Shown piece by piece: positions 1 through 64,000 of a stretch of 64,000 nt of DNA. The translations under genes and the position numbers were made by a program. The stretch comes from Burkholderiaceae bacterium (lineage in GTDB: Bacteria; Pseudomonadota; Gammaproteobacteria; Burkholderiales; Burkholderiaceae_E), in assembly GCA_023954015.1 (NCBI GenBank), contig JAMLIS010000007.1, positions 1-64,000 of the forward strand. The letters run 5' to 3'. The notes below the pieces were generated by a model. It was not told the DNA's origin, did no database searches, and saw only the letters and a list, made by a program, of their open reading frames with translations. The number at the start of each line of letters is the position of its first letter. The first letter of the stretch is position 1.

Positions 1-77
1 CTCTCCTCTTCGGCAAAAGCCTCGCTGCGCTTTCTGGCGATGGCCGGCAGGAAATGATTACCAGCAGCGCGACGGCC
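1..77. repeat. Direct repeat, left copy (tctA 3' end)
   Basis: Bases 1-53 are identical to 20507-20559, and the match continues to base 77 with one deletion and two C-to-T changes. Together with the right copy it brackets about 20 kb that includes the selenocysteine locus and the TRAP cluster. Confidence 0.85.
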
Positions 78-171
78 TGCCCGAAGCGCTCTGTCGTCTT
101 GGAAGATTTCGCGCTGCTCGGCGATGATCTCGCCAAAGACGAAGATCCCCATAGCCCCTGCGGCCAGGCCG
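1..171 (-). pseudogene. Decayed tctA fragment (tricarboxylate transporter large subunit)
   Basis: This stretch is a shortened copy of the intact tctA found at 20503-22014, in the same orientation. Three collinear blocks are recognisable: 1-77 matches 20507-20584 (the first 53 bases are identical), 78-110 matches 21131-21163, and 111-171 matches about 21334-21396. Two internal deletions and several substitutions remove any long frame. The real 3' end of the gene lies just left of the window. It is a dead remnant; its interest is as a recombination scar beside selC. Confidence 0.85.
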
Positions 172-195
172 GGTACCGACACGCTCGAGGGGTGA

Positions 196-287
196 TGGCG
201 GAAGAGGCGGGAGTCGAACTCGCCAGAGACGTCTAACGTCTCCTTCCGGTTTTGAAGACCGGTCGTCCCACCGGGGACTTCTCTTCC
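196..287 (-). tRNA. selC: tRNA-Sec (anticodon UCA)
   Basis: Selenocysteine tRNA, read on the minus strand from 287 to 196. It has the UCA anticodon (bases 255-253) in a 7-nt loop closed by a perfect 5-bp stem CCGGT/ACCGG. The acceptor stem GGAAGAG/CTCTTCC carries discriminator G and an encoded CCA end. The long variable arm (7-bp stem GAGACGT/ACGTCTC) is typical of tRNA-Sec and was decisive against a UGA suppressor of another class. The length is 92 nt, slightly shorter than the E. coli tRNA. One A-C mismatch is seen in the T stem. It lies 68 bases downstream of a Bug-protein gene and may be co-transcribed with the selenoprotein operon. SelA charges it and SelB delivers it; both are encoded nearby. 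Confidence 0.95.
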
Positions 288-355
288 TCGCACACCCGTT
301 TCGGGCAGTGCCTACATCAGAGAGTACCGCGCGACGTGAGTCGGCGGCGGGCGCT

Positions 356-1330
356 TCAGTCGATCGAGATGTTCTGCTCGCGGATGATCGACTCCCACTT
401 CCTGGTTTCGGCCTCGAGCAGCGTGCCGAATGCCTCCGGCCCCTGCACTTTCGTGAACATCCCGAGGGCCTCGACGCGTGCCTGTTCTTCGGAACCAGCG
501 AGAACTTCGGCCACGGCCCGGTATGCTCCATCGATCGCCGCCTTCGGCGCCGCGGCAGGAGCAATGAGACCCAGGAACGTGCTTACGTCGAAGCCCGGAT
601 AGGTTTCAGCGACCGTCGGATACTTCTCCGCGCCTTTCACGCGTTCGCGCGAGAGCACTGCGATGATCTTCATGCGCTTCGCGTTCACGTGCGGCAACAC
701 CGAGAGCAACGGGTCGATGAGTAGCGGAACCTGTCCGCCGATGACATCGGTATGCGCCGGCGCGCTTCCCTTGTACGCAATGTGCGTCATGCGGATATCC
801 GCCACGCGGTTGAGCAGTTCGCCCGCGAGATGTGAGGTGCCGCCGGCACCCGGAGTCGCGAAATTCATCTCGCCGGGATTTTTCCGGGCATGGGCTACCA
901 GTTCAGGCAATGTATCGTAAGGTGCAGCGACGTTCGCCGCCAGGACAAGCGGAACCTCGACGACTTGCGTGACCGGAGCGAGATCCCTGACCTGATAGGG
1001 GACGGACCTTCGCAGCATTGGATTGATCACGAAAGCGCTGTTCACGATACCTAGCGTGAGCCCATCGCTGGGCGCCTGCGCCACATGCGCGACGCCGATC
1101 ATCGTGCCCGCGCCAGGCTTGTAATCGACGAGCACGGGCTGCCCCCATCGCTCCGTGAGCCGTTGCGCCACGATTCGAACGAGAGTATCGGTCGGCCCAC
1201 CCGGCGGATACGGCACGATGAACTTCATCGTCCCCTGCGGGAATTTCCCTGCGTCCGCCCTGGTACGACCCGTCGCAATAAGTACAGACAGGGAGGCACC
1301 GGCCTGTACCATTCTTCTGCGCGAGAACAT
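356..1330 (-). CDS. Bug/TctC-type periplasmic substrate-binding protein
   Basis: A 324-residue tripartite-tricarboxylate-type solute receptor (Bug family). It has an N-terminal export signal with an RRR start and a hydrophobic stretch to about residue 25. Family motifs follow: FIVPYPPGGPTDT, YKPGAGTMIG, and the central TPGAGGTSHLAGELL and YKGSAPAHTDVIGGQVP. It would bind a small carboxylate in the periplasm. The ATG is preceded by a clear AGGAGGGGA site. It sits 27 bases downstream of the selenoprotein gene, so it is very likely the last protein gene of that operon and may supply its substrate. No TctA/TctB membrane partner is adjacent, which is common for orphan Bug receptors. The ligand is unknown. 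Confidence 0.9.
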   Translation of the reverse strand: MFSRRRMVQAGASLSVLIATGRTRADAGKFPQGTMKFIVPYPPGGPTDTLVRIVAQRLTERWGQPVLVDYKPGAGTMIGVAHVAQAPSDGLTLGIVNSAFVINPMLRRSVPYQVRDLAPVTQVVEVPLVLAANVAAPYDTLPELVAHARKNPGEMNFATPGAGGTSHLAGELLNRVADIRMTHIAYKGSAPAHTDVIGGQVPLLIDPLLSVLPHVNAKRMKIIAVLSRERVKGAEKYPTVAETYPGFDVSTFLGLIAPAAAPKAAIDGAYRAVAEVLAGSEEQARVEALGMFTKVQGPEAFGTLLEAETRKWESIIREQNISID

Positions 1331-1357
1331 CCGTCTCCCCTCCTTGCAGAAGCAGCG

Positions 1358-2992
1358 TTACCGCCACTTGTCGATCGACTGCGTCGCCTGCCGATACAAG
1401 CCGGCGACCATTTTGAAGGCCCCCTGCGTCTCACCTCCCATCACGACGATCGAGATATCCGACGGCCGCCACATCCTGATCAATTCGTCGGGACGCGCCT
1501 TCAACATCGAGGCCCAAGGCTCGACGCCAGCCACCGCATGCGGATGAATCAGGGTCTGCACCCACTGGTTGTCCCAGTACTCGCGCGCCGTGAGCAGCGA
1601 GTTGGCGGAGCACCATTCGAGCAGCTTCTGCTTCGTGTCGAAGCCAAGATCGACGAAGCCACGCGCCGTGATCGGGTCGAGGACCAGGATGGGTGGACAG
1701 TACGGTTCACACGCGGCAAAGCAACGACGGAACTTGTCTTCCCAAGTATCGCGCGGTCCGTACCCGGCCTGCGTGTACCAACCGCCGAGATAGACCGTCA
1801 CCGCGCTCTCGTGGAGATCGAAACCGTGCTGCGCGTGCAGCGGTTCCCACGGGCTGCGCTCCTCGTTTTCGGCCCATGTCGCCGAGTAGTTGTAGGCATT
1901 GCCCAGCGACCCCATGTAGGTGTCACCGATCACGGAGCCGCCCTGCAGATTCTGGGAAAGAATCCCGTGTGCTCGGCCGATCGTCGCATTGGCATGGTTG
2001 TACGGGCCCATCGCGCCCATGCCGCTGTTCATCCCGATCTCGTTGCGAATGGGCCCGTTGACGATCGACGGCGCAGCCCACGAGGTCGTGCTGCTGTGCC
2101 TCGCAGTCATGCCGCTCGCGGCGAGCGCGAGGATCACCGGAAGGTATTCCGGGCGCGCACCCGCCATCACGGCGTTCACCGCGACTTTCTCCACGGTGAA
2201 CTCCCAGAACTCCCGGTATCGCGTGGGGCGCAGGCGGCCCACGATCTCGTCGGGCGCGCGGCTCGTACCCTTAAGCATCGCCTCGACGCGTTCCTCGGTG
2301 GGCAGAACGATCGGCAGGCAATCGGTCCAGTGGTTCTGCAGGAACAGCTGATGCAGATTCCCCTCGGTGTCGGGCTCGAGCAGGCGCGGCTTGGAACGCT
2401 CGAACGAGAGACCGCTCAGATCCTGGTCATCCAGCGGCGCCGTGAGTCCTTCGAGCACCTCCCTGACGAAGGGCCGCCTGCTGACCGGATCGTCGCCGTA
2501 GACGTACGCGCGAAGCTGCTCGGGCGAGCGGCCGACGATCGGCTGCGGAACGAACGCCTGGCGCAGCGTGGGCATTCCGCCGGCGCGTGCGACCGATTTC
2601 GCCAGACGCGCGAAGACGTGCGTGTGGATTGCGACCGTGGGAACGCCCGCGGCTTCCAGAGACATCGCGAGCCCGGCGACCGTCGGGCTGCACGTGCTTC
2701 AGAGGCCTACGCCGAGGATCGCAGCGTTGCCGTCGGCCTCGATGCGCGCGCGCATGGCCGGATCGTCTTCCCAGCTCTCGCGGGGCTTGATGATCTGGGT
2801 TCGCACCGTCGGCAAATGCTCAGCGAACCACTGCTGCAACTGCAGGAGGAACTGCTCGGAATTGTCGAACAGGCAGTCGACCAGGTAGACGAGCTTTCCG
2901 CTCAGGCCTTCTTCGTGCCGCGGCGCAAGCCGGCTGCCGGTCACGCTGGGGGCATAGCCCTCGGGATCGTACACACGCACCTTTCGTGTCAT
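1358..2992 (-). CDS. Selenoprotein, UGSC/GrdB-like Sec domain fused to a large C-terminal domain (in-frame UGA = Sec98)
   Basis: A 544-residue selenoprotein whose frame is interrupted only by TGA at 2701-2699. The 97 codons before the TGA (from ATG 2992, strong GGGAGGG site) and the codons after it are in one frame. Reading TGA as Sec gives ILGVGL-U-S-T-C-SPTVAG, a UxxC redox motif at Sec98/Cys101 inside a domain (about 1-170) resembling the UGSC family of (seleno)proteins, distantly like glycine reductase GrdB. After the motif, LEAAGVPTVAIHTHVF continues the family pattern. Residues about 195-544 form a second domain (CLPIVLPTEERV, ATIGRAHGIL, ENEERSPWEPLHAQHGF) that I recognise as a conserved partner of such proteins but cannot name. 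A SECIS hairpin follows the TGA. The internal ATG at 2665 has no ribosome site. The gene lies 15 bases after a thioredoxin-reductase-like gene, a plausible electron donor. The substrate is unknown. Confidence 0.88.
2666..2692 (-). promoter_or_regulatory. Bacterial SECIS element
   Basis: A hairpin in the coding RNA immediately 3' of the UGA codon. Counting from the base after UGA, AGCCCG (+10 to +15) pairs perfectly with CGGGCT (+24 to +29). The stem can be extended below by C9-G31, G8-C32 and U7-G33 with one bulged C. The loop ACGGUCGC can close further with a C-G pair to expose a GGUC tetraloop at +18 to +21. In E. coli fdhF the GGUC of the SECIS apical loop, whose G and U contact SelB, lies at +19 to +22, so both motif and spacing agree. 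It should tether SelB-GTP-Sec-tRNA to decode the UGA at 2701-2699. Confidence 0.85.
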
Positions 2993-3007
2993 TGCCTTTC
3001 CCTCCCT

Positions 3008-3937
3008 TCAGTTCCAGATACCGTTCCGCAGATAGCGGTCGGCCATGATTGCCGCGTTGACGCCATCGCCGGCTGCGCCCGCAGCCTGTCCGGATGCGCC
3101 CGCGCGCACGATGCCCGCTGCGAACAGCCCACGACGAGCGGTACGAAGGTATGCGTCGGTACGGATGTGCCCGCGATCGTCGCACTCTACTAACTCACGC
3201 ACCACCCCGGCGTTCGGTTCTACACCGATGTAGACGAAGACGCCCGATGCTTCGAGCTCGGATCCAGGGCCGCCGCCCGTCGGCTGCATGCGAACGCCTG
3301 TGACTGCACCGTCGCCGAGAATCTCCGTCACGACGACGCCGTAGCGATGCTCGATACGGGGATCGGCGAGGACGCGTTCCCGATAGCTCGCCTGCCCGCC
3401 CAGCGCCGACCCACGATGCAACATCGTCACCTTCGACGCATGCGACGACAGATGCAGCGACTCCTGCATGGCGGAATCTCCCGAGCCGACGACAACGACG
3501 GCGCACCCGCGCAGCAGCGGCGCGTCGCAGCTCGCGCAGTGACTGACCCCCTTGCCGTCGAGCGCCGCTTCTCCCGGCACGCCCAGTGCACGCAACCGGG
3601 CGCCGGTCGCCACGACGAGCGCACGCGCCGTGTAGGTCTCGCTGCCAGCATGAATGCACCAGCCGTCGCCATGGGTCTCGATCCGCTCGAGCTCCGCCGA
3701 TGCGAACCCGGCGCCGGCGGCCTCGGCCTGCTCCTGCATTATCGGGCACAGGTCGTAGCCAGGAACGCCTTCCGGAAAGCCGGGAAGTCCCTCGATGTGT
3801 TCGATACTGAGCAGTAACCCGCCAGGCACGTTTCCGCCTAGCACGAGCGTTCGACGACCGAAACGTGCTGCGTACAAACCGGCGCTGAGTCCGGCGATGC
3901 CGCCGCCGGCAACTATCACGTCGAATGCGTTGTTCAA
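3008..3937 (-). CDS. Thioredoxin-reductase-like FAD/NAD(P) oxidoreductase
   Basis: A 309-residue flavoprotein of the thioredoxin reductase family. It shows an N-terminal FAD site VAGGGIAGLSAG, a redox motif HCASCDAPLL (the usual CxxC-D with A in place of G after D), the NADP site VVVGSGDSAMQESLHL, and a C-terminal FAD-binding AAGI...GDGVNAA segment. I chose the TTG start at 3937, behind GGGGGACCC, because the protein then begins NNAFDVIVAGGG and has the normal family length; the frame upstream lacks homology. It is the first gene of the operon, 15 bases before the selenoprotein. By analogy with grd operons, which also carry a TrxB, it probably keeps the Sec98/Cys101 pair reduced using NAD(P)H. 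Confidence 0.88.
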   Translation of the reverse strand: MNNAFDVIVAGGGIAGLSAGLYAARFGRRTLVLGGNVPGGLLLSIEHIEGLPGFPEGVPGYDLCPIMQEQAEAAGAGFASAELERIETHGDGWCIHAGSETYTARALVVATGARLRALGVPGEAALDGKGVSHCASCDAPLLRGCAVVVVGSGDSAMQESLHLSSHASKVTMLHRGSALGGQASYRERVLADPRIEHRYGVVVTEILGDGAVTGVRMQPTGGGPGSELEASGVFVYIGVEPNAGVVRELVECDDRGHIRTDAYLRTARRGLFAAGIVRAGASGQAAGAAGDGVNAAIMADRYLRNGIWN

Positions 3938-3944
3938 GGGTCCC

Positions 3945-3982
3945 CCGTGCGCCGCAAACGATTGTATGCCCGCGGCGCACGG
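3945..3982. promoter_or_regulatory. 11-bp inverted repeat over the promoter, candidate IclR operator
   Basis: CCGTGCGCCGC (3945-3955) and GCGGCGCACGG (3972-3982) are perfect inverted repeats with a 16-base spacer. The right arm lies between the -35 and -10 boxes and the left arm covers the predicted transcription start, a layout suited to a repressor. The divergent IclR-type gene starts 70 bases away and is the obvious candidate protein. Alternatively the repeat could act as RNA, but only part of it would be transcribed. Confidence 0.5.
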
Positions 3983-3989
3983 ATGTGAA
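3961..3989 (-). promoter_or_regulatory. Sigma70-type promoter of the selenoprotein operon
   Basis: Reading on the minus strand, TTCACA (3989-3984) and TACAAT (3966-3961) are separated by exactly 17 bases. Transcription would begin near 3954, about 17 bases before the TTG start of the reductase gene. This is the best promoter-like sequence in the accessory region. It is overlapped by an 11-bp inverted repeat. Confidence 0.6.
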
Positions 3990-4016
3990 GAAAATGAAAG
4001 AGCGTTTTGTTTTTTG

Positions 4017-4046
4017 TTGACCGGGCGACAACTTTGATTCCAGAAT
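4017..4046 (+). promoter_or_regulatory. Possible promoter of the iclR-tctC-selA-selB operon
   Basis: TTGACC (4017-4022) and CAGAAT (4041-4046) are 18 bases apart on the plus strand. The start of transcription would fall at or next to the ATG at 4053, implying a leaderless or very short-leader message. The -10 box is weak, so this is tentative. Confidence 0.3.
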
Positions 4047-4052
4047 TGGGCC

Positions 4053-4883
4053 ATGCGCTCCAGCCCTCCGAGACGCCGTTCCGCCAATTGGCGTGTCGCT
4101 TCCGCCGCCCGACCGCGCTCGGCGCTCGAACGCGGCTTCGCGGTCCTGCATTGTTTCGAGCCCGTGTCCCGTCCGCTTGCCAACGGCGAACTATCTCGGC
4201 TTACCGGTATTCCGAAGCCCACCGTCACGCGCGTCGTCGCGTCGTTGGTCGGCCTTGGCTACCTGAAGCCAGCGGCCGAAGCCGATCACTACGAGTTGTC
4301 CGCGCGCAGCGTACGGCTCGCGCGCGCTTTCCTCGACAGCGTGGACCTACGCGCAATCGCGCGTCCGCATCTGGCCGGACTCGCCGAGTTCGCCGGCGCC
4401 TCTTCATTCCTCGCCGTTCGCGATGCCACGGACATGGTGCTGGTCGAAACGATGCGTTCACGATCGGCGCCGGTATCACTGCGCTCCGATGTCGGCACGC
4501 GCCTGTCGCTTGCCACCTCCGCCCTCGGACGCGCATGGCTCGCTGCGCTCGGCGAACGAGCGCTCGCACAAGTGCTCGACGAACTCGCCGCCGTTCATGG
4601 CAACAAATGGCCGAAACTCCGACCCGCTGTCCTGCGCGCCATTACCGTGACGCGGAACGAAGGTTGCTGCGTATCGATCGGCGACTGGCATCCGGAAATC
4701 AATACGGCGGCGGTTCCGCTGCGCAGCGCCGAAGGCGAACTGCTCGCGATCAACTGCGGCGGCCCTTCATACTTGCTGTCGGAGCGTCGGTTGCGCGAAG
4801 AGATCATGCCTCGGCTCGTCGAGACGGCCCGAACGATAGCCGGCGAGATCGGCGGCAGCGCGGCAAGTGACGCGATGCGCTAA
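4053..4883 (+). CDS. IclR-family transcriptional regulator
   Basis: A 276-residue regulator. Residues about 26-80 form the winged helix-turn-helix (SALERGFAVLHCF, ELSRLTGIPKPTVTRVVASL, GYLKP) and about 85-265 the effector-binding domain. IclR proteins usually sense small organic acids and control neighbouring catabolic genes. It is transcribed divergently from the selenoprotein operon and is followed at 64 bases by a Bug protein gene and then by selA-selB, so it probably controls both directions through the repeat at 3945-3982. The basic N-terminal extension of about 25 residues may be real or may mean a later start; no better start codon is visible. Confidence 0.9.
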   Translation: MRSSPPRRRSANWRVASAARPRSALERGFAVLHCFEPVSRPLANGELSRLTGIPKPTVTRVVASLVGLGYLKPAAEADHYELSARSVRLARAFLDSVDLRAIARPHLAGLAEFAGASSFLAVRDATDMVLVETMRSRSAPVSLRSDVGTRLSLATSALGRAWLAALGERALAQVLDELAAVHGNKWPKLRPAVLRAITVTRNEGCCVSIGDWHPEINTAAVPLRSAEGELLAINCGGPSYLLSERRLREEIMPRLVETARTIAGEIGGSAASDAMR

Positions 4884-4947
4884 ACGGACTTGGCCGCGCA
4901 GCGCAGACCGGGCACGGATCGACTCACCAGAACAACGGAGACAAACC

Positions 4948-5925
4948 ATGCATCGTCGAGGAGTTCTTCTCATGCTGGCGGCATCCGGCGCGTGGTCGCT
5001 CGCCGGCGTATCCGCCCTCGCCGCCGACCAAGCCTGGCCGAATCGGCCCGTTCACCTGATCGTCCCGTTTCCGCCCGGCGGCCCCACCGACACGTTTGCG
5101 CGATTGATCGCCGGCAAGCTGCAGCAGAAATGGGGACAACCGGTGATCGTCGACTACAAGCCGGGCGCGGGAACGGTGATCGGCACCGACCACGTCGCGA
5201 AATCGGCACCGGACGGCTACACGCTCGGCGTGGTCATCGGCGCGCACACGATCAATCCGAGCCTCCGCTCGAACCTGCCGTACGACACTATCCAGGACCT
5301 CGCAGGGGTCTCGCACGTCGTCGTCTCTCATTACGGGCTGTTCGCGCACCCGTCGTTCGGACCCAGCACGATTCCGGAGCTGATCGAATACGCGAAGAAG
5401 AATCCCGGCAAGCTCGACTACGCAACGCCGGGCGCCGGGACCGGCACGCATCTGGCCGGTGAACTGCTCAACAGCATGGCCGGTATCAACATGGTGCACG
5501 TGCCGTACAAAGGCAGCGCGGCGGCACAGCAGGACGTCATCGGCGGGCGCGTTCCGCTGCTGTTCGACATTCTCTATTCGTCGATGCCGTTCGTGCGGGA
5601 CGGCCGGCTGAAAGTGCTCGGGGTAGCGAGCCCGAAGCGCGTGCCGAGCAGCCCCGACCTACCGGCCATCGCCGAGACGGTGCCCGGATTCAGCGGCGTC
5701 AGCATCATGGGAATCATCGCTCCTTCGGCCACGCCGAAGGATCTGCTGCACAGGATCAGCGCTGATATCGCCCAGGTCGTCCGCGAGCCCGATGTCATCG
5801 AGCGAATGGCTTCTCTCGGCATGGAGCCGGTCGGCTCGACGCCGGAGGAATACGATGCGCTGATCCGGCGCGAAATCGACAAATGGGGCCGGATCATCCG
5901 CGCTGCGAACATCCGGCTCGAGTGA
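4948..5925 (+). CDS. Bug/TctC-type periplasmic substrate-binding protein
   Basis: A 325-residue solute receptor with a cleavable signal (MHRRGVLLMLAASGAW... ending near VSALAADQ) and the Bug motifs LIVPFPPGGPTDTFAR, YKPGAGTVIG, TPGAGTGTHLAGELL and PYKGSAAAQQDVIGG. The ATG at 4948 follows ACGGAG by seven bases; upstream codons lack family similarity. It is closely related in motif wording to the Bug protein at 356-1330, so the two genes flanking the Sec locus probably arose by duplication and bind similar carboxylates. selA begins 12 bases after its stop, which makes the Sec synthesis genes part of a substrate-uptake operon. Confidence 0.9.
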   Translation: MHRRGVLLMLAASGAWSLAGVSALAADQAWPNRPVHLIVPFPPGGPTDTFARLIAGKLQQKWGQPVIVDYKPGAGTVIGTDHVAKSAPDGYTLGVVIGAHTINPSLRSNLPYDTIQDLAGVSHVVVSHYGLFAHPSFGPSTIPELIEYAKKNPGKLDYATPGAGTGTHLAGELLNSMAGINMVHVPYKGSAAAQQDVIGGRVPLLFDILYSSMPFVRDGRLKVLGVASPKRVPSSPDLPAIAETVPGFSGVSIMGIIAPSATPKDLLHRISADIAQVVREPDVIERMASLGMEPVGSTPEEYDALIRREIDKWGRIIRAANIRLE

Positions 5926-5937
5926 TACGCGGCGAGC

Positions 5938-7404
5938 ATGCGCGAGGAGGCGGCTTTCGGGGACATCCCTTCGGTCGACCGTTTGCTTCGCAGCGAGGCG
6001 GCGGCCGACCTGATCGAGCGACACGGACGCGCCGCGGTCACTGCGGCGTTCCGCTCCACCCTCTCGATCCTGCGTGCAGCGTGCGCGCAGACGCTTGTGC
6101 CGCATGGCGCAACCGGAACCGACCGGCCCGCCGCATCGGCGCACGGCGATGAGCTGGCCCTGTCCTCGATCGTCGAGCAGGCAACGCGGCAGCTCGATGA
6201 ACGGCTCCAGCCCTCGCCGAGAGCGGTCTTCAACCTCACAGGTACGATCCTGCACACGAATCTCGGGCGGGCGGCGCTTCCCGACGAGGCGATCGAGGCC
6301 ATCACGCGCGTCGCCCGCGGAGCAAGCGATCTCGAATTCGATCTGACGACGGGCGGGCGCGGCGATCGCGATGCGCACGTCGAATCGCTTCTGTGCGAGC
6401 TGACGGGCGCCGAAGCGGCCACCGTGGTCAATAACAACGCCGCCGCAGTACTGCTCGTGTTGCGCAGCCTCGCGAACCGGCGCGAGGTGCCGACCTCGCG
6501 CGGCGAACTCATCGAGATCGGCGACTCCTTCCGGCTGCCAGACATCGTGCGCGCCGCCGGCTGCCGGCTGTGCGAGGTCGGCACGACGAACCGCACGCAC
6601 CTGCGCGATTTCGCCGAAGTGATCGGCCCACGCACCGGCGCCGTGCTGAAGGCGCACGCTAGCAACTACGAAATCGTCGGCTTCACGTCGTCCGTGGACG
6701 AAGCCGCACTCGCCGCGCTGTGCCGCGAGCACGCAGTGCCTTTCGTCATCGACCTGGGCAGCGGCTCGCTCGTCGACTTGCGCACATACGACCTGCCATA
6801 CGAGCCGACGCCCACCGAAGCATTGGCGCGCGGTGCCGACATCGTCACGTTCAGCGGCGACAAGCTGCTTGGAGGTCCACAAGCCGGCATCATCGTCGGG
6901 CGCGCCGATCTCGTCGCGAAGATCCGGCGCAACCCGCTCAAGCGCGCCCTGCGCGTCGACAAACTGACCGTCGCAGCGCTCGCCGCCGTGCTGCGCCTGT
7001 ACTCCGATCCGCAGCGGCTCGTTCGGCGCCTGCCGACGCTGCGAATGCTCCAGCGGACTGCGGCCGACATCGCCGCGGCGGCGCAACGCCTGCGGCCTGC
7101 ATGCGCGTCGGCACTCGACGGAGTCGCGACCGTCGACGCGATCGCCTGTGAGAGCCAGGTGGGCAGCGGAGCGCAACCGTTGCGCGCCCTCGCGAGCGCC
7201 GGCCTGGCGATCCGGCCGGAGGGCGCGAAGCAGCGCGGTACAGCGCTGAAGGACCTTGCCGCGGCGTTTCGCCGGCTTCCGCTGCCAGTCGTCGGCCGCA
7301 TCCGTGACGGAGCCTTGATCTTCGATCTGCGCGCCCTCGAAGACGAAGCCGGGTTCGTCTCGCAGTTGCCGTTGCTATGGACCGGTACCGTGCGCTGCCC
7401 ATGA
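5938..7404 (+). CDS. selA: L-seryl-tRNA(Sec) selenium transferase
   Basis: A 488-residue PLP enzyme that converts Ser-tRNA(Sec) to Sec-tRNA(Sec) using selenophosphate. An N-terminal tRNA-binding region (about 1-90) precedes the fold-type I core beginning [14 protein letters not shown]. Further motifs are [24 protein letters not shown] and [11 protein letters not shown]. The PLP lysine is Lys309 in [14 protein letters not shown]. Length and motifs match bacterial SelA. It starts 12 bases after a Bug gene and overlaps selB by four bases (ATGA), so the three are one transcript. The start-site Shine-Dalgarno is weak, suggesting coupling to upstream translation. With selC and selB it completes the Sec machinery apart from selD. 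Confidence 0.96.
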
Positions 7405-9356
7405 TCGTCGCTACCGCGGGTCACGTCGATCACGGCAAAACCTCGCTCATACGCGCGCTGACCTCGGTCGACACCGACCGGCTGCCCGAGGAAAGAAAGC
7501 GTGGAATGACCATCGATCTCGGCTTCGCCTATCTGCCGGTGGAAGCCGCCCCCGGACAGCCGCCGGTCGACTCGATCGGATTCATCGATGTGCCCGGACA
7601 CGAGCGTTTCGTGCGCAACCTGCTGTGCGGACTGTCGGGGATCGACCTTGCGGTGCTCGTGATCGCCGCCGACGACGGACCGATGCCGCAGACGGCCGAG
7701 CACCTGTCGATCCTCGATCTGCTCGAAGTGCCCGGCGGCGTTGTCGTGATGACACGGATCGACCGCGTGAGCGACGCGCGGATCGCGCAGGTGCGCGCGC
7801 TGATCGAAACGATGTGCGCGGGTACCGCGCTGTCGGGCGTTCCGATCTTTCCGGTGTCCTGCTTGGACGGCCGGGGAATCGATGCGCTGAAGGAGCATTT
7901 GCTGAGCGCCGCACGCTCAAGCGCACTCCGCTCGCGGAGGGGAACTTTTCGGCTTGCTATCGATCGCGTATTCAATGTCGCCGGCACCGGGCTCATCGTC
8001 ACTGGAACGGCCGCTTCGGGATCCGTTCAAGTCGGAAATTCCGTACGCGCGCCCGACGGCACCTCGCTTCGCGTACGTTCGCTGCATGTTAACAACCGGC
8101 CCGCGGAATCGGGCCAGGCAGGACAGCGCTGCGCGCTGAACCTCTCGGGACCGGGCGACGTCGCCGCGTCGATCGCACGGGGCGACTGGATCGTCGCCCC
8201 GCAGGCACCCTTGCCCACGGCGAGATGGGACGCTCGGGTGAGAATTCTTGGCAGCGTACCGAAGCCCGTCGCGAACGGGACACCGGTGTCCGTGCACCTG
8301 GGGACTGCGCACGCGAACGCGCGCATCTCCTGGCTGGAAGCCAGGACGGTCGATACCGGAGCCAGCGCGTTCGCGCAACTCATGCTCGAGCACCCGATCG
8401 GCGCCGCTCATGGCGACCGGTTCATCGTGCGCGATCCGTCGTCGCGTCGCACGATCGGCGGTGGCCAGGTGATCGACATCTTCGCGCCCGCGCGGGGGCG
8501 CACGAAGCCCGAGCGCCTCGCGTACCTGTCCGCGATGGCCGTGCACAACGACGCGACCGCACTCGCGCGCCTGCTCGATGTATGCGTGGGCGGGCTGCCG
8601 CTGCGGCAGTTCCGTGCGAATCGCAATCTCGCCGAAGACGAAGCGCAGGAGCTGTTCGCGCGAGTCCAGATGGAACGCATCGCCACCAGCGACGGCCCCA
8701 TAGGCTTCTCGCCCGCACGGTGGTCGAGCGTCGAACGACAGGCGATCGAGAGCGTCGCGAAGTGGCACCTTGACTCGCCTTGTACGATCGGCATGCCGGA
8801 AGACCGCATCCTGGATAGCCATGCGCCGCGAGTCTCGCGACCGCTCGCCATCGGGATAGCGCGCGAGCTCGCGTTGCGCGGGCGGCTCGTCAGGACCAGC
8901 GGTACCGTCCGGCTCCCCACCCACCGACCGACGATCGATCCAGCCCAGGAAGCGATGTGGCGCAAACTCGCCCCCCACATCGAACGACGACCGCTACGCC
9001 CGCCTTCGCTGCACGAGCTGGCCGCATTGCTGGACGAGCCGACCGAGTACGTAGAATCCGCGCTCGAACACTCGGCTCGCCTCGGGCGCATCGTTCGCGT
9101 GTCCTCCAGGCACTACTACGTGCCGTCAGCGCTGCGCCGACTGGGCGAAGTCGTATGCGCAGTTGCGCAGGACGATGCGAACGGAGAAGTGAGCGCGATG
9201 GCATTCCGCGACCGCTCCGGAATCGGACGCAACGTTTCGATCGAAGTGCTCGAATTCTTCGACCGCAAACGCTTCACCCGGCGCTACGGGAACACGCGTC
9301 GATTGGTGCGCACGCTCGAGGACGTGCTCGGCGAGGACGAGCCCCGACGGATGTAG
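7401..9356 (+). CDS. selB: Selenocysteine-specific elongation factor SelB
   Basis: A 651-residue translation factor that carries Sec-tRNA(Sec) to UGA codons marked by a SECIS hairpin. The GTPase domain shows G1 GHVDHGKT (residues 7-14), [10 protein letters not shown]3 DVPGHERF (63-70) and G4 TRID (118-121). EF-Tu-like beta-barrel domains follow. The C-terminal third contains winged-helix repeats ([18 protein letters not shown]) that bind SECIS RNA. I chose the ATG at 7401 overlapping the selA stop because it gives the canonical start [14 protein letters not shown]. The selenoprotein on the opposite strand is the only client seen in the window. Confidence 0.96.
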
Positions 9357-9526
9357 TGGAAGGACGCCTTCGGCCACCGGCGAAACACACAGCGTAGAGG
9401 TGGGTGACTGTCCGCAGATCCTCGAGAATCCGGGAGAACGCGAGCCAAGGACTTGCGACAGTTCGAGACGCGTCTGGTCCTCATCGCGGCAGATTACGTT
9501 ACGAAAAGGACCAAGAGTCAACACTC
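9357..9526. other. Intergenic gap between convergent selB and isochorismatase genes
   Basis: About 170 bases with a short hairpin-forming GAAGG/CCTTC just after the selB stop but no following T-run. I recognise no gene, tRNA or element here. It marks the boundary between the selenocysteine locus and the TRAP/hydrolase cluster. Confidence 0.5.
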
Positions 9527-10177
9527 TCAAATAGCTCGACTTTCAGACCGAACACCAAGTGCGTCTTCCACTTCAACCGAGGAGTGCACTCGCGCAAAAA
9601 AACCATCGAGTACGTCGAGCGCATTCTCATGACGCGCAAGCGTCGAGCCGCCCGAGCAATCCGACAGGAGGACAACCGAATAATCACGCATGAACGCGTC
9701 ACGGACCGTCGTATCGACGCACACATCCGTCGTCGCACCACACGCGACGATCGTGTCGATCCGTGCCGCTCGAAGCATGGCATCGAGTGCGGTATCGACG
9801 AACGCCGAATATCTGAACTTGTCGATAACGAAGTCGCCCGCCTCGGGCTGCACAGCGAACCAGTCGGCCGACTCAGATGAGCGTACGCGCCTCAGCGCCG
9901 TACGTGCATAGTGAGACCCTAGCGCCCGGGACAGTGGCCATGAAGGGAAAACTGTACGTACGAAGACCACGAGATCGAAAGCGCGCCGATTCCTCGAGAG
10001 AAAGCTCTCGATCCGAGCGCCTACCCCGGCGAAGTGCGACGTGTCGTGGCCGAGCGCATCGATGACACCCCCCGGCGCGCAATAGTCTCGTTGCATGTCG
10101 ATCACCACGAGGGCGATTCGGCCGCTCAGTGCTGCGACGAGTCCGTCTTTGACGCCTTCTTCGATCACGCCGGTCAT
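9527..10177 (-). CDS. Isochorismatase-family cysteine hydrolase
   Basis: A 216-residue amidohydrolase of the isochorismatase-like (nicotinamidase/N-carbamoyl hydrolase) family. The catalytic triad is visible as Asp27 (VVIDMQRDY), Lys120 (VIDKFRYSAF) and Cys153 (CGATTDVCVDTT); the cis-peptide segment before the Cys is normal. I chose the ATG at 10177 because it overlaps the stop of the upstream TRAP gene as ATGA; an in-frame ATG three codons earlier is possible. It is the last gene of a TRAP transporter operon, so it probably hydrolyses an amide or carbamoyl group on the imported compound or its product. The exact substrate cannot be told. Confidence 0.88.
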   Translation of the reverse strand: MTGVIEEGVKDGLVAALSGRIALVVIDMQRDYCAPGGVIDALGHDTSHFAGVGARIESFLSRNRRAFDLVVFVRTVFPSWPLSRALGSHYARTALRRVRSSESADWFAVQPEAGDFVIDKFRYSAFVDTALDAMLRAARIDTIVACGATTDVCVDTTVRDAFMRDYSVVLLSDCSGGSTLARHENALDVLDGFFARVHSSVEVEDALGVRSESRAI

Positions 10178-11475
10178 TCGAACCATGAAACAAAGAAAAG
10201 AACGGAATCCTTCCAGGCGATCATGACTGCAATCAATGCAACTATGACGCCGACGAACAGCCAGGCTGCCTTGAACAACTCACCGAGACTGATGAACGGC
10301 AGCATGCGCTTGACCACGAAGATGTTCACCCCGACCGGCGGAGTGATCATCCCGGCCTGGCCGAGAACGACGATCAGGACCCCGAACCAGATCAGGTCGT
10401 ATCCCATGTTGACGATGATCGGCGCGAAGATGGGCACGGTGATGATGATGACCGGCAGGATCTCCATCACCATCCCCGCGATTAGATAGCCGGCGGAGAT
10501 CAGCATGAGCACGGCGACATGCGGCAGGTCGGACGACATGACCGTCTCTGCCAGCGTGAACGGAATGCGCGTCACGGTGAGGAACGTACTGAGAACGGCT
10601 GATCCGGCAATGATGAACACGACCACGGCCGAGGTGACCACCGTCTCGGTGAACACTTTCGACAGCGACTCCCATGTGAAAGACCGACGCGCAACGCCGA
10701 ACAGGAATGCACCCGTTGCACCGACTGCACCCGCCTCGTTCGGCGTGAAGACGCCGCCGAACATGCCGCCGATCACGACGATCAGCAGTACCGCCGGTTC
10801 GATGAGTCCAGTCAGGGACCGGAACCGGACCGACCACGACGCCGGCGGAGCGAATTCCGTGTCCAGGACGCGGCGCCGTTCGACGAGCACGACCATCACG
10901 GCGAATCCCATCGCCATGATGATTCCAGGCGCGATTCCCGCGATGAACAGGCGTCCGATGCTTTCGTTGACCAGAATGCCGTAGATGATGAACGTCACGC
11001 TCGGCGGAATCAGGATGCCGAGTGTGCCGCTCGCCGCAACCGTCGCGCCGGCAAAGCCCATCGGGTACTTCGCGCGCTGCATTTCGGGCAAGGCGAACGC
11101 ACCAATGGTTGCAGCCGTTGCAATAGCCGAGCCGGAGATCGCGGCGAAACCCGCACAGGCAGCCACGGTTGCGACGGCGAGCCCGCCCGGCATATGACCG
11201 AGCCACGCACGTGCGGCCGAGTAGAGTCGCTCTCCGCCACCACCGGAAAACATCAGTTGGCCCATGAGAATGAAGAGCGGCAGCACTGCAAGATCGTATT
11301 GCCCGATCTTGGCGTAGATCGTCGGGGCGAGGCTCTCGAAGCCGACCGCCGTTCCGACCCACAGGCTGACGCCGGCCATGCCGACGACCGCCATGGCCGC
11401 GGCAACGTTGGTGCCAAGGAAAATCAAGCAGAGTGCGACCAAGACGCCGACGAGACCGGCCATCTCAGGGCTCAT
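10174..11475 (-). CDS. dctM: TRAP transporter large permease subunit DctM
   Basis: A 433-residue polytopic membrane protein of the TRAP-T DctM family with about twelve hydrophobic segments. Typical motifs include PLFILMGQLMFSGG near residue 70, ATIGAFALPEMQRAKYP, GTLGILIPPSVTFIIYG and the C-terminal GQAGMITPPVGVNIFVVKR. It forms the Na+-dependent transport channel with DctQ and takes ligand from DctP. Its start overlaps the dctQ stop by 11 bases, and its stop overlaps the isochorismatase start. These features support a single operon dctP-dctQ-dctM-hydrolase on the minus strand. Confidence 0.95.
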   Translation of the reverse strand: MSPEMAGLVGVLVALCLIFLGTNVAAAMAVVGMAGVSLWVGTAVGFESLAPTIYAKIGQYDLAVLPLFILMGQLMFSGGGGERLYSAARAWLGHMPGGLAVATVAACAGFAAISGSAIATAATIGAFALPEMQRAKYPMGFAGATVAASGTLGILIPPSVTFIIYGILVNESIGRLFIAGIAPGIIMAMGFAVMVVLVERRRVLDTEFAPPASWSVRFRSLTGLIEPAVLLIVVIGGMFGGVFTPNEAGAVGATGAFLFGVARRSFTWESLSKVFTETVVTSAVVVFIIAGSAVLSTFLTVTRIPFTLAETVMSSDLPHVAVLMLISAGYLIAGMVMEILPVIIITVPIFAPIIVNMGYDLIWFGVLIVVLGQAGMITPPVGVNIFVVKRMLPFISLGELFKAAWLFVGVIVALIAVMIAWKDSVLFFVSWFE

Positions 11476-11953
11476 GGACGCTTTGTCCCTTGACGAGTTC
11501 GAGGAATTGCACAGCCGCGACGGCCGCTACGACGATCATGCCGATCGATACGGCCGCGTAGACCACCCATTGCGGCATGTGCAGGATGTCCGTGACCTGT
11601 CCGGACCTCTTTATCGCTTCGGTGGCGAGAATGAACTGTGCCGCGAGCACGAAGAGAAAGACCACTTCGACACCGAGCGTGACACCACGCAAGCGCCGCT
11701 TGGCGCTCCCCGTGAAGTGCTCCGTGACCGTTTCGACAAAGATGAACGCCCCGGTGCGCTGTACGTGGGGCAGCGCACCGGCTACTCCGATGGCCCCGAG
11801 CATGCCGACGAGCTCGTACGTGCCCGGCACCGGGGCTCTGAACAGCATGCGCAGGACGACGTCTGCGACAGTCAACAGCGTCATCGCGGCGATCGCAAGC
11901 TTCGCCACGAAGAGACAGGTACTCGAAAGGCGGAACGCCGTGCGAGTCAGCAT
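11465..11953 (-). CDS. dctQ: TRAP transporter small permease subunit DctQ
   Basis: A 162-residue membrane protein with four predicted hydrophobic helices (LFVAKLAIAAMTLLTVADVVLR, YELVGMLGAIGVAGALP, VEVVFLFVLAAQFIL and WVVYAAVSIGMIVVAAVAA). The WVVYAAVSIG-type final helix and R-x(n)-P-VPGTYELVG region fit DctQ. The ATG at 11953 was chosen because the frame upstream has no family features and normal DctQ length is about 160-180. It lies 29 bases after dctP and overlaps dctM. Confidence 0.9.
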   Translation of the reverse strand: MLTRTAFRLSSTCLFVAKLAIAAMTLLTVADVVLRMLFRAPVPGTYELVGMLGAIGVAGALPHVQRTGAFIFVETVTEHFTGSAKRRLRGVTLGVEVVFLFVLAAQFILATEAIKRSGQVTDILHMPQWVVYAAVSIGMIVVAAVAAVQFLELVKGQSVHEP

Positions 11954-11982
11954 GACCGGAATGGGAGGTCTTGTTCTTAGGC

Positions 11983-13035
11983 TTACTTGACCGAGTTCGG
12001 GTCCAGCGGTGGGAATTCCGGGGCGTACTTGCGGATCGCCTCCTTCTTGGCATCGAGGATCGCGCGACCCGGCAAACCAGCCGCCTCCATGCGCTTCACG
12101 TAGTCGGCTTCCAGCGGCTTCAAGACGGCATCCCGCCAACGTGCCATCTCGGACGGCTCCAGACGAATGAACTCGTGCTGGCGCTCACGTGCGTAGGCGA
12201 GCCCCTCCATCTCGATCTTGTCCCACAACTCGCCCGCCTTGGTCGCGTACTCCGCTGAGACCGACTCGAGGGCCGTCTTTGCATCCGCAGGAAGCGAATT
12301 CCACTTGTCTTTGTTCATGACGACAGCGAACGTCGTTACATAACCCACGTCGGTCGATACGGTGGTGAACTTCGTGACCTCGGCAAATCGGTAGTACCGG
12401 TGCGTATTAAAAGTGCCGTCGGTGCCGTCGACCACGCCACGCTTCAGCGGGTCGTAGGCCTGCGTGATCGGCATGCTGACCGGTGATGCGCCCAGGGCAG
12501 TCAAAATCCGCGCGGAGAGTCCGGTCGAGCGGATACGCATGCCCTTGAGGTCCTCGAGCTTCCGAACCGGCTTGGACGCGGTCAGGATGGACCCGGGTGG
12601 GTGCGCATGTACGTACAGCACATGAACCTGCGAGAGCTCTTTCGGTGTGAACTTCCGGTAGATCTCGTTGGCCACTCGCGTAGTTAGCCGCCCGCTGATT
12701 GGATAACCGGGCAGGTCGACCGACTCCATTACCGGAAAGCGGCCGGGGGTGTAAGCCAGAACCGCCTGGCACATATCAGACAGCCCCTGCAGAACGCCCT
12801 CGAAACACTGCGCGGGCGTCGTCAACGTGCCACTGGGAAAGACCTGCACCTCCACGTTTCCACCCGTCCGCGCCTGGACGTCCTGCGCGAACTGCGTGGT
12901 GAGCTGCCCAAATGGGTATGCAGCGGGAAATAGATCACTGAGTCGCAGCACCACCGTTTCGGCTGCTGCGGCGCCACTCATTGCGAGCAAGGCGGCAAAG
13001 GCGAATGAGCGTGCGCGGGTCGTGAAAGTCGACAT
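11983..13035 (-). CDS. dctP: TRAP transporter substrate-binding protein DctP
   Basis: A 350-residue periplasmic receptor. A signal peptide (basic start, then FAFAALLAMSGAAAAE) is followed by the DctP fold. Recognisable elements are VLRLSDLFPAAYPFGQ, EVQVFPSGTLTTPAQCFEGVLQG, KLEDLKGMRIRSTG (the conserved DLKGxKIR motif whose Arg usually binds the ligand carboxylate), and MPITQAYDPLKRGVVDGTDG. It delivers an organic acid to DctQM. It is the first TRAP gene and lies 19 bases after a CocE-type hydrolase gene, so all five genes may be co-transcribed from 14758. Confidence 0.93.
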   Translation of the reverse strand: MSTFTTRARSFAFAALLAMSGAAAAETVVLRLSDLFPAAYPFGQLTTQFAQDVQARTGGNVEVQVFPSGTLTTPAQCFEGVLQGLSDMCQAVLAYTPGRFPVMESVDLPGYPISGRLTTRVANEIYRKFTPKELSQVHVLYVHAHPPGSILTASKPVRKLEDLKGMRIRSTGLSARILTALGASPVSMPITQAYDPLKRGVVDGTDGTFNTHRYYRFAEVTKFTTVSTDVGYVTTFAVVMNKDKWNSLPADAKTALESVSAEYATKAGELWDKIEMEGLAYARERQHEFIRLEPSEMARWRDAVLKPLEADYVKRMEAAGLPGRAILDAKKEAIRKYAPEFPPLDPNSVK

Positions 13036-13054
13036 CCTTGTCTCCTCGGGTGGC

Positions 13055-14758
13055 CTAGTCGGCCATTTTTCGCACAGGAAGCAACACGTGTGATGGCTGC
13101 AGCGAGTCGTGATGAATCGTGTGCTCCGTCCTCGTCATGTTGTTCACGTGATACCAGATTGCGAAATCCTCCCACGGAGAATCCTGGCCCTTGATCAAAA
13201 TCTGCATTCGATGCCCCGGCAGGAATACGTGCGCCGTGTCGCGCAGGTCGATCTGGTAGCCGTAGGTCTCGCCCGGCTTCGTTTCCAGACGGCGCACATG
13301 CGGGTGATACGGGCGCTCGGCAGTCGAGCGTTCCGCATCGAGTTCTCGATGCGACGCCTTCAGCCAACCCTTCGTCACGATCTTCGCCGTTCCGTCCGGT
13401 GCGACATCACGCAGTTGCACGAACCAGTTGGCGTCGTCGGACGAGAGGCTCGCCCAGAAATGGAGCGCTACCGGTCCCGCAATCTCCAACGCCGTCGATA
13501 CGGGCGCCGACGTGAACTTCACGCTCTCGCTCATCTGACCCGGCGCTTGCCAGGGCTCGTTGAAGAAACGGCTCGGCCGCTCGTGCGGTATCTGGGCCTG
13601 ATCGGACAGAACCCCCGCTTCGTGCAGGTAGTACGGCTGATACGAAACGCCCTTTGGTGGCCACGTGTCGGCTTGGTCCCAACGGTTCATACCCTTGACG
13701 AAGTACCGTACCGGCGGCTCGTCCATCACACCCGTGTCATTGCCCTTCAGCCAGTGGTCGTACCAACGCAGTACGAGATCGTGGTTCTCGTGCCAGGGCC
13801 GGCCGAAGCCACCCTCCCACGAGGTCTCCGTCACGACCATCTTGCGCGGCACGTCCAGGTTGTAGAACGCATCGATGGCGCCGGGCAGATGGATCGCCCA
13901 TGCGCTCCATCTCGACACGATGAACACCGGAATCTGGATCTTGTCGAAGTCGGGATATGCCGACCGCTCACGGTAGAACTCGCCGTCGAACGGATGCATC
14001 AGCAGATCCAGCATCAGCGGATTGTTTTCCGGATTGATCGTCAGCTTGTAAAGATACGGATAACCGCGAAGATCGCGATCCCCTCGGATGTTCTCGAGGC
14101 GCGCTTCGTATTCATCTTCGCTCAGGAGTCTCCGCGATATCGGCTGCGTAGTCGACGTGGGAAAAAGTCGCCAGATGTGCTGATAGAAGCCGAAGTTGAA
14201 GATCCCGCCGTGATACGCGAGCTGACGGTACATATCCGAGTAGCCGTCGTGTACAAAGATCGCCTTCAGGCTTGGCGGGCGCTGCGTGGCAACGAGCAGT
14301 TGATTGACCGCGAAATAGGACATGCCGAGCATGCCGACTTGGCCGTTGCACCACGGCTGCCTGGCAATCCACTCGATGAGGTCGTACCCGTCCTGTTGCT
14401 CCTGCTCGCCGAAATGCTCGTATTGCCCGCCCGATCGCCCGATCCCACGAGGATCGCCATGGACGTGCACGTAACCGCGTGGCACGAAGTAGTCGGTCAT
14501 GCCACTCTCGATGCCACCGGTGCCGCGCGTGTAGTCCGACTCGCGACCGACGGGCGGGGCGAGATGCTGGATCTCGCGGCCGTATGGCGACATCGACAGC
14601 AGAGCGGGATAGCGAGCCCCTGCAGGCCCTTTCGGAAGACGTACGTCGACGAACAGCTGCGTACCATCGCGTGCCTTGACCGGCACTTCGATCTGCCACT
14701 CGTCCATCTCGAACGTCGGCTGCGAAAGTTGGGTGCGCCAATCCTCCTGGCCTGACAT
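13055..14758 (-). CDS. CocE/NonD-family serine hydrolase
   Basis: A 567-residue alpha/beta hydrolase of the X-Pro dipeptidyl-peptidase/CocE type, cytoplasmic, with no signal peptide. Features in order: substrate-entry strand EVPVKARDGTQLFVDVRLP, HVHGDPRGIGRSGG oxyanion region, nucleophile Ser147 in GMLGMSYFAVN, IPVFIVSRWSAWAIH preceding the acid residue, a histidine near WHENHDLVLRWYDHWLKG, and a C-terminal jelly-roll domain starting about residue 370. Family members hydrolyse esters and amides. It heads the TRAP operon and faces a divergent MarR gene, so it probably acts on the TRAP substrate. Confidence 0.9.
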   Translation of the reverse strand: MSGQEDWRTQLSQPTFEMDEWQIEVPVKARDGTQLFVDVRLPKGPAGARYPALLSMSPYGREIQHLAPPVGRESDYTRGTGGIESGMTDYFVPRGYVHVHGDPRGIGRSGGQYEHFGEQEQQDGYDLIEWIARQPWCNGQVGMLGMSYFAVNQLLVATQRPPSLKAIFVHDGYSDMYRQLAYHGGIFNFGFYQHIWRLFPTSTTQPISRRLLSEDEYEARLENIRGDRDLRGYPYLYKLTINPENNPLMLDLLMHPFDGEFYRERSAYPDFDKIQIPVFIVSRWSAWAIHLPGAIDAFYNLDVPRKMVVTETSWEGGFGRPWHENHDLVLRWYDHWLKGNDTGVMDEPPVRYFVKGMNRWDQADTWPPKGVSYQPYYLHEAGVLSDQAQIPHERPSRFFNEPWQAPGQMSESVKFTSAPVSTALEIAGPVALHFWASLSSDDANWFVQLRDVAPDGTAKIVTKGWLKASHRELDAERSTAERPYHPHVRRLETKPGETYGYQIDLRDTAHVFLPGHRMQILIKGQDSPWEDFAIWYHVNNMTRTEHTIHHDSLQPSHVLLPVRKMAD

Positions 14759-14896
14759 ATACGTCCCCCCGATTCAAATGCCCTTCGGTTTCTTCTAGAA
14801 TCGTTTCATTTGTAATGACTTTACCGTCGCTCGTCCTGCGATGTCAACGCGTCTTTGCATAGGGCGAACGAGTTCGATGCCGGAGAATGGAGTCAA

Positions 14897-15472
14897 ATGC
14901 CCGTCAAGAACGTCAAGCGTGCGATCGCTCGCACTTCACGCGGGAACAGGAATCGTGAAGCGTTGCGGCTCGATCAGTTCCTTCCCTATCACCTCGCAAT
15001 CACCGCGGATATTGTCAGCGGCGAACTCGCAGCCACGCTGCATCAGGTCACAGAGCTGAGCATGACGGAGTGGCGCATCATGGCGGTGATCGGCTCCTTC
15101 GCGCCCCTCTCCACCAAGACGGTGGCTGCATACACGACGGTCAACAAGGTTCGCGTCAGTCGCGCTGTCAGTCGCCTGGTCCAGATCGGTTATGTAACGC
15201 GCGCGCTCGACCCGGCGGACAACCGTTTACTCAAGCTCGACTTCTCACCGAAGGGAAAGGCGATCTTCGAAGTGATCAGCGCAGAAGCCACCGCGTGGGA
15301 AGGCGCGTTGCTCGAGTCTTTCTCGGACGAGGAGATAGATGTACTCGTCCGGGTGCTCACGCGCCTGAGGGCTCGGGTGGGCGAACTCGCACCTGCACGC
15401 AGGAAGGCGAAGGTCAAACTCCCGGACAAGCTTTGCGCCGCGCAGATTCTGACTCGTTCGCGCCGGGCTTGA
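14897..15472 (+). CDS. MarR-family transcriptional regulator
   Basis: A 191-residue regulator. The winged helix (about 60-130) contains TEWRIMAVIGSFAPLSTKTVAAYTTV, VSRAVSRLVQIGYV and the wing residues DPADNRLLKLDFSPKG. The ATG at 14897 is preceded by TGGAG at seven bases and is preferred over an ATG at 14855 that lacks such a site. It diverges from the CocE/TRAP operon; the 138-base gap would hold both promoters and the operator, although no convincing box is visible. It probably responds to the compound handled by that operon. Confidence 0.9.
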   Translation: MPVKNVKRAIARTSRGNRNREALRLDQFLPYHLAITADIVSGELAATLHQVTELSMTEWRIMAVIGSFAPLSTKTVAAYTTVNKVRVSRAVSRLVQIGYVTRALDPADNRLLKLDFSPKGKAIFEVISAEATAWEGALLESFSDEEIDVLVRVLTRLRARVGELAPARRKAKVKLPDKLCAAQILTRSRRA

Positions 15473-15498
15473 AAATCGTGTGCTGTTCCCGGGACCGC

Positions 15499-15723
15499 TC
15501 AAGCCGAGGCCCGAGCGGCCGCCTCGCCAAGGGGATTGGGCGGGGCCGCCGGTCCCGCTGTTCCCTTCATCGGTTGCAGGCGCAGCAGACGCCAAGGACT
15601 GGGGAAGCGGCTGCCGATAACGACCACGACATCGGCTTGCTCGAAAACGTCACGCCCGGCCAGAGCGTTCATAGCCAGTGGATGGCGGTCATCGATGACT
15701 ACGCGTCCGTTGTCGCTCATTAC
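15499..15723 (-). pseudogene. Fragment of a ThDP-dependent enzyme (central domain)
   Basis: About 75 codons (MSDNGRVVIDDRHPLAMNAL...DVVVVIGSRFPSPW) match the central domain of acetolactate-synthase-like ThDP enzymes. Neither the N-terminal pyrimidine-binding nor the C-terminal pyrophosphate-binding domain is present. It directly follows a tctC fragment on the same strand, so the two broken genes were fused by deletion. Not expected to make a working enzyme. Confidence 0.7.
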
Positions 15724-16150
15724 GACTGGAGCGCCAGAGCACGCAGGGCCGTATCCAGCCGGTAGCCGAATAGCCCGGGACTCCAGCTTCGGCAATGGTC
15801 GGAATTACGCGCGGCTCCGCTCTTGATGCGCGGGGGCGGCCGAAGTCAGGTCGACGAGCGCGATCGGGATGTACCCGCCGAGGACATCCATGATCGCGGG
15901 CCACTGCCGCGATACAAAACCGAGGAAAGATGCACCTTCGCCAGGGTGGCGGGCAGCTCGGCGGCCAGATGCTGCGACGTGGAAACGCCGGTGTTACCCA
16001 TCAGGACTTCAGCCGCCTTCGCCTTGTCGAGCAGCGCCTGCAAGGTGGGAAACCCCGCGTCGGCACCAGCCACCAGCACGAGCGGGATGTCGGGGACTTT
16101 CGCCAGGGGCTGCAATTGCTTCTCGGGATCCAGCGGAGGAGAGTCCGTCG
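15724..16150 (-). pseudogene. Broken Bug/TctC receptor gene
   Basis: On the minus strand the Bug-type text LDPEKQLQPLAKVPDIPLV, LQALLDKAKAAEVLMGNTG and SSVLYRGSGP is readable. It then shifts frame by one base at GGCCC, continuing AIMDVLGGYIPIALVDLTSA. After a further deletion, VIPTIAEAGVPGYSATGW resumes in another frame. The signal peptide, the first lobe and about fifty residues in the middle are missing. It lies immediately downstream of the aldehyde dehydrogenase gene and ends against the ThDP fragment. Confidence 0.8.
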
Positions 16151-16196
16151 GGTAAGGTTACACCGCGATTGCGCCGGCCTCACGAGTAGGTCTGAT

Positions 16197-17624
16197 TCAC
16201 AGCTGATAGACCTGCGGCTGCGTGTGCACCGTGAGTAGCTGAAGTTCGGTGAATTCGGCGATCGCCGACCTGCCACCGAAGCGACCGTAGCCGCTTGCCT
16301 TGACGCCACCGAACGGCAGTTGCGGCTCGCTGCTCACGGTGGTGCCGTTCACGTTGCAGACCCCCACTTGCAGGCGCTGCGCCACCGACAGCGTGCGTGC
16401 GAGGTCGCGTCCGAAAACCGCGCCGGCCAGGCCGTACTCGGTATCGTTTGCGATTTCGACCGCCTCGTCCGCGTCGCGTACGCGAACCAGCGCGGCGATC
16501 GGACCGAACGACTCCTCCTCGTACAGTCGCATCCCCGGACGCACCCGATCGATCACCACGGGCTCGAGCCACACGCCCTCGCGCCGCAACGGCGTCAGCA
16601 AGTTGGCGCCGCGCGCGACCGCATCGGCCACCAACTCTTCGACGCGCTCGGCTGACGAAGTACTGATCAGGCAGCCGAGGCGCGTGCCGATCGCCGCCTT
16701 GTCCGAAGCCCTGAGGGCGAGCGCCTTGTCCGCCAGCCGCTGCGCGAAAGCGTCCGCAATGCGTTCGTCCACGACAATGCGCTCGGTGGACATGCAGATC
16801 TGCCCCTGGTTGACGAAAGCCCCGAAAGCCGCCGCGGACGCCGCCTGATCGATGTCGGCGTCCTCGAGGATGACCAACGGCGCCTTGCCCCCGAGTTCCA
16901 GCAATGCAGGCTTGAGATGCCGGCCAGCCAGTTCGCCGACGATACGGCCGACGCGGGTAGAGCCGGTGAAGTTCACGCGACGCACCGCCGGATGCGCGAT
17001 CAACGCCTCGACGAGCTGGGGAGCGACACTTGCCTCGTGGGTCACCACCTGCAGCACCGATTGCGGCAGGTTTGCGTCACGAAACAACTCGCCGATCATC
17101 CAGTGCGTGCCCGGACAGGCTTCCGACGCCTTGAGCACCACGCAGTTGCCGCACACGAGCGGCATCACGAGCGCGCGCACGCCGAGCAGCAGCGGCGCGT
17201 TCCACGGCGCCATGCCGAGCACCACACCGACCGGACGCCGCACGGTCATGGCGAGACAGCCGGGCTTGTCCGACGGAATCACCTCGCCGCCCACCTGGGT
17301 GGCCAGTGCGGCCGCCTCGCGCAAAGCGCCTGCGGCACCACGGATATTGAACTGCGCCCATGTGGCCGAGGTGCCGGTCTCGGCGATCATCGCCTGCGTG
17401 AACGCTTCAGCGCGTTCGAGCAGCAGCTCGGCAACCCGGGAGACAATGGCGCGGCGTGCATTGGGCCCCGTGGCGGCCCACGCCGGCCACGCCGCAGCCG
17501 CGGCATCGGTTGCGCTCAATGCCCCGGCGACGTCGAATGCAGTCGCTCGCGTTGCCACCTCGCCGCTGACGGGATTGCATCGCACGAAGACCGGAGCGTC
17601 GGCGCGAGACAATGCTTCGATCAT
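16197..17624 (-). CDS. NAD(P)+-dependent aldehyde dehydrogenase
   Basis: A 475-residue aldehyde dehydrogenase. Catalytic Cys277 lies in NQGQICMST, the general base Glu243 in LELGGKAP and the oxyanion Asn142 in PWNAPL. The NAD site includes NFTGSTRVGRIVG. The sequence style (vanillin/salicylaldehyde dehydrogenase group) suggests an aromatic or branched aldehyde, but that is inference. It is the distal gene of the tct operon, 58 bases after a ThDP enzyme that could be a 2-oxo acid decarboxylase. The pair would convert a 2-oxo acid to the one-carbon-shorter acid through the aldehyde. Confidence 0.92.
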   Translation of the reverse strand: MIEALSRADAPVFVRCNPVSGEVATRATAFDVAGALSATDAAAAAWPAWAATGPNARRAIVSRVAELLLERAEAFTQAMIAETGTSATWAQFNIRGAAGALREAAALATQVGGEVIPSDKPGCLAMTVRRPVGVVLGMAPWNAPLLLGVRALVMPLVCGNCVVLKASEACPGTHWMIGELFRDANLPQSVLQVVTHEASVAPQLVEALIAHPAVRRVNFTGSTRVGRIVGELAGRHLKPALLELGGKAPLVILEDADIDQAASAAAFGAFVNQGQICMSTERIVVDERIADAFAQRLADKALALRASDKAAIGTRLGCLISTSSAERVEELVADAVARGANLLTPLRREGVWLEPVVIDRVRPGMRLYEEESFGPIAALVRVRDADEAVEIANDTEYGLAGAVFGRDLARTLSVAQRLQVGVCNVNGTTVSSEPQLPFGGVKASGYGRFGGRSAIAEFTELQLLTVHTQPQVYQL

Positions 17625-17682
17625 GTCGATGTTCCATCAGAGGTGAAAGTCGGACGCGGCACTGGTCGATCTGCAACGAGGC

Positions 17683-19449
17683 TCAATGCGGCGCTAGGGC
17701 CACTTGAAGCAACGCCGAACGACCAGCGTCGAGCGCAGCCAGGCAACGGGCTATCGCGCCTTCCACCTGTGCCGGATCGTCGAGCCGCTCTCCATGGCCG
17801 CCGGCAGCCGCGACGATGCGCGTGAAATCGACCCGTGGCGCAAGTACCGACTCGTAGGAATCCTGCTGGCTGGCGACGCCGCCGGGATACATGCGCAAAG
17901 TGGCCTCCTTCACGGCCGCCCAGCCGCCGTTGTCGAGCACCACGGTGAAGATCGGCAACCGGTACTGTTGCGCAGTGGCATACAGCGAGCTCGGATTGCA
18001 GAAGTGGAAGCTTCCATCGCCCACGACATGCACCACGCGCCGGTCGGGATGAGCCAGTTTGTAGCCGAGTGCCATGCCGGCCGAGAAGCCGAGACCGCCA
18101 CCCGGCAGGCCCACCAGCGTGCCGGGCCGAGTGCGCGGGATCTGCTCGAAAACAGCCAGCGTATTGCGGATCGCCTCGTTGAGCACGATGTCCGATTCGT
18201 GTAGCAGCCGGCCCAGCACCGCACAGACGTGATGCGGATTGAGGCTGCCCGGTGTACCGGCATCGGCCGCACGTGTCGCCGCGGCCTGCTCCCGCTCGGC
18301 ATGCTCGGAAGCGAGACGCTCGAGGCGCTGCGCCGCCCGTTCCCGAAACTGCGGCGTGGCCAACGCCTGCACCGCCTCGATCAGTTGTTCGAGCATGCGC
18401 GCGCTGTCGCCCTCCACCCTCAGGTCGGTGGCAAAAGGCCACATCGGCAGTTCACGCTTTATGGCGTCGACGTCCATCTGCACCCAGTACGCCTCGGAGT
18501 TCGGCCGCGTGGTCTTCGGTACCCAGGGCACGTCCACGTCGACCAACAGGCCGAAATCGGTGCTCTGGACATATGGGGCCGGCTGGTAACCGGCAAAACA
18601 GGGGCTGTCGCGCGGGATGTTCAGGTAGACGCTGTTGAACTCGCACACGCGGATTCCCGCCAGTCGCGCGAGCCGGTCGATGAGCAGCGGGGTGGTGGTC
18701 TGGCGTCCGGCGTAGGCGGTAACCAGCAAAGGCTCGCGCGCCGCCAGCAGCCGCTCGGCCACGGCGCGGATCGCATCCGGATCTGCGCCACGGTGTCTGA
18801 CAGGCGCATATCGGGCCGCCGGAAATCCACGCACGCTGAAGACGTCGCAGTCGGCGGCCAGCACCTCGCGCGGCAACATCAGGTAGGCGGGCCCGGCCGG
18901 GTCGCTATGCATCACGGCGCAAGCGCGCGCCACGGTTTCATGCGCCACGACACCGGAGGGCAGCGTGTACTCCCATTTCACGTAAGGACGTACGAGGCTG
19001 CCCTGATCGAACGGCTCCTGCACGAAGTGCACATAGGTATCGCGGCCTCCCGCCAATTCGCCTTCGCTGGAAAACGGCGCTCGACCGGCCATGAGCAGCA
19101 CCGGCAGACGTGCGCGGAACAGGTTGTGCAGCCCCATCGACGCGTTGGCAGTACCCGCATCCACGTGCACCATCACCACCTGGCCGCGGCCGGTTGCAGC
19201 CGCGTACCCGCCCGCCATGTGGACAGCCGTGTTCTCATGCGGGCACAGCACGATCTTCGGCGCCGATCGGCCTTCGGCACGCCAGCGCGCGAGTTCCTCG
19301 ATCAAGGGCGCATGGTCGGTGCCGAGGTTGCCGAAGACGTACTCGATGCCCTGTTCGCACAACGCCTGTAACAGAAAGTGCGCGGCGCTGCGGCGGCCCG
19401 CGTCCGGGGCAGACGACAGCGCCACGGCGCGGTTCTTCGGTCGATTCAC
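17683..19449 (-). CDS. ThDP-dependent 2-oxo acid decarboxylase/acetolactate-synthase-like enzyme
   Basis: A 588-residue thiamine-diphosphate enzyme with the three-domain order PYR, central and PP. The cofactor-activating glutamate is Glu72 (CPHENTAVHMAGGYA). The ThDP/Mg motif is GDGSFHFCNPSSLYATAQQ ending in VLDNGGW. Residue choice is not that of anabolic acetolactate synthase (no regulatory subunit nearby), and the next gene is an aldehyde dehydrogenase. I therefore favour a decarboxylase of the benzoylformate-decarboxylase kind. Its ATG overlaps the stop of the Bug gene by four bases (ATGA), showing tight coupling to transport genes. The substrate is unproven. Confidence 0.85.
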   Translation of the reverse strand: MNRPKNRAVALSSAPDAGRRSAAHFLLQALCEQGIEYVFGNLGTDHAPLIEELARWRAEGRSAPKIVLCPHENTAVHMAGGYAAATGRGQVVMVHVDAGTANASMGLHNLFRARLPVLLMAGRAPFSSEGELAGGRDTYVHFVQEPFDQGSLVRPYVKWEYTLPSGVVAHETVARACAVMHSDPAGPAYLMLPREVLAADCDVFSVRGFPAARYAPVRHRGADPDAIRAVAERLLAAREPLLVTAYAGRQTTTPLLIDRLARLAGIRVCEFNSVYLNIPRDSPCFAGYQPAPYVQSTDFGLLVDVDVPWVPKTTRPNSEAYWVQMDVDAIKRELPMWPFATDLRVEGDSARMLEQLIEAVQALATPQFRERAAQRLERLASEHAEREQAAATRAADAGTPGSLNPHHVCAVLGRLLHESDIVLNEAIRNTLAVFEQIPRTRPGTLVGLPGGGLGFSAGMALGYKLAHPDRRVVHVVGDGSFHFCNPSSLYATAQQYRLPIFTVVLDNGGWAAVKEATLRMYPGGVASQQDSYESVLAPRVDFTRIVAAAGGHGERLDDPAQVEGAIARCLAALDAGRSALLQVALAPH

Positions 19450-20423
19450 TGCTTGCGGGCGAGGCCGGCTGCGGCCGCCACGGGAGCAAAGGCCTTCTGT
19501 TCGTTGACGATGCGCTGGCGAACGCTGGGCCCGTCGGAAGCATCGGCCTCGTGGCCGAGCCTGCCGTACGCTTCGCGTGCTTCGGGCGATCCGAGGTAGC
19601 CCCGCATCGCCTTGCCGATCGTGTCGATCACCGGCTGTGGCGTCCCGGCGGGCGCGAACAGCGCGAGCCAGATCTCGAACTCGGTGCCCGGATAGCCTGC
19701 CTCGGCGAGGGTCGGCACGTCCGGCAGGAAGTGCGAGCGGCCGGCCGAACTCACCGCGAGCGGCTTCACTGCCCCAGCGTCGAGCTGGCCCTTGATCGGC
19801 GCCAGATCGGCCATCGTCATCGCGACGCGGCCCGCGACCACGTCGGTGAGCGCGGGAGCGAAGCCGGGATAGGGCACGTGAATCATGTCGACCGCTGCGC
19901 TCTGCGTCAGACGTGCGATGCCGAGATGAACCATCGAGCCTATTCCATTGCTGGCAAACGCGAGTTGTCCCGGTTTCGCCCTGGCATCGGCCATCAGATC
20001 GGCTAATCCGCGATACGGTTGGGACGATGACGTAACCAGAAAGAACGGCATGCGCGAGACCATGCCTATAGGCTCGAAATCCTTCAGTGGATCGAACGGC
20101 AACGCGGTCGGGTGCACCAGCGGAAGAACCGACATCGTCGAGCTACCGGTGAACAGCAAGGTGTAGCCGTCCGGTGCAGCGTGGGCGACGGCATTGGTGC
20201 CGATTACCGTTGCACCGCCGGGCTTGGCGTCGACGACGAAGTTCTGGCCGAGCGTCTGGGAAAGATGGTTGGCCACGAGCCGAGCGGCACCGTCCACCCC
20301 GCCGCCCGCGGCGTAGGGAATCACGATACGCACCGTTCTCGTGGGCCAGCTCTGGGCGTTCGCGATCGCTGCGAGCCCGGCCAGCGCGACAGCCAGACAC
20401 ATTCGAAACAATCCTGCATGCAT
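19446..20423 (-). CDS. Bug/TctC-type periplasmic substrate-binding protein
   Basis: A 325-residue receptor with signal peptide MHAGLFRMCLAVALAGLA...NAQ and motifs IVIPYAAGGGVDGAAR, AKPGGATVIGTNAVA and VPYPGFAPALTDVVAGRV. The start at 20423 follows GGAG by eight bases. It sits 79 bases after tctA and overlaps the ThDP enzyme gene, so it is the likely receptor for the TctAB transporter of this operon, or one of two such receptors, since another Bug gene lies just upstream of tctB. Ligand unknown, presumed carboxylate. Confidence 0.9.
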   Translation of the reverse strand: MHAGLFRMCLAVALAGLAAIANAQSWPTRTVRIVIPYAAGGGVDGAARLVANHLSQTLGQNFVVDAKPGGATVIGTNAVAHAAPDGYTLLFTGSSTMSVLPLVHPTALPFDPLKDFEPIGMVSRMPFFLVTSSSQPYRGLADLMADARAKPGQLAFASNGIGSMVHLGIARLTQSAAVDMIHVPYPGFAPALTDVVAGRVAMTMADLAPIKGQLDAGAVKPLAVSSAGRSHFLPDVPTLAEAGYPGTEFEIWLALFAPAGTPQPVIDTIGKAMRGYLGSPEAREAYGRLGHEADASDGPSVRQRIVNEQKAFAPVAAAAGLARKQ

Positions 20424-20502
20424 GACGTGCTCTCCGGTTAGCGATTCACAGGAACGAGTCGAGCTCGGCTTCGACTCGACCACGCCGGGAAGCCGAGGCT
20501 TC

Positions 20503-22014
20503 TCAGCTCTCCTCTTCGGCAAAAGCCTCGCTGCGCTTTCTGGCGATGGCCGGCAGGAACACGATCACCAGCAGCGCGACGGCCATGGCCAGCAGCGCGG
20601 CCGACAGCGGGCGGGTGACGAACACCGACCAGTCGCCGCGCGAGATCGTCATCGCGCGGCGCAGGTACTCCTCCATCAGCTTGCCCAGCACCAGGCCGAG
20701 CAGCAGCGGTGCGGCCTCGCAGTCGAGCTTGCGGAACACGTAGCCCAGGATGGCGAAGGGGATCGTCATGAACACGTCGAAGACGTTGTTGTTCAGCGAA
20801 TAGGCGCCCACGCCGCAGAACAGCAGGATCGCCGGATACAGCACCCGGTAGGGCACCGTCAGCAGCTTGATCCAGATGCCGATCAGCGGCAGGTTCAGGA
20901 TCACCAGCATCAGGTTGCCCACCCACATCGAGGCGATCAGCCCCCAGAACAGCGTCGGGTTGCTCGTCATCACCTGCGGGCCGGGCTGGATGTTGTGGAT
21001 CATCATGCCCGCCACCATCAGCGCCATCACCGCGTTGGTGGGGATGCCCAGCGTGAGCATCGGGATGAACGAAGTCTGCGCGCCCGCATTGTTGGCCGCC
21101 TCCGGACCGGCCACGCCTTCGATCGCGCCGTGCCCGAAGCGCTCGGGCGTCTTGGAGATCTTCTTCTCGACCGCGTAGGAGGTGAACGACGAGAGCACCG
21201 CACCGCCGCCCGGCAGGATGCCCAGCAGCGAACCGAGCGCCGTGCCGCGCACGATCGGTGCGATCGAGGCCTTGAACTCGGCCATGCTCGGCAGCAGGCG
21301 TCCGACCTTGTTGGCGAAGATCTCGCGCCTTTCGCGCTGCTCGAGGTTGGCGATGATCTCGCCGAAGCCGAAGATCCCCATCGCCACCACGGCCAGGTCG
21401 ATGCCGTCGGTCAGCTCCGGTATGTCGAAGGAAAAGCGCGCCACGCCCGAATTCACGTCGGTGCCCACCATGCCGATGAGCAGGCCCAGCACCACCATCG
21501 CCAGCGCCTTGACGATCGAGCCGTGCGCCAGCACCACCGCGGCGATCAGCCCGAGCACCATCAGCGAGAAGTACTCGGCCGGTCCGAACTTGAACGCCAC
21601 CTCCGCCAGCGGCGGTGCGAAGCCGGCGATCAGCAGCGTCGCCACCGTGCCCGCGAAGAACGAGCCGATCGCCGCGATCGCCAGCGCCGGACCCGGGCGA
21701 CCCTTGCGCGCCATCTGGTAGCCGTCGAGCGTGGTCACCACCGAGGAGATCTCCCCGGGCAGGTTCACCAGGATCGCCGTCGTCGATCCCCCGTACTGCG
21801 CCCCGTAGTAGATCCCCGCCAGCATGATGAGTGCCGTCGTCGGGTCGCTCATCTGGTAGGTGATCGGCAGCAGCATCGCGATCGTGGCCACCGGCCCGAT
21901 GCCCGGCAGCACGCCGATCAGCGTGCCCAGCAGCACGCCCACGAAGCAGTAGAAGAGATTGTCCAGCGACAGCGCCGCGCCGAAGCCCAGCGCCAGGTGA
22001 GACAGGAGTTCCAT
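20503..22014 (-). CDS. tctA: Tripartite tricarboxylate transporter large membrane subunit TctA
   Basis: A 503-residue polytopic membrane protein with the TctA hallmarks: GVLLGTLIGVLPGIGPVATIAMLLP near residue 25, GAQYGGSTTAILVNLPGE, LGSLLGILPGGGAVLSSF, and NNAGAQTSFIPMLTLGIPTNAVMALM. The ATG at 22014 (MELLSHLALGFG) follows CAGGAGTTC-type context and gives normal length. It forms the transport pore with TctB (19 bases upstream) and a TctC receptor. A decayed copy of the same gene lies at 1-171. Confidence 0.95.
   Translation of the reverse strand: MELLSHLALGFGAALSLDNLFYCFVGVLLGTLIGVLPGIGPVATIAMLLPITYQMSDPTTALIMLAGIYYGAQYGGSTTAILVNLPGEISSVVTTLDGYQMARKGRPGPALAIAAIGSFFAGTVATLLIAGFAPPLAEVAFKFGPAEYFSLMVLGLIAAVVLAHGSIVKALAMVVLGLLIGMVGTDVNSGVARFSFDIPELTDGIDLAVVAMGIFGFGEIIANLEQRERREIFANKVGRLLPSMAEFKASIAPIVRGTALGSLLGILPGGGAVLSSFTSYAVEKKISKTPERFGHGAIEGVAGPEAANNAGAQTSFIPMLTLGIPTNAVMALMVAGMMIHNIQPGPQVMTSNPTLFWGLIASMWVGNLMLVILNLPLIGIWIKLLTVPYRVLYPAILLFCGVGAYSLNNNVFDVFMTIPFAILGYVFRKLDCEAAPLLLGLVLGKLMEEYLRRAMTISRGDWSVFVTRPLSAALLAMAVALLVIVFLPAIARKRSEAFAEEES
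20507..20584. repeat. Direct repeat, right copy (3' end of intact tctA)
   Basis: The first 53 bases are identical to window bases 1-53; see the left copy. This copy lies inside the functional tctA gene and encodes its C-terminal residues. Confidence 0.85.
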
Positions 22015-22033
22015 CGGCTGCGCGGCTCCGGAG

Positions 22034-22495
22034 CTACTGCGTGAGGAACGTCGGCCAGACCGGAAACTGCAACTCCAGTCCACGCACGAACACCAGGTCC
22101 GAGAGCACCAGCAGCACGACGATCGAGACGAGCGTCTCCTTCCAGTTGAACTCGTGGCTGGCGCTCGACGAGATCGCGATCAGCAGCGTGATGGCCACCA
22201 CCATGCCCAGGTGCGTGAGCGCCGCCCCGAACACGCCGATCGCCGCGAGCACCAGGAACAGTTCGCGCCAGCCTACCGACTCGAGGCGCGTCTCGGCACT
22301 GCTGCGCGCCGTCGAAGTCCACATCACGATCAGGCCGAGCAGCGCGAGGATCGCGCCCAGCATCGTCGGAAAGAACCCCGGGCCCATGCGCGCCGGCGTG
22401 CCCAGTTGGTACGCCTGCGAGAAGACGACGAACAGCAGCCCCAGCGCCACGAACATCGCCCCCGACCAGAAGTCGCGGTAGTTGCGGATGCGCAT
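22034..22495 (-). CDS. tctB: Tripartite tricarboxylate transporter small membrane subunit TctB
   Basis: A 153-residue protein with four hydrophobic helices (FWSGAMFVALGLLFVVFSQAY, FFPTMLGAILALLGLIVMW, LFLVLAAIGVFGAAL and LVSIVVLLVLSDLVFV). The LGTPARMGPGFFP motif after helix 1 is the TctB signature. The ATG at 22495 was chosen because it begins MRIRNYRDFWSG; codons further upstream are unrelated. It precedes tctA by 19 bases and follows the Bug gene at 22660 by 164 bases, a gap that may hold an internal promoter. Confidence 0.93.
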   Translation of the reverse strand: MRIRNYRDFWSGAMFVALGLLFVVFSQAYQLGTPARMGPGFFPTMLGAILALLGLIVMWTSTARSSAETRLESVGWRELFLVLAAIGVFGAALTHLGMVVAITLLIAISSSASHEFNWKETLVSIVVLLVLSDLVFVRGLELQFPVWPTFLTQ

Positions 22496-22659
22496 CGGCG
22501 TGGTCTCCTCGTCGTTGTAGGCGTCCTTGTGCAGACGCTCTGCGTTCGTCGTCACGGTGCACTGCCGCTCTTCGACAGGCCGAAGCCCCGAGAGTCTAGT
22601 GGCGGCCCGCCGATCGATCAATGCGAGCGCGAGCCCGAAGCACGGGGAGGCAGTCGCGA

Positions 22660-23652
22660 TCAGTCCACGGTCGCGCCCGATGCCCTGACGACCTCGCCCC
22701 AGCGGGCAGCTTCGCTGCGGATGTAGGCGGCGAACTGCGCCGGACTCTCGCTCGTGCGCGGCTCGACGTTGAGCGCTCGCAGCTTCGCCTGCGCTTCGGG
22801 CTGCGTCATCGCGTCGTTCAGCTGACGGTGCAGTTGCACGATCACGTCCTTCGGCGTCGCCGCCGGCGCCACCACGCCTTGCCACGCCACCGCCTCGAAG
22901 TCGGCGGTGCCGGCCACCCTGGATTCGGCAATCGTGGGCAGGTCGGGAACCGAGGACACGCGCGTGGCCGTGGTCACGGCGAGCGCCTTCAGCGCTCCGG
23001 ATTTCACGTGCGGCATCGCCGGGGCGAAATCGCTGAACATGACGTTGATCTGGCCGCCCACCAGGTCGGTGATCGCCGGCGCGGAACCCTTGTAGGGCAC
23101 GTGCTGCATCCGGATGCCGGCGGCGGCCTTGAACATCTCGGCGATCAGGTGCTGCGGACTTCCGTTGCCGGCCGACCCGTAGTTCAGGGCCTCCGGATCG
23201 CGCTTGGCGAGCGACACCAGTTCGGCGACGGTGTTCACCCTCAGCGAAGGATGGACGACGAGCATGAACGGCACCGCCGCGACCAGGCCGACCGGCGCGA
23301 ATTCGGTGGCCGGGTCGTACGCGAGCTTCGGATACAGCGAAGGGTTGATCGCGAGAGTCGTGCTCGTCGCGAGCAGCAGCGTCGTGCCGTCGGCCGCGGC
23401 ACGAGCCACGTGGCTCGCGCCCACGCCGGTTCCGGCACCCGGGCGATTCTCCACGACGACCGTCCGCCCGGCCGCGGCTCCGAGATGCTGGGCGATCAGC
23501 CTGCCGAGCAGATCGCTGGTGCCGCCGGGTGCGTAGGGAACCACGAGAACGATCGGTCTGTCCGCCTGCGCCAGCACGATGCGCGGCACCGATGCGAGCG
23601 CCAGCAGGCCGAATGCGCCACCGAATCCCTCCAGCAGTGCGCGTCGATCCAT
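22660..23652 (-). CDS. Bug/TctC-type periplasmic substrate-binding protein
   Basis: A 330-residue receptor. The signal peptide (MDRRALLEGFGGAFGLLALASV...VLAQ) is followed by VLVVPYAPGGTSDLLGR, ENRPGAGTGVGASHVA, NYGSAGNGSPQHLIAEMF and VPYKGSAPAITDLVGGQ, the standard family series. It is placed between the amidohydrolase and tctB in a LysR-controlled operon, so it probably feeds TctAB. It is distinct in wording from the two Bug proteins of the Sec locus. Confidence 0.92.
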   Translation of the reverse strand: MDRRALLEGFGGAFGLLALASVPRIVLAQADRPIVLVVPYAPGGTSDLLGRLIAQHLGAAAGRTVVVENRPGAGTGVGASHVARAAADGTTLLLATSTTLAINPSLYPKLAYDPATEFAPVGLVAAVPFMLVVHPSLRVNTVAELVSLAKRDPEALNYGSAGNGSPQHLIAEMFKAAAGIRMQHVPYKGSAPAITDLVGGQINVMFSDFAPAMPHVKSGALKALAVTTATRVSSVPDLPTIAESRVAGTADFEAVAWQGVVAPAATPKDVIVQLHRQLNDAMTQPEAQAKLRALNVEPRTSESPAQFAAYIRSEAARWGEVVRASGATVD

Positions 23653-23682
23653 TTCCTGTCTCCTCGTTGGCGAATTGCGGTT

Positions 23683-24672
23683 TCAGCCGAGATCGAAGAT
23701 GCGTTGCGCGTTGGCTCCGCGTACCCGATGCCGGATGCCGTCGGGCAGGTCGTCGACTCGCGCGAGGCAACCGGTCATGTCTCCGATGTTGTGCGGATAG
23801 TCCGAGCCGTAGAGCACGTTGTCCGGGCCGCACACCTTCACGCACATCTCGAGTGCGTCCTGCGTGAAGACGACGGTATCGACGAACACGCGTCGCATGT
23901 AGTTGCTCGGGCGCTCCTGCGTGCGTGCGCGACAGCGCGGGATCCGCTCGTGGCAGATGTCGAGGCGTCCGACGAGGTAAGGCAGTGCGCCCCCGCCGTG
24001 CGACGCGATCAGCTTCAGCCTCGGATACCGGTCGAGAAAGCCGTCGTAGATGCAGCGCGCGATCGCCAGCGAAGTGTCGAAGGTGAATCCGACCGGCGGA
24101 ATCAGGTTGTGTTCTGCCATGTCCATCTCGCCGGCCCCGGGAGGGTCGGTGGGATGCACGAGCACCGGCAGGCGCCGGTCGTCGATCGCCTGCCAGATCT
24201 CGGCGAAGGCCGGATCGGTGAGCGACCGCCCGGCGATGTTCGCCAGCACCATGACCCCGACGGCGCCCGCATCGCAGGCCCGCGCGAGTTCGTCCAGCGC
24301 GAGATCACGGTGCTGCCACGGCAGCGAGGCGAACCACCGGATCCGCTCCGGATACTGCCGCTGCGCCGCCGCCATGTCGTCGTTGACGAGGCGTGCCGCC
24401 CGCAGGCTGATCTCCGGGCCGCCCCAGTAGGCGTTCGGACAGGTCAGCGAGACGACGGCGAGATCGACCCGCGCGCGATCCATGTTCCGGATGCGCATGC
24501 CGTAGTCGAACATGCCCGGCGTCAGGGTCATGAACGGCGCACCGTCCTTGTGGACCGCTTCGACGCCGGGTTCGACCCGCGCGACGGAATAGCGCGGAGC
24601 ACCGTGCGACTTCAACAGGTCGAGCCACTCGCGGTTCAGCATGTGCGTGTGGATGTCGACGACGAGGCTCAT
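23683..24672 (-). CDS. ACMSD-like metal-dependent amidohydrolase/decarboxylase
   Basis: A 329-residue TIM-barrel protein of the amidohydrolase-2 family, which includes aminocarboxymuconate-semialdehyde decarboxylase. Metal ligands are visible as HxH in VVDIHTHML (start), His in VLVHPTDPP, His in IASHGGGALPYL and Asp in VLYGSDYPHN. The ATG at 24672 follows GGAGACCCGG directly and gives MSLVVDIHTHM. It is the first gene of the minus-strand operon facing a LysR regulator. Members decarboxylate or hydrolyse aromatic or muconate-like acids, which fits transport of a carboxylate by the downstream tct genes. Exact reaction unknown. Confidence 0.88.
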   Translation of the reverse strand: MSLVVDIHTHMLNREWLDLLKSHGAPRYSVARVEPGVEAVHKDGAPFMTLTPGMFDYGMRIRNMDRARVDLAVVSLTCPNAYWGGPEISLRAARLVNDDMAAAQRQYPERIRWFASLPWQHRDLALDELARACDAGAVGVMVLANIAGRSLTDPAFAEIWQAIDDRRLPVLVHPTDPPGAGEMDMAEHNLIPPVGFTFDTSLAIARCIYDGFLDRYPRLKLIASHGGGALPYLVGRLDICHERIPRCRARTQERPSNYMRRVFVDTVVFTQDALEMCVKVCGPDNVLYGSDYPHNIGDMTGCLARVDDLPDGIRHRVRGANAQRIFDLG

Positions 24673-24811
24673 CCGGGTCTCCTGGTTTTTTCGCGTTTCG
24701 ACGGGACGACCGCAGCCGGTGCGAGGCTTCCCGACGCCGAGCATCGCCACGGCCTGTTCTGCCGGATGGTTGCACGGAGAAAACTCACCGTAAAATTGAT
24801 TATTCGTCTCG

Positions 24812-24834
24812 ATTCATACGTATTCCGAATGAAT
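24812..24834. promoter_or_regulatory. LysR-type binding box (ATTCAT-N11-ATGAAT)
   Basis: A perfect inverted repeat ATTCAT (24812-24817) and ATGAAT (24829-24834) with an 11-base spacer, the T-N11-A pattern of LysR-type regulators. The right arm overlaps the ATG of the lysR gene itself, which suits autorepression. It is about 140 bases from the start of the divergent operon. Confidence 0.55.
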
Positions 24835-25755
24835 ATCAACCTCAGGCAACTGCAGGCCTTCGTCAGCGTCTACCGGCTCGGCAGCCTGACGCGCGCCGCC
24901 GGACAGCTGCACATCACCCAGCCTGCAGCAAGCGTGGCGATCCGACAGCTCGAGGAGTCGATCGGCATGCGCTTGTTCGATCGCACGACGCGCTCGCTGC
25001 GCCCCACCGCGGCCGCGCACGAAGCGATCACGCGCGCGGAGCGCATCCTGCGCGAATTGACCGAGCTCGAGCGCGGCTTCGACGATGTCGCCAGGCGTCG
25101 GCACGGTCGGCTCGAACTCGGAGCCTCGCCGGCCGTGGCCTCCTCGCTCGTGCCGGCGGCGCTGGTGGAATTCCGCGAGCGGTTTCCGGCCGTCGCGGTG
25201 AAGCTGCACGACCTCGCACCCGAAGACCTGATCGGCGCGGTCGCCAACGAAACGGTGGAGCTGAGCATCGGCACTCCGCCCGGTCCTTCGGCCGAAGTCG
25301 AGCTCGCGCCGCTGATCGCCGACCGGATGTGCGTGATCTGCAATATCGATTCACCGCTCGCCAGGCGCAGGAAGATCGCCTGGAGCGAAATCACCGCACA
25401 TCCGACGGTCACCGTGACGAAGGGAAGCGGAATCCGCTCGCTGATCGACGACACCATGGCGCGCATCGGCCTGCGCTTCGAGCCCGCCTACGAGGTCTCG
25501 TACCTCTCCACGGCACTGTCGTTGACGCGACACGGTCTCGGCATCTCCGTGCTTCCGTCGTACTTCACGCGCTATTTCTACAGCGGCCGGCTCGCGGCGA
25601 TACGGCTCGTCGACCCTGTCGTGACGCGCAGCCTGTCGATCGCCACGCGCAAGGGCGCGTCGCTGTCGCCGGCCGCCGAGAGCTTCGTCGCGCTGCTGAA
25701 GGCGCGCGTCGAGATCGGCGCATCGGCGGGCGAAGCTCCCGCCAGGCGTCGCTGA
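24829..25755 (+). CDS. LysR-family transcriptional regulator
   Basis: A 308-residue regulator. Helix-turn-helix at residues 1-60 (LRQLQAFVSVYRLGSLTRAAGQLHITQPAASVA in part, then LFDRTTRSLRPT) is followed by a coiled linker and a periplasmic-binding-like effector domain. It diverges from the amidohydrolase-tctC-tctBA-tctC-ThDP-ALDH operon and most likely activates it in response to the imported acid. The upstream frame is open for a long way but lacks coding similarity, so the ATG at 24829 with the family start MNINLRQLQAF is secure. Confidence 0.94.
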   Translation: MNINLRQLQAFVSVYRLGSLTRAAGQLHITQPAASVAIRQLEESIGMRLFDRTTRSLRPTAAAHEAITRAERILRELTELERGFDDVARRRHGRLELGASPAVASSLVPAALVEFRERFPAVAVKLHDLAPEDLIGAVANETVELSIGTPPGPSAEVELAPLIADRMCVICNIDSPLARRRKIAWSEITAHPTVTVTKGSGIRSLIDDTMARIGLRFEPAYEVSYLSTALSLTRHGLGISVLPSYFTRYFYSGRLAAIRLVDPVVTRSLSIATRKGASLSPAAESFVALLKARVEIGASAGEAPARRR

Positions 25756-25780
25756 AGCGACGTCCGCGCCGACCCTTCCG

Positions 25781-27034
25781 TCACATGTTCTCGATCATCA
25801 CCTGCCCGAAGCCCGAGCACGAGACCTGCGTCGCGCCTTCCATCAGCCGTGCGAAGTCGTAGGTGACCTTCTTCGAGAGGATCGCTCTCTCCATCGACGA
25901 GATGATGAGATTGGCCGCTTCGGTCCATCCCATGTGCCGCAACATCATCTCGGCCGACAGGATTTCGGAGCCCGGGTTCACATAGTCCTTGCCTGCGTAC
26001 TTCGGCGCGGTGCCGTGCGTGGCCTCGAACATCGCCACCGAATCGGACAGGTTCGCTCCGGGGGCGATCCCGATGCCGCCGACCTGTGCAGCGAGCGCAT
26101 CCGAGATGTAGTCGCCGTTCAGGTTCAGCGTGGCGATCACGCTGTATTCGGCAGGCCGCAGCAGGATCTGCTGGAGAAAGGCGTCGGCGATCATGTCCTT
26201 GACGACGATCTGCCCCCCGGTCTTCGGATTGGCGATCGAGCACCACGGGCCGCCGTCGATCGGCTGCGCACCGAACTCGCGCTGCGCGAGCGCGTAGCCC
26301 CAGTCGCGGAACGCCCCTTCGGTGTACTTCATGATGTTGCCCTTGTGCACGAGCGTGACCGACGGCTTGCCGTTGTCGATCGCGTACTGGATGGCCTTGC
26401 GCACCAGACGCTCGGTGCCTTCCCTCGACACCGGCTTGATGCCGATTCCCGAGGTTTCGGGAAAGCGGATCTTGGTGACGCCCAGTTCGTCCTGCAGGAA
26501 GGCGATCAGCTTCCTCGCCTTGTCGGACTGCGCCTCGTACTCGATGCCTGCGTAGATGTCCTCGGAGTTCTCGCGGAAGATCACCATGTCGGTCTTCTGC
26601 GGCTCCTTCACCGGCGACGGCACTCCCGGAAACCAGCGCACCGGTCGCAAACAGACGTACAGGTCGAGCTCCTGGCGCAGCGCAACGTTGAGCGAGCGAA
26701 TCCCCCCGCCCACCGGCGTGGTCAGCGGTCCCTTGATGGAGACGACGTACTCCCGCAGGACCTGCAGCGTTTCGTCGGGCAGCCAGACGTCGGGACCGTA
26801 GACGCGCGTCGATTTCTCGCCGGCGTAGATCTCCATCCAGTGGATCCGGCGCTTGCCGGAGTAGACCTTCTCGACGGCCGCATCGACCACGCGCAGCATG
26901 ACCGGCGTGATGTCGACGCCGGTACCGTCGCCTTCGATGTACGGAACGATCGGATGGTCGGGAACCTGCAGGGAAAAGTCGGGATTTACCGTGATCTTCT
27001 CGCCGTCCGACGGGATCTTGATGTGTTCGTACAT
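25781..27034 (-). CDS. icd: NADP+-dependent isocitrate dehydrogenase
   Basis: A 417-residue enzyme of the TCA cycle converting isocitrate to 2-oxoglutarate and CO2 with NADP+. E. coli-type motifs: [22 protein letters not shown] at the start, [26 protein letters not shown] (Ser of the phosphorylation/substrate site), [14 protein letters not shown], and [25 protein letters not shown]. The start at 27034 ([11 protein letters not shown]) gives the expected length. It marks the return to core chromosome after the accessory operons and is convergent with lysR. Confidence 0.96.
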
Positions 27035-27156
27035 GAATGCGGTTCCTCGGGTTCCGGGCCGGCGGACGCATCGGCATTGCCGGCGTCCGAACCCCGGGAT
27101 TATGCCGCAGCAGAAGGACGGTCGCGCCCGCGCGTCGCTTGCGGCACTATCGCGCA

Positions 27157-27660
27157 ATGCGACGAATCGGCTTTTCCCTTGCTTTCGGCATCGCGGCGCT
27201 CGCGCTTGCGCCCGGCGGCGGCGCGCTCGCGCAACCGGGTGCCGCGCAGGTTCCCCAGCCGAAGCTGCCCGTCGTCCGCCTGCAGGCCGGGATCCACGTC
27301 ATCCTCGCCGAGCTTGCCGACAACGATCGAAGGCGCGAAATCGGCTTGATGGGACGGCAAGCGCTGGGACCGAACGAAGGGATGCTCTTCGTCTTCGAAC
27401 GCAAGGCGGTGCACTGCTTCTGGATGCGCAACACGCCGCTGGCGCTTTCGATCGCCTTCCTCGACGACGACGGCCGGATCGTCGACATCGCGCAGATGGC
27501 GCCGCGCAGCGACGACAGCCACTGCCCGAGCCGGGCGGTGCGATTCGCCCTCGAGATGGAACAGGGGTGGTTCGCGCGCCACGGCATCGAGCCGGGCGCG
27601 CGATTGATCCAGGCTTCGCTGTTTTCTCAGGCTTCGCGCTTTCGCGTCACCAGCCCGTAG
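27157..27660 (+). CDS. DUF192-family secreted protein
   Basis: A 167-residue exported protein. The signal peptide ([26 protein letters not shown]) precedes a DUF192 domain with the conserved [39 protein letters not shown] and [25 protein letters not shown] blocks. The biochemical role of the family is unknown. Its last 34 bases overlap, in the opposite direction, the end of the GlsB-like gene. The ATG at 27157 was chosen because it begins the signal sequence. Confidence 0.92.
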
Positions 27661-27881
27661 ATCCACAGCACGATCAGCGCGCCGATGATCGACGCGATGA
27701 ATCCTGCGCCCTGTCCCTGCTGGTACCAGCCGACGGCCTGGCCTATCCAGGTGGCGACGAAGGCTCCGACGATGCCGAGGATCATCGTGACGATGATTCC
27801 ACCGCTCTGGCGGCCCGGCATCACCCACTTCGCGATCGCGCCGACGATCAGCCCGATGATCAACGTCCAAAGCCAGCTCAT
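27627..27881 (-). CDS. GlsB/YeaQ/YmgE-family small membrane protein
   Basis: An 84-residue protein with three hydrophobic helices and the family glycine pattern (WTLIIGLIVGAIAKWVMPG, GGIIVTMILGIVGAFVATWIG and [17 protein letters not shown]). Members are stress-induced inner-membrane proteins of unclear function. The start at 27881 gives MSWLWTLIIG, the family N-terminus. The gene overlaps the convergent DUF192 gene by 34 bases. Confidence 0.9.
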   Translation of the reverse strand: MSWLWTLIIGLIVGAIAKWVMPGRQSGGIIVTMILGIVGAFVATWIGQAVGWYQQGQGAGFIASIIGALIVLWIYGLVTRKREA

Positions 27882-27983
27882 GGTCACCGCTCCTGTTGTT
27901 GGACTGCGCAGGACAACCACGCTGGCAACGGACGTGCCCGAGAATGTCGAGCCGACGGCTACCGGGCGCGTGCAGCGCGTGGA

Positions 27984-28565
27984 TCAGCCGAAATTCTTCG
28001 CGGCGAAATCCCAGTTGGCAAGATCGGCAAGAAAGGCCTCGACGAACTTCGGACGCGCGTTGCGGTAGTCGATGTAGTACGCATGCTCCCAGACGTCGAT
28101 CGTCAGCAGCGCCTTGTCGCCGGTGGTCAGCGGCGTTCCGGCGTTGCTCGTGTTGACGATGTCGACCGAACCGTCGCCCTTCTTCACGAGCCAGGTCCAG
28201 CCCGATCCGAAGTTGCCGACCGCGCTCTTGCCGAATGCCTCGCGAAAGCCGTCGAACGAACCCCACTTGCGCGAGACGGCGTCACCGAGCGCGCCGGCGG
28301 GCTGGCCGCCGCCGCCGGGTTTCATGCATGACCAGAAGAAGGTGTGGTTCCAGACCTGCGCGGCGTTGTTGAACACGCCGCCCGAGGATTTGCGGACGAT
28401 GTCCTCCAGGCCCATGTTCTCGAACTCGGTGCCCTTGATCAGGTTGTTCAGGTTCGTCACGTAGGCCTGATGGTGCTTGCCGTAGTGGTACTCGAGCGTC
28501 TCCTTCGATACGTGCGGCGCGAGCGCGTCCATCGCGTAGGGAAGAGGCGGCAGCTTGTGCTCCAT
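27984..28565 (-). CDS. sodB: Superoxide dismutase (Fe type)
   Basis: A 193-residue Fe/Mn-family superoxide dismutase that dismutes superoxide in the cytoplasm. Metal ligands are seen in the usual places: His in [13 protein letters not shown], His in QVWNHTFFW, and Asp/His in [13 protein letters not shown]. The sequence around [19 protein letters not shown] is typical of the iron form. The length is standard, and an AAGGAGAA-type site lies just upstream of the ATG at 28565. Confidence 0.95.
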
Positions 28566-28622
28566 GCGGGTTCTCCTTGTAGTCGTCCGGATCGCGCGCC
28601 GGCCGCGCGGGTCGGATCCATT

Positions 28623-30002
28623 CTAGGCCGACGGCAAAGTCCGCGTTGCCGTCTCGCCTGGCCGCACCGCCTGCACCGCGACGTCGACGCGCCCGTCGCG
28701 CAGCACGACCTGCAATGCGTCGCCGACCGCCGCGCCTGCCACCGACGCGACGACATGGCCCTTCGCGTCGTGCACGATCGCGTAACCGCGCTCGAGCAGC
28801 GCCTGCGGGCTGACGAGTTCGAGCGCCGCCGCCCGGCGCGCGAGCCGCTCGTCGAGCCGCACCAGCCATTGCGCGGCGGTACGTCGCAGGCCGAGCACGC
28901 CGTGGGCCAGACGCTGCTCGGCCAGGTCGGTGCGCGGCGCGCGTACGTTCGAACACAGCCGATCGAGCCGCATCGCGCGCTGCTGCAGCGAGAGCCGGCC
29001 GAAGGCGACGATGCGCTGCGACAACGCCTGCAGCCGATGTGCGCGCGCCTGCCACTGCGCCGAAGGCGAGCGCAGCAGCCGGGCCGCGGTATCGAGACGC
29101 TGCTCGATCGCCTCGATGCGGCGCCACCAGGCGCGCTCGATACGGCCGGCCGCGCGCAGCACGCGTTCGGCAAGTTCGCGCCGATCGGGCACCGCATGCG
29201 CGGCCGCGCCGGTCGGCGTCGGCGCGCGCTCGTCGGCGACGAAATCGGCGATCGTGAAGTCGGTCTCGTGACCGACGCCCGTGACGACCGGGATCGGCGA
29301 GGCGGCGATCGCCCGCGCGAGCGTCTCGTCGTTGAACGCCCAGAGGTCCTCGATCGAGCCTCCGCCGCGCACGAGCAGCAGCACGTCGCACTCAGCGCGG
29401 CGGGCTGCCGCGTGCAACGCGGCGACCAGCGAGGTGGGGGCATCGACGCCCTGGACGATCGCCGGGTAGACGACGACGGCAATGCCCGGCGCGCGACGGC
29501 GCAGTGTCGTCAGCACGTCGCGCAGTGCGGCCGCCCGCGGCGAGGTGACGACGCCCACCGTGTTCGGCAATTCGGGCAGTGCGCGCTTGCGGGCCGGGTC
29601 GAACAGGCCCTCGGCCTGCAGCTTCTCCTTCAGTCTCACGAAGCGCTGGAACAGCTCGCCGGCGCCGGCCGGCCGCATCGCTTCCACCGCCAGCTGGAAG
29701 TCGCCGCGTGCCTCGTACAGCGTGACGACGGCGCGCGCCTCGACCCGCTCGCCGTTGCGCGGCACGAAGCTCAGGTACTGCGCGCGGCTGCGGAACATAA
29801 CGGCGCGCACCTGCGCGCCGTCGTCCTTCAGCGTGAAATACCAGTGACCGCTCGCGGCCCGAATGGCGTTGGAAATTTCGCCGACGACCCAGAGCGGCGC
29901 AATGCTGCGCTGCAGCAGGTCAGCAACGACGCGGTTCAACTGAGAGACCGACAGGATTTCCCGCGTCGCTGCGTCGTTTGCGCTCGCAGAACGAGCTTTC
30001 AT
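28623..30002 (-). CDS. xseA: Exodeoxyribonuclease VII large subunit
   Basis: A 459-residue nuclease subunit that degrades single-stranded DNA with XseB. The N-terminal OB fold contains LSVSQLNRVVADLLQ and WVVGEISNAIRAASGHWYFTLKD. The catalytic core shows VVTSPRAAALRDVLTTLRRRAPG, LLVRGGGSIEDLWAFNDE and GVGHETDFTIADFVAD. I chose the ATG at 30002 (MKARSASANDAATREILSV) because the preceding 35 codons have no similarity. xseB is not adjacent. Confidence 0.94.
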   Translation of the reverse strand: MKARSASANDAATREILSVSQLNRVVADLLQRSIAPLWVVGEISNAIRAASGHWYFTLKDDGAQVRAVMFRSRAQYLSFVPRNGERVEARAVVTLYEARGDFQLAVEAMRPAGAGELFQRFVRLKEKLQAEGLFDPARKRALPELPNTVGVVTSPRAAALRDVLTTLRRRAPGIAVVVYPAIVQGVDAPTSLVAALHAAARRAECDVLLLVRGGGSIEDLWAFNDETLARAIAASPIPVVTGVGHETDFTIADFVADERAPTPTGAAAHAVPDRRELAERVLRAAGRIERAWWRRIEAIEQRLDTAARLLRSPSAQWQARAHRLQALSQRIVAFGRLSLQQRAMRLDRLCSNVRAPRTDLAEQRLAHGVLGLRRTAAQWLVRLDERLARRAAALELVSPQALLERGYAIVHDAKGHVVASVAGAAVGDALQVVLRDGRVDVAVQAVRPGETATRTLPSA

Positions 30003-30351
30003 GCGGCTTTCCGGGGCAACTCTATCCACACGCGTCGTTCGATCGGATTTTTCATGGAGCGTGCTTGCCACAATGCGCACGCGGCCGTCAACTGCTTGAT
30101 TCGACATGACATTTCGTTTTGCCGCTGCGCGACGAGCCGGGCACGCGACTTGAAATCCGCGAGACTTCGCGCGCGCCTCGCCGCTTGTTCACAGAGTTGT
30201 CCCCAGGCAGTCGCGACAGCGGCCGCATCGGACCGCCGGGCCGGCCGCGCCGCGCGTCTTCGCGCCGTTCGACGGTTCGACTTGATGCTCTTTGGAAAAA
30301 AAACCGACAATTGCGTGCCTTTCGGTTGTGAGCGGTACCCGGAGAATCGTC
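30003..30351. other. Divergent intergenic region between xseA and exbB
   Basis: About 350 bases that must contain the promoters for xseA (minus) and exbB (plus). A run of eight A residues lies near 30294-30303. I see no convincing -35/-10 pair, RNA gene or repeat. Confidence 0.4.
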
Positions 30352-30957
30352 TTGCTGTCCCTGATCCAGGCGGCCGGTTGGCCCGTATGGTTTCTCATTG
30401 TCGCCTCGATCGCCGCCGTCGCGTTGATCATCGAGCGCTTCCTGTCGCTGAAACGATCCCGCGTCCTGCCGCCGGGCCTGCTCGACGAAGTGCTCGGCCT
30501 GCGGCGCACGCAATCGATCACGCCCGACATGCTGAACCGGCTGGCCGTCAATTCGCCGCTCGGACGCGTCCTGGCCAGCGGGCTGCGCAACGAAGGGGCC
30601 GGTCGGGAGTCGATGAAGGAGGCGATGGAGGAGACGGGACGTGCGGTCGCGCACAACCTCGAGCGCTACCTGTCGGCGCTCGGCACCATCGCCGCGGTGG
30701 CCCCGCTGATGGGCCTGTTCGGTACCGTCGTCGGCATGATCGAGATCTTCGGCGCGCAGGCCCCCGGCGGAACGAACCCGCAGCAGCTCGCGCACGGCAT
30801 CTCGGTGGCCCTCTACAACACGGCGCTGGGAATCCTGATCGCGATTCCGGCGATGATCGCGTACCGCCATTTCCGCGCACGCGTCGACAGCTTCCTGGTG
30901 GAAATGGAGCAGCAATCGCTACGGCTGGTCGACCACCTGCGCGCGGCGCCGCGATGA
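30352..30957 (+). CDS. exbB: ExbB/TolQ/MotA-family proton channel protein
   Basis: A 201-residue inner-membrane protein with three hydrophobic segments: WPVWFLIVASIAAVALIIE, then LSALGTIAAVAPLMGLFGTVVGMI and ISVALYNTALGILIAIPAMIAY, the last two being the conserved ExbB/TolQ channel helices. It uses the proton gradient to energise an outer-membrane partner with ExbD. I prefer the TTG at 30352, eight bases after CGGAGA. An ATG at 30292 would add twenty non-conserved residues, and both are possible. It overlaps exbD by four bases. Confidence 0.88.
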   Translation: MLSLIQAAGWPVWFLIVASIAAVALIIERFLSLKRSRVLPPGLLDEVLGLRRTQSITPDMLNRLAVNSPLGRVLASGLRNEGAGRESMKEAMEETGRAVAHNLERYLSALGTIAAVAPLMGLFGTVVGMIEIFGAQAPGGTNPQQLAHGISVALYNTALGILIAIPAMIAYRHFRARVDSFLVEMEQQSLRLVDHLRAAPR

Positions 30958-31403
30958 ACTTCCGGCGCGGCATCCGGCGCGACGAGCCGGAGATCAACTT
31001 CGTTCCGCTCATCGACGTCCTGCTGGTCGTGCTCATCTTCCTGATGGTCACGACGACGTACTCGAAGTTCACCGAACTGCAGGTCGATCTGCCCAGCGCA
31101 ACCGGCGAGGCGGCCACGGAACGGCCCAGCGAGATCGACATCGGCATCTCGGCCAACGGTCGATACCGGATCCTCGGCGAGGACGGAGCGCGGCTCGTCG
31201 CGGGCGAAGAACTGGCGGCCGAGCTGCGCCGCGTCGCCGCGCAACGCGAGGATCCGATCCTCGTCGTACATGCCGATGCCGGCGCGAAGCACCAGGACGT
31301 CATCGCCGTGCTCGCCGCCGCACGCGAGGCTGGCGTGGTGAAAGTGACCTTCGCCGCGCAGGCCGAGGCCGGCGCCGCCGCGTCGATGCGCCGCGCCCGG
31401 TGA
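30954..31403 (+). CDS. exbD: ExbD/TolR-family biopolymer transport protein
   Basis: A 149-residue protein with a short cytoplasmic start, one membrane helix containing the conserved aspartate (NFVPLIDVLLVVLIFLMV), and a periplasmic domain ending DVIAVLAAAREAGVVKVTFAA. It works with ExbB as a proton-driven motor. The ATG overlaps the exbB stop (ATGA), and the stop overlaps the GTG of lpxK. No tonB gene is seen next to it. Confidence 0.94.
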   Translation: MNFRRGIRRDEPEINFVPLIDVLLVVLIFLMVTTTYSKFTELQVDLPSATGEAATERPSEIDIGISANGRYRILGEDGARLVAGEELAAELRRVAAQREDPILVVHADAGAKHQDVIAVLAAAREAGVVKVTFAAQAEAGAAASMRRAR

Positions 31404-32530
31404 CCGCACGCGCTACGCGCGCACCCCTGACCGATCGGCTGCGCGAACGGCTCGAGCCGTGGCTGCGCACGCTCTGGTACTCGAGCGCGCCGCCCTGCCG
31501 GCAACGCCTGTTGCGGGCGGCGATGGCGCCGCTGGCCGCAGCGACCGCAGTCGTCGCGATACGACGCCGGGACGCCATTCGACGGCTTTCTGCGCCGCAG
31601 GTTCCGATCGTCGTGGTCGGCAATCTCGTCGCCGGCGGGGCCGGCAAGACGCCCCTGGTCGTGGCGCTCGTCGATGCGCTCGTGCAGCAAGGCTGGGAGC
31701 CCGGCATCGTCGCCAGCGGCTACGGCGCCCGGCGCCGCGATGCACGCCTGGTCGGCGCCGACGACGAGGCGCTCGAACACGGCGACGAACCCGTTCTGCT
31801 CGCGCGTCGCACCGGCCGTCCGGTGGCGGCCGCGCGCGACCGCGCGCAGGCGGTGCGCACGCTGCTTGCCGCGCACCCGCGGATCGACGTGATCGTCAGC
31901 GACGACGGCTTGCAACACGCGGGCCTGGCGCGCAGCGTCGAGATTGCCGTGTTCGACGAGCGGGGCGCGGGCAACGGGCGATGCCTGCCCGCCGGCCCGT
32001 TGCGCGCGCCGCTGGCCCAGGCGGGGTCGATGGACGCGATCGTGCTCAACGGAGCGGCGCGATCCCCGGTCGCACACGAGCGCACGTTCCGCATGCGGAT
32101 CGAGCCGACGCGTTTCGTCCCGCTCGACGGACACGCCGCGCCGGTTCCGGCCGGCGAGTTCGCCTCGCTGGTGAGCGCGCAGGCGGCCGTGGCGATCGCC
32201 GGGATCGGCGCTCCGCAGCGCTTCTTCGACACGCTTCACGCACTGGGCGTGGCGGCGCGCGCACAGGCACTCGCCGACCACGCCGCCATCGATCCGGAAC
32301 TGCTGGAGTCGATTTCCGCGCGCTGGATCCTGATGACCGAGAAGGACGCCGTAAAATGCGCAGCCTGGGCCGACTCGCGCTGCTGGTTCCTCGAAGTGCG
32401 TGCGATCGTCGAGCCCGGCCTCGCCCACTGGCTGAACGAGACGCTCCATGGACGCACGCCTGCTCGAGATCCTCGTCTGTCCGCTGTGCAAGGGGCCGCT
32501 GAAGCGGCTGCCCGGCGGACGATCCGCTGA
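31400..32530 (+). CDS. lpxK: Tetraacyldisaccharide 4'-kinase
   Basis: A 376-residue lipid A biosynthesis kinase that phosphorylates the 4' position of the tetraacyldisaccharide intermediate at the inner membrane. It has an N-terminal membrane-associated helix, the Walker A motif [24 protein letters not shown] and [10 protein letters not shown]. It begins with GTG (GTGA overlap with exbD). The last 83 bases of its frame run into the downstream Trm112-like gene, giving a C-terminal tail ([14 protein letters not shown]) that is unlikely to be conserved. Confidence 0.94.
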
Positions 32531-32693
32531 CGGCACGTCCTTCGACGCCGAGCTCGCCTGCAACGCCGACCGGCTTGCCTACCCGGTGCGCGACGGCATT
32601 CCGGTAATGCTCGAGAGCGAGGCGCGCCGCCTCGACGCCGAGACAGGCGATACGGTGCCGCGCGCACTTCCCGATCCCGGCGCCGAGCCGTGA
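32448..32693 (+). CDS. Trm112-like (YcaR/UPF0434) protein
   Basis: An 81-residue protein beginning [18 protein letters not shown], with [19 protein letters not shown], the family core. Trm112-like proteins are small, often zinc-ribbon, partners; the bacterial role is not established. It commonly sits between lpxK and kdsB, as here. It overlaps lpxK by 83 bases and the kdsB GTG by four. Confidence 0.92.
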
Positions 32694-33508
32694 GCGTGCC
32701 GGAATCGGCCGCGCAGGCCGATTTCGTCGCGCTGATTCCGGCGCGCCTGGCATCGATGCGCCTGCCCGACAAACCGCTCGCCGATCTCGGCGGCCGCCCC
32801 ATGGTCGTGCGCGTGGCCGAACGTGCGCGGGCGGCAGGCGCGGCTCGCGTCGCCGTCGCAACCGATTCGGCGCGAATCGTCGATGCGGTACGCGCCGCCG
32901 GTTTCGAGGCGATCGTCACGCGCAGCGACCACGCGTCGGGCACCGAAAGACTGGCCGAGGCTGCCGCCCTGCTCGGACTCGAAGACAGCCGCATCGTCGT
33001 CAACGTGCAGGGCGACGAACCGCTGGTCGATCCGGCGCTCGTTCGTGCCGTGGCGCGCTGCCTGGCCGATGCGCCCGATTGCGCGATCGCGACCGCCGCG
33101 CACCCGATCGAGGACGTCGCTGCCTGGCTCGACCCGAATGTCGTCAAGGTCGTCTGCGACCGCGCGATGCGTGCGCTCTACTTCACGCGTGCGCCGGTGC
33201 CTTTCGCGCGCGATGCGATGACCGGCTTTCCGCAACGACTGCCGGCGTCGCTCGACGAGGCCTTCGGCGCGGCGCAACGTCCGCTGCGCCACATCGGCCT
33301 GTACGCCTATCGTGCAGCGTATCTGCGCACCCACGCGTCGCTGCCGCCGTCACCGCTCGAGACGCTGGAGTCGCTCGAGCAGTTGCGCGCGCTGTGGCAC
33401 GGCCACGCGATTGCCGTGCATCGCTCGGAGAAGCCGGCCGAAGGCGGCATCGACACGGCCGCCGACCTGCAGCGCGTGCGGTCGATCTGGGCGCGCTCGG
33501 CCGGCTGA
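32690..33508 (+). CDS. kdsB: 3-deoxy-manno-octulosonate cytidylyltransferase
   Basis: A 272-residue enzyme that makes CMP-Kdo for the LPS inner core. Motifs: [24 protein letters not shown] near the start, [40 protein letters not shown], and [12 protein letters not shown]. It begins with GTG overlapping the stop of the Trm112-like gene (GTGA). It belongs with exbB-exbD-lpxK in one envelope operon. Confidence 0.95.
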
Positions 33509-33684
33509 CGAGAGCGAATTGCCCGCGCGTGGCGACGGACCGCGCCGGCCCTCGCATGCCCCCGCCGGTACGCATCCGCCTGCCTCATCCTGCGTATCGG
33601 CGCAAGCGTCGTTGCCGCAACGTCGCGGCGCAACGTCGCGCAGTACGCGATTGACCGAAACCGGCCCTTCACGGTACGCTTTGA

Positions 33685-34365
<681 letters not shown>

Positions 34366-34483
34366 ACTCGCGGCGCTTCGCGCCTGAACCGCGTCGCGGC
34401 ACGCACCAGGCTGCGCCGCGCTCGCGCCACCGTCTCTCGTCTCTCTTTTCACATCACAACCGGAATCGGATGGAGGTCCACTC

Positions 34484-36571
34484 ATGACTGCTACCTCGGC
34501 GGGCCTGTGGCTCGCTCTGGCCTGCGGGCTGGCGGCAGTGATCTACGGCATCGCATCGAGCCGCTGGATCCTGTCGCTCGACCCGGGCAATGCACGGATG
34601 CAGGAGATCGCCGCGGCGATCCAGCAGGGCGCGAAGGCGTACCTGAACCGGCAGTACCGCACGATCGCGATCGTCGGAGTGGTCCTCTTCGTCGTCATCT
34701 GGCTGGTTCCGGGCCTGGGCCTGCCCACCGCGATCGGCTTCGCGCTCGGCGCGATCCTGTCGGGAGCAGCGGGCTACATCGGGATGAACGTCTCGGTGCG
34801 CGCCAATGTGCGCACGGCGCAGGCCGCCACGCGCGGACTCGGTGAAGCATTGACGGTGGCCTTCCGCGGCGGCGCGATCACCGGCATGCTCGTCGTCGGA
34901 CTGGGCCTGCTCGGCGTGGCCGGCTACTACGGGCTGCTGGTCGCCTCGGCGCCGCACGGCCTGGGCACCGTCGTCACGCTGCACGACGTCATCCGTCCGC
35001 TGATCGGCCTGGCCTTCGGCTCGTCGCTGATCTCGATCTTCGCGCGCCTGGGCGGCGGCATCTTCACCAAGGGCGCCGACGTGGGCGCCGACCTCGTCGG
35101 CAAGGTCGAGGCGGGAATCCCCGAAGACGACCCGCGCAACCCGGCGGTGATCGCCGACAACGTCGGCGACAACGTCGGCGACTGCGCCGGCATGGCCGCC
35201 GACCTGTTCGAGACCTACGCCGTCACGCTGATCGCGACGATGCTGCTGGGCTCGCTGATGCTCGAGGGCGCCGAGACGCAGGCGGTCGTCTATCCCCTCG
35301 CGCTGGGGGCGATATCGATCATCGCGTCGATCGTCGGCGCCACCTTCGTCAAGCTGGCGCCGGGCCAGACGAACATCATGGGCGCGCTGTACAAGGGCCT
35401 GGTCTGGGCCGGCGGCATCGCGACCATCGCCGCCTACCCGATCACCAGCTGGATGTTCGCCGACGCCGATCTCGCGCGCTCGGGCACCTCGGTGCTGAAC
35501 CTGTGGCTGTGCGTCATCGTCGGCATGGTGCTGACCGGCCTGATCGTCTGGATCACCGAGTACTACACGGGCACCCAGTACAAGCCGGTGCGCTACGTCG
35601 CGCAAGCGTCGACCACCGGTCACGGCACCAACATCATCGCCGGACTGGCCGTGTCGATGAAGTCCACCGCCTGGCCGGTGCTCTTCGTCTGCGCGGCGAT
35701 CGTTTCGTCGTACTGGCTCGGCAACCTGTACGGCATCGCCATCGCGGCGACCTCGATGCTGTCGATGGCAGGCATCATCGTCGCGCTCGACGCCTACGGC
35801 CCGATCACCGACAACGCCGGCGGGATCGCCGAGATGTCGCATCTTCCCGAGTCGGTGCGCAACATCACCGACCCGCTCGACGCGGTCGGCAACACGACCA
35901 AGGCGGTCACCAAGGGCTACGCGATCGGCTCGGCGGGCCTGGCCGCGCTCGTTCTCTTCGCCGACTACACGCACGCGCTCGAGTCGGCGCACATCGTCGC
36001 GAGCTTCGACCTGTCCAACCACATGGTGATCGTCGGACTGATCATCGGCGGACTCGTCCCCTACCTGTTCGCATCGATGGCGATGGAGGCCGTCGGTCGT
36101 GCTGCGGGCTCGGTGGTCGAGGAAGTGCGCCGGCAGTTTCGCGAGATCCGCGGCATCATGGAAGGCACGGCCAAGCCCGACTACTCGCGTGCGGTCGACC
36201 TGCTCACCGCTGCGGCGATCCGGGAGATGATGATCCCGTCGCTGCTGCCCGTGGTGGTTCCGGTACTCGTCGGCCTGCTGCTCGGGCCCGAGGCGCTCGG
36301 CGGCGTGCTGATGGGCACGATCGTGACCGGCCTCTTCGTCGCCATCTCCATGTGCACCGGCGGCGGCGCCTGGGACAACGCGAAGAAGTACATCGAAGAG
36401 GGCAACTTCGGCGGCAAGGGCTCCGAGGCGCACAAGGCCGCGGTTACCGGCGACACCGTCGGCGATCCCTACAAGGACACGGCCGGCCCCGCGGTGAACC
36501 CGCTGATCAAGATCATCAACATCGTCGCGCTGCTGCTCGTACCGCTGATCGCAGTGATCTACGCGCAGTAA
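34484..36571 (+). CDS. hppA: K+-independent membrane-bound H+-translocating pyrophosphatase
   Basis: A 695-residue polytopic pump that couples PPi hydrolysis to proton export. The active-site signature [19 protein letters not shown] followed by [17 protein letters not shown] is intact. The segment [18 protein letters not shown] has Lys and Thr at the two positions that separate K+-independent from K+-dependent enzymes, which carry Ala and Gly there. ATG 34484 follows a strong GGAGG. It is monocistronic between adk and a convergent gene. Confidence 0.95.
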
Positions 36572-36574
36572 AAA

Positions 36575-36629
36575 AGCCCTCGCCCGCGCGGAAGCCCTCG
36601 CCCGCGCGGAAGCCCCCCACCCGCGCGGA
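36575..36629. repeat. Short tandem repeat (18-19 bp unit, three copies)
   Basis: Three head-to-tail copies of AGCCCTCGCCCGCGCGGA (third copy slightly changed and 19 bp) directly after the hppA stop, followed by a GC-only stretch to about 36690. It lies between two convergent genes. No T-run follows, so it is not an obvious intrinsic terminator. Confidence 0.8.
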
Positions 36630-36698
36630 AGCCGCCCGCGCGCGCGGCCGGCCCCGGCGATTCGCGGCGCCGCCGGCCGCGCCGCGCATCGGCGGCCT

Positions 36699-37379
36699 TC
36701 ACCGGGCTTGCGTTTCGCCGAGAAGCGCGAGCCGGCGCTGCACGGCGTGGAGCCGGCGCAGGTCGCCGCATTCGCGGTGGATCGCGCGAAGGTTGCGCAG
36801 CATCCGGCCGAGGATCTGCCGTGCGCTGGCCGCCGGCAGCACGCTCGCAAGCAACCGGCTTGCCTCTTCGCGATCGCTCGATGCGTACGGCAGCAACCGG
36901 TATTCGAGGTCGTCGTGCGAGAGCACGCTCGCGCCCGCGTACACGTCGACGATGACGACCCGTCCGGCGAGGTCGTGGCGCACCAGGAAGTGCCCGGGGA
37001 AGCCGACGCCGCACGCGGGCACGCCTGCCTGCTCGGCCAGCTCGAGATACAGCACCGACAGGCTGATCGGAATGCCGATGCGGCGCTCGATCACGCGGTT
37101 CAGATAGCTGTTCTCCGGGTCGTGGAAATCGTTCGCGTTGCCGCGAAACCCGAGGTTGTAGACGAAGTGCTCGCGCAACGCGTCGACGCGCGCGATCGGC
37201 TGGCGCAGCTTCGAGACGCGGCGGCGCAACGCCAGCGCGAAGCCGTCCACGCGCGCGAGAACCTCGGGCATCGACAACTGCGGGTACTCGTCCTGCGCGA
37301 TCGAAAGCGCCGCCTCGAAGAGCGGCAGCGAATCGTCGCTGCGCACGAGCATTTGCCAGTATTGGAGAAAGCCGTCCAT
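36699..37379 (-). CDS. SirB1-family transglutaminase-like/TPR protein
   Basis: A 226-residue protein of the SirB1 group. It shows REHFVYNLGFRGNANDFHDPENSYL, RRIGIPISLSVLYLELAEQAG, PACGVGFPGHFLVRHD and a C-terminal helical repeat ILGRMLRNLRAIHREC. The transglutaminase-like Cys is in VPACGVGFPGHF. The ATG at 37379 (MDGFLQYWQML) replaces an upstream start that would add forty Arg-rich residues. Function is not established. Confidence 0.9.
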   Translation of the reverse strand: MDGFLQYWQMLVRSDDSLPLFEAALSIAQDEYPQLSMPEVLARVDGFALALRRRVSKLRQPIARVDALREHFVYNLGFRGNANDFHDPENSYLNRVIERRIGIPISLSVLYLELAEQAGVPACGVGFPGHFLVRHDLAGRVVIVDVYAGASVLSHDDLEYRLLPYASSDREEASRLLASVLPAASARQILGRMLRNLRAIHRECGDLRRLHAVQRRLALLGETQAR

Positions 37380-37546
37380 CGTCGTGTCGCTCCGACCGCC
37401 TCCCGGGTCTCTCCGATATCGGACGTCGGGCCTCGCGCCGACGGCGGTCGGACAGCACGCCCGCAACGCTAAGGTATCGCGTAGCGGCGTCGTTGCCACC
37501 CGCCGGTGTGCTGTAATTCGGAACGAATTCTCCTGGAGGATCTCCG

Positions 37547-38311
37547 ATGAAGATCTCGAACAACGTCGTGCTCGTCACCGGGGGCGCTTCCGGTCTCGGC
37601 GCGGCCACCGTGCGGCGCATCGTCGCTGCGGGCGGCAAGGCGCTCGTCGCCGACCTCAACGAAACGACGGGCCGGCAGCTCGTCGACGAAGTCGGCGCTG
37701 CCGCCCGCTTCGTGCGCTGCGACGTTTCGGCCGAGGCTGACGCGCAGGCGGCGGTGGACGCGGCCGCCGCGCTGGGGCGCATGGTCGGACTCGTCAACTG
37801 CGCCGGCATCGGCCCGGCGGCGAAGACGGTCGGCAAGGAGGGCCCGCACCGGCTCGACCTGTTCACGAAGGTGATCACGGTCAACCTGATCGGTACCTTC
37901 AACATGATCCGCATTGCCGCCACCGCGATGGTTCGCAACGAACCGAACGACGAGGGGGAACGCGGCGTCATCGTCAACACCGCATCGGTCGCCGCCTTCG
38001 ACGGCCAGATCGGACAGGCGGCCTATGCGGCTTCGAAGGGCGGCATCGTCGGGATGACGCTGCCGATCGCGCGAGACCTGTCGCGCGACGGCGTGCGCGT
38101 GGTAACGATCGCGCCGGGCCTGTTCCTGACCCCGCTGATGGACAGCCTGCCGAAGGACGTGCAGGAGTCGCTCGGCCGCCAGGTGCCCTTCCCCTCCCGC
38201 CTGGGCCGACCCGACGAATACGCGCAACTCGTCGAGCAGATCTTCGAGAACACGATGCTCAACGGCGAGACGATCCGCCTCGACGGCGCGATCCGGATGG
38301 CACCGCGCTGA
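37547..38311 (+). CDS. Short-chain dehydrogenase, 3-hydroxyacyl-CoA dehydrogenase type II-like
   Basis: A 254-residue NAD(H) SDR. The cofactor site is [14 protein letters not shown] and NCAGIG; the catalytic Ser is in [10 protein letters not shown] and Tyr/Lys in [10 protein letters not shown]. The segment [18 protein letters not shown] and the ending [21 protein letters not shown] closely follow the HSD17B10-like type II 3-hydroxyacyl-CoA dehydrogenases of beta-oxidation. A CTGGAGGA site precedes the ATG. It is followed by a convergent amidase gene. Confidence 0.92.
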
Positions 38312-38320
38312 CGGCACGGC

Positions 38321-39685
38321 TCAGCGCGGGCTCGAGCCCTCCAGCCATCGCCCCAGCGCCAGCAGCGCCGCGTCGCCATCGCGGCGCGCGACGATCTGCA
38401 GCCCGACAGGCAGGCCGGCGGTGAATCCGAGCGGGATCGACAGCGCCGGCACGCCGCACAGCGAGAAAGCCAGGGTCTGGCCGAGAACTGCCTCGCGCAC
38501 GGTCGTCGTGCCGCCTTCGACCTGCACGTCGTTCTGCCCGCGCAGCGGCGGCAGGACGGCGCTCGTCGGGAGGAGCCACGCATCGCAAGCGGCGAGCGCG
38601 GCATCCAGCGCCGCCGAGAGCACGGCGCGCGTCCGCATTGCCTCCACGTACTCGACTGCGAGGATGCGGCGCGCGGCGTGCAAGGCCGGCAGCACCAGCG
38701 GCGAAAAGCCGGCGCCGGCCGCATCGAGCGCTGCGCGGTGTACCCATGCGGCTTCCGCCCGCACGATCGGCGTATAGGCCGACCACGCATCGTCGAGTTG
38801 CGGCAGCAGCGCTTCCCCGATCTCGGCGCCCCGTTCGCGCAGCCTCGCCACCGCCTGCTCGAAGACCTCGCGCACCTCAGGGGCGAGCCTGCCGCGCAGC
38901 CAGGCGGCAGGCACGTGCAGGCGCGGGCGACGTGCCACGGTACCGTGCGCGACGCTGCGTTGCGCCATCACCTCGTACAGCAGCGCGCAGTCGTCGACGC
39001 GGCGCGCGAGCGGCCCGGCGTGATCGCAGGTGTACGACAGCGGCAATGCGCCGTCGAGCGGAATCGCGCCCCAGGTCGGCTTGAAGCCGACGACCGAGCA
39101 GAACGCAGCGGGAATGCGCACCGACCCCCCGGTGTCGCTGCCGATCGAGGCAAGCCCGATGCCGGTGGCTACCGCCACGCCCGATCCGCTCGACGAACCG
39201 CCGGACTGCCGCGCCGGATCGAAAGGATTGCGCACGTCGCCGGTCCATTCGTTCTCGCCGCTGCAGCCGAGCGCAATCTCGTGCATGTTCGTCTTCGCGA
39301 AGACGAGCGCGCCCGCAGCGCGCAGGCGCTTCACCAGCGTCGCTTCGCCGGTGCCCAGCGACGGCAGCGGCGCCCGCGTGCCGGCGCGCGTCGGCATGCC
39401 GCGCACCGCGTACAGGTCCTTGATCGAAACGGGTATGCCATGCAGCGGTCCGCGCAGCCGGCCGCTGCATGCCTCGGCGTCGAGCGCCTGCGCCTCGGAG
39501 ACGGCGGCAGGCCAGTCGACCCAGGCGATCGCGTTCAGTTCCGCGTGGCGTACAGCGTTCTCGCGGGCTCGCTCGACGAGCGCCTGCGCCCCCTGCGCGC
39601 CGGCGGCGATCGCGCGGGCGACTTCACGAATCGATGCGTCGCGCTCGGCGGCGGCACCGGCCGAATCCGGTTGGCTCGTTCGCAT
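38321..39685 (-). CDS. Amidase signature family hydrolase
   Basis: A 454-residue amidase with the Ser-cisSer-Lys triad: Lys in IPVSIKDLYAVRG, cis-Ser in QSGGSSSGSGVAVA, and nucleophile Ser in GSDTGGSVRIPAAFC. Family members hydrolyse diverse amides, and GatA-like enzymes amidate tRNA; no gatB or gatC is adjacent, so a catabolic amidase is more likely. It is transcribed away from ggt with only 40 bases between them. Confidence 0.92.
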   Translation of the reverse strand: MRTSQPDSAGAAAERDASIREVARAIAAGAQGAQALVERARENAVRHAELNAIAWVDWPAAVSEAQALDAEACSGRLRGPLHGIPVSIKDLYAVRGMPTRAGTRAPLPSLGTGEATLVKRLRAAGALVFAKTNMHEIALGCSGENEWTGDVRNPFDPARQSGGSSSGSGVAVATGIGLASIGSDTGGSVRIPAAFCSVVGFKPTWGAIPLDGALPLSYTCDHAGPLARRVDDCALLYEVMAQRSVAHGTVARRPRLHVPAAWLRGRLAPEVREVFEQAVARLRERGAEIGEALLPQLDDAWSAYTPIVRAEAAWVHRAALDAAGAGFSPLVLPALHAARRILAVEYVEAMRTRAVLSAALDAALAACDAWLLPTSAVLPPLRGQNDVQVEGGTTTVREAVLGQTLAFSLCGVPALSIPLGFTAGLPVGLQIVARRDGDAALLALGRWLEGSSPR

Positions 39686-39725
39686 GCTTCTCGGTAAGGC
39701 GGGAATCGACCGCTATCATGCCGCG

Positions 39726-41546
39726 ATGCGACACGCCTGGGTTCTGTCGTGGGTCCTGCTCGCGTGCGCCGCAACGCTGCCCGTACAGTCCTGGCCGGCG
39801 ACCGGCCTCGCCGAGCGCGCGGCCCCGGAGGCGGCGAGCCGCTTCGTCGAGCGTCCGCCGGTCTTCGCCGAACGCTTCCTCGCCGTCACCGCGAATCCGT
39901 ACGCGACGCGCGCGGCGGCTTCCGTGCTCGGCGCGGGCGGCAACGCGGTCGACGCGGCGATTACCGCGCAGATGGTGCTCGGCCTCGTCGAGCCGCAGTC
40001 CTCCGGCATCGGCGGCGGCGCCTTCCTGCTGCTGTACGACGCGCGCAGCGGCCGGGTGCGCGCCTTCGACGGTCGCGAGACCGCCCCTGCCGGCGTGGAT
40101 TCCGGATTGTTCCTGCGCCCCGACGGAACGCCGATGGACTTCTTCGAAGCCGCAGTGGGCGGTCGCGCCGTGGGCACGCCCGGCGTCGTACGCATGCTCG
40201 AGCATGTCCACGAAAGACATGGAAGGCTCGCCTGGCGCCGGCTCTTCGAGCCCGCGATCGCCCTGGCGCGCGATGGCTTCGAAGTCGGCGAGCGGCTGCA
40301 TGCACTGCTCGAAGCCGATCGCTGGCTGCGCGGACAACCGGCGGCCGCCGCGTACTTCTACGATGCCGATGGCCGCGCGTGGCCGCCCGGCCATCGACTG
40401 CGCAACGAACCGCTCGCCGACACGCTCGAACAGATCGCCCGGCGCGGCAGCCTCGCGTTGCACACCGGTCCGATCGCGCGCGACATCGTCGACGCGGTGG
40501 CGTCGCACCCGAACGCGGGCGCGCTGCGCGAGCGCGATCTTGCGTTCTACGAAGCACGCGAGCGCGAGCCGCTTTGCGTCGTGCACCGGGTGCATCGCAT
40601 CTGCGGGATGCCGCCGCCGTCGTCGGGCGGGATCGCCATCGCGCAGATGCTCGCCTATTGGCGGCTCGCCGGCCCGCCGCTACGGCTCGCCGACCCCGGC
40701 GGCCGGCTGCTCGCCGATGGCGTTCACCGCTTCACCGAAGCCGAGCGGCTGGCCTTCGCCGATCGCAACGAATACGTCGCGGACGCCGATTTCGTCGCGC
40801 TGCCGGGACAACGCGCGGGCGAAGCGGTACGTGCGTCTTCCGGCACGCTGCTGGACGGCGGCTACCTGCTGCGCCGGGCGGCGGCGATCGGCGAAAAATC
40901 GATGGGGCGCGCTGCCCCGGGCTCGCCGTCGTCGTCCGCCGCGCCGGGCGCTCGTGCGGGAATCGCTTTCGAACCGACGTCCACCTCGCATCTGTCGATC
41001 GTCGACGCCGACGGCAACGTCGTGTCGATGACGACGTCGATCGAGAACGCCTTCGGCTCGCGGCTGATGGTGCGCGGCTTCCTGCTGAACAACCAGCTCA
41101 CCGACTTCTCGTTCGTTGCCGAGCGCAACGGCGCGCCGGCAGCCAATCGCGTGCAGCCCGGCAAGCGCCCGCGCAGTTCGATGGCGCCGACGATCGTGCT
41201 CGATGCGCGCAGCGGCGCTCCGCTGCTCGCCGTCGGCTCCCCGGGCGGCGCGTCGATCATCTCGTACGTCGCTCGGACGCTGATCGCGGTGCTCGACGAC
41301 CGCGTCGGGCTCGCCACGGCGCTCGCGATGCCCAACGTCGGCAGCCGGAACGGGCCTACCGAGCTGGAAGCCGGACGCGCAGCGCCCGCGCTCGCGACCG
41401 CGCTGGCCGCGCGCGGACACGTCGTCGAATGGCGCGAGATGACGAGCGGACTGCACGCGGTCGCGCTGCGTTGCCGCGCCCCGCGACGCTGCACGCTCGA
41501 AGGCGCCGTCGATCCGCGGCGCGAGGGCATGGCGCTGGGTCGCTGA
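39726..41546 (+). CDS. ggt: Gamma-glutamyltransferase
   Basis: A 606-residue periplasmic N-terminal-nucleophile enzyme acting on glutathione and other gamma-glutamyl compounds. It has a signal peptide (HAWVLSWVLLACAATLPVQSWP), the large-subunit motif EPQSSGIGGGAFLLLYDA, and the autocleavage site with catalytic Thr420 in PTSTSHLSIVDADGNVVSMT. The small subunit contains NNQLTDFS, KRPRSSMAPTIVL and GSPGGASIISYV. The ATG at 39726 begins the signal peptide; the long open frame upstream is a GC artefact. Confidence 0.94.
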   Translation: MRHAWVLSWVLLACAATLPVQSWPATGLAERAAPEAASRFVERPPVFAERFLAVTANPYATRAAASVLGAGGNAVDAAITAQMVLGLVEPQSSGIGGGAFLLLYDARSGRVRAFDGRETAPAGVDSGLFLRPDGTPMDFFEAAVGGRAVGTPGVVRMLEHVHERHGRLAWRRLFEPAIALARDGFEVGERLHALLEADRWLRGQPAAAAYFYDADGRAWPPGHRLRNEPLADTLEQIARRGSLALHTGPIARDIVDAVASHPNAGALRERDLAFYEAREREPLCVVHRVHRICGMPPPSSGGIAIAQMLAYWRLAGPPLRLADPGGRLLADGVHRFTEAERLAFADRNEYVADADFVALPGQRAGEAVRASSGTLLDGGYLLRRAAAIGEKSMGRAAPGSPSSSAAPGARAGIAFEPTSTSHLSIVDADGNVVSMTTSIENAFGSRLMVRGFLLNNQLTDFSFVAERNGAPAANRVQPGKRPRSSMAPTIVLDARSGAPLLAVGSPGGASIISYVARTLIAVLDDRVGLATALAMPNVGSRNGPTELEAGRAAPALATALAARGHVVEWREMTSGLHAVALRCRAPRRCTLEGAVDPRREGMALGR

Positions 41547-41596
41547 ACGCGGGCACGGGCGAAGCGGTTGCACCGCAAGCTGCACGGAGGCGAAAC

Positions 41597-41965
41597 ATGG
41601 CGATGGAACGACGAACGCTGCACGGCGGCCGGTTGCGGGCCGCCGCCTACGATGCGCGCGAGCAGCGCCTCGAAATCGACTTCGTCGACGGCGAGCGCCG
41701 CATCTTCACGGCAGTGCCTGCCGAGGTGTGGCGCCGCCTGGTCGCCGCGCCGAACCCGGCGGTCTTCTACGCCGATCGCATCGAGGAGGAATACGCGGTC
41801 GAGCGGGCGCGTGCGAGCCACGCCGGCGATGCCCGATCGAAGCTCGATTCGCTGTTCGGCGACAGCGCCCGCGCGCCAGGCGAAGCGGCGTCGGCGAACG
41901 GCGGCGACGAAGCGCGCAACGGCGGCACCGACGGCACCGACGGCGCGGACGGAGACGGCGATTGA
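41597..41965 (+). CDS. Small KTSC-domain-like protein
   Basis: A 122-residue protein. Residues 10-75 (LRAAAYDAREQRLEIDF, IFTAVPAEVWRRLVAAP, AVFYADRIEEEYAVERA) resemble the KTSC domain of unknown function. The C-terminal third is low-complexity Gly/Asp/Ala-rich, ending [14 protein letters not shown] strong GGAGG site precedes the ATG by six bases. Its stop overlaps the TTG start of earP, which suggests co-translation, but a role in EF-P modification is not implied. Confidence 0.8.
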   Translation: MAMERRTLHGGRLRAAAYDAREQRLEIDFVDGERRIFTAVPAEVWRRLVAAPNPAVFYADRIEEEYAVERARASHAGDARSKLDSLFGDSARAPGEAASANGGDEARNGGTDGTDGADGDGD

Positions 41966-43068
41966 CGCTGGCGGCGCGCATCCTGTGCCGCGTCGTCGAC
42001 AACTTCGGTGACGCCGGCGTGTGCTGGCGCTTCGCGCGGCAACTGGCGCGAGAGCACGGCTGGCGCATCCGGCTGACGATCGACCGGCCCGAGCTGCTCG
42101 AGCGGCTCGGTGCGAGACCCGCCGTCGACGCCGGCCGAGGCGCGATACGCGTCGAACGCTGGACCGCGGATGCGTACCTGCAGCAGTGCGACGAAGACGT
42201 TCTCGTCAGCGCCTTCGGCGCGGAAGCGCCGCCGGCGCTGCGCGCAGCGCTCGCCGGCGCGCCGCCACGGCCGCTGTGGGTGCAGCTCGAGTACCTCAGC
42301 GCCGAGCAGTGGGTGCGCTCGCACCACGGGCTGCGCTCGCCGAAGCCGGGTGACGGCGCCGTCGAGCACTTCTACTATCCCGGCTTCGATCCGTGCACCG
42401 GCGGGCTGTTGCGCGAAGCGGGGCTCTTCGCGCAGCGCGACGCCTTCGCCGGTTCGCGCGAACAGCGCTCCTGGCTCGCGGCACTCGGCGTCCCGCTCGC
42501 TGCCGACGAACGGCTCGCAACGCTCTTTTGCTACCCGCAGGCGCCGATCGCATCGTGGTTCCGGCTGCTCGCCGCCGGCCCGAGGCGATGGCGGGTACTC
42601 GTTCCCGAAGGCGTCGGCGACGATGCGCTCGACGCGCACTTCGGCGCGGTACCCGCCGTCGGACAGGTGCTGCGCGACTCGATGCTCGCCGTGCAGCGCA
42701 TCCCGTTCCTGCCGCAGGACGACTACGACCGGCTGCTGTGGAGCGCCGACCTGAACCTGGTACGCGGCGAAGACTCGTGGGTACGCGCGCAGTGGGCAGC
42801 GCGCCCCTTCCTGTGGCAGCCGTACCGGCAGGAAGACGGCGCGCACCTGCGCAAGCTGCGCGCCTTCCTGCACCGACTGGACGCCCCGGGCGAAGTCGAC
42901 GACGCCATGCTCGGATGGTCGGGCGACGCAGACTGGCCCGCCGCCTGGCGGGTTTTCGACGAGCATCTCGACGCGCTGCGCCCGGCCTTCGCGCGCTGGA
43001 GCGCCACGCTGGAGGCGCAGCAGGACCTGTGCACGAGATTCGCCGCGTTCTGCCTGGAACGGCTATAA
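41962..43068 (+). CDS. earP: EF-P arginine-32 rhamnosyltransferase
   Basis: A 368-residue GT-B glycosyltransferase that transfers rhamnose from dTDP-L-rhamnose to Arg32 of elongation factor P. It shows the EarP start [23 protein letters not shown], with the Asp residues used in catalysis, and the C-terminal [15 protein letters not shown] nucleotide-sugar motif with its Glu. The start is TTG at 41962, overlapping the upstream stop as TTGA; no ATG or GTG lies between it and the conserved core. efp follows 47 bases later. Confidence 0.95.
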
Positions 43069-43115
43069 TTGCGGGTTACCCTTGGTCGCAACAGTCTTAC
43101 CCGCAGCGAAGCCTC

Positions 43116-43676
43116 ATGAAACTCGCCCAGGAATTGCGCGTCGGCAACGTCGTCATGATCGGCAAGGATCCGATGGTCGTGCAGCGCGCCGAACTGAACC
43201 GGTCCGGCCGCAACGCCGCCGTCGTCAAGCTCAAGCTGAAGAACCTGCTGAACGGTTCGGGCACCGAAACGGTGTTCAAGGCCGACGAGAAGTTCGAGGT
43301 ACTGATCCTCGACAAGAAGGAAGTCGCCTACTCGTACTTCGCCGATCCGATGTACGTCTTCATGGACGGCGAGTACAACCAGTACGAGATCGAGCGCGAC
43401 AGCATGGGCGAGGTGCTCAACTACCTCGACGACGGCATGCCGTGCGAGGTCACCTTCTACGACGGGCGCGCGATCTCGGTCGAGATGCCCAACAGCGTCG
43501 TGCGCGAGGTGGAATACACCGAACCGGCCGTCAAGGGCGACACGTCGGGCAAGGTGATGAAGCCCGCGCGCATCAAGCCCACCGGCTTCGAGATCCCGGT
43601 GCCCGCCTTCGTCGAGATCGGCGATCGCATCGAGATCGACACGCGCACGGCCGAGTACCGCAATCGGGTGAAATAA
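43116..43676 (+). CDS. efp: Translation elongation factor P (Arg32 type)
   Basis: A 186-residue EF-P that relieves ribosome stalling at polyproline. Position 32 is arginine ([11 protein letters not shown]), the rhamnosylated type matching the earP gene just upstream, rather than the lysine type modified by EpmAB. KOW, OB and C-terminal OB domains are complete. A TATAAT at 43064-43069, overlapping the earP stop, may serve as a -10 box for a separate efp promoter, although no -35 match is seen. Confidence 0.97.
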
Positions 43677-43687
43677 GGCCTGCTCCC

Positions 43688-44545
43688 TCAGACCGCGAAG
43701 CGCAGTTCGTTCTCCACGCGGCGCCGCCTGGCGCTGCGACGCAACTGGCGCTGGACGGTCTGCTGCAGCGTCTGCATCGACACCGGCTTCACCAGATAGC
43801 TGTTGCAGCCGGCCAGCGCGCCGCGTGCGAGGTCGAAGGGCGAGGACCGGCTCGTGAGCAGGATCACCGGCATGGTGCGCAGCCCGCGTTCGCGGCGCAC
43901 GGTTCGGGTGAGCTGGTAGCCGTCGATTCCGGGCATCACCACGTCGGCGAGCATGAGTTCGTAGCCGCGCATCGCCAGCACGTCGAGCGCCTCGTGCGCG
44001 CCCGACACGGCTTCCCCGTCGAGTCCCATGCGGTTCAAGGCGAGCGACAACTGCCGGCGAACGGTCGGACTGTCGTCGACGATCAGCGCGCGTGGACGTC
44101 GCCGCACGCCGTTCTCGGTGACCACGCGCCCGGCGTCGATCGCCGCTGCCTCCTGCTGCGCGCGTTCGAGCGAGCGCCGGGCGTCGACGGCGCCGTTCAA
44201 TGCGAAGAGCACCTGGGCGACGAAGCTCGATTGCAACAAGTCGTCGCACGCGCGATTCGGGTCGCAGCGGCGACCGACGCGCAGCACCGCGTGCTCGTCG
44301 AAGATCTGTTCGAGCGTGCGCGCGGTGTCGGCCCCGCCGGCGCTGGTCATGTCGACCAGCGCGACGTCGAAGTCGCCGGGCCCGCGCGTCGTCGACAGCG
44401 CATAGCGATAGCGGTTGTGCCGGGCGTGCCGCAGCACCACCTCGAGCAGGTGCTGCAAACGACTCGCGAGGCCGAACACGGCCACGCGATACTGCGGCCG
44501 AGGATCGGCCATCACGTCGGTGCCCATCTTTCCCCCCGAAGGCAT
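43688..44545 (-). CDS. Response regulator with C-terminal receiver domain
   Basis: A 285-residue protein. Residues about 155-270 form a CheY-like receiver (RALIVDDSPTVRRQL, phospho-acceptor Asp in LMLADVVMPGIDGY, ILLTSRSSPFD, YLVKPVSMQTL). The first 140 residues resemble a degenerate receiver or an unknown module (DVALVDMTSAGGADT). There is no DNA-binding output domain, so it may act through protein contact. The start could be at residue 1, 7 or 12. No partner kinase is adjacent. It is convergent with efp. Confidence 0.85.
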   Translation of the reverse strand: MPSGGKMGTDVMADPRPQYRVAVFGLASRLQHLLEVVLRHARHNRYRYALSTTRGPGDFDVALVDMTSAGGADTARTLEQIFDEHAVLRVGRRCDPNRACDDLLQSSFVAQVLFALNGAVDARRSLERAQQEAAAIDAGRVVTENGVRRRPRALIVDDSPTVRRQLSLALNRMGLDGEAVSGAHEALDVLAMRGYELMLADVVMPGIDGYQLTRTVRRERGLRTMPVILLTSRSSPFDLARGALAGCNSYLVKPVSMQTLQQTVQRQLRRSARRRRVENELRFAV

Positions 44546-44752
44546 ATGCCTGCCCGTCGGACGCTGAGTTTACCGCGCAGATCTCTTTTCCCGACAGCCC
44601 CCTGTCTGAAAAAAGCCAATAAGATCGGCAACTTAGAAGGCTTCCTGGAAGTTGTTTCGCAACGCTCGCAGCCGGCTGGCGCGAGCAGGTCCGCCCATCT
44701 CCTACAATCGACAGGTCCGCGCCCCTGCTCGGCGCCTTCGCCGGAAACGACC

Positions 44753-45964
44753 ATGGCTGCCACCGTTCCCCTGATGAACACCTACAACCGCCAGCCCGTC
44801 GCGTTCACGCACGGCGATGGCGTCTGGCTGTACGACACCGACGGCCGGCGCTATCTCGACGCACTGGCGGGCATCGCGGTGAACACGCTCGGCCATGCGC
44901 ACCCGAAGCTGGTGGCGGCGCTGCGCGAGCAGGTCGCGCGCATCATCCACAGCTCCAACGTCTTCGAGGTACCGCTGCAGACCGAACTGGCGGCTCGTCT
45001 CGTCGATCTGTCGGAGATGACCAACGCGTTCTTCTGCAACTCCGGCCTCGAAGCCAACGAAGCGGCGATCAAGATCGCGCGCAAGTACGGACACCAGCGC
45101 GGCATCGATCGTCCGGAGATCGTCGTCTGCGAACGCGCATTCCACGGCCGCTCGCTCGCCACGCTGTCGGCCACCGGCAATCCGAAGGTGCACGAAGGCT
45201 TCGAGCCGCTGGTCGAAGGTTTCGTGCGCGTTCCGCTGAACGACGTCGCCGCGATCGAGCGCGTCGCCGCCGAGCGCCCGGGCGTCGCCGCGGTGTTCTT
45301 CGAGGCGATCCAGGGCGAAGGCGGCATCCAGCCGGCGCGCATCGAATACCTGCGCGAAGTGCGTCGCCTCTGCGACGAACGCGGCTGGCTGATGATGGTC
45401 GACGAGGTGCAGTGCGGCACGGGCCGCACCGGAAGGTGGTTCGCCCACCAGTGGGCCGGCGTGCGCGCCGATGTCGTGCCGCTCGCCAAGGGTTTGGGCT
45501 CCGGCGTGCCGATCGGCGCGGTGCTGGCGCGCGGACCGGCTGCCGAGGTCTTGCAGCCGGGCAACCACGGCACGACCTTCGGCGGAAACCCGCTCGCGAT
45601 GCGCGCCGGCCTGGTCACGCTGCAGGTGATGCAGGAGGAAGGACTGCTCGAGAACGCCCGACTGCAAGGCGAACGGATTCTCTCGGGGCTGCGCAAGGCG
45701 CTGGAAGGCGTGGACGGTGTCGTCGAGGTGCGCGGCCAGGGCTTGATGATGGGAATCGAGCTCGACCGTCCGTGCGCGGCGATCATCCGCAAGGGGCTCG
45801 AGGCAGGGATCGTCTTCAACGTGACCGCCGAGCGCGTGATCCGCCTGCTGCCCCCGCTCGTCTATCGCGTCGAGCACGCCGAACTGCTGGTCGAGAGGCT
45901 CGCTGCCGTGATCCGCACGTTCGTCGACGAGCGTCCGGCCGCGGGCGGGCGTTCCTCCTCCTGA
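44753..45964 (+). CDS. argD: Acetylornithine aminotransferase
   Basis: A 403-residue class III PLP aminotransferase of arginine synthesis. It shows DGRRYLDALAGIAVNTLGHAHP, FFCNSGLEANEAAIKIARKY, FEAIQGEGGI and MMVDEVQCGTGRTG. The PLP lysine is Lys246 in PLAKGLGSGVPIGA. argF follows 10 bases downstream, supporting the ArgD assignment over other class III enzymes. A TACAAT at 44703-44708 is a possible -10 box. Confidence 0.95.
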   Translation: MAATVPLMNTYNRQPVAFTHGDGVWLYDTDGRRYLDALAGIAVNTLGHAHPKLVAALREQVARIIHSSNVFEVPLQTELAARLVDLSEMTNAFFCNSGLEANEAAIKIARKYGHQRGIDRPEIVVCERAFHGRSLATLSATGNPKVHEGFEPLVEGFVRVPLNDVAAIERVAAERPGVAAVFFEAIQGEGGIQPARIEYLREVRRLCDERGWLMMVDEVQCGTGRTGRWFAHQWAGVRADVVPLAKGLGSGVPIGAVLARGPAAEVLQPGNHGTTFGGNPLAMRAGLVTLQVMQEEGLLENARLQGERILSGLRKALEGVDGVVEVRGQGLMMGIELDRPCAAIIRKGLEAGIVFNVTAERVIRLLPPLVYRVEHAELLVERLAAVIRTFVDERPAAGGRSSS

Positions 45965-45974
45965 AGGCCGCCCG

Positions 45975-46898
45975 ATGACGCTCAAGCATTTCCTGCAGTT
46001 CCGCGATCTCGACGCCGACGAGTTGCAGTACCTGTTCGAACGCACGCGGATCATCAAGGACCGCTTCAAGCGCTACGAGAAATACCATCCGCTCGTCGAC
46101 CGCACGATGGTGATGATCTTCGAGAAGCAGAGCACGCGCACGAGGCTGTCCTTCGAGGCCGGGATGCAGCAGCTCGGCGGTGCGGCGATCTACCTGAACA
46201 CGCGGGATTCGCAACTCGGCCGCGGCGAACCGGTCGAGGACGCGGCGCAGGTGATCTCGCGGATGTGCGACATCGTGATGATCCGCACCTTCGAACAGGA
46301 CATCATCGAACGCTTCGCGGCGCATTCGCGCGTGCCGGTGGTCAACGGGCTGACGAACGAATACCACCCGTGCCAGATCCTGGCCGACATCTACACCTTC
46401 ATCGAGCACCGCGGGCCGATCGCCGGGCGCAAGGTCGCGTGGATCGGCGACTCGAACAACGTCTGCAACAGCTGGCTGCAGGCGGCCGAGCTGCTCGACT
46501 TCGAAGTGCGGGTCTCGACGCCCCCCGGCTACGAGATCGAGCCGGAGCGCGCCGGCCGCTTCGGCGGCCGCGTCGAGCAGTTCGAGGATCCGATGCAGGC
46601 CTGCGCCGACGCCGATCTCGTGACCACCGACGTGTGGACGAGCATGGGCTTCGAGCAGGAGAACGAGCAGCGCCGGCGCGCTTTCGCCGACTGGTGCGTC
46701 GACGCCGACATGATGCGCATGGCCGCGCCCGATGCGCTGTTCATGCACTGCCTGCCGGCGCATCGCGGCGAGGAGGTCAGCGCCGAGGTGATCGACGGTC
46801 CGCAGTCGGTCGTCTGGGACGAGGCCGAAAACCGGCTGCACGCGCAGAAGGCATTGATCGAGTACCTGTTGCTCGGCCGGATGCCGGGCGCCGGCTGA
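45975..46898 (+). CDS. argF: Ornithine carbamoyltransferase
   Basis: A 307-residue enzyme making citrulline from ornithine and carbamoyl phosphate. The carbamoyl-phosphate site STRTRLSFE, the HPCQIL motif and the ornithine-side HCLPAHRGEEV are intact. It directly follows argD by ten bases, and argG lies about 430 bases further on, interrupted only by a small divergent gene. Confidence 0.97.
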   Translation: MTLKHFLQFRDLDADELQYLFERTRIIKDRFKRYEKYHPLVDRTMVMIFEKQSTRTRLSFEAGMQQLGGAAIYLNTRDSQLGRGEPVEDAAQVISRMCDIVMIRTFEQDIIERFAAHSRVPVVNGLTNEYHPCQILADIYTFIEHRGPIAGRKVAWIGDSNNVCNSWLQAAELLDFEVRVSTPPGYEIEPERAGRFGGRVEQFEDPMQACADADLVTTDVWTSMGFEQENEQRRRAFADWCVDADMMRMAAPDALFMHCLPAHRGEEVSAEVIDGPQSVVWDEAENRLHAQKALIEYLLLGRMPGAG

Positions 46899-46930
46899 CA
46901 ACGCCGTCGGTGCGGGGCCGCCGGGGACGT

Positions 46931-47137
46931 TCAGCCGCCGCGCCCGGCGCCTCGCTCGGCCAGCACGCGTTCGACGATCGACTTCAGCGCGATCCGCTCG
47001 ATCGCGCCGATCGCCACTTCGCAGCGCCCCTCGACGCACAGGCCCTGCACGCCGGCGTCTTCCCACGCCTCGGCCACGGCCTCGCGGCACGCATCGCGCA
47101 CCGCCTCGGCCAGTTCCAGCGCCGCATTCGAATCCAT
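46931..47137 (-). CDS. Small conserved hypothetical protein
   Basis: A 68-residue, acidic, helix-rich protein (MDSNAALELAEAVRDACR, AWEDAGVQGLCVEGRCEV, IALKSIVERVLAERG) read opposite to the arginine genes, between argF and argG. Codon use is strongly GC3-biased like neighbouring genes, which supports coding. It resembles small proteins seen at this position in related bacteria, but I cannot assign a function. Two cysteines in LCVEGRC are noted. Confidence 0.65.
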   Translation of the reverse strand: MDSNAALELAEAVRDACREAVAEAWEDAGVQGLCVEGRCEVAIGAIERIALKSIVERVLAERGAGRGG

Positions 47138-47284
47138 CGAGTCGATCTCTTCGAGGAAAGCCAGGCGCGAAGCGAAAACCGTCCCGTCGGCTCGCTCGCG
47201 CAGGGGAAGCCTACTCCTCGTGGCCGATGCCGTTCGCCGGTGGGCGAACCGCGGCGGCCGGCATTCCCCTTCCTCCCTGCATCT

Positions 47285-47290
47285 TATAAT
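47285..47290 (+). promoter_or_regulatory. Likely -10 box of argG
   Basis: A perfect TATAAT 37 bases before the argG ATG; transcription would start near 47297. The expected -35 region (about 47262-47267, CATTCC) matches poorly, so an activator or a different sigma contact would be needed. Confidence 0.35.
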
Positions 47291-47326
47291 TGACGGTTTT
47301 TCACTGCACACGGCGGCGCGCGAAAA

Positions 47327-48643
<1,317 letters not shown>

Positions 48644-48655
48644 GCGCATGAAGCG

Positions 48656-50608
48656 ATGTCGCTGCTGACGCTACGCGACGTCGACCTCGCCTACGGGCAC
48701 GTCGCGCTGCTGCGGGGCGCCGAACTGTCGATCGAAGCGGGCGAGCGCATCGCGCTGATCGGTCGCAACGGCACCGGGAAGTCGTCGCTGCTGCGCGGCA
48801 TCGCCGGCCTGCTCGCCTTCGACGAAGGGGAGATCTCGCGCCAGGGCAGCACCGCGATCGCCTACGTGGCGCAGGAGCCGGAACTCGACGAGTCGCACAC
48901 GGTCTTCGAAGCGGTGGCCGAAGGCCTCGCCGGACAGGCGAGCCTGGTCGGCGAGTACGAGGCGCTCGCCGGCGCGATCGCGCGCGGCGCGCAAGCCGAG
49001 CCGGCCTCGCTCGAGAAGCTCGCCGCGCTGCAGGCACGCATCGACGCCGAAGGCGCCTGGACGCTCGTGCACCGGATCGACGGCGTGCTCACGCGTCTCG
49101 CGCTCGACGGCGAACGACGGGTGGGCGAACTTTCGGGCGGCGTGCGCAAGCGGGTCGCGCTGGCACGCGCGCTGGTCGCCGAGCCCGACCTGCTGCTGCT
49201 CGACGAACCGACGAACCACCTGGACATCGACTCGATCGGCTGGCTCGAGGAACTGCTCGCCGCCTGGCGCGGGGCGCTCGTCGTCGTCACGCACGATCGG
49301 CGCTTTCTCGATCGCGTCGCTACGCGCGTCGTCGAGCTGGACCGCGCACGCCTGCGTTCGTATCCGGGCAGCTTCGCCGATTACCAGCGACGCAAGAGCG
49401 ACGAGCTGGCCGCCGAAGCGATCGCCGACGCGAAGTTCGACAGGCTGCTCGCCCAGGAAGAGGCGTGGATCCGCAAGGGGGTCGAAGCGCGCCGCACGCG
49501 CGACGAGGGTCGCGTCCGCCGACTCGAGCAGTTGCGGCGCGAGCGAGCCGCGCGCCGGGAGCGCCTCGGACGTGCGCAGCTCGCCGTCGATGCCGGCGAA
49601 CGCTCCGGCAGGCGCGTCGCCGAGCTCGTCGGCGTGACGAAGGCCTGGGGAGATCGCGTCGTCGTGCGCGACTTCTCGACGATCGTGCAGCGCGGCGATC
49701 GCGTCGGGCTGGTCGGGCCCAACGGCGCCGGCAAGACGACGCTGCTGCGCTTGATGCTCGGAGAGATCGCGCCCGATTCCGGCGTCGTGCGGCTGGGCAC
49801 GAACCTGCAGGTCGCCTATTTCGACCAGCTGCGTGCGCAGCTCGACGATTCGGCCACGCTCGTCGAAACGATCAGTCCCGGCTCGGAATGGATCGAGATC
49901 GCCGGCCGGCGCACGCACGCGATGAGTTACCTCGAGCGCTTCCTGTTCGCGCCCGAACGGGCGCGCTCGCCGGTGGGATCGCTGTCGGGCGGCGAGCGCA
50001 ACCGGCTGCTGCTCGCCCGGCTCTTCGCGCGCCCGGCGAACCTGCTCGTGCTGGACGAACCGACCAACGACCTCGACATCGAGACACTCGAACTGCTCGA
50101 GGAACTGCTCGCCGAATATCCCGGCACCGTGCTCGTGGTCAGCCACGACCGCGCTTTCCTCGACAACGTCGTCACGCAGGTCATCGTCCCGCTCGGCGGC
50201 GGGCGCTGGCGCGAGCAGGCGGGCGGCTACTCCGATTACGAAGCCGCACGCCGCGCAGAGGCGAAGGCGCCCGGCGATGCGGCGAAGGCCGCCGGCGATG
50301 CCGCGAAGGCGCCCGGCGATGCCCGAAGCGGCGCTTCGCCGGCGCGCGACGCGCAGAAGGCGGGCCCGCGGGCGCCGGCGCCGCGGCGCAAGCTCGGTCA
50401 TGCCGAACAGCGCGAACTCGATGCGCTGCCCGATCGCATCGCCGCGCTCGAGGCCGAGCAGGAGACCCTCGGACATCGACTCGCCGATCCCGGCAGCTGG
50501 CAGGACCCGGCTGCCGCGCGCGCGATGAACGAGCGGTTCGCGGCGATCGAAGCCGAATTGCTGCAGGCGCTCGAGCGCTGGGAAGCGCTCGAATCAGGAC
50601 GCGGCTGA
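48656..50608 (+). CDS. ABC-F family ATPase (Uup-like)
   Basis: A 650-residue protein with two ABC ATPase domains and no membrane segment. The first has GRNGTGKSSLL, LSGGVRKRVALARAL and LLLLDEPTNHLD; the second has GPNGAGKTTLLRLM, LSGGERNRLLLARLF and LVLDEPTNDLDIETLE. A charged linker lies between them. The C-terminal coiled coil (HAEQRELDALPDRIAALEAE) is typical of Uup. ABC-F proteins act on ribosomes or DNA structures rather than as transporters. A repeat-encoded Ala/Gly/Lys linker precedes the coiled coil. The gene begins 12 bases after argG. Confidence 0.92.
   Translation: MSLLTLRDVDLAYGHVALLRGAELSIEAGERIALIGRNGTGKSSLLRGIAGLLAFDEGEISRQGSTAIAYVAQEPELDESHTVFEAVAEGLAGQASLVGEYEALAGAIARGAQAEPASLEKLAALQARIDAEGAWTLVHRIDGVLTRLALDGERRVGELSGGVRKRVALARALVAEPDLLLLDEPTNHLDIDSIGWLEELLAAWRGALVVVTHDRRFLDRVATRVVELDRARLRSYPGSFADYQRRKSDELAAEAIADAKFDRLLAQEEAWIRKGVEARRTRDEGRVRRLEQLRRERAARRERLGRAQLAVDAGERSGRRVAELVGVTKAWGDRVVVRDFSTIVQRGDRVGLVGPNGAGKTTLLRLMLGEIAPDSGVVRLGTNLQVAYFDQLRAQLDDSATLVETISPGSEWIEIAGRRTHAMSYLERFLFAPERARSPVGSLSGGERNRLLLARLFARPANLLVLDEPTNDLDIETLELLEELLAEYPGTVLVVSHDRAFLDNVVTQVIVPLGGGRWREQAGGYSDYEAARRAEAKAPGDAAKAAGDAAKAPGDARSGASPARDAQKAGPRAPAPRRKLGHAEQRELDALPDRIAALEAEQETLGHRLADPGSWQDPAAARAMNERFAAIEAELLQALERWEALESGRG
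50261..50323 (+). repeat. 21-bp tandem repeat in the ABC-F linker
   Basis: Three in-frame units encoding AKAPGDA, AKAAGDA and AKAPGDA between the second ATPase domain and the C-terminal coiled coil; the repeat changes only linker length. Confidence 0.85.
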
Positions 50609-51409
50609 CTCGTCGATCGAGCGGACGCCCTCGGCGTCGGCGACGATCGTCTGCGCGGCTTCGCGCACGTCGCGGCGCGCGCCTGCCAGCATTTCACTGA
50701 ACCACTGCACGAGAAGCGCCGTGTATTCGCGCTGGCTCGCATCGCTCGACAGCGCGTGATCCGCGCCGCCGATGCAGCGGTAGGTCAGGGAACGCGCGTG
50801 CGCGCATGCGGCGCGGTAGCTCGCGATCACCGGAGGCGGAACGATGTCGTCGCGCTCGGACTCGACGATCAACACGTCGCCCCGGAAGCGTTCGCAGGCG
50901 CGCAGTGCCCGATTCCCGGCGGCGGGCACGAAGCTGCGCCGATACGCGACGAGATCCTGTTCGCGGTGCAGTTGCAGTTTCGGCAACTCCCAGCCGGCGT
51001 CGCGGTACAGCGCCGGCACGCGCAGACCCAGCCAGCGAACGGCACGCATTTCGGTGAGGATCGCTGCCAGGTAGCCCCCGTAGCTGCTGCCGACGACGGC
51101 GATCGCTTCCCGGTCGACCTGCGGGTGCGCCGCGAGGATTTCGTAGCCGCCGAGCACGTCGCGCAGATTGCGTTCGCGAGAGACGCTCTCCCGCTGCGAC
51201 GACGTCCGCGCGTGCCCGCTCAGATCGAGCGTCAGGCACACGCAACCGAGTGCGGCGACCTCGCGTGCCCGCGCCAGGTATTGCTGCTGCGTCGCCCCCC
51301 AGCCGTGCACGAAGAGCACGCCGGGCATTTCGGTTCCCGGCACGACGAGCGTGCCGTCGATCCGGTCGGTGCCGACGATGACGTCGACGTGCCGTTCACG
51401 CGTCTGCAT
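50594..51409 (-). CDS. Alpha/beta hydrolase
   Basis: A 271-residue cytoplasmic hydrolase. The N-terminal strand region GTLVVPGTEMPGVLFVHGWGATQQQ contains the oxyanion HGWG. The nucleophile Ser is in VVGSSYGGYLAA, the acid Asp in VESERDDIVPP and the His in GGADHALSSDA. It resembles dienelactone-hydrolase/peptidase-type alpha/beta proteins; the substrate is unknown. The start at 51409 ([13 protein letters not shown]) overlaps the end of the DUF3182 gene by 14 bases, so the two are co-expressed. Its 3' end overlaps the convergent ABC-F gene by 15 bases. Confidence 0.9.
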   Translation of the reverse strand: MQTRERHVDVIVGTDRIDGTLVVPGTEMPGVLFVHGWGATQQQYLARAREVAALGCVCLTLDLSGHARTSSQRESVSRERNLRDVLGGYEILAAHPQVDREAIAVVGSSYGGYLAAILTEMRAVRWLGLRVPALYRDAGWELPKLQLHREQDLVAYRRSFVPAAGNRALRACERFRGDVLIVESERDDIVPPPVIASYRAACAHARSLTYRCIGGADHALSSDASQREYTALLVQWFSEMLAGARRDVREAAQTIVADAEGVRSIDESAAS

Positions 51410-52544
51410 CGTCGCAAAGGCGCGCGTACTTGGTGATCGGCCCGATCCGTTCGTCGACGCCGCGAAAATGCACGAACGCGCGTTCGGGCAGCTCGGGGTC
51501 GGCGCCGTGCACCTCGACGGTCTCCGCGCGGGCGATCTCGCGCGCCGGATCGTTGCGCAACGCATGCAGCGCCGCCAGCTCCGCCGGGCTCGCGCCGCCG
51601 ACGCGCCACGATTGCTCGAGCACGCCGATACGCTCGACGCCGTGCGCATCCAGGCCCTGTACGACATCGTAGTTGCAGCGCGAGGCGAACATGCCGGGAA
51701 ACGACTCGAAAGCCGCCTCGTGCCACAGGCGGGCGCAGCCGATCGCGCGGCGCAGCGACGCATCCGCGGCAGCGAAGGGTTCGAGCGCGGCGAACGGGCC
51801 GCGCACCATCGTGATCGAGGATCCGCCGTAGACTTCGGCGCCGTGCCGATCACGGATCGTGCGCTGGGTACCGAAGTAGCTCGCGCACAGCGGGCCGACG
51901 CGCAGCTGGCCGATGCTCCAGGTGCGCGGCTGCCGAAGATCGGGTTCGACGACCGCACCGCAACGCGCAACCTCGGCCGCGTCCAGTGCCGCGAGCCGAT
52001 CGTCCAGTTGTCGCTCGTCGGCGATCACCATCTGCCCGAGCCCCCCGACGCCACTGGCCAGCTTCACGCGGACGCGCCCGTCGGCCAGCAGCGCACGCGC
52101 CGCCCGGTGCAGGTCGCGCATGGAGAAGGCGGCGTAGCCGGGAAGGACGACATCGGCGACGCGCGCCGCGAAACGGCCGTGCCAGCCGGCCGGGCACGGT
52201 GCATCCTCGTCGAGCAGCGGATGCCCGATGACCTTCGTCGCGACGAAAGGAAACGGCACGACGCCCCCGAAAAGGTCGTCCGGGCTCTCGATCCCCCATC
52301 TGCGAGCAACCTCCAGGCCGACGACCGTGTCGCTCGGCACGACGTAGCCGAGCGGCACTTCCCCGCCCGAACGAGTCGCGTCGACGTAACGGTCGAAGCG
52401 TCCGCCGATCAGGCGCGCCAGCTCGCGCGCGACGCCGATCTGCGAAACCAGCTCGTGCTCGCGTGCGCCGGACCTGCAGCATAGAAACGCGACGCGCGAG
52501 TGCCGGGTGAGCGGCGCGCCGGTGACGAGCGTTTCGTACTGCAC
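51396..52544 (-). CDS. DUF3182-family protein
   Basis: A 382-residue protein that I recognise as the DUF3182 family, with ATP-grasp-like character ([56 protein letters not shown]). No function is established. I chose the GTG at 52544, eight bases after ACGGAGGT; an ATG 26 codons upstream gives an unrelated leader. It is paired with an alpha/beta hydrolase, an arrangement seen in related Burkholderiales. Confidence 0.82.
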
Positions 52545-52675
52545 GATCGACGACCTCCGTCTTTCGGGGTTGCCCGGAGCGTGCGAACGACATGCCCGAG
52601 CCCCTGCTTCGCCGGGAGGCAAGCGGCGCCGAACGTAGAATGCACGCGGATACAGCCCGCAACCGAGGTGATCGA

Positions 52676-53161
52676 ATGCCCTCTTTCGACGTCGTTTCCG
52701 AAGCTGATGCGGTCGAGGTCCGCAACGCGATCGAACAGGCCAACAAGGAGATCTCCACGCGCTTCGACTTCAAGGGCTCGGACGCGCGCATCGAGCAGAA
52801 GGAGCGCGAGCTGACGGCCTTCGCCGACGACGACTTCAAGCTCGGGCAGGTGCGGGACGTCCTGCTCGGCAAGCTCGCCAGGCGCAACGTCGACGTGCGC
52901 TTCCTCGACTACGGCGATGTGCAGAAGATCGGCGGCGACAAGGTCAAGCAGCCGATCACCGTGCGTCACGGCGTCTCGGGCGAGCACGCGAAGAAGATCG
53001 TCCGGCTGGTCAAGGACAGCAAGCTCAAGGTGCAGGCGTCCATCCAGGGCGACGCGGTTCGGGTGAGCGGCGCCAAGCGCGACGACCTGCAGTCGGCTAT
53101 CGCGCTGCTGAAGAAGGAGATCGGCGACGTGCCGCTTTCGTTCACCAATTTTCGCGACTGA
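52676..53161 (+). CDS. yajQ: YajQ-family nucleotide-binding protein
   Basis: A 161-residue protein of the YajQ family: [19 protein letters not shown] at the start, [33 protein letters not shown] and SFTNFRD at the end, full length. Members bind tRNA/GTP or cyclic di-GMP in some species. Its stop codon TGA lies inside the 5-bp CTGAG flank of the MITE-like element that follows. Confidence 0.95.
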
Positions 53162-53162
53162 G

Positions 53163-53319
53163 AACGTGTGAACCAATCGTCCATGCCCGTCTCGCGCGCC
53201 AGGAAGCGCCCGCTCTTCGTTGCAAATGCTCGCCGTATCTACCGATATGGCTGCGCTTTGCGCCTCGATCGGACGCTTCCTGGCGCGCTTTCCGGTCACG
53301 GCCGATTGGTTCACACGTT
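53163..53319. mobile_element. MITE-like element with 17-bp terminal inverted repeats
   Basis: AACGTGTGAACCAATCG (53163-53179) and its exact complement (53303-53319) bound a 157-bp segment with no coding capacity. Both sides are flanked by CTGAG (53158-53162 and 53320-53324), which looks like a 5-bp target duplication. Inside is a second perfect inverted repeat, GCGCGCCAGGAAGCG (53194-53208) with 53274-53288. A smaller GCCGTAT/ATATGGC hairpin sits at the centre, so the whole element can fold into one long stem. It abuts the yajQ stop codon. Confidence 0.7.
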
Positions 53320-53407
53320 CTGAGCGGCGCCGCGCCGCGCCCGTTCTCACGATTCGCTCACGAAGCGGACGCGCCGCTGTCACGGCCGCTGCGGCATCGT
53401 AGCGGCC

Positions 53408-55117
53408 ATGCCGCCGGCCGTCGCCTGTTCCTCCCGCAGCTGCGAAAGCGCGCGCAACGGGCGCAGGCACGCGTGGGCCCCGTGGGTCGGATGGCTCGTG
53501 CTGGCGGCCGCCTGGTTCGCGCCGCTCGGTCACCGGGCGCTGGTCAATCCCGACGAAGGCCGCTACGCGACGATCGCGCTCGAGATGTTGCGCAGCGGCG
53601 ACTGGATCACGCCGCACCTGAACGGCTTCGTCTACTTCGAGAAACCGCCGTTCGGCTACTGGATGTCGGCGGTGGCGATGGGTCTGTTCGGCGTCGGCGA
53701 ATTCGCCGCGCGACTTTGGCCGGCCGCCAGCGGGTTCGCCTCGGCGGTGATCGTCGCGTTCACCGCGCGCAGGCTCTGGGGCGAGCCGACCGGCTTCTTC
53801 GCGGCGGCGGTGGCGGCAGGCTCGGCCTGGATCGTCGCCAACGCGCATTTCCTGAGCCTCGACATGGGGCTCGCCTTCTTCCTGACACTGGCGCTGTGCG
53901 CGTTCCTGCTCGCGCAGCGCGACGAGGCGAGCCCGCTCGAACAGCGGCGATGGATGCTCGTCGCGTGGACGGCGACGGCCGGCGCGACGCTGACCAAGGG
54001 GCTGGTGGGACTGCTGATCCCCGGCGCGGCGCTGGTCCTGTACTGCGCCTGGATGCGCACCGTGCAACCCCTGCGCCGGCTGCAGTATGCGGCCGGACCG
54101 GCGATCCTCCTCGCCATCGCCGCACCGTGGTTCGTCGTCGTCTCGCTGCGCAACCCGGGCTTCGCCGATTTCTTCTTCGTCCACGAGCACTTCCAGCGCT
54201 ACCTGACCGACGAGGCACGCCGGACCGGCCCCGCGTGGTATTTCGTGCCGCTGCTGCTGGCCGGTTTCCTGCCGTGGTCGACGATGCTGCCGTCGCTCGC
54301 TCGCTTCGGCGCGGCCCGCGAGTCGGGCCGCGCTTTCCAGCCGCGGCGCTTCCTGCTCGTCTACGCGGCGTTCGTCTTCGCGTTCTTCAGCGCGTCGCGC
54401 TCGAAGCTGCCCTCGTACATCCTGCCGATGTTCCCGGCGCTCGCGCTGCTGGCCGGCGCGTGGCTGGCGCAGGCCGATCCCCGGCGCCTGCGCATGCACG
54501 TCGCCGCGCCGGCGGTGGCGGGCGTCGCATTGATGGCGCTCGCGCCGCTGATGGGGCGCTTTGCCACGCACGACACGCCGGCCGAAGTGCTCGAAGCGAT
54601 GGCGCCCGGCATCGCAGCCGGAGGCGCGCTCGTTCTCGGCGCTGCCACGTTCGCGCATCGAGCCTTCGGGCAGGGGCAAGCGCTGGCCGGCGTGGTCGTG
54701 CTGGCCGCCGGAACGGTGCTCGGAACGCTCGCGGTGCTCGACGGCCACGACGAGCACGCGTCGATCAAGAGCAGCCGCGAGGTCGCCGCCGTGCTGCAAC
54801 CGCGACTGTCGGCTGCCACGCCCGTCTTCTCCGTGTCGATGTACGACCAGACGCTCCCGTTCTACCTGGATCGCAGCGTGACGCTGGTCGCCTGGACCGA
54901 CGAATTCGCCTTCGGCCAACGTCGCGACCCCGGACGGTGGATACCGACGGTCGACGAGTTCGCGCTTCGCTGGCGAGCGCTCGACGACGCCGCCGCGATG
55001 ATGAAATCCGACGTCTGGTCCTCGCTGTCGGCATCCGGCCTGCCGATGCACGTCGTCTACCGCGACGCCCGGCGCGTCGTCGTCCTGCGCCACGCCCCCG
55101 ATCCGTCCGCGCTTTGA
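53408..55117 (+). CDS. arnT: ArnT-like lipid A 4-amino-4-deoxy-L-arabinosyltransferase
   Basis: A 569-residue GT-C (GT83/PMT) membrane enzyme. The first periplasmic loop has the catalytic-type ALVNPDEGRYATIALEMLRSGDWITPHLNGFVYFEK region. About ten to twelve hydrophobic helices follow, with SKLPSYILPMFPALALL characteristic of ArnT-like proteins, and a C-terminal periplasmic domain (about 450-569). It would move L-Ara4N from undecaprenyl phosphate to lipid A. It is the first gene of a six-gene arn operon, and its stop overlaps the TTG of arnB. Confidence 0.92.
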   Translation: MPPAVACSSRSCESARNGRRHAWAPWVGWLVLAAAWFAPLGHRALVNPDEGRYATIALEMLRSGDWITPHLNGFVYFEKPPFGYWMSAVAMGLFGVGEFAARLWPAASGFASAVIVAFTARRLWGEPTGFFAAAVAAGSAWIVANAHFLSLDMGLAFFLTLALCAFLLAQRDEASPLEQRRWMLVAWTATAGATLTKGLVGLLIPGAALVLYCAWMRTVQPLRRLQYAAGPAILLAIAAPWFVVVSLRNPGFADFFFVHEHFQRYLTDEARRTGPAWYFVPLLLAGFLPWSTMLPSLARFGAARESGRAFQPRRFLLVYAAFVFAFFSASRSKLPSYILPMFPALALLAGAWLAQADPRRLRMHVAAPAVAGVALMALAPLMGRFATHDTPAEVLEAMAPGIAAGGALVLGAATFAHRAFGQGQALAGVVVLAAGTVLGTLAVLDGHDEHASIKSSREVAAVLQPRLSAATPVFSVSMYDQTLPFYLDRSVTLVAWTDEFAFGQRRDPGRWIPTVDEFALRWRALDDAAAMMKSDVWSSLSASGLPMHVVYRDARRVVVLRHAPDPSAL

Positions 55118-56241
55118 ACGACGATCTTCCCTTCGCACGACCGTTGATCGGCGACGACGAACGCGCCGCGGTGGACGCCGTGCTGCGCTCGGGCTGGCTC
55201 ACCACGGGTCCGCGCTGCCGGGAGTTCGAGGACGCGCTGTCGTCGTATTTCGGCGACCGCCCGACGCGCGTCGTCGCTTCGGGCACGGCAGCGCTCGAGA
55301 TCGCGCTGCGCCTGGCGGGAATCGGCCCGGGCGACGAAGTGATCACCTGCCCGCTGAGCTGGGTGGCGACGGCCAACGTGGTCCTCTCGGTGGGTGCCAC
55401 GCCGGTGTTCGTCGACGCCGATGCGCGCACGCGCAACATCGACCTGTCGCGCATCGAGCCGGCGATCGGCCCGCGCACCCGGATGCTGCTGCCGGTCGAT
55501 CTCGCCGGGCTGCCGGTCGACCGCGACGAGCTCGCCGCGATCGCCGAGCGCCATCGGCTGCGCGTGCTCGAGGACGCCGCGCAGTCGATCGGAGCGAACT
55601 GGCGCGGCGCGCGCATCGGCAGCTTCGGCGATCTCGTCTCGTTCAGCTTCCACGCGAACAAGAACATGACCACCGGCGAGGGCGGCTGCCTGGTGATGAA
55701 CGACGCCGAGGAGGCGCTTCGCTTCGAGAAGCTGCGGCTGCAGGGCGTGACGCGTTTCCCCGACGGGTCGATGGACGTCGACGTGCTCGGCGGCAAGGCG
55801 AACCTCACCGACATGGCGGCAGCGCTCGGCATCGTGCAGTTGCGCCGGCTCGAAGCGTTCAACCAGCGCCGGCGCCGGCTCGCGCGCCTGTACTTCGAGC
55901 ACTTCGACCGCTCGCTCGGCTTCGATCTGCCGCCCGCCGATCTCGTGCAGTCGAACTGGCACATGTTCCAGCCGCTGCTGCCGCTCGATCGGCTGCGCGT
56001 CGACCGCGGCGGATTCATCGACGCGATGCGCCGCGAAGGCATTGCCGTCGGCGTGCACTACCCGGCGATGCACCTTTTCGCGTTGTACCGCGCGCGTGGC
56101 CATCGCGAGGGGCAGTTCCCGGTGGCCGAGGACATCGGCCGGCGCACCGTCACGCTGCCGCTGCATGCCGGCATGCGCGACGAGGACGTCCTGCGCGTGT
56201 GCGAGGCGGTGCGCCGCGTGACCACGGCGGCGCTGCGATGA
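55114..56241 (+). CDS. arnB: UDP-L-Ara4O aminotransferase
   Basis: A 375-residue DegT/DnrJ/EryC1-type PLP aminotransferase making UDP-L-Ara4N. Motifs: RSGWLTTGPRCREFEDALS, ASGTAALEIALRLAGIGPGDE, EDAAQSIGA and the PLP Lys183 in SFHANKNMTTGEGG. It starts with TTG at 55114, overlapping the arnT stop (TTGA); the first residues NDDLPFARPLIGDDE fit the family N-terminus. It is followed by arnC with ATGA overlap. Confidence 0.94.
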   Translation: MNDDLPFARPLIGDDERAAVDAVLRSGWLTTGPRCREFEDALSSYFGDRPTRVVASGTAALEIALRLAGIGPGDEVITCPLSWVATANVVLSVGATPVFVDADARTRNIDLSRIEPAIGPRTRMLLPVDLAGLPVDRDELAAIAERHRLRVLEDAAQSIGANWRGARIGSFGDLVSFSFHANKNMTTGEGGCLVMNDAEEALRFEKLRLQGVTRFPDGSMDVDVLGGKANLTDMAAALGIVQLRRLEAFNQRRRRLARLYFEHFDRSLGFDLPPADLVQSNWHMFQPLLPLDRLRVDRGGFIDAMRREGIAVGVHYPAMHLFALYRARGHREGQFPVAEDIGRRTVTLPLHAGMRDEDVLRVCEAVRRVTTAALR

Positions 56242-57272
56242 CCGCGGACGCAGTCGCACGCGCCGTCGCTTCGGGCAGCGCGGCATCCGCTGCGCAGGCC
56301 GGCTTCGCCGGCGCGCAGGCTCCGCGGGTTTCGGTGGTCGTCCCGGTCTACGACGAACAGACGGTGCTCGAGGCGCTGTTCGCGCGGCTGTATCCGGCGC
56401 TCGACGCGCTCGCGATCTCCTACGAGATCGTCTTCGTCGACGACGGCAGCCGCGACCGCTCCGCGCAACTGCTCGCCGAGCAGTTCCGCCGCCGCCCCGA
56501 CGTCACCCGCGTCGTGCTCTTCGCGTCGAACTTCGGCCAGCACCGTGCGATCCTCGCCGGCTTCGAATACGCGCGCGGCGACCGCATCGTCACGCTCGAC
56601 GCCGACCTGCAGAACCCGCCCGAGGAGATCGGCCGGCTGCTCGCGCAGATGGACGCCGGACACGACTACGTCGGCACGATTCGCCGCCTGCGCGAGGACA
56701 GCTGGTGGCGGCGCACGGCCTCGCGCGCGATGAACCGGCTGCGCGAGCGCACGACGAGGATCCGGATGACCGACCAGGGCTGCATGATGCGCGCCTACAG
56801 TCGCGAGATCGTCGACGCGATCAACCACTGCGAGGAGCTGTACACCTTCGTGCCGGCGCTGGCCTGGCAGTTCGCGCGCAACCCCGTCGAGATCGACGTC
56901 GCGCACGAGGAGCGCTTCGCCGGGCAGTCGAAGTATTCGGCCTACCGCCTGATGCGGCTGAACTTCGACCTGATGACCGCGTTCTCGATCGTCCCGCTGC
57001 AGATGTTCTCGCTCGCCGGCATGCTGCTGTCGGTGCTCTCGGCACTGCTCGTCTTCGTGCTGGCTGCCCGCCGGCTGTTCCTCGGTCCCGAGGAAGGCGG
57101 ACTGTTCACGCTGTTCGCGATCGAGTTCCTGCTGATGGGCCTCGCGCTGTTCGGGATCGGGCTGCTCGGCGAATACGTCGGACGCATCTACCAGGAAGTT
57201 CGCCGGCGCCCGCGCTACCTCGTCTCGGCGGTTCTGCAGGATCTCGAGGCACCTCCGCGGCAGGCCCGATGA
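56238..57272 (+). CDS. arnC: Undecaprenyl-phosphate Ara4FN transferase
   Basis: A 344-residue GT2 glycosyltransferase with two C-terminal membrane helices. The GT-A domain shows VSVVVPVYDEQTVLEALF, EIVFVDDGSRDRS, TLDADLQNPPEEI and MTDQGCMMRAYSR. The helices AGMLLSVLSALLVFVLAARRL and LLMGLALFGIGLLGEYVGRIYQEV anchor it. It attaches the formylated sugar to undecaprenyl phosphate. The ATG at 56238 overlaps the arnB stop; the first 30 residues are Ala-rich and non-conserved. Confidence 0.94.
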   Translation: MTADAVARAVASGSAASAAQAGFAGAQAPRVSVVVPVYDEQTVLEALFARLYPALDALAISYEIVFVDDGSRDRSAQLLAEQFRRRPDVTRVVLFASNFGQHRAILAGFEYARGDRIVTLDADLQNPPEEIGRLLAQMDAGHDYVGTIRRLREDSWWRRTASRAMNRLRERTTRIRMTDQGCMMRAYSREIVDAINHCEELYTFVPALAWQFARNPVEIDVAHEERFAGQSKYSAYRLMRLNFDLMTAFSIVPLQMFSLAGMLLSVLSALLVFVLAARRLFLGPEEGGLFTLFAIEFLLMGLALFGIGLLGEYVGRIYQEVRRRPRYLVSAVLQDLEAPPRQAR

Positions 57273-58300
57273 CGCGAGCGGTCGTCTTCGCGTATCACCA
57301 GATCGGCGTGCGCTGCCTGCGAACGCTGCTCGCGCGCGGCGTCGATGTCGCGCTCGTCGTCACGCACGACGACGCGCCCGGCGAGACGATCTGGTTCGAC
57401 AGCGTGCGCGCCGCCGCCGAAGAGCGAGCCATCGAGTCGATCGCGCCCGACGACCCGAACACCGACGCGGTGCTTGCACGCGTTCGCGACGCACGCCCGG
57501 ACTTCCTCTTCTCGTTCTACTACCGGCGCCTGCTCGACGAGCGCCTGCTCGACGTGGCTCCCCGCGGCGGGTGGAACCTGCACGGCTCGCTGCTGCCGAA
57601 ATATCGCGGACGCGTGCCGCTGAACTGGGCGATCCTGCAAGGCGAGACCGAAACCGGCGCGACGCTGCACGCGATGACGCCGAAGGCCGACGCCGGCGCG
57701 ATCGTCGACCAGCAGGCGGTGCCGATCCTGCCCGACGACGACGCGCGCGAGGTCTACGCGAAGATCTGCGTTGCCGCCGAAATCGTCCTGTGGCGCAGTT
57801 TGCCCGCGCTGCTCGATGGAAGCGCCGTGCTTCGCGAACAGGATCCGGCCGCCGCCACGCGCTTCGGCGCACGCCGCGCCGAGGACGGGCGCATCGATCC
57901 GTCGTTGCCCGCGCGCGCGCTGCACGACCTGGTGCGCGCGGTCGCGAAGCCCTTCCCCGGCGCATTCGTCGACCTGCCGCAGGGCCGGCTCTTCGTCTGG
58001 CGCACCGCGCCCGCCCAACCGGTCCACGGGCCTGCGCGGGTTGCCCGCGAAGCTGCGCCAGCGCAGCCCGGCGAACCGTCGCCCGCGCAGGATGCCGGCA
58101 CGCCCGCGCTCGCCGAGATGCGCGTCGTCGCCGGCGAGCTGTCGCTGTTCGGCGCGGACGGCCGTCGGCTGCGCGTGCTCGAGGCGCAACTGGGCGACAC
58201 GGCGCTGGACGCCGTTCGCTTTCGCGCGGTGTTCGGCGAGCGCCTGGCCCTGCCGCCACTGCAGGCTCGACACGACCCGACCGGAGCGTCCCCACGATGA
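57269..58300 (+). CDS. arnA: UDP-L-Ara4N formyltransferase (separate gene)
   Basis: A 343-residue protein equal to the N-terminal half of E. coli ArnA. It has the formyltransferase motif GGWNLHGSLLPKYRGRVPLNWAI (catalytic Asn/His) and TGATLHAMTPKADAGAIVDQ, followed by an FMT C-terminal subdomain interrupted by a Pro/Ala-rich insert around residues 250-285. It formylates UDP-L-Ara4N with N10-formyl-THF. In enterobacteria this is fused to the decarboxylase; here the two are adjacent genes with ATGA overlaps on both sides. Confidence 0.92.
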   Translation: MTRAVVFAYHQIGVRCLRTLLARGVDVALVVTHDDAPGETIWFDSVRAAAEERAIESIAPDDPNTDAVLARVRDARPDFLFSFYYRRLLDERLLDVAPRGGWNLHGSLLPKYRGRVPLNWAILQGETETGATLHAMTPKADAGAIVDQQAVPILPDDDAREVYAKICVAAEIVLWRSLPALLDGSAVLREQDPAAATRFGARRAEDGRIDPSLPARALHDLVRAVAKPFPGAFVDLPQGRLFVWRTAPAQPVHGPARVAREAAPAQPGEPSPAQDAGTPALAEMRVVAGELSLFGADGRRLRVLEAQLGDTALDAVRFRAVFGERLALPPLQARHDPTGASPR

Positions 58301-59364
58301 AGCGCGTGCTCATACTCGGCATCGACGGATTCATCGGGCACCACCTGACGCGAGCGATCCTGTCGCAGACCGACTGGGAAGTGCACGGCATCGACATGCA
58401 CGACGATCGCATCGCCGAGTGGGTCGGACACCCGCGGCTGCGCTTCTTCGAAGGCGACATCACGATCAACCGCGAGTGGATCGAGTACCACGTGAAGAAG
58501 TGCGATGTCGTGCTCCCGCTGGTGGCGATCGCCACGCCCGCCACCTACGTTCGCGAGCCGCTGCGCGTCTTCGAGCTGGATTTCGAGGCGAACCTCCCGG
58601 TCGTTCGCCACTGCCTGCACTACGGCAAGCACCTGGTGTTTCCGTCGACCTCCGAGGTCTACGGCATGTGCCACGACGAACGCTTCGACCCCGAGACCTC
58701 CGAGCTCGTCTACGGCCCGATCGGCAAGCAGCGCTGGATCTACGCGTGCTCGAAGCAGCTGATGGACCGCGTGATCCACGCCTACGGCCTCGAGCGCGGG
58801 CTGCGCTACACGCTGTTCCGGCCGTTCAACTGGATCGGCGGCGGCCTGGACAGCATCGACACGCCGAAGGAAGGATCGAGCCGCGTCGTCACGCAGTTCT
58901 TCGGCCACATCGTTCGCGGCGAGCCGATCCGGCTCGTCGACGGCGGCCTGCAGCGGCGCTCCTTCACCTTCGTCGACGACGGCATCGCGGCGCTGATGAA
59001 GATCATCGAGAACCGCGACGATCGCGCCTGCGGGCGCATCTACAACGTCGGCAACCCGGCGAACCACCATTCGGTGCGCGAGCTCGCGCAGATGATGATC
59101 GAGATCGCCGCCGACTATCCGGAATACCGGGACAACGCCGCACGCGTCACGCTCGTGGACACGAGCGCGCAGGACTACTACGGCAACGGCTACCAGGACG
59201 TGCGCGACCGTGTCCCCGCCATCGAGAACACGCGCGCCGAACTCGACTGGGAGCCTCGCATCGGCATGCGCGAGGCGCTGGTGCGCATCTTCGAGCACTA
59301 CCGCAGCCGGATGCCCGATGCCCGATCGCTGAACGAAGCCTCGTCGTGCGACGCCTCGCACTGA
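58297..59364 (+). CDS. UDP-glucuronate decarboxylase (ArnA C-terminal domain as separate gene)
   Basis: A 355-residue extended SDR equivalent to the C-terminal half of ArnA, oxidatively decarboxylating UDP-glucuronate to UDP-Ara4O. It shows the NAD site VLILGIDGFIGHHLTRA, PLVAIATPATYVREPL, FPSTSEVYGMC, the catalytic YACSKQLMDRVIHAYG, and RPFNWIGGGLDSIDTPKEG. It overlaps the formyltransferase gene by four bases. arnD begins inside its last codons. Confidence 0.94.
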   Translation: MKRVLILGIDGFIGHHLTRAILSQTDWEVHGIDMHDDRIAEWVGHPRLRFFEGDITINREWIEYHVKKCDVVLPLVAIATPATYVREPLRVFELDFEANLPVVRHCLHYGKHLVFPSTSEVYGMCHDERFDPETSELVYGPIGKQRWIYACSKQLMDRVIHAYGLERGLRYTLFRPFNWIGGGLDSIDTPKEGSSRVVTQFFGHIVRGEPIRLVDGGLQRRSFTFVDDGIAALMKIIENRDDRACGRIYNVGNPANHHSVRELAQMMIEIAADYPEYRDNAARVTLVDTSAQDYYGNGYQDVRDRVPAIENTRAELDWEPRIGMREALVRIFEHYRSRMPDARSLNEASSCDASH

Positions 59365-60329
59365 AGGTCGACGTCGACACCTGGCGCGGAACGCGAGACG
59401 GCGTGCCGCGGCTGCTCGACGTGCTCGAGCGGCACGATGCGCGGGCGAGCTTCCTGTTCAGCCTGGGGCCCGACCATACCGGTCGCGCGATCCGCCGGGC
59501 GTTGCGGCCGGGCTTCATCGGCAAGGTCTCCCGCACCTCGGTCGTCGGACACTACGGGATCCGCACGCTGCTGTACGGGACGCTGCTGCCCGGCCCCGAC
59601 ATCGGTCGGCGTGAGGCAGCGACGATGCGCCGCGTTCGCGACCGCGGCTTCGAGGCCGGCGTGCACTGCTGGGACCACGTGTCGTGGCAGGACCGGGTCG
59701 GCGTGCGCGACGCCGCGTGGACGCGCGCGCAGATGCAGCGCGCCGTCGATCGATTCGGCGAGATCTTCGGCGCCAGGCCACGCGTGCACGGCGCCGCCGG
59801 CTGGCAGATGAACGACGCCGCCTGGCCGCTCGAACGAGAGCTCGGCTTCGAATACGCGTCGGACACGCGCGGCACGCACCCGTTCCGCCCGGTCGACGCC
59901 GAGGGCCGCGACATCGGCGTGCCGCAGCTGCCGACGACGCTGCCGACGCTCGACGAGATGATCGGCGTGCACGGCGTGACCGCCGACAATGCCGATGCGC
60001 GGCTGCTCGCCCTGACCGCCGACCCCCCGCGCGAGGTGCAGGTCTACACGCTGCACGCCGAACTCGAAGGCGGCCGCCTCGGCAACGTCTTCGAGCGCCT
60101 GCTGCGCGGCTGGCGCACGCAGGGCTGGACGCTGGTCGGCCTCGACGGGCTTTTTGCGTCGCTCGACGCGCGAGCGCTGCCGGCGCATCGGTTCGCCGTC
60201 GGAACGGTTTCCGGGCGCAGCGGCACGCTCGCCGTGCAAGGCACGGGAGCCACGCGAGCGGAAACGCGGAAGAAAGCGGACGAGGGCGCCGCCGCCACCC
60301 GAGTGTCCCGGGCGCCTGGATCGGTATAA
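59346..60329 (+). CDS. arnD: Undecaprenyl-phosphate Ara4FN deformylase
   Basis: A 327-residue NodB-type polysaccharide deacetylase-like enzyme. The conserved first motif is LKVDVDTWRGTRDGVPRLLD; GFEAGVHCWDHVSWQDRV carries the metal His residues. VHGAAGWQMNDAAWPLERELGF and SDTRGTHPFRPVD follow. It removes formyl from undecaprenyl-P-Ara4FN before ArnT acts. The GTG at 59346 overlaps the previous gene by 19 bases; no ATG is available before the first motif. The last 40 residues are variable. Confidence 0.92.
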   Translation: MRRLALKVDVDTWRGTRDGVPRLLDVLERHDARASFLFSLGPDHTGRAIRRALRPGFIGKVSRTSVVGHYGIRTLLYGTLLPGPDIGRREAATMRRVRDRGFEAGVHCWDHVSWQDRVGVRDAAWTRAQMQRAVDRFGEIFGARPRVHGAAGWQMNDAAWPLERELGFEYASDTRGTHPFRPVDAEGRDIGVPQLPTTLPTLDEMIGVHGVTADNADARLLALTADPPREVQVYTLHAELEGGRLGNVFERLLRGWRTQGWTLVGLDGLFASLDARALPAHRFAVGTVSGRSGTLAVQGTGATRAETRKKADEGAAATRVSRAPGSV

Positions 60330-60330
60330 T

Positions 60331-60353
60331 CGATCTGCAAGATCGTTTTTATT
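60331..60353 (+). terminator. Candidate Rho-independent terminator of the arn operon
   Basis: A 6-bp stem CGATCT/AGATCG with a three-base loop starts two bases after the arnD stop and is followed by TTTTTATT. The stem is short for a strong terminator. A TATAAT overlapping the arnD stop (60325-60330) could alternatively mark an ahpC promoter, but its -35 region is poor. Confidence 0.45.
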
Positions 60354-60440
60354 CGTTGGACCGATTACGTCGACGCACCGAGAATTCCTTCATCGCGCCG
60401 GGCATCGCGTCCGGCCACTACCGAAGAAGGGAGTCACTCG

Positions 60441-60989
60441 ATGAAAACCGTTGGCGACAAGCTGGAAGCATTCCGCGTGGTCGGCGTCAAGCCGCAGTTC
60501 AACCAACCCGAAGAGAAAGGCGTCAGCGCCTTCGAAGAGATCACCGAGAAGTCGTTCCCGGGCAAGTGGAAGATCATCTATTTCTATCCGAAGGACTTCA
60601 CCTTCGTCTGCCCGACCGAGATCGTCGGCTACGACAAGCTCGTCGGCAACTTCGAGGAGCGCGATGCGGTCGTGCTCGCCGGCTCGACCGACAACGAGTT
60701 CGTCAAGCTGGCGTGGCGTCGCGAGCACCCCGACCTGAAGAACCTGAAGCAGTGGCAGTTCGCCGACACGACGGGTTCGCTGGTCGACCAGCTCGGCGTG
60801 CGCGAGAAAGACGAAGGCGTTGCGCTGCGTGCGACCTTCATCGTCGATCCGGACAACACCATCCAGCACGTTACGGTGAACAACCTGAACGTGGGCCGCA
60901 ATCCCGACGAGACACTGCGCATCCTCGACGGACTGCAGACCGACGAGCTGTGCCCGTGCAACCGCGCGGTCGGCGGCAAGACGCTTTGA
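60441..60989 (+). CDS. ahpC: AhpC-type peroxiredoxin
   Basis: A 182-residue typical 2-Cys peroxiredoxin. The peroxidatic Cys57 is in FTFVCPTEIVGY. The C-terminal TDELCPCNRAVGGKTL has Cys171 and Cys173, the three-cysteine pattern known from Mycobacterium tuberculosis AhpC that is reduced through AhpD rather than AhpF. The ahpD gene follows by 13 bases, in line with that. It reduces H2O2, organic peroxides and peroxynitrite in the cytoplasm. Confidence 0.95.
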   Translation: MKTVGDKLEAFRVVGVKPQFNQPEEKGVSAFEEITEKSFPGKWKIIYFYPKDFTFVCPTEIVGYDKLVGNFEERDAVVLAGSTDNEFVKLAWRREHPDLKNLKQWQFADTTGSLVDQLGVREKDEGVALRATFIVDPDNTIQHVTVNNLNVGRNPDETLRILDGLQTDELCPCNRAVGGKTL

Positions 60990-61002
60990 ACGGAGGCCGG
61001 CA

Positions 61003-61518
61003 ATGACGAAGCTCGAAGCCGCCCGTTCGCGGATTCCCGATTTCGCGAAGGACATCCGGCTGAACCTGGACGCGGTCGTCCAGCGCTCGAGCCTCGCGCC
61101 GGCCGACGCGCTCGGCTGCGCGCTGGCCGCCGCCTATGCGGCGGGCAGCACGGAGCTGGCCGATGCGTTCCGCGAGGCGCTCGACGAAACCGACGCGAAC
61201 GCCGCGCTGTCGGCCGCCGCGCTGATGGGCATGAACAACGTCTGGTACCCGTACGTCGAGATGGCCGACGACCCGGAGCTGGGCAAGCAGCGCGCCGAGC
61301 TGCGCATGCAGGCCTACGCGACGCACGGCGGCGTGACGCGCGAGCGCTTCGAAGCCTTCGCGCTCGCCGCCTCGGCGGTCGGCAAGTGCCGGTTCTGCGT
61401 GGGCTCGCACTACGAACTGCTGCAGAAAGCGGGCTGGACGGCCGTGCAGCTGCGTGACGTCGGGCGCATCGCCGCGGTGGTCGCCGCCGGCGCACTCGCG
61501 CTGCGAAGTGCGGCCTGA
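61003..61518 (+). CDS. ahpD: AhpD-like alkylhydroperoxidase/carboxymuconolactone decarboxylase family protein
   Basis: A 171-residue helical protein with the AhpD redox motif at Cys129 and Cys132 (VGKCRFCVGSHYELLQKAG) and proton-relay His136. It probably reduces the adjacent AhpC with electrons from a lipoamide-dependent system. It is co-transcribed with ahpC after a GGAGG site and convergent with folE2. Confidence 0.94.
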   Translation: MTKLEAARSRIPDFAKDIRLNLDAVVQRSSLAPADALGCALAAAYAAGSTELADAFREALDETDANAALSAAALMGMNNVWYPYVEMADDPELGKQRAELRMQAYATHGGVTRERFEAFALAASAVGKCRFCVGSHYELLQKAGWTAVQLRDVGRIAAVVAAGALALRSAA

Positions 61519-61539
61519 CGAATTGCGCGACCGCCCCCT

Positions 61540-62367
61540 TCAGCGTTCGCCCTTCCGCGACTCCACGCGCGCGACCGCCGAATGGTTGTGGATCGATTCG
61601 AAGTTCTCCGCCTCGACGGTGAAGCGGCCGATGCGCGCGTCGGCGCGTAGTGCGACGGCGATGTCGCGCACGAGATCCTCGACGAACTTGGGGTTCTCGT
61701 AGGCGCGCTCGGTGACGTGCTTCTCGTCCACGCGCTTGAGCAGGCCGTAGAGTTCGCTCGAAGCCTGCGCCTCGACCAGCGCAATGAGTTCCTCCGGGTC
61801 GACCGGCCGCGAAGCCTCGATCGACACCGTGACGTGCGAGCGCTGGTTGTGCGCGCCGTATTCGGAGATCGACTTCGAGCACGGGCACAGGCTCGTCACG
61901 GGCACGACGACGTTCATCGTCGTGACCGCGTCGCGCGCGCCGCCGTCGACGACGATCGACAACTCGTAGTCCATCAGGCTTTGCACCCGCGAGACCGGCG
62001 CGCTCTTGCGCACGAACAGCGGCAGGCTCGCTTCGATGCGCCCGGCGTCGGCTTCGAGCAGTACCAGCATCTCGTCGAACATCGCGCGCACGCCCGCCTG
62101 GTCGAGCGCCGGTTCATCGGCTGCCAGCCGTCGCTCGAGCAGGGCGAGGAAGCGCGACATGTGCGTACCCTTTCGCTCGGCGGGCAGCGCGACGTACAAC
62201 CCGAAGCGCCCGACGCTCGGCTGCTCGCCCGAGCTGCTGCGCCAGCGCAGCGGATAGCGCAGGCCCCTCACGCCGACGCGCTCGATCGGCAGCTGCCGGC
62301 GGTCGGCGCTGCCCTGCACGTCGAGCAGCGTGCCGCCCAGCGTCGCGGCGCTGTCGCGAACGTTCAT
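61540..62367 (-). CDS. folE2: GTP cyclohydrolase FolE2 (type IB)
   Basis: A 275-residue metal-flexible GTP cyclohydrolase I alternative that makes dihydroneopterin triphosphate for folate or queuosine. Conserved blocks: [37 protein letters not shown], and the active-site [23 protein letters not shown] with the metal-ligand cysteine. [11 protein letters not shown] and [10 protein letters not shown] complete it. The ATG at 62367 begins the family N-terminal region. It lies 38 bases after dxs on the same strand. Confidence 0.95.
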
Positions 62368-62405
62368 CGAATCCTCCGCCGGTTTGCGGTGCACGAAAGG
62401 GGCGT

Positions 62406-64000
62406 TCAGCCGCGGCCGCCGGCGACGAGTCGCGGCGCCTTGTCGATGCCGGGTCGATCGTCGAAACGCGCGCGCACCGATCGCTCGATGCCGGCGGCGT
62501 CGAGCCCCTCGGCGCGCAGCAGCAGCGACTGCTCGCCGTGCTCGATGTGCCGATCGGGCAGTCCGAGCTGCAGCAAGGGCCGCACGATCGCCTCGGCGGC
62601 GAAGGCCTCGGCCACCGCACTGCCGGCGCCGCCCATCACGACGTGCTCCTCGATCGTGACGAAGGCATCGTGCGTCGCGGCCAGCTCGCGCAACAGGGCG
62701 ACGTCGATGGGCTTGACGAAACGCATGTTCACGACGGTCGCATCGAGCGCCTCGCCGGCGGCAAGCGCCGGCGCGAGCATCGTGCCGAAGGCAAGCAGCG
62801 CGATGCGTCGGCCGCCACCGGGCCGATGCTCGCGAGCGCACTCGCGGCGCACTTCGGCGCGGCCGATCGGAATCGCAGTCAGATCCTTCGACACCGTCGC
62901 CCCGACGCCGGCGCCGCGCGGATAACGCACCGCAGCCGGCCCGTCGTGACGGAAAGCCGTGTAGAGCATCTGCCGGCACTCGTTCTCGTCCGCCGGCGCC
63001 ATCACCACCAGGTTCGGCACGCAGCGCAGGTACGCGTAGTCGTACACGCCCGCGTGCGTCGCGCCGTCGGCGCCGACGATGCCGGCACGGTCGAGCGCGA
63101 ACACGACCGGCAGGTTCTGCAACGCCACGTCGTGCACGAGCTGATCGTAGCCGCGCTGCAGGAAAGTGCTGTAGATCGCGACGACCGGCTTCATTCCCTC
63201 GCAGGCGAGCCCGGCGGCAAAGGTGACCGCGTGCTGCTCGGCGATGCCGACGTCGAAATAACGCTGCGGAAACCGCCGCTCGAACTCGACCAGGCCCGAG
63301 CCTTCGCGCATCGCCGGCGTGATCGCCACGAGCCGCTCGTCGAGCGCGCCCATGTCGCAGATCCAGTCGGAGAACACCTGCGTGTAGGTCGGACGAGACG
63401 GAGCCGACGGCGTGCGGACGCCTTCGTGGGGATCGAAGCGTCCCGGCCCGTGATAGAGCACCGGATCGGCCTCGGCAAGCTTGTAGCCCTGCCCCTTGCG
63501 CGTGACCACGTGCAGGAACTGCGCGCCGCGCAGCTCGCGAAGGTTCTGCAGCGTGGGCACGAGGCTGTCGAGGTCGTGTCCGTCGATCGGGCCCACGTAG
63601 TTGAAGCCGAACTCCTCGAACATCGTCGCCGGCGCCACGAAGCCCTTCGCGTGCTCCTCGAGCCGCTTGGCCAGCTCGAACAGCGGCGGCACGTTCTGCA
63701 GCACGGCACGCCCGACGTCGCGCGCCTTCGTGTAGAAACGGCTCGAGAGCAGGCGCGCAAGGTAGCGGTTCAGCGCTCCCACCGGAGGCGAAATCGACAT
63801 CTCGTTGTCGTTCAGGACGACGAGCAGGTCGATGTCGGTGGTCACGCCCACGTTGTTCATCGCCTCGAAGGCCATGCCGGCGGTCATCGCGCCGTCGCCG
63901 ATCACCGCGACGTGCCGGCGGCGGGAGGGTCCGACGCCCTCGCCCTTGTTGCGGGATGCAACCGCCATGCCGAGCGCGGCCGAGATCGACGTCGACGAAT
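62406..64000 (-). CDS. dxs: 1-deoxy-D-xylulose-5-phosphate synthase (5'-truncated by window edge)
   Basis: The C-terminal 530 or so residues of the first enzyme of the MEP isoprenoid pathway; the N-terminus lies beyond base 64000. The window-edge codons read [16 protein letters not shown], continuing into [18 protein letters not shown] (ThDP/Mg site). [50 protein letters not shown] and [11 protein letters not shown] follow, all standard Dxs motifs. The ATG at 63968 is internal, not the true start. Confidence 0.96.

Follow-up and report, generated by a model that had tools for sequence, protein, structure and literature searches.

According to the passages of the published sources available to us, the UGSC proteins form a known selenoprotein family (PMC2398784, PMC5029168, PMC9312934, PMC13188914) and they have appeared on selenoprotein lists since 2008 (PMC2398784). 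The metagenome paper of that year expected a thioredoxin-like fold and a redox role for these proteins, and the same source reports UGSC fused to a domain that was named Unknown_1 (PMC2398784). A row for UGSC selenoproteins is contained in a table of 2016 with the entries 26 and 33, which presumably are the numbers of organisms and genes. UGSC is placed by a 2026 review among the families with functions that are largely uncharacterized (PMC13188914), and none of the titles and abstract openings in the literature consulted names a function for UGSC proteins. Another described system that can be compared with the locus is the fluoroacetate reductase FarB/FarE, which is GrdB-like, and the accessible part of that report describes genomes with several protein B complexes, each specific for a substrate (PMC10838667).

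Here we describe a gene found in a stretch of 64,000 nucleotides, which is referred to as the window. Its product is a variant of UGSC that has a USTC motif and two domains and is encoded in an operon with a reductase gene. With good confidence, we consider this to be one gene in which UGA is read as selenocysteine (Sec), and its product to be a two-domain predicted reductase that would be re-reduced by the flavoprotein encoded upstream. The selenoprotein reading given in the original prediction is supported overall.

Gene organization and the in-frame UGA

The gene was observed to occupy a single frame of the reverse strand from 2992 to 1358, where the TGA at 2701-2699 is the sole interruption (Table 1). 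The frames 2992-2702 and 2698-1358 had been described as parts of the same frame, and this is indeed the case: reading the TGA as Sec gives a protein of 544 aa, in which Sec98 is located within GLUSTC and forms the U-S-T-C motif that had been proposed. A ribosome-binding site (GGGAGGG) is located 7 nt upstream of the ATG at 2992. It is the only such site found for the two candidate start codons, since the ATG at 2665, which sits directly behind the hairpin described below, has no ribosome-binding site upstream, as previously noted. The insertion of Sec98 at this UGA is regarded as likely, judging from the sequence. Reading of the UGA as Trp, or an otherwise altered code, was considered and rejected. 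TGA was observed to terminate six of the nine genes checked at the locus, selA included, and therefore the genetic code is not reassigned.

Table 1. Features of the predicted selenoprotein locus and its surroundings (positions in the window)
Feature	Position	Strand	Evidence
selC, tRNA-Sec	196..287	-	ARAGORN tRNA-SeC, anticodon tca; Rfam RF01852 (200-287)
Gene for a TctC/Bug-type solute receptor, following the selenoprotein gene	356..1330	-	PF03401, E 4.8e-49
Selenoprotein gene, 544 aa, UGSC domain and domain of ~350 residues, TAA stop	1358..2992	-	
C-terminal domain, without credible Pfam match, predicted substrate-binding part	1361..2410	-	inferred
UGSC domain, residues 7-163, predicted flavodoxin-like alpha/beta fold	2504..2974	-	
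SECIS-like stem-loop, apical GGUC at 2678-2681	2670..2689	-	covariation in 25 genes
In-frame UGA, predicted Sec98, with Cys101 three residues later (USTC)	2699..2701	-	TGA conservation, distant Cys
Ribosome-binding site GGGAGGG of the selenoprotein gene	3000..3006	-	sequence reading
Thioredoxin-reductase-like flavoprotein, CASC, putative TTG start	3008..3937	-	TIGR01292, 268 bits (cut-off 343)
IclR-type regulator	4053..4883	+	PF01614, PF09339
Second TctC solute receptor	4948..5925	+	PF03401, E 2.4e-70
selA	5938..7404	+	TIGR00474, 545 bits (cut-off 268)
selB	7401..9356	+	TIGR00475, 375 bits (cut-off 242)

Selenocysteine machinery

The genes selC, selA and selB, which had been placed within 7 kb of the selenoprotein gene, were all identified there (Table 1). 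The selC gene scores 62 bits against Rfam RF01852 (gathering 47), and the ATG of selB overlaps the stop of selA as ATGA. With selD, which was found elsewhere in the genome with 420 bits (G000:C12:16820-17746), the set of selA, selB, selC and selD is present in this genome. The selD gene lies inside an open frame of 783 codons and may be fused to another domain.

The search of the genome for selenoproteins covered UGSC, SelD and formate dehydrogenase. Twelve matches were obtained for formate dehydrogenase and none of these was above the cut-off. A TGA near one such match was considered as a second Sec site and rejected because it is the stop of the preceding gene. As for a phage origin, no match was found in the phage collection.

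The presence of UGSC was observed to be strongly associated with that of selA. The order examined is likely Burkholderiales, judging from names among the hits. Among 300 of its genomes, 34 have UGSC and 87 have selA above the cut-off, where selA is present in 32 of the 34 UGSC genomes and in 55 of the 266 others (Fisher p 1.8e-17; three UGSC and seven selA genomes under the curated cut-offs were left out of this count). The UGSC genomes that have no selA are G103 and G144 (84% complete). Within the genus, selA was found in six and UGSC in three of 18 genomes and the trait is therefore patchy. At some loci of the relatives the machinery directly adjoins the Sec gene: selA and selB follow it in L033 and selB follows it in L037, and selA is one gene away from it in L039. 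Two tandem Sec genes, both with a TGA, were also noticed in L033 (8229-11626), where they are located between a flavoprotein gene and selA-selB.

Domain architecture

The Pfam family UGSC (PF24696) matches residues 7-163 with an E-value of 1.3e-21 and 78 bits (cut-off 25). Family similarity had been said to continue on both sides of the TGA, and both this match and the alignment of the relatives span the site. The window protein and its 30 relatives all match PF24696 at E<=1 (31 of 31). The NCBIfam equivalog NF041046 (UGSC_fam) gives 61.9 bits, which is below its cut-off of 125, and the window protein has USTC at the position of the literal U-G-S-C motif. Among the 68 TGA genes obtained from a motif scan, UGSC was found in 38, USTC in 21 and other motifs in nine. 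The predicted strands of the N-terminal domain appear to be flavodoxin-like instead of thioredoxin-like.

The C-terminal domain of about 350 residues was found in 37 of the 38 wider UGSC regions and in none of the 20 controls. No convincing fold match was obtained for it, and the best E-value against Pfam among 38 members was 0.014. The GrdB-like kinship that had been proposed for the protein found no support, as PF07355 matches none of the 31 proteins at E<=1. Two of the 31 full-length proteins match PF09338, the glycine reductase B-subunit family, with a best E-value of 0.057, and this family was not among the Pfam families matched by the 38 C-terminal domains. A search with PF07355 in 299 genomes gave matches in five, none of them usable as a GrdB profile.

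Flavoprotein, TctC receptors and other neighbours

The stop of the flavoprotein gene is located 15 nt upstream of the selenoprotein ATG; its product contains a CxxC motif and scores under the TIGR01292 cut-off (Table 1). A CxxC reductase gene was found to adjoin the Sec gene in 10 of the 22 relatives fetched from public genomes, as well as in L003 and L004, and it also adjoins the Cys gene of Neorhizobium. Of the 11 gaps measured between the reductase stop and the ATG of the Sec gene, 10 lie between -4 and 51 nt; in L003 no nearby stop was seen in the frame that was followed. No reductase was found in the fetched flanks of 12 of the 22 close loci, and it was near one of the 38 UGSC regions of G005 and G055, a count in which diverged forms could be missed. 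The reductase is therefore not a family-wide partner.

TctC receptor genes were observed to be frequent near UGSC genes. Of the 38 UGSC regions, taken from G005 (18 of its 19 places) and G055 (20 regions; 26 places), 30 have one at a distance of up to about 6 kb, compared with six of the 20 control regions, all from G005 (p 4.8e-4). The corresponding densities are 57 genes in 459 kb of UGSC regions and six genes in 250 kb of controls. Within G005 only, the contrast is weaker, with 13 of 18 UGSC regions against six of the 20 controls (p 0.022). A scan of 98 of the 138 candidate neighbours did not reveal a common enzyme neighbour of the UGSC regions, the top Pfam family occurring in four of the 98, so that these mixed neighbours point to no particular substrate. 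In the window, an isochorismatase-type hydrolase is encoded next to selB in the region 9527-13035 with opposite transcription. Other frames of this region, named by eye, resemble a TRAP transporter set.

We predict that the gene encodes a Sec-dependent enzyme which reduces a carboxylate after its import and would be re-reduced by its own flavoprotein. The alternative is a Sec protein with general thiol or oxidant chemistry, such as the reduction of disulfides or peroxides, beside which TctC genes occur through their abundance in the genome. The second domain that is missing from all controls, the enrichment of TctC that is also seen within one genome, the dozens of diverged UGSC copies per genome and the N-terminal domain predicted as flavodoxin-like instead of thioredoxin-like all argue against such general chemistry, and we consider it unlikely, even though the thioredoxin-like fold and redox role expected in the 2008 paper (PMC2398784), the mixed enzymes of the neighbourhood and the TctC genes of the control regions are in line with it.

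Conservation of the predicted Sec codon

TGA was observed at the homologous codon in all 24 relatives, which have 57-72% identity to the window protein. Twenty-two of them were fetched from public genomes via six peptide patterns, none covering residue 98 (one of these relatives, L051, ends at residue 478), and the remaining two, L003 and L004, belong to the same order and were obtained by a genome search with the whole protein. The record titles of the TGA relatives include Alpha-, Beta- and Gammaproteobacteria, Acidobacteria and Chloroflexi. Residues 98 and 101 do not vary among the 31 aligned rows (the window and 30 relatives), all of which were picked for TGA.

Both flanks of the TGA evolve as coding sequence. 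In comparison with 18 relatives, the codon positions 1, 2 and 3 differ in 0.26, 0.22 and 0.47 of the codons before the TGA and in 0.23, 0.18 and 0.49 of those behind residue 109. Of the three parts compared, the eleven codons between the UGA and the ATG at 2665 showed the highest conservation. This conservation, the TGA kept in every relative and the second ATG that has no ribosome site are difficult to reconcile with a UGA that is a true stop between two separate proteins of 97 aa and 435 aa. Such a division is what the list of open reading frames gives, and the database entries listed and one plasmid annotation start or stop there, as described below. The Cys relatives also speak against it, each being a single chain, and we regard two proteins as very improbable.

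The existence of Cys homologues aligned at residue 98 had been suggested as a check of the selenoprotein, and these were found. The site has the Cys codon TGC on Neorhizobium galegae plasmids (53% identity) and in a copy from G103 (48%). A total of 7151 relatives of the Neorhizobium protein fall within the E-value limit, and the best 120 of these all have Cys at the site (CSTC in 117 and CSSC in three) in one chain of 540-569 aa. Relatives with neither Cys nor Sec at position 98, which had been named as evidence against the prediction, were seen in two distant proteins, from Vibrio europaeus (25% identity) and Sporomusa (23%). The redox residue is therefore not universal in the wider group. 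These two genes, L127 (Vibrio europaeus) and L128 (Sporomusa termitida), are carried on plasmids in the neighbourhood of genes for aconitase X and DUF126; they encode full-length distant relatives that have neither Cys nor Sec at the two redox positions, and they may represent a branch of the fused protein that has no redox role.

A tree built from 31 Sec and 17 Cys proteins requires at least three changes of the Sec/Cys label, and a Chloroflexota Sec protein groups beside the main Cys clade (98/93). Sec and Cys therefore appear to have exchanged during evolution, with the caution that two of the Cys rows (L005 and L123) are long branches. The Cys-type protein L005 of G103, which has GHCSTC at the site, was also noticed to contain an in-frame TGA in its C-terminal domain where the aligned relatives have Trp. 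No selA was found in this genome, and the TGA may be due to a mutation, an assembly error or another cause.

SECIS-like hairpin

The 60 bases from the UGA onward align gap-free in 25 genes and contain a stem of 8 bp (positions 13-20/25-32) with the apical tetraloop GGUC, where 92% of the cells are paired. The covariation of the hairpin is 0.118 compared with 0.058 in shuffles, and none of the 500 shuffles was as high. Six doubly changed cells were observed in the stem, for example at the wobble positions of Pro and Val codons, and this count of doubly changed pairs was reached by 16 of 500 shuffles. Further pair types were not above the shuffles (5 against a mean of 5.4, with 462 of 500 as high). 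The hairpin behind the UGA is SECIS-like and covaries across the relatives. The same GGUC loop is found at a nearly equal distance in the SECIS element of E. coli fdhF.

In the wider family as well, a stem-loop follows closely on the UGA: of 65 distinct genes, 59 form a stem of 5 bp or more whose loop is located 19-24 nt away from the UGA. The same arrangement was found in 160 of 2080 windows elsewhere in those genes and in 928 of 3250 synonymous recodings. The copy in the window is weak by itself. An A-C mismatch opens one pair, the fold has a z of -1.23 with 22 of 200 shuffles equally stable, and the loop is located at 18, one base off, which places this gene among the six of 65 that miss the loop position. 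A Cys or Trp codon altered by nonsense mutation or by a sequencing error, to which a single genome assembly and a TGA one base from TGC, TGT and TGG might point, is largely refuted by the same TGA in the 24 relatives from other assemblies and is further opposed by the covarying hairpin and the coding-type evolution on both sides, so that its probability is negligible.

Truncated database entries and copy number

The best 120 of the 7992 database hits of the joined protein, which include the window's own entry, were all found to be 405-444 aa long; the motif that precedes the Sec site is seen in none of them and all are without the Sec region. Six of the listed entries were read fully, where five begin at the codon equivalent to Met110 and one begins further in. 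This indicates a systematic database error among the best hits and agrees with the original prediction, in which automatic annotation was expected to yield broken proteins. On plasmid p2-T1 of Acidovorax sp. T1 (L124), which was typed as conjugative and IncP, the annotation closes the gene precisely at the UGA, after 96 aa. Transposase genes and a TctC gene are found at a distance of a few genes from this UGSC gene with TGA. Ramlibacter sp. AW1 has a truncated entry (P0031) in addition to a full-length Cys entry (P0233).

The number of UGSC copies can be high. Genome G293 has 58 UGSC matches, 57 of them above the cut-off and some of them fragments. An in-frame TGA is present in 54 of the 58, and 51 of those 54 have no other stop. 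G055, G140 and G005 have 26, 24 and 19 matches respectively, nearly all with an in-frame TGA. In the part of the 2026 review available to us, the largest selenoprotein totals over all families are 57 for the Olavius Delta 1 endosymbiont and 63 for a Methylomirabilota assembly (PMC13188914). The 54 TGA-bearing UGSC matches of G293 are close to these bacterial totals.

Proposed mechanism

The mechanism proposed here builds on direct observations of the frame, the TGA conservation, the hairpin covariation, the gene neighbours and the partner domain. SelA, SelB and tRNA-Sec, encoded in the same 9 kb, would insert Sec98 together with SelD, encoded elsewhere, and the hairpin at 2670-2689 would direct this insertion. 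Electrons are predicted to pass from NAD(P)H to the flavin and the CASC disulfide of the flavoprotein, then to the Sec98-Cys101 pair and finally to the substrate. The C-terminal domain would hold the substrate, which is likely a small carboxylate that is predicted to be taken up via the TctC receptors. Sec98 may then attack a polar bond beside the carboxyl group, in the way that is assumed for the Sec residues of glycine, D-proline and fluoroacetate reductases. The locus forms a compact island in which the Sec machinery is encoded together with a single UGSC enzyme and a reductase that is likely dedicated to it, and this offers a handle on the function of the family.

More tentatively, UGSC and its C-terminal partner could represent a third class of Sec substrate reductases beside glycine reductase and D-proline reductase. 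The class would be modular, with each copy tuned to another carboxylate from its own TctC receptor and with about 50 copies in one genome of a likely betaproteobacterial order, and it would mostly have escaped notice, since gene finders break the proteins at the UGA. We regard this wider reading as possible and somewhat short of probable. If it is true, the copies of that one genome would come close to the published maximum for the whole selenoprotein set of a bacterium, and the expansion would be located outside the anaerobic groups named as richest in selenoproteins.

Comparison with known systems

The UGSC family (PF24696, NF041046) and the window protein share the domain across the Sec site and a UxxC pair in which Sec or Cys comes first. 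The window protein differs in its USTC motif, in its length of 544 aa with a fused C-terminal domain and in its operon with a CxxC flavoprotein. The UGSC-Unknown_1 fusion of 2008 also has two domains; in the passages available the likeness is by name only, and Unknown_1 may or may not equal the C-terminal domain described here. In the portions of the sources consulted we found no account of the two-domain form with USTC, of the operon with the flavoprotein, of the Sec island, of the hairpin position shared across the family or of the copy number, and these are apparently undescribed.

GrdB/PrdB (PF07355) with pyruvoyl GrdE/PrdA (PF09338) would work in a similar way, having a UxxC pair and a partner protein or domain. 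Glycine reductase and D-proline reductase receive their electrons from a thioredoxin-reductase-type flavoprotein, which would be a further likeness to the system predicted here. They differ in that none of the 31 proteins matches PF07355, PF09338 reaches an E-value of 0.057 in two of the 31, and the window protein is one fused chain. The neighbour at 3008-3937 shares with TrxB (TIGR01292) the Pyr_redox domain and the CASC redox motif, and it is unlike TrxB in scoring 268 bits, below the cut-off of 343, and in being linked to a Sec gene.

The fluoroacetate reductase FarB/FarE of Cloacibacillus resembles the proposal made here in that its Sec protein is proposed to attack the polar C-X bond in a small carboxylate (PMC10838667). 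According to the accessible part of the report, FarB/FarE differs from the window system in that it is of the GrdB type, comes from an anaerobe, has a radical SAM gene and an antiporter gene in its operon and lies outside the UGSC family (PMC10838667).
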